The notes under the pieces: model-generated
The model's database searches: none
The model's input: only the letters and a program-made list of their open reading frames with translations
What the model was told of the DNA's origin: nothing
Assembly (NCBI GenBank): GCA_947169045.1
Contig: CAMVOC010000009.1
Span: 1 to 34,433, forward strand
Direction of reading: 5' to 3'
From: an uncultured bacterium
GTDB taxonomy: Bacteria > Patescibacteriota > Gracilibacteria > Absconditabacterales > Absconditicoccaceae
DNA length: 34,433 nucleotides
Part shown: positions 1-34,433 of the stretch, in pieces
Position numbering within the stretch: position 1 is the stretch's first letter
How the letters are laid out: each line of letters begins with the position of its first letter
Position numbers and translations under genes: made by a program

Positions 1-14
1 AGATTTGTCATCAT
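1..14 (-). CDS. possible start of a gene leaving the window (5' end only)
   Basis: Two consecutive ATG codons on the minus strand (first at 14-12) lie about 30 bases downstream of a near-consensus promoter at 46-74. Only the first four or five codons (M-M-T-N) are inside the window, so no product can be named. The leader has no Shine-Dalgarno sequence, which is usual in this window. Confidence 0.3.
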
Positions 15-45
15 TGCGTTGCTGTTGTTTCTTGATGACAGTATT

Positions 46-74
46 AGTATACTCAAAAATATTGCATTTGTCAA
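46..74 (-). promoter_or_regulatory. sigma70-type promoter reading out of the window
   Basis: On the minus strand TTGACA (74-69) and TATACT (51-46) are separated by exactly 17 bases. The expected start point is near position 39, just ahead of the partial gene at 1-14. The stretch 75-240, between this promoter and the end of aspS, is very AT-rich with T- and A-runs. I see no gene and no convincing hairpin in it. Confidence 0.7.
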
Positions 75-240
75 ATTTTTGCACACTTTTTTTCAACTTT
101 TTTATGTATTTTATTTTATCAGTTTAGAACTGGTGTAATTTAATCGTATTTCTCGAATTTTTAAAAAATCTTTTAAAAAAATCAAAAATATGGAGAAAAT
201 TTTTCAATTTTTCTTATTGATATTTTCTTTTTTTCGAAAT

Positions 241-2079
241 TTATCAGATTTTTAATCCTAATTCTTTCAACATTTCTGGATCTACTTCGCTTGGCGATCC
301 AAACATTGGGTCACGATATTTCTGATTTTTTGGGAAAGCGATGACTTCACGGATATTTTCTTTGTTTTGATAAATCATGACAATTCTATCAAAACCGAAG
401 GCACACCCTCCATGTGGAGGAACTCCAAACGTAAAGCATTTGAGAATATGCCCAAATCTGATTTCTATTTCTAATTCTGAAAGTCCTAGAATAGTGAAAA
501 TTGCATGTTGTAGCTTCTGGTCGTGGATTCTGATACTTCCTCCTCCGATTTCGTATCCATCTGCAATAATATCGTACGAGTCAGACTCCATTGAAGTCAG
601 CTTTTTAATATCTTCTTGTGTTAGCGTATAGCCACTTCTTATCTTGTCAGCAAGCTCTAAAAGGTATGGAATGTATTGATCTTTTGGCTTTGTAAACGGA
701 TGATGGCAAGAACCTAACGTACCGTCAGATCCTACTTCAAACATTGGCGCATCTACCACGAAAGCAAAATCGAGTAAATCTTGTTTATCAGCGAGAAGAT
801 TGAGCTCTTTGATGAGTTTATTTCTCAGTGCTCCTAAGAGAGAGACTACATTTTCTCGAGTACCAAACTGGAAAAATGCTGTTTGCCCTGGCTGAATTTT
901 TATACTATCAAACAGCTGATTTTGATTCTCCGTGGTGAGATATTTTGTCAGTGGTCCTTTCACTTCTCCGTTTGCATCGAAGATCAGGTATAATAATCAT
1001 TTTCCGCCATTTTCTTTGATGACTGGTTCGAGCGTTTTTTCTATTTCGGAGCGAGAAAACGCTTTAGGAGCAACGAGGCATTTTAAGCATTCAATCCCTT
1101 GAAATAGAGAAAAATCAACGGATTTGCTTCGCTCCGTAAGATCAGTAAATTTCATTTCTTCGGTTCTGAGTTCTGGTTTGTCGCTACCGTAGCAATCCAT
1201 ACATCGTTTTCGCGTGTAACGTGGGAAGGTCAGATTTTTTATCTGTTTAGTTGGAAACATTTTTGTCATCTCCAAAAAGTATTCTTGGACGATATCTAGC
1301 ACATCCTCCTGCTGAGCAAATGACATCTCAAAATCTACTTGCGTAAATTCTGGCTGACGGTCTCCTCTCGGATCTTCATCACGAAAACAGCGAGGAAGCT
1401 GAATATACTTATCATATCCTGCAACCATGAGCATTTGTTTGTATTGCTGAGGAGATTGAGGAAGAACGAAGAATTTTCCTTGGTCGAATCTAGCAGGAAC
1501 GACAAATTCACGAGATCCTTCAGGTGTATTTTTGGTAAAGCAAGGCGTCTCAACGTATACAAATTCTTTTTTGTCGAAAAATTTGATCGTCTCGGAATAG
1601 AGCTTACTCCTGACAAGTATCGTTTCTTTGAGTGTTTTTCTCCTTAAGTCGAGATAGCGGTGTTCCAGTCTAAGATCTTCCCCAACTGGATTCTCGTTAT
1701 CAATAGTGAAAGGAAGTTCTGCACAGGTTGAAAGAATGTTGATTTCAGTAGGTTGGATCTCAATTTCTCCCGTTGGCATGTCAGAATTGATCATATTTTC
1801 TGGTCTTGCGATTACTGTCCCCGTGATTTGAAGAACGTATTCTGGTTTGATGGAATTTAATTTCCCTAATCGCTGTTCTTTGGCGTCTTGGCTATTTTGT
1901 GCGGAGTCTGCTTGCACATTCTCAGGATTTACCGTCACTTGAGTAATTCCATAACGATCACGCAAATCGATAAACGTAAGACCTCAGAGGTTTCTAATGC
2001 GGTTTACCCACCCTGCGAGGGTAACGGTTTGATTGAGATGAGTAGCGTTGAGTTGTCAACAAGTATGAGTGCGGTACAT
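241..2079 (-). CDS. aspS: aspartyl-tRNA synthetase (UGA-Gly gene)
   Basis: Charges tRNA with aspartate in the cytoplasm; class II synthetase, 612 aa with TGA read as Gly. The N-terminal OB-fold opens with a CGQL motif and contains GWVNRIRNLGG. Motif 2 (RCFRDED) lies near residues 230-236. The GAD-type insertion follows (LLYLIFDANGEVKGP). Motif 3 (GCAFGFDRIVM) is near residues 557-567. Four in-frame TGA codons occur: the Gly of CGQL (2058-2056), LGG, KGLL (999-997) and the penultimate codon (246-244) before the true TAA. ATG at 2079 was chosen because it gives the family N-terminus; later starts lose the anticodon-binding domain. It lies 24 bases after argS, so the two are probably cotranscribed. 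No Shine-Dalgarno is visible. Confidence 0.96.
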
Positions 2080-2103
2080 AATCGTTATTTGATAAAGTAA
2101 AAT

Positions 2104-3837
2104 TTACATTTGTTCCACGGTTTGGATTCCGAGCAAGTTTAAGCCATTCTCAAAGACTTGAATTCCGGATTGTATCAGTGAAAGACGAGCTGCCGTGAGT
2201 TGTGGATTCGTCTCATCAATAATTTTATGGTTATGATAATAAGAATTAAAAAGCTGAGCTAAATCAAGGCAATAACGGGCAATATAGTTAGGTTTGTACG
2301 TCTGAGCTGACTTTTGTACAGTGTCGGGGAACTGTGCGAGATGCAGAAGAATTGGCGTCGCATCTATCATGTCCAGCGCTGTTTCCTCTCCGATATTTCT
2401 TATCTCGTGTTTTGTTTGAGCATTACGTAAAATGGATTTCATTCTCGCTACGGTGTACAGCAGATATGGTCAAGTCTCTCCTTCAAAGGAAAGCGCTTGC
2501 GTTTCATCAAAGGTCATCCTTTTTTCACTATCTTGCAAGAGAATCGCGAATTTCATCGCAGCAAAAGCAACCTTTCGTGCTATGTCAGCTTTTTTTTCTA
2601 TTGGCAGATCTCTCTCAGCCATCAAAGAATTAGCATATTCCAGTAATTGATCACGGAAATCCTCGTACAGAATGATGTTCCCCTCACGTGAAGACATTTT
2701 CCCACTTTTTAAATCGATGAGGCCGTAGGACAGATGATGTAATTTATCATGGTCGAAACCTATAATTTCGAGGGTTTTGAAGAGCTGTTTGAAATGATGC
2801 TCTTGCTCGCTTCCCACTACGTACAAAGAAATATCATAATCTGGGAAATCTTCACGTTTTTTGTAAGCGAGAGCAATATCTTTGGTCGAATACAAGGAAG
2901 CTCCCGTAGATTTGAGCAGAAGAAATCGTCCAAGGTCTCGCTGTTCTAGGTTGATTGCGGTTGCTCCTTGGGAGATTTCTGCGGTTCCGTCGGCTAGCAT
3001 TTGTTTAACGATTTGGATTCCTGGCTGCTCTACTTCGCTTTCGAAGTATCGTTTATCGATGTCTCCACTCCCCAATTCAGCAAATATCTTTTTCATATCT
3101 AACAAGCATAATTCTCTCGTCTCTTTCCAAAGTTTTTGTAATTCTGGATCGCCGTCTTCGAGCTGTTTCTGCAGTGTTTCAATTTGTGCTTTGTAGAGAT
3201 CAGGATTTTCATCTACTTTTTTGGTAGCAGCAGTATATAACTGTCCTACTCGACGCGTAAAGTTTTTGGTTGGAAAATTCCCCTTTTCTGGATAGAAATT
3301 CACATAATATCGAATCCATTTGGCTACATGAGCTCAAATATCCCCTGGATAGCAACATTTGATTACGTCATTCCCTGCAAATTTTAGCACTCTAGAGACA
3401 CTTTCACTGACAAGAATATTTCTGATATGTCAGATATGCACTGCTTTATGAGTATTTGGCTGTCGTCCTTCGATAAGGATTTTTTTGTGAGTAGGTTGCC
3501 CGTGTCCGTATTCAGCTTTTTGGTCTTTTATCGCTGAAAGGACCTGACGTGCTAGTACTGCAGGATTAAGTATTGCGTTAATATATGGTCCAACCGTGAT
3601 CACTGAAGCAATGATTGTATCAGAAAAAGAAGTCTGAGCATTAATCTTTTCGACCGTTTGCTTTGCAAGTTCTGCTGGATTGATTCACAATTCTTTCGCA
3701 CATTTAAAACAAGGGAATGCTAGGTCTCCCTGAATATTTTCTGGAGCAAGGGTAATTTGTTCTGCAAGAAGCTCTTTAGAACGTCCAAGATGTGGCTCTA
3801 GAAGCGCTGCAAAAGAGGTTATGAATGAAGAAATCAT
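2104..3837 (-). CDS. argS: arginyl-tRNA synthetase (UGA-Gly gene)
   Basis: Class I synthetase that charges tRNA-Arg; 577 aa, normal length. The N-terminal domain is followed by the HIGH signature (AVHIGHIRN), in which the glycine is a TGA codon (3432-3430). Then come CCYPGDIGAH, a KMSKS-like loop (GKMSSREGN), FEGETGPYLLYTVAR with another TGA-Gly at 2472-2470, and the C-terminal anticodon-binding helices. Further TGA-Gly codons fall in KELGINP and PGDIG. The gene ends in TAA. Its ATG at 3837 gives MISSFITSF. It is the first gene of an argS-aspS unit and is divergent from uvrC, with 134 bases between the two starts. Confidence 0.96.
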
Positions 3838-3905
3838 GTGCTTTGATTATTAGTAAATATTACTTTGGAAATCTGTGGATTTTAGGTATGTGTTAGGTTT
3901 TTATG

Positions 3906-3933
3906 ATTTTAGGAATTTGTTAAAAAAAATCAA
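3906..3933 (-). promoter_or_regulatory. candidate promoter of argS-aspS
   Basis: On the minus strand TTGATT (3933-3928), a 16-base spacer and TAAAAT (3911-3906), about 70 bases before the argS ATG. The match is moderate. For the divergent uvrC I could not find a convincing -10 box. Confidence 0.4.
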
Positions 3934-3971
3934 GACTTGCTTTTTGCGGGAAAAAGTGCATCATAGCTGAT

Positions 3972-5624
3972 ATGTTTGATCTTGATCTGACCCATCTCCC
4001 CCCAGCACCTGGCGTGTATGAATTTAAAGATGAAAACTGAAAAATTCTTTATATTGGGAAAGCAAAAAATCTTCAAAAAAGAATTGCTCAGTATTTCGCT
4101 AAGAATTCACTCCGAAAGCAGGAAATGCTCGCAAAAGCCCACAAAGTGGATGTTTTTGTCGTGGAAAACGAAGGAGAAGCGTTATACCTGGAAAATAATC
4201 TTATCAAGCAATATAAGCCGTTTTATAACACGCTTCTGAAGTGAGGGAATGGATATACTTATATCAAAATTACTCCTGAAGCATGTCCACAGGTGTTGAC
4301 GACGAGAATGAAAAAAGATGATGGAGCTACGTATCTTTGACCAAAACGTAATTCGCAAGAGTTAAAAAAGCTGATTCAATATTTAAGGCAACTTTTGAAA
4401 TTTAGAACGTGTCCTCGTTCTCAGTTTAGACAAGGGAAACTCTGTTCAGATTTTTATTTCTGATTGTGTAAGGGACGATGTACCAACAAGAAGGATGACG
4501 AGACAACCTCTGAAGCATCTCCTGATCGGAAACAGCTTTTTATTTCTTTTTTTAAGGGAAATACCGCACCTGTGGAGAAGGAGCTTAAAAGGCAGATTCA
4601 CCTTGCTGTCCAGCAAGAGCATTTTGAATGGGCGGCAAAATTGAGGGATATTTATATGCATATTGCACAAATGGTAGAAAAACAGCATGTAGAGCTGGAA
4701 AAACCTATCACTGGATCTGTCGTAGAGATTAGAGATATTGGGGCGTGGCATGTGTTTGTATTATTGAGGTTTTATGAGGGAAGGTTGATTGATGTAGTCC
4801 GTGATAAAGTGAGCATGGATGATGGTGATCAGGACTGGATGTTAGCAAATCTTGAAGCAGAATTGGACGTGAAATTTGAGGAAACTAGCACTCAACGTGA
4901 GCAATTCCGTTGGCTAGCTGCGCGAGACTCCGCAAAATGTGTTCCAACCTTGTCCGACAAAAAGGGAATCACTACCCTTTTGGAGCATTTTTTTGACTCG
5001 TATGTCGTAGTCAGCAGTTTTGAAGGAGAGAATCTCAATAATGAATTACTCAAGACACTTCAAGAGAGATATGGGCTCAAGCATTTCCCGTATTGGATGG
5101 AGTGTGTCGACATTTCTCATCTGGGAGGAAGCTGGATTTCATGAGGATTGAGCTGTATGAAGTGAGGTTTGCTCGAAAAAAAAGGCTACAGGAGATATAA
5201 GATTCTCAAAGGGAAAGATGATTATGCCAGTTTATCTGAAGTGATTGAAAGAAGATTTACCTCACAAACTCTGACCAATGGCCCTGATATTTTCATCTTG
5301 GATGGAGGAAAATGACAATTAGGAGTCGTTAAAGAGTGGTTAGAAGCACAAGGAAACAAAGCAGCTGCTCTCCATACTACCTTTATTAGTCTCTGAAAAG
5401 GAGAAGCAAGAAAAAAAAGCAGAATCGGTTCAAGTTCAAAGAGATGAACTGGTGATATTGTCGGTGAAAAGGTATATCGTTTTGATCAGTATGGCGAGAT
5501 TATTGAGATTCCTCTGGTGTATGATCAGGCAGATAGATTACTTCTCAAGCTGAGGGACGAGGCTCATAGATTTTCTAATGCGTACAGGAAAGTCCAAATG
5601 AAAAGGGAATTTACTGATTCGTAG
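3972..5624 (+). CDS. uvrC: excinuclease ABC subunit C, lacking the C-terminal HhH domain (UGA-Gly gene)
   Basis: Dual-incision nuclease of nucleotide excision repair, acting with UvrA and UvrB. It starts MFDLDLTHLPPAPGVYEF, with the GIY-YIG nuclease at residues 13-90 (GVY, YIGKAKN). A UVR (UvrB-binding) segment lies near 196-230. The RNase H-like nuclease half shows CVDISH near 379-384 and ILDGGKGQLG near 443-452. Nine TGA codons fall at Gly positions, for example DENGK at 4038-4040, DGGKG at 5313 and SLGKG at 5394. The protein is 550 aa and stops shortly after RDEAHRF. The tandem helix-hairpin-helix domain that ends typical UvrC of about 600 aa is therefore absent. The stop is TAG. Confidence 0.95.
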
Positions 5625-5638
5625 TCGCCAAAGAAAAC

Positions 5639-5706
5639 CCCCCGCGTAAGCTGGGCGAGTTTCAAAAAATCCCCTCGGCTTCGCCGTATCCCCTTTGCAA
5701 AGGGGA
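5639..5706. repeat. palindromic intergenic repeat, copy 1
   Basis: A mosaic of small GC-rich inverted repeats in an AT-rich gap between convergent genes. It contains CCGCGTAAGC near 5642, a CGGCTTCGCCG hairpin near 5675-5685, and the perfect 16-base palindrome CCCCTTTGCAAAGGGG at 5690-5705. The CCCGCGTAAGC-GGGC element recurs at 19193-19210. The type resembles dispersed REP-like palindromes. It may also end uvrC transcription. Confidence 0.6.
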
Positions 5707-5763
5707 AAAGTAGGATATTAAAAAAACCACGAAGCGGGGTAAATATTAGGCGGTAGATTAAGT

Positions 5764-5790
5764 ATTTCAAAACCCCCTTTTGCAAGGGGG
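5764..5790 (-). terminator. hairpin terminator after the giant DUF11 gene
   Basis: Inverted repeat CCCCCTT-TTGC-AAGGGGG at 5773-5790. On the minus strand it is followed by TTTTG. It lies about 50 bases past the stop of the DUF11 gene, between convergent genes. The T-run is short, so its strength is uncertain. Confidence 0.5.
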
Positions 5791-5842
5791 CATTGAGTTT
5801 TGTCAGATTTTTATTTTTGTTTTTTTATTTTTATGGTAAGGA

Positions 5843-8800
5843 TTATATATTGACAACGATTTTGATTAAACCACCAAGAAGAGATAGTACTACTGGAGCA
5901 GCTCCATGGTCTCTATACACATCGAGCGCTGTAGTAAAGTCTTCTGCACCTGGAGGCATTGTTCCTGCTCCAAAGACACTTGGTGCGTACTCGATGAGGA
6001 GGGAAGCTCCGTTCATCACTAAGTCTTGACGCTTTGAGATCTCTTCAGGGAAGGTTGAGAACCATCGATTGAGATTAGAACGTCTTGCGTCACTTACTTG
6101 TTCTAGAGATCCTGCAGTTTCTTCAATTACGACTCCTTTGATGTGGATATTTCCTCCAATACATCGTTCAGAATCACGTTCATTGTCATTTATCTTTCCA
6201 TTCGTTGATTCGAATTTGTTAGCATAAAGGATTCCTCTGATGATTTGTGGATTATCACATGTCTCAGAACCATCGAAAATGATTGTTCCTTTGGTCAGAA
6301 GCATCATATTGTTTTCTACATTTCCTTTGATTGTTGTGTTTCCTCTAGTTTGGACGATTGTGAATGGTTTCGCAGCAACCGTCGTAGTTAATGTTAAGTC
6401 TCCATCCACAAAGTAGATTTCTTTTCCTGGTACTTTTCTGACTTCTACGCTGGTAGCAAAGTTGCTTGGTGCATTCACTTTGATTGCTAATTTAGAGTAA
6501 TTATTGATGAATTTTGTGAGTGCGTCGCTTACCTGTGAAGTCGCTTTATAATCAGCATTACCTACTGATAAGATATCTTTGAGAATTCCTTCATTTCTTC
6601 CGAATAATTGTACTCCATCAATATTGTAGTATTTATCCAATTCCGTAGATGAAGCGGTAATATTTCCGGCTGGAGTTTTTTGTAAGATATAGTGGTCTGT
6701 AAGTGTGAAATCTACTTCACATACTCTTGGATATGGATCCATTTGTGTCCATACCTTAGCATCATTCTGTGGATCTTCTGGATCTTCAGGGATACATTGG
6801 AGATAATTTACTCTTTCTAGGACGATTTTGTATTCTCCTAGGATGTCAGTATTAGGATTATTTCCAAAGTTTGTTATCCATTCTAGATTAGATCTGAATT
6901 TAGCTCTGTGAGTATATTCTTTATCACTTCTAATATCAAATGATCGAAGGTTTTGATTGATTTTTTCTTCTCGTAAATTTGATATTAATGAAGGTACGTA
7001 GATTGTTTCTTCTTCTGCGAAACAAGGTACTTTACCTGATTCTCGGTATGGGTTTCCTGATAATTGACTATTTCTTGTTCCATTATAGATTGCGAATTCA
7101 CACGTCATTGCATTTAACGCGATATCTCCTACTGTATCACAAGAAGCTCCTTCTCTCGCGTTTCTATCATTTACGTAATGATCATCTCCTGCTTTCTCGA
7201 TATTTCGGAAGTAAGGTAAGATTTCACCCTTATTTAGAGAGATTGATCCATTATTTACATTGAAACAAGCGATTGGTTTGATTGGTTCTTGCGTTTCAAT
7301 TTTACAGTTTCTACAGATACCTCCGTTTACTCCTCCAGGGACTCTAGATGCGGTATCTGCCTTTGAGAGATCACACACTTTACTTCCTGAAAGTCCATCT
7401 CCACAATCACAATCTTCTCGCGCTTCAGCTTTTCCATCTCCACAATATCCGATTTCCATAATTTCGTTGATTTTTACTTCTGCGTCATCACAGTTTTCAC
7501 GGCTATTAGAACTATCTGTCCATGTAGGGAAATCTGGATGTGTAAGACATACTCGGTTTACAAGTGTTGCTTCGTCTTTATTATCTAGGACGTTATCATC
7601 GATTTTTGCTTCGAAGATAATCACGGCAGTTTCTCCTACTTCAAGAGTTTCTGTATATGTTCGAACGATTTTTGCACCTTGCACTGTAGCTGCAGTAAAT
7701 CCATCTCGAGAGCGAACTCCTTCAAAGCTAAGACCTGCTGGTAAGGTATCAGTTACCGTAAAGTTTGTCATAGCTTTATCTCCTCTGTTGGTTACTGAAA
7801 GCCTAAAGGTTACAATGTCTCCAGGAGCATATCCTGTTGATCCATTTCCTTCGATTTCCTTGGTAATAATCAGGCTTCCTGTCTGTTCTTTTAATGCAGA
7901 ACATTGCACTGCATTCTCTCCTTCTCCACAAATCCATGTTCGTCCTGTCGTACTTGACTGGATATTTGTTGCTGGATTTCCAGAAGGGATACAAAGCTGA
8001 TCTGCTGTTGGGTCTTCTGGAGGATTAAACGTACCTGTCAAGGTTCTTCCATCATATGCTGGATTACAGAGCACTTCATTTGGTTCGATGACTGTTACTA
8101 CTTCTGGATAACAGTTTTTCTCTGCAGTATATGCATTTGTTGTTGGCTGTCGCTCTGGGAAGTCTGGATGTGTCAAACATGCTCGGTTCTCCCAATCATC
8201 TTCTGTAGGAGAAACAAGAATTCCTCTTACTTCGAAATCAATATATACGGTTTCACCTGGGTTAAGAACTCCTTGATACTCTGCCCACGTTAACACATTT
8301 CCGTTTTGACTGAAGGCAAATAGTTCATGTCCTGCTACATTATCTACAAATTCCAATCCTTCTGGAAGCGTATCTGTAACTGTGAATCCTGTCATTGGAG
8401 AGGTTCCAAGATTTTGGATTCTTAACTGGAAGGTTGTCACTTCTCCGCTAGCAATAGTATTTTTTGCTCCTGGCTTCATCTCTTTATCAAATCCTAACAT
8501 TTTATCAAAGAGAATCGTGTAGACTGGAGTATTTTCACATGTTCTCGCTCGAGGCTGCTCTGGTTGGATTGCAACGCTTCCTGAGAAATGGATTTTTGCT
8601 AGGTTCAATGTTATATCTCGCCATCCTGAAGTTACCTTTCCGGTCAAAAGAAGATATCCTGAGGTATGCGCTGGAATCATAATATTATCTCGTGTATAGG
8701 TAGGAACTCCTCAAAGTTCTTCAAATCTATCATATACCCATTCAGCACTTACAAATTCAAGATTTTTTGGGAAGTAATCTCGGATTGAACCGGTCATATC

Positions 8801-11800
8801 TACTGTTCCATCGTTCCAGAATTCGATACGATATCCAATTTCCTCTCAGATTTTTACTTCTTTTTCTACTGAGCCATCTGTAAAGGTTTTTCTACAGTAG
8901 AGATCACCTGCTTCTTTCTGGATGATGTCATCGTCACAGATATCACTACCATCGACACAAACTACGTTTCTTGCTTCCTTTTTATTTGCATCCCATCGAT
9001 CTACTACGGTAAAGATTCTCATTTCAATCACGTCATTATTGAGTTCTCCTTGTACATCCCAGAATACTACTCCTGAATCTGTACGACCAGAAACTTTAGA
9101 ATTTCCGTAATCGATTTCGACAACGTTGATATTGTCTGGTTTTCTAATAATTTCAAATCCTGTATATACCAATTCTGCAGGGATGAAATCTTTAATTCCG
9201 AATCCCTCAGCGGTATTATTACCTGTAATGATAATTCTCCATGTTACCGTATCTCCAAGGTTCGTAAAGGTCTTTTGTTCAGCGATCTTTGAGATTAGTG
9301 CTTTTCCTACCAATGGATCTACTGGTTCTTTATCACAAACTTCGCTTTGTGTACCTGGATTTACACACACAACATTTCGAATCTTATCGAGAGGATCTGG
9401 CAATTTATCTACTTTGGTAAAGATTCTAATCTGAATCACATCTCCGCTCTGGAAGGCGTTTCCATCTTTAGTTTCTACATCAAAGTATAGCGCTCTTTCA
9501 TTTGTTTTTCTTACAGAACCTCCATTATTGTTCATTTCTCCTCCTCTTCGATCAACTTGTCGATCTACATCGTCTAACGCAGGATTGTACTGTACATTAG
9601 GATCATATGGTCTCTGATCGTTATTTGTAGTACCATTATTTCCAGCATTATCATTAGATTCAGCATTATTATTACTGTTTGTATTTGCAGATTGTTTTGT
9701 TGTACCTACTGATGTAAGCATTACTTTTGCATTACTTACTGTTGGTGGAGTTACTACTTCAAACTCTGGATCTATCAGTACTAATTCTACTGGAACCTGA
9801 TCTTCAATAGTAAATCCTGTTATTCCTTCTCCATTAACCGTTGCGGTAATCAACCAACTTATTTCATCTCCTACTTTACTATAATGATCCTTCTCTGCAT
9901 CTTTCACAATACTTACCTTTCCTATTTTTGGAAGGACAATAGCATCATCACAGTTTTGCGTTGGCGTTCCTGGATCAACACAGGCGATGTTTTGGATTTT
10001 ATCGAGAGGATTTGGTAATTTATCTACTTTGGTAAAGATTCTAATCTTAACTACATCTCCGCTCTGGAAAGCATTTCCATCCTTGGTCTCTACATCAAAA
10101 TATAAAGCTCTTTCTTTTATATTATTCGAAGAACTTCCATTATTATTCATCTCTACTCCTCTTCGATCAACTTGTCGATCTACATCGTCTAACGCAGGAT
10201 TGTACTGTACATTAGGATCATATGGTCTCTGATCGTTATTTGTAGTACCATTATTTCCAGCATTATCATTAGATTCAGCATTATTATTACTGTTTGTATT
10301 TGCAGATTGTTTTGTTGTACCTACTGATGTAAGCATTACTTTTGCATTACTTACTGTTGGTGGAGTTACTACTTCAAACTCTGGATCTATCAGTACTAAT
10401 TCGTCTGGAATCTGGTCTTCAATAGTAAATCCTGTTACGTTTTCTCCGTGAATTGTCGCAGTAATTAACCAGCTTATTTCGTCTCCTACTTTACTATAAT
10501 GATCTGTTTCTGCTTCTTTCACTACGTCAATTTCTCTATATTTATCTAAGTAGTGAGCTTCTGCAAATCCAGTTCCTCTACCACATTCAATGTTTTCATT
10601 TGCAGGATAATTCACGATATCGATTGCTGTCGTTGTATTTACTAGTGTTGGATTAGTAAGTGATTTTACCTTTGATTTTACAAAGAAGCTAAAGCTGTCT
10701 CCATCAACGAAGGTTGAATCTCCTCCAAAAATCCAATCTTTATCTGCGTTAAATCGGAAAACGATTTGGTCATCATTAGCATTTGTACTTACCTTTGTAT
10801 ATCCCATACATTTTTCGCGATTTGTACCTTGTCGAGAAATGTATTCAGAACCTGGAACTGCTCCAAACGCACAATCTCTAGGAGTACCGTAGATAGAAGT
10901 TGTCTCCTGCATCTTTACAAGTTCTACGAACTCTAATTCAGGAGGTAAGAGTTCTTGCATTTTGATAGCGTCTCCTATCGTACCATGCACTGTAACCTGA
11001 ACTCTCCATATCAATTCGTCTCCTATGTTTGTAAAGGAAGGAATTCCTTTTCCTTCTGGTCCTTCTCGTAAGGTCTTTTGAACTTCTAGGTATCCTCTTT
11101 CAAAAGGGATAGATGCCGTAGCAGTCAAAGAGCTAGGATCTGCTGCTGTCTCTCCTGATCTCACTGCATATCCTGTATTGAAGATAGAGAAGTTACAGCT
11201 CTTCATTGATTGTTTGTAGGCAAGGTTTTCTGCTACCATATCTACATAGATATGTACAGTTTCTCCATTATCAATCTCAGGAAGCGTACATACCACCATC
11301 TTATTTTCTAGTAATACGATACAACTATCAGATGCTCTTTCGCTTTTTGCACTAGCAATTACGAAACCTGCTGGAGCATAATCATAAATCTTATAATTCT
11401 TTGCTTTCTCTGGTCCATGTCCGGTAAGCGTCAATACCCAAGAAATTGTTTCTCCAGGGTTTGCAGCAGGATTTGAGTTTTCTGCTACTGTTTTGGAGAA
11501 TTCTAGGTTTACTGGAACACAACGTTCTGGATCACAACCTGCAGTTCCTCGGTTGGTCTGTGTAGGATCGTTAGGATCACATTGTTCTCCAAAATCAGTT
11601 ACTCCATTGAATTCATCTATTGGATGCTGACCATCAGAAAGTATTCCATCTCCACATCGACGAATGGCGTCTTTTACACATTCAATGATAGCTTTATCCT
11701 CTTCAGATCCGGAAGGTTTTTCGTCTGATGAGCTATATAATGTCAATGTTCTAAATTCATAATCAAAATTTGGAAGATATGTCGGATTCTTTGGGTGAGA

Positions 11801-12328
11801 TATTACGCGATAATTCGGTTGTGTATAATCAAATCCGTTAAAATTCTTAGGACTTAGCATTTTAGGCCAATCTTTATATTCGAATTCTGCTGGAGATCCT
11901 ATTTTTTCAGCAGTAGTCAAGTGAGTTATCGTTTGACCTGGAGCAATTTTCCAATTTAAGCCAGCTAATACTGGATAATCAAAATGTATCAACTTTGTTG
12001 TTTTTCCTGGATATTTCGTATTATTAAACGTGAGATATCCATTGTGCTCTACTTCAAAACGATTTTCGAAAAGATAGAGATCTCTGTTTGATCCATTCTT
12101 AAAGGCATCTACATATACATAGTATCGCCCGTTATATACTTCTCCACTTGTAATATGCGCACACTTTTCGGCAAATGGATTTGTAATTTCCGTTAGCGAG
12201 CTTACTTTGCATAGCTGCGATTGCCCGTTGTCTGTCTGGCATTCTTCGTAAGCAAGGCTCATGTTCATGCTTCGCATTCACAGAATTCCTACCGTAAGCA
12301 TTAGCCATTTTGAGAAAGGAGATTTCAT
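5843..12328 (-). CDS. giant secreted DUF11-repeat surface protein, 2161 aa
   Basis: Large extracellular protein, probably an adhesin or envelope-stalk protein. The N-terminus (MKSPFSKWLMLTVGILG...) is a signal peptide of about 27 residues. Several DUF11/conserved-repeat (beta-sandwich) modules follow, recognisable by FTVTDTLPEGLEFV and CLTHPDFP motifs. Two Cys-rich segments of the CGDG...CD type (DUF4215-like) lie near residues 222-256 and 1626-1677. Two near-identical 205-aa modules begin near 598 and 803, each with an Asn-rich linker; a third diverged copy begins near 1008. The last 450 residues contain beta-rich TIKGN/GTIIFDG repeats and end in a hydrophobic tail (LSLLGGLIKIVVNI). Only three TGA-Gly codons occur (12280, 8848, 8713); ignoring them splits the gene and hides the signal peptide. 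The start lies 40 bases after the upstream giant gene, so cotranscription is likely. Ligand and anchoring are unknown. Confidence 0.88.
9541..9787 (-). repeat. identical tract, copy A, within the DUF11 gene
   Basis: 247 bases identical to 10156-10402, at an offset of 615 bases (205 codons). The tract spans the Asn-rich linker and flanking strands of the second 205-aa module. Sequence outside the tract differs at several codons. Confidence 0.95.
10156..10402 (-). repeat. identical tract, copy B, within the DUF11 gene
   Basis: Partner of 9541-9787, encoding the linker of the first 205-aa module. The boundaries are sharp: immediately outside, GVEMNNNGSSSNNIKE in one module replaces GGEMNNNGGSVRKTNE in the other. 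Confidence 0.95.
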
Positions 12329-12368
12329 TGTAATTATAAATTAATAATTAAAATATCTAGTTTATTAT

Positions 12369-15300
12369 TTATCTTCCATCGGTACCACCAGCTTCACTGC
12401 TTCCCGTACCGCTACCAGAACCACTTCATGAGTCACCTTCACGATTATCGCTTCCTGATCCACTACCTTCGTCTCCTTCACGAACTTGTTCTGTGTCTCC
12501 ATATGCAGGGTCTGTCGTACCGAGTCATACCGTAGCGTTGAGAGATCTCACTGTTTTTTCTATGTTATTCTCTGTTTGCCTTGTATAACTAGATAAGTAA
12601 CGTTTTCATGGTTTTATTCAGCCTTCTTCTGTTGTTGTTATTTCTTCTGACACTGTTGTGGTAAGTCCTTCTATTCTAAATCCTACGGATTCATTCGCAC
12701 ACTCTCCTAGTAAATAGATGTACGTTGCTACTTGCAGACTATTTTTTCCTTCAGGATTTAAGGTGACAGTACCATTGTCAGCAATATCAAATTTCTCTCC
12801 TTTTAAGATCCTACAAAGGTTTTCTCAAGGTTTTTCTGGATCATCTGGAATTGTCACAGATTTGTTTGTATGCCTCTTTATAAGGTCTGATATTTTGGAT
12901 ACAATTTCAATTCTTCTCTGAACATCTTTCTCACTTTTCAATCCCATAACTTTTCCGTTTTTGTCTTGATACTCTCAGAAAAGGATATCTTGGGCCTTTT
13001 GGTAAGCATCACTGCCCGGAAGAAGTTCTTTTTCCACAATAATTCCTTCACCAATACGTTCATTCAACACACTCGTTCCTCCGAGACTTGTAGCTCCTAG
13101 TCCCGGAATTGTTCACTGTCTATAAAATGCTGAATATCCTATTAAAGATGAGTCTACTGTTCTCTGAATCGTTTCAGGCAGATGTTCTAATAATTCTTCA
13201 AATCAGAGATCTTGTAGCTCTTTTGGTATGTTTCTATGCTTTTTTACCTCTGTTTTAACTTCCTCTCCTGTGTTTAGAGATCTTGGGATTCTAGCAAATG
13301 CTTGTTGCATTCTATCGATAATTGTTTGTTTATCTGTGTCTGAGGTCTCTGATGAGTTGAGGGTATTTATTATTGCTTGAATGTTAGGTCTATACGTGTT
13401 AAGCCAGTTTTTTACTTGTTTTCTTACTTTCTGATCCAAGTTTTTAACCAATTTATCAGCCTGTTTCTCATCTACTGTCGATTGAATTATCGCTAGTAAT
13501 GTTTCTTTATTTGGCTCTTTCTTGAAGTTGTTATACAGTCATGTCTTGTTTGTCATTTGATCGATATATCCCAACAACATGAGATATTCTTGATTCTCTT
13601 GAGCTTCATATAAGTGAAGCTCTTTAAGTATTTGATTATCAAATTCAATTTTTTCTGTTATTGATAGCGGTTTCTCAACTATATCTGTTTTTGTTTTCAC
13701 TTCTCTTGGTTGTTCTGTACCAGATCCATAGAGTTCTGTTTTTCCTCCTTCATAATTTGTACCTTCTCCAAAGCGCAAAACATTTTTAACCCCCTCATTG
13801 GTTTTTGTCTCTTTAAACCTCATCATTGCACTGATAGGGATTTGCATTACTGCTTGATTCTCAATAAACTCTGGAGATTGGAGATTCAGATTTCCTTCTC
13901 GATTTCCTTTAACTTCACCTTTCATATCTTCAGCAAATTCGATACTAAGGATTCCTCCGTTTGCATTTGCTAACTTTCGTGGTACATTTATATAATCTCC
14001 GCTTACAGAAAGCTTTAAATTGTCAGGTAATTTATACGTATGAGTCGCTTCTAAACGACGATTGATGTAGGCAATGTAGTTTTCTGTAGGGATCTCCGCC
14101 ATATCTTCATATCCTATCATTGCTGCGTTATTCATATAGTCTTCCGCTACAGCTTCCGCAGTATCTTGATAGTGTAGATTAAGATATCTTGACTGTGTGT
14201 ATCCTAGTGATAATGTTCTAGGCGTAAAACTTCCAATAATCCATGACAATCCTATCTGTGCTCATGATGTATGCCAACCCTTGTCTACTAGCGTTGCATT
14301 ATCCTGATTTCTTCCATTTAAAATAAAATAACGTTTTAGATTATGTTTTACGAACTCCCATCTTTCAGCACTATTATCTCCAGCGATTGCTTTTTCTCCA
14401 TATGTTCTGAGAAAATTTATGATATTATCCGCAGCTTTTTGGGTATGTTCCGGTTTCGTATCATTAAATGCTTGGCTTAACGCGTCAATTAATGTACTTC
14501 TCGCAGCATTTTCTTCTCCTGGAGTACTATTGAGAAGTTCACTGAGTTGTCCTGCATTAAATATAGGGTCTAATACTTGATCCATTAAGTCTCCAAATCT
14601 CTGTTCTACTCCTGTCCATTTTTCTTCCACACCTGCAGCAAAATCTCTTACGTAATTTATGCCAGCGCTTAATACTCCAGGGAAGGAATATCCTACCGTT
14701 GCTTCGAGTGTATGCTTCTCTTCTACACCAAGATTATCAAGAGTTTTGTTAAGATCCTTACCTGCAGTTACTGCACCTCCTGCTGCTAGAATATCTTTTA
14801 TCGTTTTAGGGCTCTCAAGACCAACTGACGCACCAGCAAAAGCATCTCATCTAATTCTTCGTCCTTTTCCGAGATCAATATCTCCTGTAGATCGTCCTAA
14901 TCATAAATTAACACTAGGAGATCCGTTGGTCATCACAACATCACCATTAACATGTAGTCCTTCCAATATATTATCAAGGTTTGCTACTACTCCACCTATT
15001 CCTATTGAAAAGAAATCTTTATTTACTGTTTTTCCATCTGGCGAAAGAATTGGCTTTCCGCCTCTAAATAGAGAATTAGCAATTACTGCTGCTGTTTTCC
15101 CAAATATATAACGTTGTCGGTCGTCATCCATCTGGTCAAATTCTCTCCATCCACCAGTTTTTGGGTCAATAAATCCTAGCTCTTTAAGATGATCTACAAA
15201 AGCATAGAATTTCTTAGCTGTTCCTTCTTTCGCTTTTGCTTCGAGTTCTTTTCTTACGTTGAGAATGATACTTTTCCCTACTTTCTCTTTCTCTTTTAGG

Positions 15301-18300
15301 AGTGCTTCATATATCTCTCCGATTATCTCTTTCTTTTTTTCAACTGCTACGAGTTCATCTTCTAGAGCTTTAGCTCCCGCTTCATCTCCATATTGCAAAA
15401 TATATCTTGGATCATATCCTGTATGATACAAACTTTTTTGTACAACTAATAGACGGTAATAATCTCCTTTCATCCAGTTAAGGAATCCTTCTATATCTGT
15501 AGGAGGAAGATCATTTTCTTGTAACGTTTTATCCTGTTGTCTAACAAACTTTGCAATATTTTCTATCACTCTTTTTTCTCCTTCTGATCCTTCTTTAAGA
15601 GTAAAATAATCTGCCATCTGGTCAAGTAGCACTGGCAGCTCTTGTCCTTTATATGCAGACTTACCATCTGCATTATCTATGGTTGCATTAAGATCTATAT
15701 CTCCTATTAAAAAGCTGATTTTACGATATGCTGGTCGATCCTGAGGGATCCTTTTTTTAATAGCCTCAAATCTTGCTATTTTTTCAGCTGCCTTGTCTTC
15801 TGGGTCTTCAAGATGAGCTACGGAATCTTTAATCAACTTATTATATCCTTCTCATTCCTTAAATGGTTTCAATTCAGATTCTCGATCTTCTTCTTTTAAT
15901 TTTGGAGTATAGTTTTGTCGCATAATCTCCTTCAAAGATTTTGTCTCTAATTGTTGCAATAACAAAACGAGTCTCTGCGTATAATATTGTTCTTTGACTA
16001 CTCCAAGATTCGCGTCTGTAGAAAGATTATTCGCTACTTCATATTGAGCTCTTAACGCATCTCGAGCGACTCCTCCTCCTGATGAAGTATAGAGAATTCT
16101 CAGTGTTCATCAATCCTCACTTCTTATTTCTCTCTTGAATAATTTTGATTCATCTTCTGTCGCAAAGTCTCTTTTTGCTTTAGCTAATGCTTTTTCTCTT
16201 GCTTCCTCTTCTGTCATTTTTCCTAAATCATATGAATCGCCACTTTCATGATTTTCTGCATCAATGTTCGCTTTTAGTAACTTATACACTCCTGGCGCTG
16301 CTTCCTTTAGTTCATCAAACGTTTTTACCCCTTGTTTGAGTGAAGTAAATAGCACTTTAAGGTTTTTTTCTTGATAGTCTAATGCTTTAAATATTTTGCG
16401 CAGATTAGTGATTCCTTCTACATCGTTTACTCCTACTGCTTCTTCTGCTAAGAGTCCGTTATCCTCAAGTTTAATTGTTCTATCAGCTAGAGGATTTGCT
16501 CACAATCGCTTAAATCCTTTTGCTCGGATCTTCCGCCAAACTTCATTCCTTAAGTTTGTAATCTCATCCAGCCAATCGTTTGTACTTTTTTCAAAACCTC
16601 CTTCTAACTTAAGGGATGGTGTATTATGAAGATACATCTTCTGATCTTGAAATTTCCCTTCTTCATAAGCTGGGGTTTTGATTTGTTCTAATTCTGGTAA
16701 TTGTGGAACTTCGAAACTAAACGGTTCGAAAGGGAGTTTCTCATTTGTTTGAAGACTCAATTTTGGAGTCTCTACAGTAAATTCTGTTTTCGTTTCCTTT
16801 ACTGGGATGATATATTCGTGTATGTATTGTTCATGTACTTTATTTAGATAAGTTCAAGCTCCATATCGTCCATCAAGATCATGAACTGCACTAAATGGTT
16901 TTAAGTTCAATAATTTTTTTAATGTTGTCTTCTTTTTTCATATTGTTATCGTTCCTTTACTTTGATCTTCTATCGTCTTTTTCAAGTCGTTAAGGTCTTT
17001 TGCTAAGTCTGTGATCTTTTTCATTTCTAGGTTCGGTTCCGTTATGGTCCTTGCAAGTGTCTCTGATTTTTTCTGATACTCCTCATAGTTTTTTTTGAGG
17101 TTTGATATGTTTTGGTTTTCTATGGTTTTACCTGCCTCTTCCAATATTTTTATATTGTCTTCACATATTTTTGTTCACATGAAAAATTGTCCTGCTTGCA
17201 ACATTATTTGTCTCTCTGGCGTCACTGGTTCCTTAAATATCTTCAACGCTTCTGTTTCGTTCCAGTTTTTTCCGTACAAAGATTTTGCTTTTTCTTGATA
17301 AAATTCATTCTGACTGCTTATGTAATTCTTTGTATCCATTTGCAATATTCACGCATATTTTTGTTCCGGAGTTAGGTCTATTAATTTGTCATGCATAACG
17401 TCATAATGATCAATTGCCTCTACTATGACATATTTGTTTCCTTGCTGATCCTTCTTTGGATCTTTGTATTTTTCCTGCAGCTTACCTATCGTATTCGGAT
17501 AATAATTCTTGTAAGTTTCTGTTTTGTAATCCTTTCGATTAGGTTCAAATATTTTACGACCTTCATTATCCTCGTTCTTTTCGTCGTTATAATCGAATTT
17601 TTTGGTATGATATAGATTTTGATATTTATTAATTCTATCGTATACATATACCCAATCTAGAGTACTTACGTTTTTGGTTCCTATCCCCTTACTTTTGATG
17701 ATTATATAGTCGTCACTTCTCCGCGCTTCGTGGGCATCCGGCCAGTTTAGTCCTTTTCCTTTTGGGAACTGTATTTTTCATATGAGGGCTTGAATATCTC
17801 CCTCATTTTTATCTACTTTCGTAAATTGTTGCTTTTGTAGCTCAGAATAGTCCAATTCTGGTCTTTCATGCTCTACTCTCTTACTACTATCTACTCCTGT
17901 GGTTTGTAAGTCATTTAATTTCTCTTTCTTATTCCCATTTATTTTTAAATTACCATCCTTATAATTGATGTTTGGATTCTCTCCATAGTTAATATTTTGT
18001 TTCCCTTGTATCAAAAAAGATATAATATCTGGCGATAAAGCTGTTAGATATTCTTGAACATCTCATCATCCAGTTGATGAGATGAAATCTTTAACATATG
18101 TTTCTATCTCTTCATTTGTAGGAGTATTATTGTTATCCTCCCAAAACTTTTTAAACCCTGAGCTGTTTAAGAACTCTTTTAATTTACGACCAGCAGTATT
18201 ATTTATATCACTAATATATTTATTCAGCTCATTGTTCTTATTATTATTTACATTGCTCTGTTCGTTTATCTCTGTTATTATTTTCTCTCCATTTTCGTTA

Positions 18301-19016
18301 TATGTTTTAATCTCTGTTTCTAATTCCATTAATTTTTTATTTAACTCTTCCGCTTTGGTATTATAATTTTTTATCTGTGCATTTAACGCTGCAATCTCGT
18401 CATTTGTTAGAGAAAGTTCTTGTTTCTCAAATTTTCTTAATTTCTCCCTATATTCTTCTCATTGTTCCTTTATTTTTTGATATTCACTTCCTTCAGAGAA
18501 TTCGTTTATTCTCTGTTGTAGCTCTGTTTTCTTACTTTCGAGCTCTCATAACTTTTGGCTTTTCTCTTTATCGTTTTCTCATAACTTCCCTTTTATATTA
18601 GCTCGCAACATTGGTATTTCTTTTTCTTCTTTGCTTCCAATTTTCGCTAAAAAATCGTTTTGCGTCTTTGGTAAAAGATCTACTAATACAGGCTTTGGTG
18701 TCTCGTTATTCTCTACGTGTTCTTTTTTAACTCTAATTTTACAACCATCAGATAATGTTAGATATTTCTCACCAGTATATCAATCAGGTTGCGGAACATC
18801 ATTCCATCAGTCAATGGTCTTAGCACTGTTTCGCTTTATTTCTCGTTTCTTTTCTGCTCACCCTTCACCAACATTCCGCTTCTGAGCTTCAATCATTCCT
18901 TGCGCTGACAATCTCTTAGCGATTTCTGTAGGATCAAGAATTTCTAGCTCAGGGAAGAGGTCATTATTCAGTTCCACATTAGCTTTCTTGTTCTCTTGAG
19001 TGTTTAATTTAACCAT
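12369..19016 (-). CDS. giant protein of unknown function, 2215 aa
   Basis: I do not recognise this protein. One frame stays open from ATG at 19016 to TAA at 12369 once about 29 TGA codons are read as Gly; I checked every gap for TAA and TAG. There is no signal peptide (MVKLNTQENKK...). Residues about 120-330 are charged and coiled-coil-like; 400-950 are charged and helical. Residues about 1330-1620 have short Gly-rich alternating strands (for example SVNLGLGRS, EATVGYSFPGVLSAGINY, GLSWIIGSFTPRTLSLGY) reminiscent of beta-barrel strands. The rest is helical, and the C-terminus is a Gly/Ser-rich tail (GSGSGSGTGSS). It lies 40 bases upstream of the DUF11 giant and downstream of the cell-wall-binding genes. 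Two successive genes of similar giant size suggest partner proteins (inference). There is no Shine-Dalgarno. Confidence 0.85.
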
Positions 19017-19049
19017 TGTTACTACTATAAGATATAAAACACATTAAGT

Positions 19050-19078
19050 ATATTACATCTTCTATTTTTTTGCACGAA
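19050..19078 (-). promoter_or_regulatory. weak candidate promoter of the two giant genes
   Basis: On the minus strand TAATAT (19055-19050) lies 33 bases before the ATG of the 2215-aa gene. A poor -35 (TTCGTG, 19078-19073) sits 17 bases upstream of it. A separate promoter is expected because a terminator lies just upstream at 19184-19208, but the -35 match is weak. Confidence 0.3.
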
Positions 19079-19105
19079 TATTATCTATTTGGATATGATA
19101 TTTAC

Positions 19106-19135
19106 TTGACTTTTGTAAATTATTTGATATATGAT
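19106..19135 (+). promoter_or_regulatory. plus-strand promoter in the giant-gene leader region
   Basis: TTGACT (19106-19111), an 18-base spacer and TATGAT (19130-19135). It reads away from the giant genes and towards a short ORF with a Shine-Dalgarno at 19165. Everything else from 5.8 to 27 kb is on the minus strand. Its transcript would run antisense into the 19248-19892 gene unless it stops in the hairpins at 19193-19232. Confidence 0.5.
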
Positions 19136-19164
19136 ACGTTTAGTTTGATGGAAGGAGAGAAAGA

Positions 19165-19236
19165 ATGCTGAATGGTGGTTTTTTAAAAAAATCCCCGCGT
19201 AAGCGGGGCAAGCCTCCTTTATCAAGGAGGCACTAG
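19165..19236 (+). CDS. possible 23-aa small ORF overlapping a palindromic repeat
   Basis: ATG at 19165 is preceded by AAGGAG (19152-19157) at good spacing, about 30 bases after the plus-strand promoter at 19106-19135. The 23-residue product is basic (K, R and P rich) and is encoded mostly by the palindromic repeat itself, ending in TAG. It is one of the few clear Shine-Dalgarno sequences in the window. It could be a leader peptide, a small RNA region, or chance. Confidence 0.25.
   Translation: MLNGGFLKKSPRKRGKPPLSRRH
19184..19208 (-). terminator. Rho-independent terminator of the PG-binding/LRV operon
   Basis: On the minus strand CCCCGC-TTAC-GCGGGG (19208-19193), followed by A and a run of T. 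It lies about 40 bases after the TAA of the 214-aa gene. It separates that operon from the giant genes. Confidence 0.75.
19189..19232. repeat. palindromic intergenic repeat, copy 2
   Basis: Two adjacent hairpins: CCCCGC-GTAA-GCGGGG at 19193-19208 and GCCTCCTT-TATC-AAGGAGGC at 19211-19230. The first shares CCCGCGTAAGC with the element at 5639-5706. Both copies border the block that carries the giant genes. Confidence 0.6.
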
Positions 19237-19247
19237 GGATGTATGGT

Positions 19248-19892
19248 TTAGATTCTTTCTAATGATCCTAGCCAATCAATCAAATCTCATGGATCTATAT
19301 CTTGAAATCTTTCGATTCTTTTTTCTGCATCTGATTTTTCCTCATCTTCTGGGTCGGTTGTTAGATTTGGAATCTTTTCTGTGGTGATTTCAGTTTTTTT
19401 TTCTTGTTTTTCTTTTCTTATTGATTTTTGAGTCCACGTTTGTGCAGGTTGAGTTTGTAATTTAATGCTTTGTAATCCTTGAAATGTTTCGCGTCATGCT
19501 ATTCCATCAATGGCAAGTGGGTATCCTTGCTTTAGGATCTCTTTTTGTAGCTGTTTTACATCTCGTTTGGTCATGCTATTTTCTCTGATGAATTGTTTGA
19601 GCTCTTTGAGCGAACTTACTGTTTGCATCTCGGACATCAATTGTTGGACGCGTTCTTTTTGTTGCAGTAAAAATCCCAAGGTATCTGCTTTCGCCTCTAT
19701 CTTTCTCCACGTTTTTGGTCCAATGATTCCATCAATCTCTTTCTTATTTCTTCCCCATACAAATTTTTGAAGCGTTATTTTATCAGTACGAGACATTCTG
19801 CGGTTTGCCATCTGGTAGCTCCCTTGCAAAAACGCCTCTTTTACTAGTTCTTCTCCCTGAGATTGATATTGTTTTTGTTGCTCGATTGACAT
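19248..19892 (-). CDS. peptidoglycan-binding-like domain protein, 214 aa
   Basis: Residues about 38-70 match the peptidoglycan-binding (PGB1-type) pattern: LQKFVWGRN, a spacer, then DGIIGPKTWRKIE. A charged helical region follows, then a second DG motif (LAIDGIAG, Gly by TGA at 19496-19494). The C-terminal 75 residues are rich in Lys, Glu and Thr and look disordered, ending in DWLGSLERI. There is no signal peptide. TGA also encodes the Gly of the last DPGD. Its start lies 25 bases after the LRV gene, so it closes that operon ahead of the terminator at 19184-19208. The wall-binding role is inferred from the motif only; no catalytic domain is visible. Confidence 0.75.
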
Positions 19893-19917
19893 GTTGATAA
19901 AAAATATTTAAAAAAGA

Positions 19918-22248
19918 TTATTGTTCTTTTCGTAACCCTCTCTTTTGTAATATCCCTTTCCCTTTGTATGGCTTATCCCGTCAGTATACTCCCAACTGAT
20001 TGATTACTTTAATTAAAGCTTCTATTACTTCAGAATCTGTTTCTTTTTTGCAGAAATCCTCGAGTAGCGGTGTTGATTCATTGTTCTCTATTACTGCTTT
20101 ACGAATTTTTGGATCCTGGCTTTTGCTATATACTGTTAAAATATTAATGTCCTTACTGTTCTTAACATCTTCTACGGTTGGATTCTCTAACGGCTTTTCT
20201 CCTCAGTTCTTCACCTCGCTCGTAGCTGATGGAGCGGTCTCTTGAGACTTACGATCATATGAGGTGATATTCTCTTGGCCATCGAAGTTATAATGGTCTT
20301 CAGCTATTTTTGGGGAAATTGTCGTTATTGTTTTCATTCATCCTCGTTTCTTTTCGTTCTTAGCTATATAATCTTCTGCTGCTTTTTTTTCGAAAAATAT
20401 CCCAGCGTATGCGTTTTCTCAAGTTTGTCGAGCATCTATGCCTTTGTCCTTTCTATATTTTGTATCTAGGTCTTTCCAATAACCATTCCTTCCAATCTGG
20501 ATAGCTCGAATCGTTCCTCCTCGCTCTTTAATATTCTCCTTCGTTATTATGAAATCGCTCTTTTCTTTTTCTTCTCACTTTTTATTTGTATCAGATTTTT
20601 TTTCTATTGTTACTGGTTCTTGTGTGGTAGAAGAAGTAGTATACGCATCGAGAAGTTCTTTTGATTGATCTTTTGATTGATTTTTCGTGTTTTGTGATTT
20701 GTCTAAGTCAGTTGATGTTTTGTTTGGAGTTTCTTGCTGAGCTTCTTGCGTTTGAAGTGCTTGCTTTTGAGCTGCTTCTTGGGCTTGGAGGGCTTTAAGT
20801 CTGGCTTGAGCCTCCTTTTTAGTCTCAGTCTGCTCACCAACGTTTTTATTGTTAACTATGGCTCCTAAAACCTGTTGAGTAATTCACTCTCACTTATTCT
20901 CGGTCAAGATTTTCAAAATATCTTGATTTTCCTTTTTTGCAAGGATTAAAGCCACGTCTTCAGTGATGCCTTGATTTGCAGCTAGACCTTTTGGAAGATC
21001 TAGTTTACTAATCCAATATTTGTTATTCTTAGCAAAATCGCTTAATATCCTTGGAGGTGTACTAGGATTTGTTGCTAAAGCGTTACACATTTTTCTGGCT
21101 ATTCATTTGTCACTATAGTTCTTGTATAGTTTATATACATTAGTTAGCCGATCCTCTTCAGTATTAGGATTACTTGCAATATTTTCCATAATATTAATCT
21201 CTATGTCTGATTTCTCTCACTTTGATCCAATCTGATTCATTATTTTATCTAATATCCATGACGGAGTTGATGAGTTGGCTGAAATTGCTCGCCAAACCTC
21301 AAGTTTTTTGTCCTCTTTGTAAAAAATATAGTCCTTATTTTTGTATATTTTGTTTATAATATTTGTATATGTGGTCATTTGTGCTATCATTTTAACTGTA
21401 TCGTCAGATTTGTTTTTATTTCACAATACTCAAGATTGTACTTTTTCTTTTCCTTTTTTAGCAAGTTCCTGTAGCAAGTTATCGTTCACGCTCTGATTTT
21501 GAGTGAGATTGTACCGAATATCTTCACACCAGCTTTTCTTGTCTCATCTGTTTATGTCGTACTCCACAAGATACTCTAAGATTTTTTTCTCTGTTTGAGT
21601 TTTTGCTACTCTTTCTGTAGCTTCTTTAGAGATATTTTGATGTCCCAGAGCTTTTAGAATTTGTTTTTCCTGTTTGGCTTTTAGTAGAACATTGTCTAAA
21701 GCTTCTGCTGGTGTAGTACTATTATTTATTAATGCAAATATTAGTTTCACGTCGTTAGCTTCTAAATTCTCTGAAAAAAAGATAAGCCATTCAGGATCTG
21801 TATCTTCTGCCACCATATCCGCCCAATTTTCTTTTTCTCAAAGTAAGAGATTCTTAGTGCTTTGATTTATACCATTCTGATTTATTTCCTGAACTTTCAA
21901 AAACATATTCCCATTTTTATCTGATATGAGATTAAATTGGTACAGATCAGTTTTATAAGAATTGTTGTTACTATTGAATGATTGTAAGATACTCTCCCGC
22001 TCTTCGTCGTCCAAACTCGAGATGTATTTTTTCATAACTTTTTTTACATCTTCTGTGTTATTTACCGGTTCTTTTTGGAGTTCTATTATTCCCTCTCACC
22101 CTTCACCATAAAACGTTGTAGCATCTTTCGCGATATCTACTAATTTCGGCATACTCACTTTTTCTAGCTCCTCAGCTAGAAATCCTTTGGTAAGCTCTTT
22201 GTCTTCCACTCTGGTTTGAAGTTTGTTTAGGGAAGTTGTACTTTTCAT
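19918..22248 (-). CDS. LRV/HEAT-like repeat protein, 776 aa
   Basis: Contains helical repeats of the leucine-rich-repeat-variant type, such as ISANSSTPSWILDKI, ATNPSTPPRILSDFAKN and AANQGITEDVALILAKK. They are spaced about 30-35 residues apart near residues 320-440, with related units near 170-220 and 710-746 (KAVIENNESTPLLEDF). A Gln/Ala/Lys-rich low-complexity linker covers about 455-530. A compact segment near 560-620 (IQIGRNGYWKDLDTKY, YAGIFFEKKAAEDYI) is unassigned. There is no signal peptide. About a dozen in-frame TGA codons read as Gly, several in GG or GEG contexts; standard translation leaves only fragments of 66-90 aa. The gene sits between the PGB/NPGN gene (37 bases upstream) and the 214-aa gene (25 bases downstream). 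Such repeats usually mediate protein contacts; the partner is unknown. Confidence 0.8.
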
Positions 22249-22285
22249 GGTGAATTAGGGTAAACTGATAAAATGTTACTAACGC

Positions 22286-23185
22286 TTATGCTCTTTTACT
22301 TTTGGCCACTCCTTCGGTGATTCCTCTATCATTTAGGAGTTGGTACATCTTGTGATCTTCATATCTTGCAATCCATTCTGCAATATATTTCGTTGGGATG
22401 TCTTTCACTGGAAGTGTATTCCATAATTGCTCGGCTTCTTGTGCTGATTTTCCCATACTTCTGAGCACATTTTTTGCCCAGTTTTTATATCCTGCTACTT
22501 TTTCTTTCACGATTCTACCTTGTGTCCATACGCAACGTATTTGTGCAAGGCTTTGTTCTGGATTGTAACGTTTTGACTCTCAGCTTTTTATCTTATCGAT
22601 TTGATCTAGCATTGCTTGATATCCTTTCTCTGGTGAAGAAAAGACTCCGTATCTACTTTTACTTTTCCCTAAATCTCCAGGAGATCTCATATTTCCTGGG
22701 TTATAATTAGAGATTGCAGCGGTAGATCCGTATTTTTTCTTGTCGGCAGCCAACTGTTTTTCGTATGCTGTCCTTTCTTGCGCGCTAAGCGTTCTTCCTG
22801 TTTCTCAAAACTCTTTATATCAAAGGCTGATCCATTTCTCTTTTAGTTTTGCAAATGATTTTGGTCCAAATTTTCCATCAACGGCTACTCATAAATATTT
22901 TTGAAATTCTTTCACTCTTTTTTCGTTTTCTTTCCCTGCTCCAAACAGCTTTTTTATCTTTTTTGGAGAAAACATCTTTTGTTCATAGAGATATTGCACG
23001 AGTCCTTGCATATCATCTTTGTAGTGTTCTAGTTCCTGCTTTATATTCTTGATCTGGATATCGCTCGTCAATAAGGCGAGATCCTCGTTTTCTTGCTGCC
23101 AATTGGGTGCGTCCAAGGTCTCCTCATTGAGGGAAAGGACCTCCTCCTCTGGCATTTCTTGCTCTGTTACTGCTATTTCGCTCAT
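22286..23185 (-). CDS. PG-binding-like plus NPGN lysin-like protein, paralogue 2 (299 aa)
   Basis: The N-terminal 50 residues are acidic, without a signal peptide. Residues about 72-120 form a PGB1-like domain (KRVKEFQKYLG then VDGKFGPKSFAKLKEKW). Residues about 160-215 carry NYNPGNM and YGVFSSPEKGYQAML, a pattern seen in phage virion and lysin-type proteins (NPGN ... FavF.sPe.G..A). The C-terminal third is helical. TGA encodes the Gly of YLGVAVDG, SLGYKEFGE and IKSGES. It is the first gene of an operon with the LRV and 214-aa genes and has a near-consensus promoter at 23222-23250. It is a close paralogue of the gene at 23360-24268. Cell-wall binding is likely; lytic activity is inferred only from motif similarity. 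Confidence 0.8.
22488..22653 (-). repeat. identical tract in the paralogue pair, copy A
   Basis: 166 bases identical to 23598-23763, at an offset of 1110 bases. The tract covers the end of the NPGN domain and the linker (VFSSPEKGYQAML through KEKVAGY). Just outside it the paralogues are roughly 80% identical. Confidence 0.93.
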
Positions 23186-23221
23186 GTTGTTGTATAAGTT
23201 ATAAAATTAAAACACCTTCTT

Positions 23222-23250
23222 ATTATACAAAAAAAACAAAACTTTGTCAA
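23222..23250 (-). promoter_or_regulatory. consensus sigma70 promoter of the PGB/NPGN-LRV-PGB operon
   Basis: On the minus strand TTGACA (23250-23245), a 17-base spacer and TATAAT (23227-23222): a perfect match, 37 bases before the ATG at 23185. The upstream flank (TTTCAAACGCCGAAATT) resembles that of the paralogue's promoter at 24306-24334, so the promoter was duplicated with the gene. Confidence 0.85.
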
Positions 23251-23359
23251 ATTTCGGCGTTTGAAATTTTGTTGGGGGAAAGCTTTTGCATACGTAAAAA
23301 CAGCATTGTGGTAGGGTTTTCCCCTAGATTTCCAACAATACTGCTCGTAGTCCTTGTTT

Positions 23360-24268
23360 CTACTGGTATTTTTTATTTCTATTCATTCTATTTCTTCTTC
23401 TGACTTCACTTTCTGCTAGGGATTTGGCGATTCCCCTATCATTCAACAAATCGTACATTCTTCCATCTTCTGCTAGAGCAATTCCTTCGGCAATATATTC
23501 CGTTGGGATGTCTTTAATTGGAAGTGTATTCCATAATTGCTCGGCTTCTTGTGCCGTTTTTCCCATACTTTTGAGCACATTTTTTGCCCAGCTTTTGTAT
23601 CCTGCTACTTTTTCTTTCACGATTCTACCTTGTGTCCATACGCAACGTATTTGTGCAAGGCTTTGTTCTGGATTGTAACGTTTTGACTCTCAGCTTTTTA
23701 TCTTATCGATTTGATCTAGCATTGCTTGATATCCTTTCTCTGGTGAAGAAAAGACTCCGTATCCTTTACTACTTCTTCCCAGATCTCCATTACATTTCAT
23801 ATTTCCTGGGTTATAATTACATACTGCGGCAGTAGCTCCGTACTTTTTCTTATCGGCTGCTAATTGCTCTTCGTATGCTGTTTTCTCTTGCTGAGTAAGC
23901 ACCTTTCCTGCTTCTCAAAAGTCTTTATATCAAAGGCTGATCCATTTTTCTTTCAGTTTTGCAAAAGATTTTGGTCCAAATTTCCCATCGACGAGCGTTC
24001 CAATATATTTTTGGAATTCTTTCACTCTTTTTTCATTTTCTTTCCCAGTTCCAAACAGCTTTTTTATCTTTTGGTGAGAAAACATTTTTTGTTCGTAGAG
24101 GAATTGTGCCAATCCTTGCATATCATTCTTGTATTTTTCCAGTTTCTGTTTGATATTCTTGATCTTAATGTCTGTCATCAACAGGGTCTCCTGTTTCTCC
24201 TGTTGCTGCCAACTAGGAGTATACAAGGGATTTCTCTCTTTTCCTGAAAGTAAGTCTGTTTTATTCAT
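23360..24268 (-). CDS. PG-binding-like plus NPGN lysin-like protein, paralogue 1 (302 aa)
   Basis: Same architecture as the gene at 22286-23185. The N-terminus is short and polar without a signal peptide. The PGB1-like domain lies at residues about 62-110 (KEFQKYIG, VDGKFGPKSF). The NPGN motif is near 153-157, followed by YGVFSSPEKGYQAML and a helical C-terminus that ends in a basic tail. It differs from its sister by Cys residues flanking NPGN (VCNYNPGNMKCNG) and in the last 30 residues. ATG at 24268 was chosen because the open frame further upstream runs through the promoter. The stop is TAG. It has its own promoter at 24306-24334 and stands alone upstream of the sister operon. Confidence 0.8.
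23598..23763 (-). repeat. identical tract in the paralogue pair, copy B
   Basis: Partner of 22488-22653, 100% identical over 166 bases with sharp edges. Confidence 0.93.
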
Positions 24269-24305
24269 GCTCTTTTGATAAAAGATAAAAATTATCCATC
24301 TTGAA

Positions 24306-24334
24306 ATGATACTCCAAGAGAGGCGTTTTGTCAA
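24306..24334 (-). promoter_or_regulatory. promoter of PGB/NPGN paralogue 1
   Basis: On the minus strand TTGACA (24334-24329), a 17-base spacer and TATCAT (24311-24306), 37 bases before the ATG. The spacing to the ATG is the same as at the sister promoter 23222-23250. Confidence 0.78.
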
Positions 24335-24361
24335 ATTTTCGTGTTTGAAAAAATTTTTTAC

Positions 24362-24398
24362 AAAAAAAAGGACGCGTGCAAACTGCAATACTGCGTCC
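24362..24398 (-). terminator. Rho-independent terminator of the alpha operon
   Basis: On the minus strand GGACGC (24398-24393) pairs with GCGTCC (24375-24370) around a partly self-complementary loop, and eight T follow. It begins about 20 bases after the rpoA stop, so rplQ is not in this transcript. Confidence 0.85.
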
Positions 24399-24419
24399 TC
24401 TATAGGCTTTTATGAGCTT

Positions 24420-25415
24420 TTATCCAATTTCGATTTTCCCGATATTTTCCAATGCTTGATTGATTTCGTCGATAGCTTTCTTTCCTACTCCTTTCATCAA
24501 GAGGAGTTCAGCTTTCTTTTTCTTTTCTAGATCTTCTACGTACAAGATATTATTCTTTATCAAAGCATTTCTTGTCCTCTCGCTCAATGGAAGAGCGTCG
24601 ATTGGCATTGTCTTGAGGTTGGAATCCTCAGAAACAAATTCTCTTTCGATAGGCAATTGATCATACTCTACAAATACACTGCGATCAATATACAAATCTT
24701 CAAAGATGAAGAGTTTTGCGTAACTAGCTAGCACTTCACCTGCGAACATCAACATTTGCTTTGGTGAAACAGATGCAAAGTCTGATTTGATTTCAATTGT
24801 CAAAGTATCCTTGGTTGAACCTGTAAAATCTTCGATTACTTCCTCTACATCGTATTTTACATAATCTACCAATTTGAAGTCATTATCGATGAGCAATAAA
24901 TTCACTTCAGAAGACTCTTCTTTTTTACCTCTTGCTCTGAGATAATCCAATGAATAATATCCATATCCTTTTTCGATTCTGATATCCATATTTACCTCTA
25001 CGCTCGCGTCTGTAATCTCGAATAAGAACTCTTCTGGATTAAGGATTTCGATCCCTGAAGGTAATTTGAGGTTTTTTGCTGTGTAAGTACCGATTCCTTT
25101 GAATCTCTGAGATACTCGCTGGAGGGATTCAACTTTTTCATCTACTGTGAACTTGAGTTTCTTGAAATTTAACATAATATTCACCACGTTCTCTTTCACT
25201 CCGTCGATTACATAATATTCGTGGGGAACTCCTTTTATCTTGATTCCTGTAATTGCTCCTCCTAAATTATATGCCAAGATTATTCTTCTCATCGCGTTTC
25301 CCAACGTGTGTCCGAATCCACGAGGAAGGTTCTTCATCTGGAACCTCATAGTTGACTCATCAATTTCTGTTGCCACGATTTTAGGCGTTCCAATGAAATT
25401 TTGGATATCTAACAT
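24420..25415 (-). CDS. rpoA: RNA polymerase alpha subunit
   Basis: Alpha subunit that nucleates RNA polymerase assembly; 331 aa, full length. The N-terminal dimerisation domain has LPRGFGHTLGNAMRRIIL. The C-terminal DNA-binding domain has LPLSERTRNALIKN and a helix-hairpin-helix (LMKGVGKKAIDEI). There are no in-frame TGA codons, unlike low-expression neighbours. The stop is TAA. It is last in rpmJ-rpsM-rpsK-rpsD-rpoA and is followed directly by a terminator. No Shine-Dalgarno precedes ATG. Confidence 0.98.
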   Translation of the reverse strand: MLDIQNFIGTPKIVATEIDESTMRFQMKNLPRGFGHTLGNAMRRIILAYNLGGAITGIKIKGVPHEYYVIDGVKENVVNIMLNFKKLKFTVDEKVESLQRVSQRFKGIGTYTAKNLKLPSGIEILNPEEFLFEITDASVEVNMDIRIEKGYGYYSLDYLRARGKKEESSEVNLLLIDNDFKLVDYVKYDVEEVIEDFTGSTKDTLTIEIKSDFASVSPKQMLMFAGEVLASYAKLFIFEDLYIDRSVFVEYDQLPIEREFVSEDSNLKTMPIDALPLSERTRNALIKNNILYVEDLEKKKKAELLLMKGVGKKAIDEINQALENIGKIEIG

Positions 25416-25495
25416 TGAGTTTTTGTATAAAAAGATAAAAAGCTGATTTTGCTGATCACTATTCCCCTAACTACAGACACATTGCCAATATACTA

Positions 25496-26113
25496 CTATG
25501 CTCTAGCATAAAACTCAATAACCTTCAACAGATCTGCTTGGGTATCGATTTCTCCTCTTTTTGGCATACTCAATACTTCCACCGTATAAGCATTTTTGTC
25601 TACTTTTATCCAAGAAGGAACTTTTACGCTAGTTTTGCTTGTCGTAGCGTAAAGAGGTGACTTGGTCAATCCTTCGCGAAGTTTCAATACATCACCAGGT
25701 TTGAGAAAGGTAGAAGGAATATTGTGTTTGATTCCATTAAGGGTAAAATGTCCGTGAGTCACCATTTGTCTCGCCTGCATAATAGATTGAGCAAGTCCAG
25801 AACGCAAAATGATTGAATCTACTCTCCTTTCGAGAAATTGGAACAATGCTTCATCGTGAGAAATATTGTTGTTTTTTGCATATTTAGACGCCGTAATCTT
25901 TACGATTTTTGCAAATTGTTTTTCACTCATCAAGTAAGATCTTTTTAGCAACTGCTTATTTCTGAGCAATTTCCCGTACTCTGAGTGTCTCGCCATAGAA
26001 GAACCGTGTTGACCTGGAGTTGTCCTTCTTGCTTTGACGTTGTATTTTTCTGAACCGAAGAGATTTACTCCTTCTCTCCTACATAATCTAAATTTTGCTC
26101 CCGTGTATCTCAT
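25496..26113 (-). CDS. rpsD: 30S ribosomal protein S4
   Basis: Primary 16S rRNA-binding protein that starts 30S assembly; 205 aa. Shows MRYTGAKFRLCRREG, the TTPGQHG segment and an S4 RNA-binding domain (RRVDSIILRSGLA, ARQMVTHGHFTLNG). No TGA codons; stop TAG. In many bacteria S4 represses this operon. The leader has no Shine-Dalgarno but carries TTTTTATTATCATT, resembling the one before rpsK. Confidence 0.98.
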   Translation of the reverse strand: MRYTGAKFRLCRREGVNLFGSEKYNVKARRTTPGQHGSSMARHSEYGKLLRNKQLLKRSYLMSEKQFAKIVKITASKYAKNNNISHDEALFQFLERRVDSIILRSGLAQSIMQARQMVTHGHFTLNGIKHNIPSTFLKPGDVLKLREGLTKSPLYATTSKTSVKVPSWIKVDKNAYTVEVLSMPKRGEIDTQADLLKVIEFYARA

Positions 26114-26171
26114 AATGCATGATAAATGATAATAAAAATATGGATTTGTCTCTCAACCAAGGTACTACCCA

Positions 26172-26561
26172 TTAGTTACGCTTAGGTCTTTCCCCTTTAC
26201 ATCCTCCGAACTGGATTGCAGTATCTTCTCTGATGTATGCAATATCGATTACTCCTATTTCGTTGATAGCCTTGAATACTCCATCACGAGCCATTCCTGT
26301 TCCTCTAAATACTACTCCAATTTCTTTGAGCCCATTTGCTTGAGCGTCTTTGAGCAGTTGTTTAGTAAGAACTTCTGCGGCATATGGAGTGGATTTTTTG
26401 GAACCTTTGTATCCTACTTTTCCAGTCCCTCCTCCTGAAACTTTATTTCCTTCAACATCCACGAGATTGATAAGCGTGTTATTTGAGGTAGTATGCACAT
26501 GAAGGACTCCTGTGGTAATTTTAATTTCCTTCTTTTTCCCTTTCGCTTTTGGTGCTGCCAT
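26172..26561 (-). CDS. rpsK: 30S ribosomal protein S11
   Basis: Platform protein of the small subunit, near the mRNA exit; 129 aa. It has a Lys-rich N-terminus, then VLHVHTTSNNTLI, GTGKVGYKGSKKSTPYAA, and the ending GCKGERPKRN. No TGA codons; stop TAA. It lies between rpsM and rpsD in the conserved order. No Shine-Dalgarno; the leader has TTTTTACTATCATT just before ATG. Confidence 0.98.
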   Translation of the reverse strand: MAAPKAKGKKKEIKITTGVLHVHTTSNNTLINLVDVEGNKVSGGGTGKVGYKGSKKSTPYAAEVLTKQLLKDAQANGLKEIGVVFRGTGMARDGVFKAINEIGVIDIAYIREDTAIQFGGCKGERPKRN

Positions 26562-26608
26562 AATAATGATAGTAAAAATAAACTAAATGAATTACTTGTA
26601 CGCATATA

Positions 26609-26983
26609 TTACTTCTTGAGTACAGGTCTTACCTTAGATCTACCAAGAAGCTTTTTCGCAGTTTTCGCGTTTTTCCTCGTAAGTTGTCCACGTACTGGCA
26701 ATCCGAGGTTATGTCTCATTCCTCTGTAGCATTTGATCTCTTTTAATCTTTTAATAGCTGCTGCTACTTCTCTTTTGAGGTCAGATTCGAGAACGTAGTT
26801 TTTGAGTTCGTCAGAAATCTTTTTTTGATCCTCTTCGGTCAAAGCTGAAACTTTGGTCATATAAGGGATTTTTACTGTCTCTAAGATTTTCTTGGATCTC
26901 ATTCTTCCAATCCCATAAATATTCGTCAATGCAATCCAAATGGACTTATCATCTGGCAATACGTGTCAATGCAATCTAAACAT
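26609..26983 (-). CDS. rpsM: 30S ribosomal protein S13 (one UGA-Gly)
   Basis: Head protein of the 30S subunit that contacts P-site tRNA; 124 aa. The true start is ATG at 26983 (MFRLHGHVLPDDK), reached by reading TGA at 26968-26966 as the Gly of the family's MARIxGVDLP opening. A standard-code caller would begin nine codons later, at a TTG. Also present are IYGIGRMRSKKIL, the CYRGMRHNLGLPVRGQ motif and a basic tail. It lies 28 bases after rpmJ. The stop is TAA. Confidence 0.97.
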
Positions 26984-27011
26984 TACAGATCAACTATAAA
27001 AAATAAAAAAA

Positions 27012-27128
27012 TTATCCTTGTCTGGATTTGTGACGAGGATTTTTCTTGCATGTTATATACAATCTCCCTCTTCTTTTGATAATTTGGCAGTACATGCACC
27101 TTTTTTTCAATGAAGAAACAACTTTCAT
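27012..27128 (-). CDS. rpmJ: 50S ribosomal protein L36 (38 aa)
   Basis: Short zinc-ribbon protein of the large subunit. It starts [14 protein letters not shown] and ends [12 protein letters not shown]. The C-x2-C pair (CMYC) and later CKKNPRH give the zinc ligands Cys, Cys, Cys and His. Its size fits the family, and it is short enough to be missed by length-filtered gene calling. It is first in the alpha operon, where many bacteria have infA-rpmJ; no infA is present in this window. Confidence 0.96.
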
Positions 27129-27163
27129 CAGTTAAGACAACAATAAATAAAGCTGGTTATCTC

Positions 27164-27178
27164 GGCAGTTTATCTGCC
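27164..27178 (-). promoter_or_regulatory. 5' leader hairpin of the alpha operon
   Basis: GGCAG-ATAAA-CTGCC stem-loop about 10 bases downstream of the -10 box, within the rpmJ leader. It could protect the transcript 5' end or take part in autogenous control. No sequence match to a known S4 site is claimed. Confidence 0.35.
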
Positions 27179-27189
27179 TAAGTGAGAAT

Positions 27190-27217
27190 ACTATATAAAA
27201 AAGAAGCAGAAATGCAA
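27190..27217 (-). promoter_or_regulatory. promoter of the alpha operon
   Basis: On the minus strand TTGCAT (27217-27212), a 16-base spacer and TATAGT (27195-27190), about 60 bases before the rpmJ ATG. Confidence 0.55.
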
Positions 27218-27376
27218 GAGAAAATTCATTACTTTATCACTTTTTTTAAAAAATGGTTGTTTAAATTTACGCATTTGATGTGCATTGATGAGGAAAATCT
27301 AGAATTACTTGCTTTTTGGCTTTGGAAAGGATATATTGTGTGGTTATTTTTTCGCTCCTATGGCAAGATATCGTAG
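27212..27376 (+). CDS. possible 54-aa hydrophobic small protein
   Basis: An open frame from ATG at 27212 to TAG. The product is rich in Trp, Phe, Leu and Lys (LLAFWLWKGYIVWLFF) and could be a single membrane segment. It overlaps the -35 box of the opposite-strand alpha operon promoter. It ends 38 bases before the Sua5 gene. No homologue is recognised. If it is not real, 27218-27414 is intergenic with nothing else visible. Confidence 0.25.
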   Translation: MQEKIHYFITFFKKWLFKFTHLMCIDEENLELLAFWLWKGYIVWLFFRSYGKIS

Positions 27377-27414
27377 GTACTACTTCAGATTTATCTTTTC
27401 TTTTTGATTGACGT

Positions 27415-28473
27415 ATGCAGCCGTTTTATCCTCCTACTCCTGAAACCTATCAACTCGCAAAAAAGCTGATTGAGAACGAAGAACTTGTCGCTTTCCCTAC
27501 GGAAACGATCTACGGACTCGGAGCTAACGCGTTGAGTGATGTCGCTGTGCAGAAAATTTTTGCTGTCAAGGGGAGACCAAGTGATAACCCGCTTATCGTG
27601 CATCTAGGGGATAAAAAACGTATTGATGAGTATGCTAGGGTCGAAAACGCCGTGCAACAGAAGATTATCGATACCTTGATGCCTGGCCCTCTGACGCTCC
27701 TGTTGCCTAAAAAGGAATGAATTTCTAAGTTTGCATGCGGAGTTCCATTAGTAGGGATTCGTATTCCTAGCAATCACGTTGCTAGAGATTTTTTACAGGC
27801 AGTGCAATTACCTATTGCCGCTCCGAGCGCTAATATTTCCTGAAAACCAAGTCCAACTACCGCCCAAATGGTGTATGACAACGTGGGAGATCAAATTCCT
27901 ATGATTATTGATGGCGGAGAAAGTGAGGCAGGTATTGAAAGTAGCGTGATTCGCGTAGTCGAAAAGGAGACGAACTGAACATCCGCTGCTCAAGGGTGAT
28001 TTGAACGTTTTTTGATTCAAATTCTCCGTCCTTGATTTGTCACGAAAGAAGATTTAGAGGCGCTGTTTGATGGGCAAGTGGAGGTCGTCTACACGGTTAA
28101 AAATCCTGAACTTTCTCCTGGAATGAGGTACAAACATTATAGTATTTCTGGAGAAGTAAGGATTTTCGACTCTCTGTCTGACATTTCTCTCTCCTCCCAA
28201 TCCATTCATTCACCAGATATACACATCTGAATCCTCCTCACGCAAGAATTACAAGAGAGCAATCCTGACTTGATTCAACACTTTGTACGTGATTGAATGA
28301 CAATCCTCCCTCGAGGGACAACCTCTAATTTAGCGAGTTGCGCGCATCTGCTCTTTGATCAGTACCATAGCGCCGAACAAGCATGAATCAATCTGCTCTT
28401 TGTGGAGAGATTACCTGAGGAATGAATAGGATATGCCATTATGAACAGAGTCAAAAGAAGTGCGGGATTTTAG
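27415..28473 (+). CDS. tsaC: L-threonylcarbamoyladenylate synthase, Sua5 type (UGA-Gly gene)
   Basis: Makes threonylcarbamoyl-AMP from threonine, bicarbonate and ATP for the t6A37 modification of tRNAs that read ANN codons. The YrdC domain (residues about 10-190) shows AFPTETIYGLG, KGRPSDNPLIVHL, PGPLTLLL and SANISGKPSPTTA. A Sua5 C-terminal domain follows after the SPGMRYKHY linker, giving 352 aa, the length of Sua5 rather than the short TsaC. Nine TGA codons read as Gly, including the one in SANISGKP at 27841-27843. The stop is TAG. A TfoX-N gene follows 38 bases later. Confidence 0.95.
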
Positions 28474-28511
28474 GTTCTTTTAAGGTTAATCTTTTATACT
28501 TATTGATACTC

Positions 28512-28808
28512 ATGGCTAGTACCCCAGACTATCTCCACTTTATCCTCGATCAGCTCTCTGATATTCCAGAAATTTCCTATCGCTCTATGATGGGAGAATA
28601 TCTTTTATACTATCGCTGAAAAATCGTTGGTTGAATCTATGATAATCGCTTATTACTCAAACCAACGGAGCAGGTGAAACACATCATAAAAACTGTGGAG
28701 ATGCAACTCCCCTATCCTGGGGCAAAGCCTATGATTTATGTAGATACTGTCGATAATTCTGAATATGTAAAAAAACTTATTGAAACTACGTATCAACATT
28801 TGAAATAG
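28512..28808 (+). CDS. TfoX N-terminal domain protein, 98 aa (UGA-Gly gene)
   Basis: Matches the TfoX/Sxy N-terminal family over its whole length: MASTPDYLHFILDQL, the YRSMMGEYLLYYRGK core with Gly as TGA at 28617-28619, DNRLLLKPT and YPGAKPMIYVD. The TfoX C-terminal helix-hairpin-helix domain is absent, as in many stand-alone members. In gammaproteobacteria TfoX is a competence regulator; stand-alone N-domains have no settled role. It probably shares a transcript with the Sua5 gene. The stop is TAG, 18 bases from the convergent gene, with no terminator seen between. Confidence 0.85.
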
Positions 28809-28826
28809 TCCTTGAAATTACTGTTT

Positions 28827-29138
28827 TTACGCAGAGACTGTGGCATCTTTAATCCATGAAGCAAGCACTTGTTTTGTGGCTTCGTGTAACAGCGTAACGT
28901 ATTTAGGAACCAGATAAAAAAGCTGAGGTTCCAACTCCTCTACATCGATTTCTTCTGGGTCAGAAATAGCAAGCTGTGCGACTTGTTCTTCAGTAAGCAC
29001 GTCGAGGAGCTTTTCCTGAAAAGCTAGGGAAATACTATCTTTGAGTGCTGCGACTTCTTCTGGGGAAATTTCAGCTTTTTGTCGCTCCTGTCGTTTATGC
29101 AGAGCGTAAGCTTGAGCTTCTTTAATCGTATCGATCAT
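28827..29138 (-). CDS. hypothetical helical protein, 103 aa
   Basis: Not recognised. Mostly helical and charged, starting MIDTIKEAQAYALHKRQERQKAE, with an acidic middle (DPEEIDVEELEP) and a hydrophobic C-terminal helix. Its ATG overlaps the TAA of the upstream coiled-coil gene by one base (TAATG), a classic translational-coupling arrangement, so the two probably work in fixed stoichiometry (inference). Confidence 0.75.
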   Translation of the reverse strand: MIDTIKEAQAYALHKRQERQKAEISPEEVAALKDSISLAFQEKLLDVLTEEQVAQLAISDPEEIDVEELEPQLFYLVPKYVTLLHEATKQVLASWIKDATVSA

Positions 29139-30067
29139 TATTTTCTCGTTTTGTTACGATATAAATCTGCCTGCACTTTTGCGAGATAGTCGGATCTGAT
29201 ATTGTCCAAATGTCTAAGAATATGAGCTTTCAATCCTGCTTTATATCGGCTATCTTTCTCGGAAATAGTACATCTTTCTTCGATTGCCTGGAGATGCTCT
29301 CCTATGGTATGATTAGCAAATATATTTCCTCATTTGAGCTGATTTTCCTTGGCAATTTTGAGAACTCTTTTCCCTCCTCGTGATTGAGTCATCTTGGAGA
29401 GATATGTAATTGCGTTACTAGGATATTCCTCAGGATGTTCTTGTTTACATTTGATAATCTGATCATCAATCTTTCTTAGCGCTCTCACTTCAGAAAAAGG
29501 AAGAAAATCTCTCAACTTTGGATTAGGTCCTCTCAACTCTATTTCCTCGAGTTTTTTCTTAAGTTTTGCGTTACGTTGCGCTTCAGCTTTTTCAAATGCA
29601 GCTTTATATTTGGATTCTGCAGCTTGTTCAGCTTTTTGTGCTCCTCTTTTTTTGTATTCTCGGAACTCTTTTGCTATCTCATCTCTCTCTTTCGTCCTTT
29701 TGGCTTTTAAATTCGCGATTTCTCCGTCTTTTTCTTTTTTCGTGTCATTCAATGCTGCCATCAAATCTGCTATTTTTTTATCTTTTTCCGCTTGTAGCTT
29801 CTGATCTTCCTTTCGTTTCTCGGACATTTGTGTTTTCGCTTCGGACATCTCCGTATCCACTTTCTTTAAAAAGGCTTCGAGTAGTTCTTGACGCTCTTCT
29901 TTAGACCTTCCTTCATCAAGAATCGCTCTGATGATCTGTTCAACTTTATCAGAAGTTGTATCTACGGCCGTACCGTCCGGTGAAACTGTGGATTCCTTCA
30001 TGTTTTTTGGAATTAGTATTCCATTTTTCATTTCTCGTTGATCTGAGGAAGTTGCTAATCTCGCCAT
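29138..30067 (-). CDS. coiled-coil protein of unknown function, 309 aa
   Basis: Not recognised. The N-terminal 50 residues are polar. Residues about 60-175 are a long Lys/Glu/Ala-rich coiled coil. The C-terminal 130 residues are probably globular (NPKLRDFLPFSEVRALRKI, CKQEHPEEYPSNAITYLSKM). Reading TGA at 29332-29330 as Gly adds 64 residues, up to TAA at 29138. This extension produces the one-base stop/start overlap with the next gene, which supports it. There is no signal peptide or membrane segment. It is transcribed from a promoter at 30098-30126, divergent from the acidic membrane protein. Confidence 0.8.
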
Positions 30068-30097
30068 GTTTTAGGGTTATCAATTAAAACTTTCTTT

Positions 30098-30126
30098 AGT
30101 ATACTCTTTCTGTCTGGATAAAGCAA
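30098..30126 (-). promoter_or_regulatory. promoter of the coiled-coil pair
   Basis: On the minus strand TTGCTT (30126-30121), a 17-base spacer and TATACT (30103-30098), 30 bases before the ATG at 30067. Confidence 0.65.
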
Positions 30127-30165
30127 ATTTTGAACTAGTTTTTCCCTTCCTCAATAGATTTCCCC

Positions 30166-30193
30166 TTGACTTTTTGCTATTTTTGACTATAAT
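30166..30193 (+). promoter_or_regulatory. promoter of the acidic membrane protein
   Basis: TTGACT (30166-30171), a 16-base spacer and TATAAT (30188-30193). The ATG at 30251 lies 57 bases downstream. It is divergent from, and does not overlap, the promoter at 30098-30126. Confidence 0.75.
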
Positions 30194-30250
30194 TTAGTGT
30201 ATGTATGTTAATAAAAAAACCTTATGTAAAACAAAAACTGGAAATACTGT

Positions 30251-31039
30251 ATGAACACTAAAGATGAACTACTAAAAATTATTCAAGATGTACATGCTGA
30301 GGATTTGCATCGCCATTATCATCCTGAAGAAGTCCATGAACATGCTAGCATCTCTGCGCTTAACGTTAGTCCTCCTGTAATAGATGATTTTCATCAGGTA
30401 TCCCCTTCCAATTTGCATGAAGGCGTCGAACGTCCTTATTCTTCTGATGAAGTCGATGATGAGGAAGTGTACGATGATGAAGAAGCCTACGATGAAGAGG
30501 AAGATTGTGAAGAAGCAGACGCTTTTGATGAAATATCTGAAGAAGACGACGATGCTTATCAAACGGATACTTCACTGGTTGACCCTCCAGATCCGGAGAC
30601 TCCTGCTGAAGAATATCATTTCCCTTGGAGATGGGTCGTTGGACTACTTCTCCTTCTCCTCTTATTCTTGCTTGTGATTGGTCCTCTAGGATATCTCACT
30701 GAAGAAGTCCTCACCAGCAATAGGACAGAAAAAAAGGTTGATCACGCCATAGGAGTCGTTGAACAAACCGTCGAAAAAACGGATCAATTAGAGAAAAAAG
30801 TTGACGCCCTGGTTGAGCAATCAGAGACAACGATGCGTGTGGTTTCTTCCATGAGAGGAGACATTGCCACCTTACAGGCAGAGCAACATTTGATGCATAA
30901 AAAGCTGAATAGGCATTCACGACACCTTACTACCATCGAATCTCGTAGTACTAGTGCTCCAAGAGTAGAATTTCATAGCAATGTGCATGCCGATCAAGCT
31001 ACTAATCTTAGTTCTAGTGTCGATTTTAAGACGTATTAA
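30251..31039 (+). CDS. acidic single-pass membrane protein with coiled-coil stalk, 262 aa
   Basis: Not recognised by family. Residues 18-31 are His-rich (HRHYHPEEVHEH). Residues 65-105 are almost all Asp and Glu. One strongly hydrophobic helix runs from about 128 to 148 (WVVGLLLLLLLFLLVIG). A heptad-like coiled coil follows at about 155-220 (VEQTVEKTDQLEKKVDALVEQ), then a Ser/Thr-rich tail. The likely topology is a cytoplasmic acidic head and an outer stalk, though orientation is not proved. There are no TGA codons. A single-gene unit with a clear promoter and terminator. Confidence 0.85.
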   Translation: MNTKDELLKIIQDVHAEDLHRHYHPEEVHEHASISALNVSPPVIDDFHQVSPSNLHEGVERPYSSDEVDDEEVYDDEEAYDEEEDCEEADAFDEISEEDDDAYQTDTSLVDPPDPETPAEEYHFPWRWVVGLLLLLLLFLLVIGPLGYLTEEVLTSNRTEKKVDHAIGVVEQTVEKTDQLEKKVDALVEQSETTMRVVSSMRGDIATLQAEQHLMHKKLNRHSRHLTTIESRSTSAPRVEFHSNVHADQATNLSSSVDFKTY

Positions 31040-31054
31040 TACGTATTGTATAAG

Positions 31055-31082
31055 CAAGGAATATTGTATTCCTTGTTTTTTT
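31055..31082 (+). terminator. Rho-independent terminator after the acidic membrane protein
   Basis: CAAGGAATA-TTG-TATTCCTTG (31055-31075), followed by seven T. It lies 15 bases past the TAA, between convergent genes. Confidence 0.9.
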
Positions 31083-31097
31083 GTTTTGGGAAAAGGG

Positions 31098-32294
31098 CTA
31101 TTTCCAGAGAAGCTCTTTAAGGGTGGCGCTCGTCTGAGGATCTAGCGGTGTATGTACTCCCTTTGAGAGCGTATCAAACTGCAGAGCATCTAGGAGAATT
31201 TCCGTCCCTGAGCCGTTTTTCACGAATTGTAGTCCTGCAAGCATAGCAATGTAGGTAGGAACTGTTTTTCTCTTTAATTCACTATCATAAATGTAATCAA
31301 ATTCTGCTCCACGAGCTGTTTTCCCTCGCTCTTGGTCAAATACGAAATTTCCTAGAGAGTAAAAGATATATTTGCCAGTATATTTTTCGATTTTCCCTGG
31401 AACGTGAGAATGTCCTCCCAAAATCAAGTCTGCCCCTGCATCTATAAATGTATGAGCGAGTTCGATTTGTTTTTTATTGGGATTGAGTTTGTATTCTGCA
31501 CCTCGATGGAGTGAAAGAATCTTTGCATCACAATTCAGCTTTTTCATCTCTTGAAGGTCTTGGATAATAGCGTCTGGATCTAGCGGATTTCGCGTAAACG
31601 TTCCTCCTCCGATCTTGCGGTCAATCCTCCCCTCGTACGAATATGCCCCGAAGCAAAGCTTCAGCCCGTTAATGTCTTGCGTTACTCGTCCAGCTTCCTC
31701 AGGAGTTAGGCCTGCTCCCACCGTAGCGATTCCGTTTTCAGCGAGCAGTTGTTTTGTAGTTACGACGCCTTGATATCCTCCATTGAGCAGGTGATTATTG
31801 GCAAGCGAAAGCAAAAGAGGAAGATGCTGATTTCTTAATCCTTGCAGGACTTCGAGATTGTTTGTATTTGCTCTGAAGGTAAATCCTCCGTTCTGGATAT
31901 CACGATCGACAGGATGGAAAGGGCTTTCAAGATTGAAAAAAAGCAGACAGGCATTGGACGTACAACCTGGAAACGCTGTAATGGGATTGTATTTCCCGCT
32001 TCCAAAGATGCGATCGTATCCTTGCAGTTTATTGTAATAGCCGATATTACGAGAAAGCATAATATCACCTCAAGCGACGAGATAAGCGGTATTCAGCGGT
32101 GATTTCTGGTATTGAGAGGTATCTGAAGCGTCATCCCCTCGTGGAGCATCTTGCTGATCGTCAAAGAGCACTTGAAATGAATGAGCAAGTTTAAACTGTG
32201 CTGGGTACGTGGGCAATTTCTCTGCCATCAGCATTACCAGCGAAAGCATAAAGATGCAACAGGAAACAAAGAGAAGTTTATCTTTTGGTAGCAT
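31098..32294 (-). CDS. CapA-family metallophosphoesterase-like protein, membrane-anchored (UGA-Gly gene)
   Basis: Member of the CapA/PgsA (poly-gamma-glutamate synthesis-type) family; 398 aa. The N-terminal hydrophobic helix at residues about 6-24 is an uncleaved anchor or signal peptide. The domain starts at AGGDIMLSRN, with the first Gly as TGA (32072-32070). Then come NLESPF, SLANNHLLNGGY, the LHRGAEY metal-site region, GGHSHVPGKIEKY and IFYSLGNFVFD. All expected motifs are present. Without recoding, the anchor and GGD motif are lost. Its start is 6 bases after rimO, so they share a transcript. The substrate is unknown and no other capsule gene is nearby, so a polyglutamate role is not claimed. 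Confidence 0.9.
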
Positions 32295-32300
32295 GGGAAT

Positions 32301-33554
32301 TTATGAAGATAAAGAGATTTTCATTCCGATGGAAAGGGTGCTTTTGTCGAGAGTTGGAAGCTGTGAGAAAGGGAGTTCCACGACTTCATCGATCTCTGGG
32401 CAATGCAATCGAGGGCGAATAATGAGCGTCGTTTCAGTGATGTCTTGGATTCGGCCCCAGGTGCTTTTTCAGAGGTTTGCTTGCTTTTTTAGTAGCATTT
32501 GATTTACTATCTGACGCAGTTCTAGAAATCTCTGGTGGAGCGTAGCGTCGTCCACTTTATCTGGGAAAAGAAAGGATGTTGCCAGCGGTTCATCGTGATA
32601 TTCAAAGAGTGCAATATTATCGAAATAGTCCTTTTTTATGAAATTGATGAGTTGTTGATGATCAGCTTCTTTTTCTCCTGGGAATCCTACAATGAAGTTC
32701 GTACGAATAAAGTGAGTTGGGAAGCTGGATTTAATGAAGTCTAAGAGATCATAGATCCCCTGCTCGTCGTAATATCTGCCCATGCTTTTGAGGAGTTTGC
32801 TAGAAATATGCTGAAATGGCAGGTCGAAATAGGGGATAAATTTGTCGAAATGTGTCAGTTTTTCCAACTGCTTTTTGGTGAGGAGATCGGGATATAGGTA
32901 GAGTACGCGGTAGTGAAAGTCGCCTGGCACCTGCTCTATTTGCTCCAAAAGTTCAAAAAGCTGTGGCTTCCCGTAGAGATCCGTTCCATATCTCGTGGAG
33001 TCTTGTGCAATGAGAATCAACTCTTCTGCTCCCTGATTGACGAGATTTTGTGCTTCAGTAAGGACTTTTTCGATAGGCATTGAGCGTTGTTTCCCTCTGA
33101 TTTTTGGGATAATGCAAAACGCGCAAGCATTGTCGCATCCTTCTGCGATTTTGAGGTATTCGAAGCCTTGATCGAGATTGGTGAGTGCTCTCGGAGTCTC
33201 AGAAAGAAACAGTGTATTGAGTTCGTCTGTGTAGGCTAAAACCTGGTTTCAAAGGTTCGCAACTAGGGGGCTAGACTCTTTGGTCATTTCGAAATATTTC
33301 ACTGCACATCCCATCGGGATTACTTTTTTCCCTTTTTTCTCTAATTTTTCCTTTAGTTGTATGGCTTCTTCACGTCCAGAAGAGATGAATCCACACGTAT
33401 TGAGATATACGAGTTCTACTGCTGGATCGTAGGGATCTGTGTAATATTCAACTTTCCCGCTCGTTAAAAATTTCCCTAGGAGACATTGACTGTCAACAAG
33501 GTTTTTTGTACATCACAGGTTAATCAACGAAATGGAAAGTTTTTTACCGTTCAT
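32301..33554 (-). CDS. rimO: ribosomal protein S12 methylthiotransferase (UGA-Gly gene)
   Basis: Radical-SAM enzyme that adds a methylthio group to the conserved Asp of ribosomal protein S12; 417 aa. The N-terminal UPF0004 domain has three cluster Cys at about 15 (LGCTKNLVDSQ), 54 (LNTCGFI) and 83 (MGCA). The radical-SAM CX3CX2C lies at 140, 144 and 147 in AEGCDNACAFCIIPKIRG. A TRAM-like end covers residues about 355-417. LGC-KNLVDS and the IRG context favour RimO over MiaB. TGA encodes the Gly of LGC (33515-33513), NLGNQ and NLGKS near the C-terminus. ATG at 33554 is preceded by AAAAAGG. The stop is TAA. Confidence 0.93.
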
Positions 33555-33609
33555 TCAGCCTTTTTTATCTAATTGCTTTGAAAAATCTAGTAAAAATCCT
33601 CTGAAAAAT

Positions 33610-33637
33610 TTGCATTCCCGCAAAAAAACTATATACT
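33610..33637 (+). promoter_or_regulatory. promoter of the 215-aa conserved-looking gene
   Basis: TTGCAT (33610-33615), a 16-base spacer and TATACT (33632-33637). A small inverted repeat (ATACT-CAT-AGTAT) overlaps the -10. The divergent rimO promoter could not be identified. Confidence 0.6.
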
Positions 33638-33671
33638 CATAGTATCTTTTATTTTTTACAAAAACAAAATT

Positions 33672-34319
33672 ATGACAGATCAAGCTACAGAAAAAAAAGT
33701 AGCCAAGGCTAAACCTACGCTTAAAAAGGCTACAGGAGGTGTCGATGAAGAATTGATGAAAAAGTACTCTCAAATGGTACGTTTTCTCAAAAATGAAATT
33801 TCTACGCTCGAAATCGAGATGAAAAAGATGAAAGTGATTTTAGATCAATTGGTAAATTTCGACCCTACAAATCCTCAGTCTCTCAATGGACAAACTGAAA
33901 TCCCTGGATTGAAGATGCAAGACTTGTCTAGCTATTCAGAAGAAGGGGCTGAAGTGATTGAAGGACTCTTTGATGGATATTTTATGGTTGGAGCTGATCA
34001 GAAAAAATATCCTGTTCCTATGAACTACTCTTCAAAAACTAAATTAGTGCCTGGAGATAAGCTAAAACTTAAAGTGATGACTGATGGAAAATTTATTTAT
34101 AAATTGATTCAACCTGTCGAAAGAAAGCATCTTAAAGCGCTCTTGTCAAAGACTGACGACAATAAATTTACTGCTAATACTGACGATGGAAAGGTATATT
34201 TCCTCAATCAAGCTGCGGTTTCTTTCTTTAAGGGAGTGCCTGGTGATGAGCTTTACATCATCATCAATGACAAAGACGCTAGTTCTTTTGCTGCTATTGA
34301 GGCTATTATTAAAAAATAA
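33672..34319 (+). CDS. uncharacterised protein with coiled coil and beta-rich C-terminus, 215 aa
   Basis: Not assigned to a family. The N-terminus is Lys/Ala-rich and basic (residues 1-22). Residues 27-63 form a coiled coil (MKKYSQMVRFLKNEISTLEIEMKK with a break). Residues about 100-215 alternate short strands with two similar segments, each with a GD turn (VPGDKLKLKVM and VPGDELYIII). That suggests two small beta-barrels or a duplicated greA-like fold (inference). There are no TGA codons, which suggests good expression. A single-gene unit with its own promoter and a strong terminator. Confidence 0.85.
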   Translation: MTDQATEKKVAKAKPTLKKATGGVDEELMKKYSQMVRFLKNEISTLEIEMKKMKVILDQLVNFDPTNPQSLNGQTEIPGLKMQDLSSYSEEGAEVIEGLFDGYFMVGADQKKYPVPMNYSSKTKLVPGDKLKLKVMTDGKFIYKLIQPVERKHLKALLSKTDDNKFTANTDDGKVYFLNQAAVSFFKGVPGDELYIIINDKDASSFAAIEAIIKK

Positions 34320-34339
34320 AGAGACACTCTTTGCATAGC

Positions 34340-34369
34340 AAAAAGCTCAAGGGAATCCTTGAGCTTTTT
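34340..34369. terminator. bidirectional terminator
   Basis: A 13-base-pair perfect stem AAAAAGCTCAAGG-GAAT-CCTTGAGCTTTTT. It carries a T-run on either strand, so it can end both the 215-aa gene and the convergent gene entering from the right. Confidence 0.9.
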
Positions 34370-34384
34370 CAGATTATAAGAATA

Positions 34385-34433
34385 TTATTCCATAATCAAG
34401 AGTTTATGTACCTCATATCCTGAGGCATGACGG
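34385..34433 (-). CDS. C-terminal end of a gene entering from the right
   Basis: An open minus-strand frame from the window edge to TAA at 34385 encodes RHASGYEVHKLLIME. It stops 15 bases before the bidirectional terminator, as a real gene end would. Too short to assign a product. Confidence 0.45.
   Translation of the reverse strand, partial: RHASGYEVHKLLIME

Follow-up and report, generated by a model that had tools for sequence, protein, structure and literature searches.

Giant proteins, among them DUF11 proteins, have been reported from Vampirococcus, where they probably attach to hosts according to the accessible part of the account (PMC8080830). The DUF11 giant treated here, encoded in a stretch of 34,433 nucleotides from an uncultured bacterium of the Absconditicoccaceae (contig CAMVOC010000009.1 of assembly GCA_947169045.1, hereafter the window), is of the same kind as those reported for Vampirococcus lugosii in the available sections of this source and stems from the same clade (PMC8080830). 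The same sections deal with the giants singly and deduce their membrane location, whereas a signal-less protein family and a fixed pairing, as presented below, are not described in them (PMC8080830). Two-partner secretion (FhaC/TpsA) resembles the present locus in its adjacent genes for a protein with a beta module, here possibly barrel-like, and for a very large secreted surface protein. Nevertheless, the giant adjoining the DUF11 protein in the window lacks a signal peptide as well as POTRA and TpsB-barrel matches in Pfam, and its DUF11 partner has no Pfam match to the TPS domain. An identity of this giant as TpsB was rejected, as the Sec signal peptide, POTRA and barrel typical of TpsB were not found and no Pfam match exceeded the cut-off. 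Type I secreted giant adhesins (LapA/RTX) are similar in their giant size, the missing N-terminal signal peptide and the Gly-rich C-terminal tail, and a motif resembling calcium-binding ones adds a likeness that is found in relatives of the giant. Regarding RTX repeats, no hemolysin-type calcium-binding Pfam match was obtained for the window giant or 25 relatives, and no exporter genes (ABC/MFP) were identified among the window neighbors by reading translations.

Organization of the Gene Block

Intact genes are obtained in the window only with translation table 25 (TGA = glycine), table 11 breaking the frames. Translated with code 25, six minus-strand ORFs extend between uvrC and rpoA (5843–24268), with uvrC, argS and aspS on one flank and rpoA, rpsD, rpsK and rpsM on the other, all identified by reading translations. 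This confirms the arrangement given in the initial annotation of the sequence, i.e., six genes on one strand flanked by housekeeping genes. As the ribosomal and rpoA genes share the strand of the block, the single-strand layout alone is not special. The block comprises the following features:

5843–12328, minus strand: DUF11 giant, predicted to be secreted (2161 aa)
12369–19016, minus strand: giant without signal peptide or transmembrane segment (2215 aa), belonging to a giant family specific to the lineage
19193–19231, minus strand: double-hairpin intrinsic terminator between the four small genes and the giant pair
19248–19892, minus strand: 214-aa protein without signal peptide, with two peptidoglycan-binding-like segments
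19918–22248, minus strand: 776-aa protein without signal peptide, with weak LRV-like repeats
22286–23185, minus strand: lysin-like paralogue B (299 aa), with a peptidoglycan-binding-like segment and a putative lysozyme-fold domain of the Enc34/PHA02564 type
23222–23250, minus strand: sigma-70-type promoter, 12/12 consensus, 17-nt spacer
23360–24268, minus strand: lysin-like paralogue A (302 aa), architecture as in B
24306–24334, minus strand: sigma-70-type promoter, 11/12 consensus, 17-nt spacer

Both promoters are located in short gaps, TTGACA-17-TATCAT (24334–24306) preceding the gene of paralogue A, the start of which was set at the ATG downstream of this promoter, and TTGACA-17-TATAAT (23250–23222) preceding that of paralogue B. 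The window features four sites with at least 11/12 matches, including these two, and simulated sequence contained about 1.4 such sites per window, with a 12/12 site arising in none of 60 simulations. The terminator, situated 3' of the 214-aa gene, comprises two hairpins and a subsequent run of T, with –27.4 kcal/mol and z = –5.2. Thus, the two strong promoters and the terminator ahead of the giant pair that had been noticed previously were both borne out. The position of the terminator makes two transcripts most likely, one for the four small genes and a second for the two giants, and the block is therefore likely to represent two transcription units.

The share of TGA among glycine codons is uneven across the block, rising from 2% (3/166) in the DUF11 gene through 17% in the gene of the neighboring giant to 35% in the LRV gene, which suggests different codon histories or expression levels. 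In the vicinity of rpsM, two small coiled-coil-like genes and an acidic protein with a single transmembrane segment occur (28827–30067 and 30251–31039).

The DUF11 Partner Protein

The partner protein reaches 144.1 bits with PF01345 in five stretches and 153.9 bits with TIGR01451 in seven stretches; its membership in the DUF11/B_ant_repeat families is based on multiple DUF11 domains above the curated cut-off, and these domains are of the DUF11/isopeptide Ig-like type. A signal peptide is recognizable by eye at the N-terminus (MKSPFSKWLMLTVGILGMRSMNMSLA), but this stretch does not reach a crude hydrophobicity cut-off, which is exceeded in most relatives of the partner. Of the giant secreted DUF11 protein assumed in the initial annotation, the DUF11 assignment is accordingly strong, and the secretion depends on a signal peptide read by eye. 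Two further regions are conserved, namely an N-domain (aa 53–270; match of the window protein E 4e-60), which ends in a Cys-rich CGDG..E.CD motif, and a C-domain (about aa 1606–2139) with the family end ..IEYSP..PPGA..F....Y. The relatives stop right behind a YR/YK stretch. The window protein continues for 22 residues past the family end with a hydrophobic tail (DHGAAPVVLSLLGGLIKIVVNI; 5843–5911), an extension unseen in the relatives. It also carries a tandem duplication of 205 aa (9303–9602 and 9918–10217) with 83% identity and Asn-rich linkers, which looks recent. Two genera encode the partner in three separate genes, which correspond to the single gene of the window; this split is a hint that the pieces may work together with one another.

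The Signal-Less Giant

The adjacent giant of 2215 aa features a helical-looking N-terminal half of low complexity, a conserved core (about aa 1096–2180) that includes an amphipathic beta module at about aa 1300–1750, a degenerate EF-hand-like motif and a Gly/Ser-rich C-terminal tail. Neither a signal peptide nor a transmembrane segment was detected by a simple hydrophobicity test (not SignalP), and an in-frame stop is found nine codons 5' of its start. Likewise, no convincing missed signal peptide was found upstream of the starts of the giants, though a few relatives have hydrophobic stretches there. No credible match of the window giant to Pfam, NCBIfam or PHROG was obtained, and the family profile gave only chance-level hits against PDB sequences. 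For the core, no relatives were found in viral contigs, and a structure search against BFVD was not significant.

The identity between the window giant and its relatives is only 14–23%, and the part common to the most distant giants is the amphipathic beta-rich module. An AlphaFold core model of the relative L088 is of low confidence (mean pLDDT 59, strands mostly 70–85) and shows seven strands of 10–16 residues each within residues 154–474, most of them alternating between hydrophobic and polar residues. The closest structures in VIA-align are mostly outer-membrane barrels with Z values of 7–8, which is background level according to the tool's own note, and Foldseek against the PDB gave nothing significant for this model. 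A barrel-like nature of the module may hence be taken as a lead only.

Clear PG_binding_1 domains are present in the relatives L182, L195 and L198 (43, 54.9 and 88.8 bits). In the window giant, a weak and degenerate peptidoglycan-binding-like segment at about aa 700–735 aligns with such a motif in the relative L050, and neither the whole protein nor this candidate segment gave a PG_binding Pfam hit above the cut-off. Of 20 PG_binding_1 proteins inspected in these genomes, 14 begin with a signal-like N-terminus, which makes the signal-less ones a minority. Three such signal-less proteins from different genomes (L098, L109, L113) share the N-terminal pattern [DE]WV..QV or a similar one. Furthermore, the motif [DN][NYW][VI][KR]D[IL] was found within the first 40 aa of 11 of 46 giants (L052, L053, L054, L055, L056, L062, L069, L070, L072, L078 and L144) and in none of 475 other proteins. 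In some members of the giant family, it may act as a targeting signal; as it is missing from the window giant, it does not represent a general export signal. In the available part of the literature, export is predicted for numerous proteins of a Gracilibacterium that lack signal peptides (PMC6851277). Some giants of a sister family (L197, 8794–12075; L184, 9672–12926; L188, 4709–8347) have long low-complexity C-terminal repeats (DTPE, PSQDK), which may be compared with those of a hypervariable gene with PTD repeats from a Gracilibacterium, as far as the consulted sections of the publication describe it (PMC6851277).

Conservation of the Giant Pair

In the window, the giant lies upstream of the N-domain gene on the same strand with a gap of 40 nt, and it fits the family profile. 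The same constellation, i.e., a giant without signal peptide and transmembrane segments upstream of a DUF11 partner on the same strand, was found in 33 of the 49 genomes of the order, each genome being represented by a single locus and the partner being recognized by its N- or C-domain. This number includes L082, in which the giant is split or interrupted, and L085, with a run of N in the contig. The records of the relatives are mostly named candidate division SR1, Absconditabacteria, Gracilibacteria or uncultured bacterium, and include the complete RAAC1_SR1_1 chromosome. The giants of the order mostly comprise 1,400–2,350 aa and adjoin the partner or are separated from it only by its split parts. 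By similarity alone, few relatives of the window giant were revealed at first, the others emerging from a positional search. An iterative profile built from the window giant recruited 20 of the positional giants and one giant fragment at a contig end without any reversed decoy, and the unrecruited positional giants of the order that were tested matched the family profile in profile–profile comparisons with E values of 1e-15 to 1e-34, reversed controls remaining unmatched. Four very long proteins have the C-domain without the N-domain, and none of them has an upstream giant, i.e., the N-domain tracks the giant. One of these four is a secreted paralogue of 3909 aa, which the genome of the window itself encodes on another contig (L049, 2619–14348 on contig C4 of G000).

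Two families other than that of the window also yielded the N-domain in a class-wide search, namely in 23 of their genomes. The loci of 21 of these genomes were read, one of which ends at a contig edge, leaving 20 testable loci. At 19 of them, a frame of 686–1,853 codons lies upstream on the same strand, either adjoining or with one gene between; the sole exception is G138 (L190) with an N-domain-like protein and no upstream giant. A profile derived from two sister-family giants collected 15 proteins below the threshold, all in giant position and distributed over three families, and no decoys. The giants L182 and L187 of family f22 were recruited by profile. No profile similarity to the giants of the order was found for L186, L192, L194 and L201 of f22 or for L195 and L199 of f14, so that their membership in the pair is based on position only. 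In 15 of the 21 sister-family loci, the upstream region encodes a short protein, the tail of which resembles an LPxTG membrane anchor; this fits a surface context. In-frame TGA codons in the matches from f14 and f22 suggest that both families use the UGA = glycine code as well. Beyond them, a phylum-wide sample of 379 genomes gave an N-domain match in the genome of the window and none in the other 378; the pair thus looks confined to the UGA-glycine clade. The giant and its DUF11 partner are encoded together and retained together across this clade.

The Four Small Genes

The lysin-like paralogues A and B are 76% identical, and each combines a weak PG_binding_1-like segment with a C-terminal domain of lysozyme-fold type, by which their earlier description as two wall-binding, lysin-like paralogues is substantiated. 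Through intermediates, the C-terminal domain is related to phage endolysins of the Enc34 type (PHA02564; PDB 7q47). The domain matches relatives from SR1 genomes in profile–profile comparison (hhalign 99.3%, E 2.5e-20), and these in turn match PDB 7q47 (E 6e-7) and PHROG 873 (E 9e-20). The matches of the relatives include endolysins and tail-injection transglycosylases of PHROG as well as PDB 9vvp. The Enc34 endolysin is a muralytic enzyme with lysozyme fold, the catalytic Glu131 of which is located in the last helix, as stated in the accessible part of its description (PMC8943055). Near the expected place, a Glu is kept in the stretch A..EDG..Y or A..EDH..Y of the paralogues, and this residue may be catalytic; the match to 7q47 ends at residue 116, short of Glu131. 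The paralogues differ from the phage enzymes in that the ENxT stretch of the latter is not recognizable in the window proteins and a phage context is missing here. An AlphaFold prediction for paralogue A from two sequences reached a pLDDT of 42, so that the assignment of the fold rests on sequence. Among the genomes of the order, the C-terminal domain occurs in four others, elsewhere and mostly within larger signal-less proteins. No relatives of paralogue A were found in the viral contigs and phages searched.

The 214-aa protein scores 25.9 bits with PG_binding_3 and has endolysin matches in PHROG; its gene was matched in one other genome only (G036), at two unrelated places. The 776-aa protein features four to five NxSTP-type motifs, in line with the LRV-repeat scaffold supposed in the initial annotation, but its LRV match (PF25591, 17.2 bits, E = 0.005) lies below the cut-off of 27 and the label is weak. 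In the order, none of the 48 other genomes contains a match to its gene. None of the four proteins has a signal peptide, and the genes do not co-occur with one another elsewhere among the genomes of the order. In G036, which belongs to the same genus as the bacterium of the window, the giant directly follows rpoA at a distance of 365 nt. With the LRV gene unmatched and the 214-aa gene found in G036 only, the four small genes do not form a conserved unit with the giants. The synteny check that had been suggested for all six genes hence fails for these four, which are absent or located elsewhere in relatives, but gives a strong result for the two giants. The whole block as one conserved six-gene system was rejected, since the four genes do not co-occur and the terminator splits the block.

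Possible Functions of the Pair and Its Neighbors

According to the reading favored here, to which slightly less than even confidence is assigned, the block consists of two units with the giant pair as its core, in which a giant reaching the wall by a non-Sec route and a Sec-exported DUF11 protein would make up a surface structure directed at the host. The partner would leave the cell via Sec by means of its predicted signal peptide and form a long Ig-like surface protein, as suggested by the DUF11/isopeptide domains. The upstream giant is its dedicated companion, as shown by co-occurrence and same-strand adjacency across the clade, and its non-Sec route to the cell wall is deduced from the clear peptidoglycan-binding domains of relatives. 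The amphipathic, possibly barrel-like beta module of the giant and the conserved ends of the partner could then build one surface structure, most likely used for attachment to, or exchange with, host cells. Host contact is plausible in view of the surface-type domains, the restriction to the lineage and the remarks on Vampirococcus in the available text of PMC8080830. The four small genes would stand apart from the pair as a strain-specific set for wall-binding and lysin-like proteins without signal peptides, which may share the wall-directed task of the pair or be unrelated neighbors. Against this reading, the signal-less giant may simply be cytoplasmic, the peptidoglycan-binding-like segment of the window giant is weak, the structure model is of low confidence with no significant Foldseek hit, and the near-universality of the pair in the order could likewise reflect a general role in the envelope.

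Such a role constitutes the main rival explanation and is considered somewhat unlikely. The pair would form a coat that all cells require, either resembling an S-layer or spanning the wall, instead of a host-specific device. This agrees with the occurrence of the pair in the majority of the genomes of the order and in many from two sister families as well as with its housekeeping neighbors, such as yidC, RNase J and rpoA. Nevertheless, so low an identity of the window giant to its relatives would not be typical of a merely structural coat, and the lifestyle published for the lineage is host-dependent in the accessible reports. For the small genes alone, a phage origin of paralogues A and B and of the 214-aa protein, which would then be lysis or ejection proteins left behind next to rpoA, is doubtful. 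The missing signal peptides and the matches of related domains to phage endolysins, tail-injection transglycosylases, 7q47 and 9vvp would fit this origin, but no phage structural genes are among the identified neighbors, paralogue A is unmatched in viral contigs and phages, and the domains reside within larger proteins in four other genomes.

The helical-looking, low-complexity N-terminal half of the giant and its lack of a signal peptide or transmembrane segment would also suit an intracellular scaffold, in which the giant remains inside the cell and cooperates with the surface adhesin from the cytoskeleton or the membrane, by analogy with a terminal organelle of the Mycoplasma type. This is rather improbable, considering the clear peptidoglycan-binding domains of relatives and a beta core that is amphipathic and not a coiled coil. 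Even less credence is given to a delivery of the giant to the host, where its beta module would insert into the outer membrane and serve as a conduit. The outer-membrane barrels among the best VIA-align matches and the alternating strands would speak for it, as would the Gram-negative hosts reported for two relatives in the parts of the literature at hand, but Z values of about 8 or less are background, Foldseek was not significant, and the model is likewise compatible with beta sandwiches or lipid-transfer barrels instead of a closed barrel. Finally, a single host-contact island of six genes is highly improbable and as a conserved unit largely refuted by the missing co-occurrence of four genes in relatives, the intervening terminator and the giant directly behind rpoA in G036, even though the genes are contiguous on one strand and wall-binding segments occur together with missing signal peptides in three of them and, in weak form, in one more.

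The favored reading of a wall-located giant and a DUF11 surface protein may be extended to a so far undescribed two-component system of UGA-glycine bacteria, in which the barrel-like module of the wall-bound giant would assemble with, or give passage to, a secreted DUF11 stalk and the bacteria would use the resulting structure to hold and feed on their hosts; in this specific form, it is regarded as unlikely.

Concluding Remarks

DUF11 giants were already known. The paired giant family and its lineage-wide as well as lineage-restricted conservation appear to be undescribed, no description of such a pair having been found in the accessible literature on DUF11 or giant proteins in these lineages, which included few subscription papers. 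The pair offers a concrete and testable candidate for the attachment and feeding of ultrasmall host-dependent bacteria in this clade, and its locus is usable as a marker for the UGA-glycine lineage. Moreover, it poses the puzzle of how a giant whose relatives bear wall-binding domains would exit the cell without a signal peptide.

Follow-up and report, generated by a model that had tools for sequence, protein, structure and literature searches.

Organization of the locus

The window (the whole stretch of DNA that was analysed, 34,433 nucleotides) contains two very large adjacent genes on the minus strand. The first of these (12369..19016), termed here the giant, encodes a protein of 2215 amino acids in genetic code 25, with neither a signal peptide nor a transmembrane helix. 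After 40 bp (12329..12368), in which no terminator-like site is reported, the strand continues into the partner gene (P0002, 5843..12328). The partner is a protein of 2161 amino acids with DUF11/isopeptide-fimbrial repeats, a signal-peptide-like N-terminus and a conserved C-terminal domain with the motif LLIEYxPx..PPGAxxF. Residues ~640–780 and 850–990 of P0002 form a near-perfect internal duplication of ~130 residues that includes an Asn-rich linker.

Upstream of the giant a strong intrinsic-terminator-like hairpin (19193..19208, minus strand) lies between the gene pair and a set of genes (19248–24388) that have PGBD and transglycosylase-like domains without signal peptides. The neighbouring gene at 19248–19892 has two PGBD-like motifs, and those at 22286–23185 and 23360–24388 (minus strand) are near-duplicates, each combining PGBD with a lytic-transglycosylase-like domain and lacking a signal peptide. 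The upstream genes were considered as part of the same system as the pair, and rejected because the terminator intervenes and they are absent beside the copies in relatives.

Reading frame of the giant gene

The frame of the giant runs from ATG to TAA with no internal TAA or TAG, and contains 29 in-frame TGA codons read as glycine (table 25). The standard code cuts it into ~30 pieces. Over the same interval the other five frames contain 39–157 TAA and TAG codons each, and the plus strand is crowded with stops, ruling out a plus-strand reading of the gene. The longest run without TAA or TAG in simulated sequence (30 Markov-1 replicates of the window, six frames) was 266 codons, against 2215 in the giant frame. 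GC contents of 0.48, 0.33 and 0.26 at codon positions 1, 2 and 3 provide a coding signature. An earlier note, made from the sequence alone, had proposed a hidden 6.6-kb gene here for a protein of 2215 residues, free of TAA and TAG when TGA is glycine; the gene is confirmed at its exact coordinates, on the minus strand, which the note had left unstated.

The assignment of TGA to glycine in this gene is supported several ways. In the family alignment, the columns facing TGA codons of the window are 25% glycine in the relatives (68 of 274); the figure is 38% for columns facing GGN and 5.7% for the remainder. Between closer pairs of relatives, TGA for the most part stands opposite GGN or TGA. Among the tRNAs of the genome is one of 74 nt with the anticodon UCA, whose acceptor starts with GCGG like that of the tRNA-Gly; ARAGORN labels it SeC, by its anticodon. 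TGA is also required as a sense codon by neighbouring genes, namely those for the Asp-type and Arg tRNA synthetases, UvrC and ribosomal protein S13.

Pairwise dN/dS among relatives is 0.18–0.67 wherever dS is unsaturated, indicating purifying selection over the whole length of the giant; the values are rough, with synonymous sites close to saturation. Unbroken single frames of 1500–2350 amino acids recur in relatives at the same operon position. This runs counter to several separate genes, which the earlier note had named as a possible refutation along with a strong match to a described family; no such match was found. It might still be argued from the ~30 pieces of the standard code that the stops are real, and that what lies here is a series of short genes or one gene that has decayed. 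The glycine enrichment at TGA columns, the UCA tRNA, the dN/dS below 1 and the existence of full-length relatives all contradict this, and it can for practical purposes be dismissed. The giant frame is, with near certainty, one real gene under purifying selection.

Members of the family and conserved sequence

No family in Pfam or NCBIfam covers the giant, as the earlier note had anticipated in recognising no domain in it, and no Pfam family is present in more than one member when all the aligned members are searched. The outer-membrane barrel family PF13557 is found in a single member (6e-4), which is a lead only. Weak, scattered matches in an HMM search of PDB sequences with C- and N-terminal profiles (S100-A9, E 0.004; p300, E 0.001) were judged to be chance or coiled-coil and rejected.

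The first relatives found were a protein of the same genus (L006; 2353 amino acids, 28% identity) together with two others from the same GTDB family, after which a C-terminal profile reached 25 genomes. The first profile search overlooked divergent giants, and these were recovered by looking upstream of the partner gene; in five genomes blank to the first profiles a divergent giant lies directly upstream of the partner. A broad profile built from relatives places members in 37 of the 49 genomes of the same GTDB family, and in 63 of 341 genomes of the class if partial matches are included; several of the matches outside the family are partial. Two sets of weak matches (L139/G312, and some partial ones in family f14) were set aside as probably not members. 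Matches that carry a name in a genome collection belong to SR1 (Absconditabacteria) or Gracilibacteria MAGs, and no relative outside the class was present in anything searched. At the level of sequence, the giant is established as the founding member of an undescribed, class-restricted family. The earlier suggestion of a new protein type under code 25 is thereby supported, for a single gene whose family is not modelled by the libraries used.

Family members are about 910–2350 amino acids in length and share only ~20% identity. This low identity, and the splitting of the gene that goes with code 25, mean that the giant can be missed by annotation. The gene is mostly present as a single copy per genome, with housekeeping genes as neighbours, rpoA and yidC among them.

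The most conserved stretch is C-terminal (12681..13142, minus strand, residues 1959–2112), with the consensus GYxAFYR...T..GxT...FYLxGxCxNESxG. The C, N, E and S of CxNESxG are invariant in 24 aligned close members; divergent members retain only CxNE or part of it. The protein has few cysteines, and ends in a Gly/Ser low-complexity tail (12372..12464, minus strand, ~residues 2185–2215) that had already been remarked upon. Many members likewise have low-complexity tails, in which Gly, Pro, Ser or acidic residues abound and whose sequences are unrelated. Two further motifs are more weakly defined. A PGBD-like 'DGRYGAGTYLNKV' motif of the form DGxxGxxT, located by eye at 16815..16853 (minus strand, approximately residues 722–734), is a lead only. 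There is no Pfam match to PF01471 or PF09374 in the giant, and PF09374 in one relative (E 0.002) is below the cut-off; PGBD-like motifs are found in several family members. The second is an acidic loop like those of EF-hands and dockerins (15639..15701, minus strand, ~residues 1106–1126; alignments A6 and A8). Its family consensus is DxNxDG, and it is degenerate in the window protein; relatives give weak EF-hand and dockerin matches.

Pairing with a secreted partner, and divergence

The giant is the first gene and the partner the next on the same strand, at a spacing that is usually 20–250 bp. In 37 of 42 testable loci, two signal-peptide-bearing relatives (L131 and L132) included, the gene that follows on the same strand within 350 bp starts with a signal-peptide-like sequence, as called by a simple hydropathy rule with a threshold of 1.7. 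The partner in the window scores 1.51, just under the rule. One gene intervenes after the giant in L089, L134 and L137; the partner lies beyond it in the first two, and the L137 contig stops short of any partner. The L051 locus is broken by Ns. N-terminal hydropathy has a median of 0.45 among the giants, compared with 2.44 among the genes that follow them. Across the 49 genomes, both genes are present in 33 and neither in eight, with four having only the giant and four only the partner (Fisher p=0.0004); most of these single cases are at contig ends. The test is not independent, as some giants were found via the partner or with profiles derived partly from such loci. The giant and the secreted, adhesin-like giant nevertheless form a conserved gene pair, which we regard as near certain. 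The survey of SR1 and Gracilibacteria genomes proposed in the earlier note has therefore yielded both family members and a conserved pairing with a secreted giant.

Other families of the class have the gene order rnpA, yidC, a 240-residue signal-peptide protein with an LPxTG-like end, the giant and a secreted Cys-rich partner. The ~240-residue protein precedes the giant in L086 (6047–6769), L087 (5936–6652), L088 (12728–13441) and L133–L137, often behind rnpA and yidC. In one genus (L008, L035, L036 and L038) the place of the single partner is taken by three proteins in succession, of ~350, 890 and 1200 amino acids, each with a signal peptide.

Between this genome and the same-genus relative whose copy is closest, identity is 28% for the giant and 82–84% for RpoA, S4 and S11. 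Over 136 genome pairs the C-terminal domain of the giant averages 24% identity and that of the partner 44%, the giant always being the less conserved. As measured by these identities the giant is demonstrably fast-evolving, far more so than the housekeeping genes compared.

Predicted fold

Structure prediction had been put forward in the earlier note together with profile searches; the latter matched no known family, and a barrel is predicted in two AlphaFold models. Strands 1–6 of the predicted barrel (residues 1354–1458, 14643..14957) are followed by a helical insert (residues 1459–1581, 14274..14642), after which the chain continues as strands 7 and 8 (residues 1582–1614, 14175..14273). C-terminal strands (residues 2109–2164, 12525..12692; all on the minus strand) are predicted to close the barrel. 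The Gly-rich strand region that had been noted at about residues 1330–1620 is thus borne out, as a Gly-rich beta region at about 1354–1614.

Model 1 (residues 1180–2175, 23 sequences) has a mean pLDDT of 65 and a pTM of 0.41, with local pLDDT values of ~70–85 for most of the barrel strands and 80–90 for much of the C-terminal domain. Its best match in VIA-align is the designed transmembrane barrel 8uzl_C (Z 9.7, rmsd 2.7, 131 of 142 residues), with OpcA (Z 8.7) and the KdgM porin (Z 8.2) among further matches; the matched range takes in all three groups of strands. Model 2, of a compact ortholog (L086, 1043 amino acids, 27 sequences), has a mean pLDDT of 73 and a pTM of 0.47. Its leading beta match is KdgM (Z 8.4 and 8.2, 148–149 of about 170 residues), and the next are a TOC-complex barrel and pilus ushers. 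The two alignments overlap in part, which limits the independence of the models, and Z values of 8–10 are only slightly over the usual background of 7–8. Foldseek against the PDB gave nothing at E<=0.001 for either model.

The hydropathy of the predicted strands alternates in the family mean to an extent equalled in none of 5000 random draws for the compact set, and in 11 of 5000 for the close set. Taken singly, the window protein gives no significant alternation (437 of 2000 draws). The test is blind to whether the hydrophobic face points outward, as in a membrane, or inward, as in a soluble barrel. From the matches of the two models and the alternation at the family level, the Gly-rich and C-terminal strands likely form one barrel. 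That it is of the membrane type, with 10–12 strands and large helical inserts, is probable on the models without being secure, the hydrophobic face being unresolved. The giant resembles the outer-membrane barrels KdgM and OpcA, which rank among the best matches to one or both models, in predicted strand number and topology, and in predicted strands that are amphipathic at the family level. It differs in its huge helical inserts between strands, its lack of a signal peptide and its lineage without Omp85. Identity is just ~10–13%, over the aligned part only, and the giant has no Pfam match to the KdgM porin family, so the likeness to KdgM, with identity of about 10–11%, is purely structural.

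Export and the cell envelope

The giant has no signal peptide, as the earlier note had stated, nor any transmembrane segment, and no signal peptide is found in close members. Judged from N-terminal sequence, nearly all of the family demonstrably lack one. The sole exceptions are two relatives of 914–936 amino acids (L131, 9475–12285; L132, 8802–11546), each of which has the barrel region and is followed by another secreted protein. Their signal peptides argue that the fold works outside the cytoplasm. No secretion route was identified for the giant without a signal peptide. In size, in the absence of an N-terminal signal peptide and in its acidic motif like a Ca loop it resembles the RTX/LapA-type adhesins, which leave by type I secretion. 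It differs in having no RTX nonapeptide repeats (no such Pfam family at E<=1), and no ABC exporter or membrane-fusion genes, as a type I exporter would have, were identified among the window genes scanned.

Omp85/BamA was found in none of the 49 family genomes, compared with 7 of 14 control genomes, and all 17 genomes tested for a sortase have one. Two papers on Vampirococcus and Strigamonas, both Absconditabacteria, report a Gram-positive cell wall structure (PMC8080830, PMC13059738) and a life upon diderm Gammaproteobacteria (PMC8080830, PMC13059738). For Vampirococcus a single membrane, a thick fibrous coat and a fibrous gap of ~100 nm to the host are described, and the membranes of epibiont and host do not even seem to be in contact (PMC8080830). 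Given a lineage without Omp85 and published relatives that are single-membraned, a conventional outer-membrane role in its own cell is unlikely, by inference.

Discussion

It is an open question how ultra-small, single-membraned epibionts of the SR1/Gracilibacteria type gain access to what lies inside their diderm hosts. Most genomes of one such family carry the gene pair, a secreted fibre with a predicted membrane-type barrel, in cells without outer-membrane assembly machinery. Our preferred reading as a whole is of a barrel delivered or inserted where the cell meets a diderm, with the secreted fibre as a tether; it is tentative, and falls short of being probable. The giant would act at the contact zone with a diderm host or prey, and be released or delivered across it. 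Its barrel could then insert in the outer membrane of the partner cell, as a pore or receptor upon which the DUF11 fibre, Sec-secreted and encoded in the same operon, might dock, in a Tir–intimin-like logic operating between bacteria. The fast divergence of the giant may in that case reflect host specificity. This delivery-and-tether mechanism is inferred only, with no experiment on surface location or delivery, and remains doubtful. That a single-membraned epibiont places a giant barrel without a signal peptide in the outer membrane of a diderm host, there to be a pore or receptor for the co-encoded fibre, seems to us rather unlikely taken by itself.

The giant could instead be a structural protein of the predator's own surface. 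It would exit by an unrecognised route and stay in the fibrous coat or wall, its barrel serving as a stalk or anchor and at no point inserting in a membrane, with the DUF11 protein as the outer fibre. Such a role would suit a partner that is secreted and has fimbrial isopeptide repeats, and the PGBD-like motifs of several members; the EF-hand-like pieces can also be invoked. The loci of other families begin with a protein having a signal peptide and an LPxTG-like end, a sortase is present, the two signal-peptide-bearing relatives put the fold outside the cytoplasm, and a thick fibrous coat is described for Vampirococcus (PMC8080830). It is harder to reconcile with the absence of a signal peptide from the main lineage and with the membrane-type barrels that head the beta matches of both structural searches, and we consider it somewhat unlikely. 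A protein with neither signal peptide nor transmembrane segment might simply remain in the cytoplasm, as a chaperone, scaffold or regulator for making or exporting the adhesin, and its barrel would then be soluble with a hydrophobic core. The tight spacing to the adhesin gene without a terminator-like site, and the few cysteines, are consistent with that, but signal-peptide-bearing relatives of the barrel, divergence far above that of the housekeeping genes compared, the Gly/Pro/Ser low-complexity tails and the sheer size are not, making it improbable.

The PGBD and transglycosylase genes adjoining upstream raise one more possibility, that the giant is virion-associated cargo of a mobile element or prophage. 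These genes do not accompany the relatives' copies and are separated from the giant by the terminator, and the giant is mostly single-copy beside genes such as rpoA and yidC. Phage records and two viral-contig scans contained no relatives, and Foldseek gave no significant viral fold match. A phage virion protein was rejected on these grounds, and cargo of a mobile element is largely refuted and highly improbable.

Tir and intimin are a translocated receptor and a surface adhesin. By analogy, the preferred reading of a delivered barrel with a tether would share with them a proposed delivered receptor, and the pair likewise has one gene without and one with a signal peptide. The differences are that no link in sequence or fold has been shown, that no type III system has been identified and that the target would be a bacterial outer membrane. 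We know of no described system in which a lineage without Omp85 pairs a giant barrel that has no signal peptide with a secreted fibre. If true, the preferred reading would constitute a delivered receptor and adhesin system between bacteria, and the gene pair, the conserved CxNESxG tip and the barrel boundaries offer concrete candidates.

The downstream DUF11 giants are of a known kind, whereas the barrel giant falls outside every family library used. P0002 is of the same kind (DUF11, secreted, giant) as the giant DUF11 adhesins reported in Vampirococcus and Strigamonas (PMC8080830, PMC13059738). The passages of these papers that were compared contain no description of the giant or of the pair (PMC8080830, PMC13059738), subscription literature lying outside the scope of the comparison. 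The DUF11 repeats and signal peptide of such DUF11/B_ant_repeat adhesins are present in P0002 and absent from the giant. A second DUF11 giant of 3909 amino acids is encoded on contig 4 of the same genome (L175, 5618–17347); it has the same C-terminal domain, and no barrel giant adjoins it. A similar DUF11 giant of 4479 amino acids is present in another genome (L183 in G001). At one further locus (L049, 1–4621) the partner gene is cut off by the end of the contig, where it reads ...GCFPAGTKVTMAD, which is a motif of the Hint/intein-like kind.
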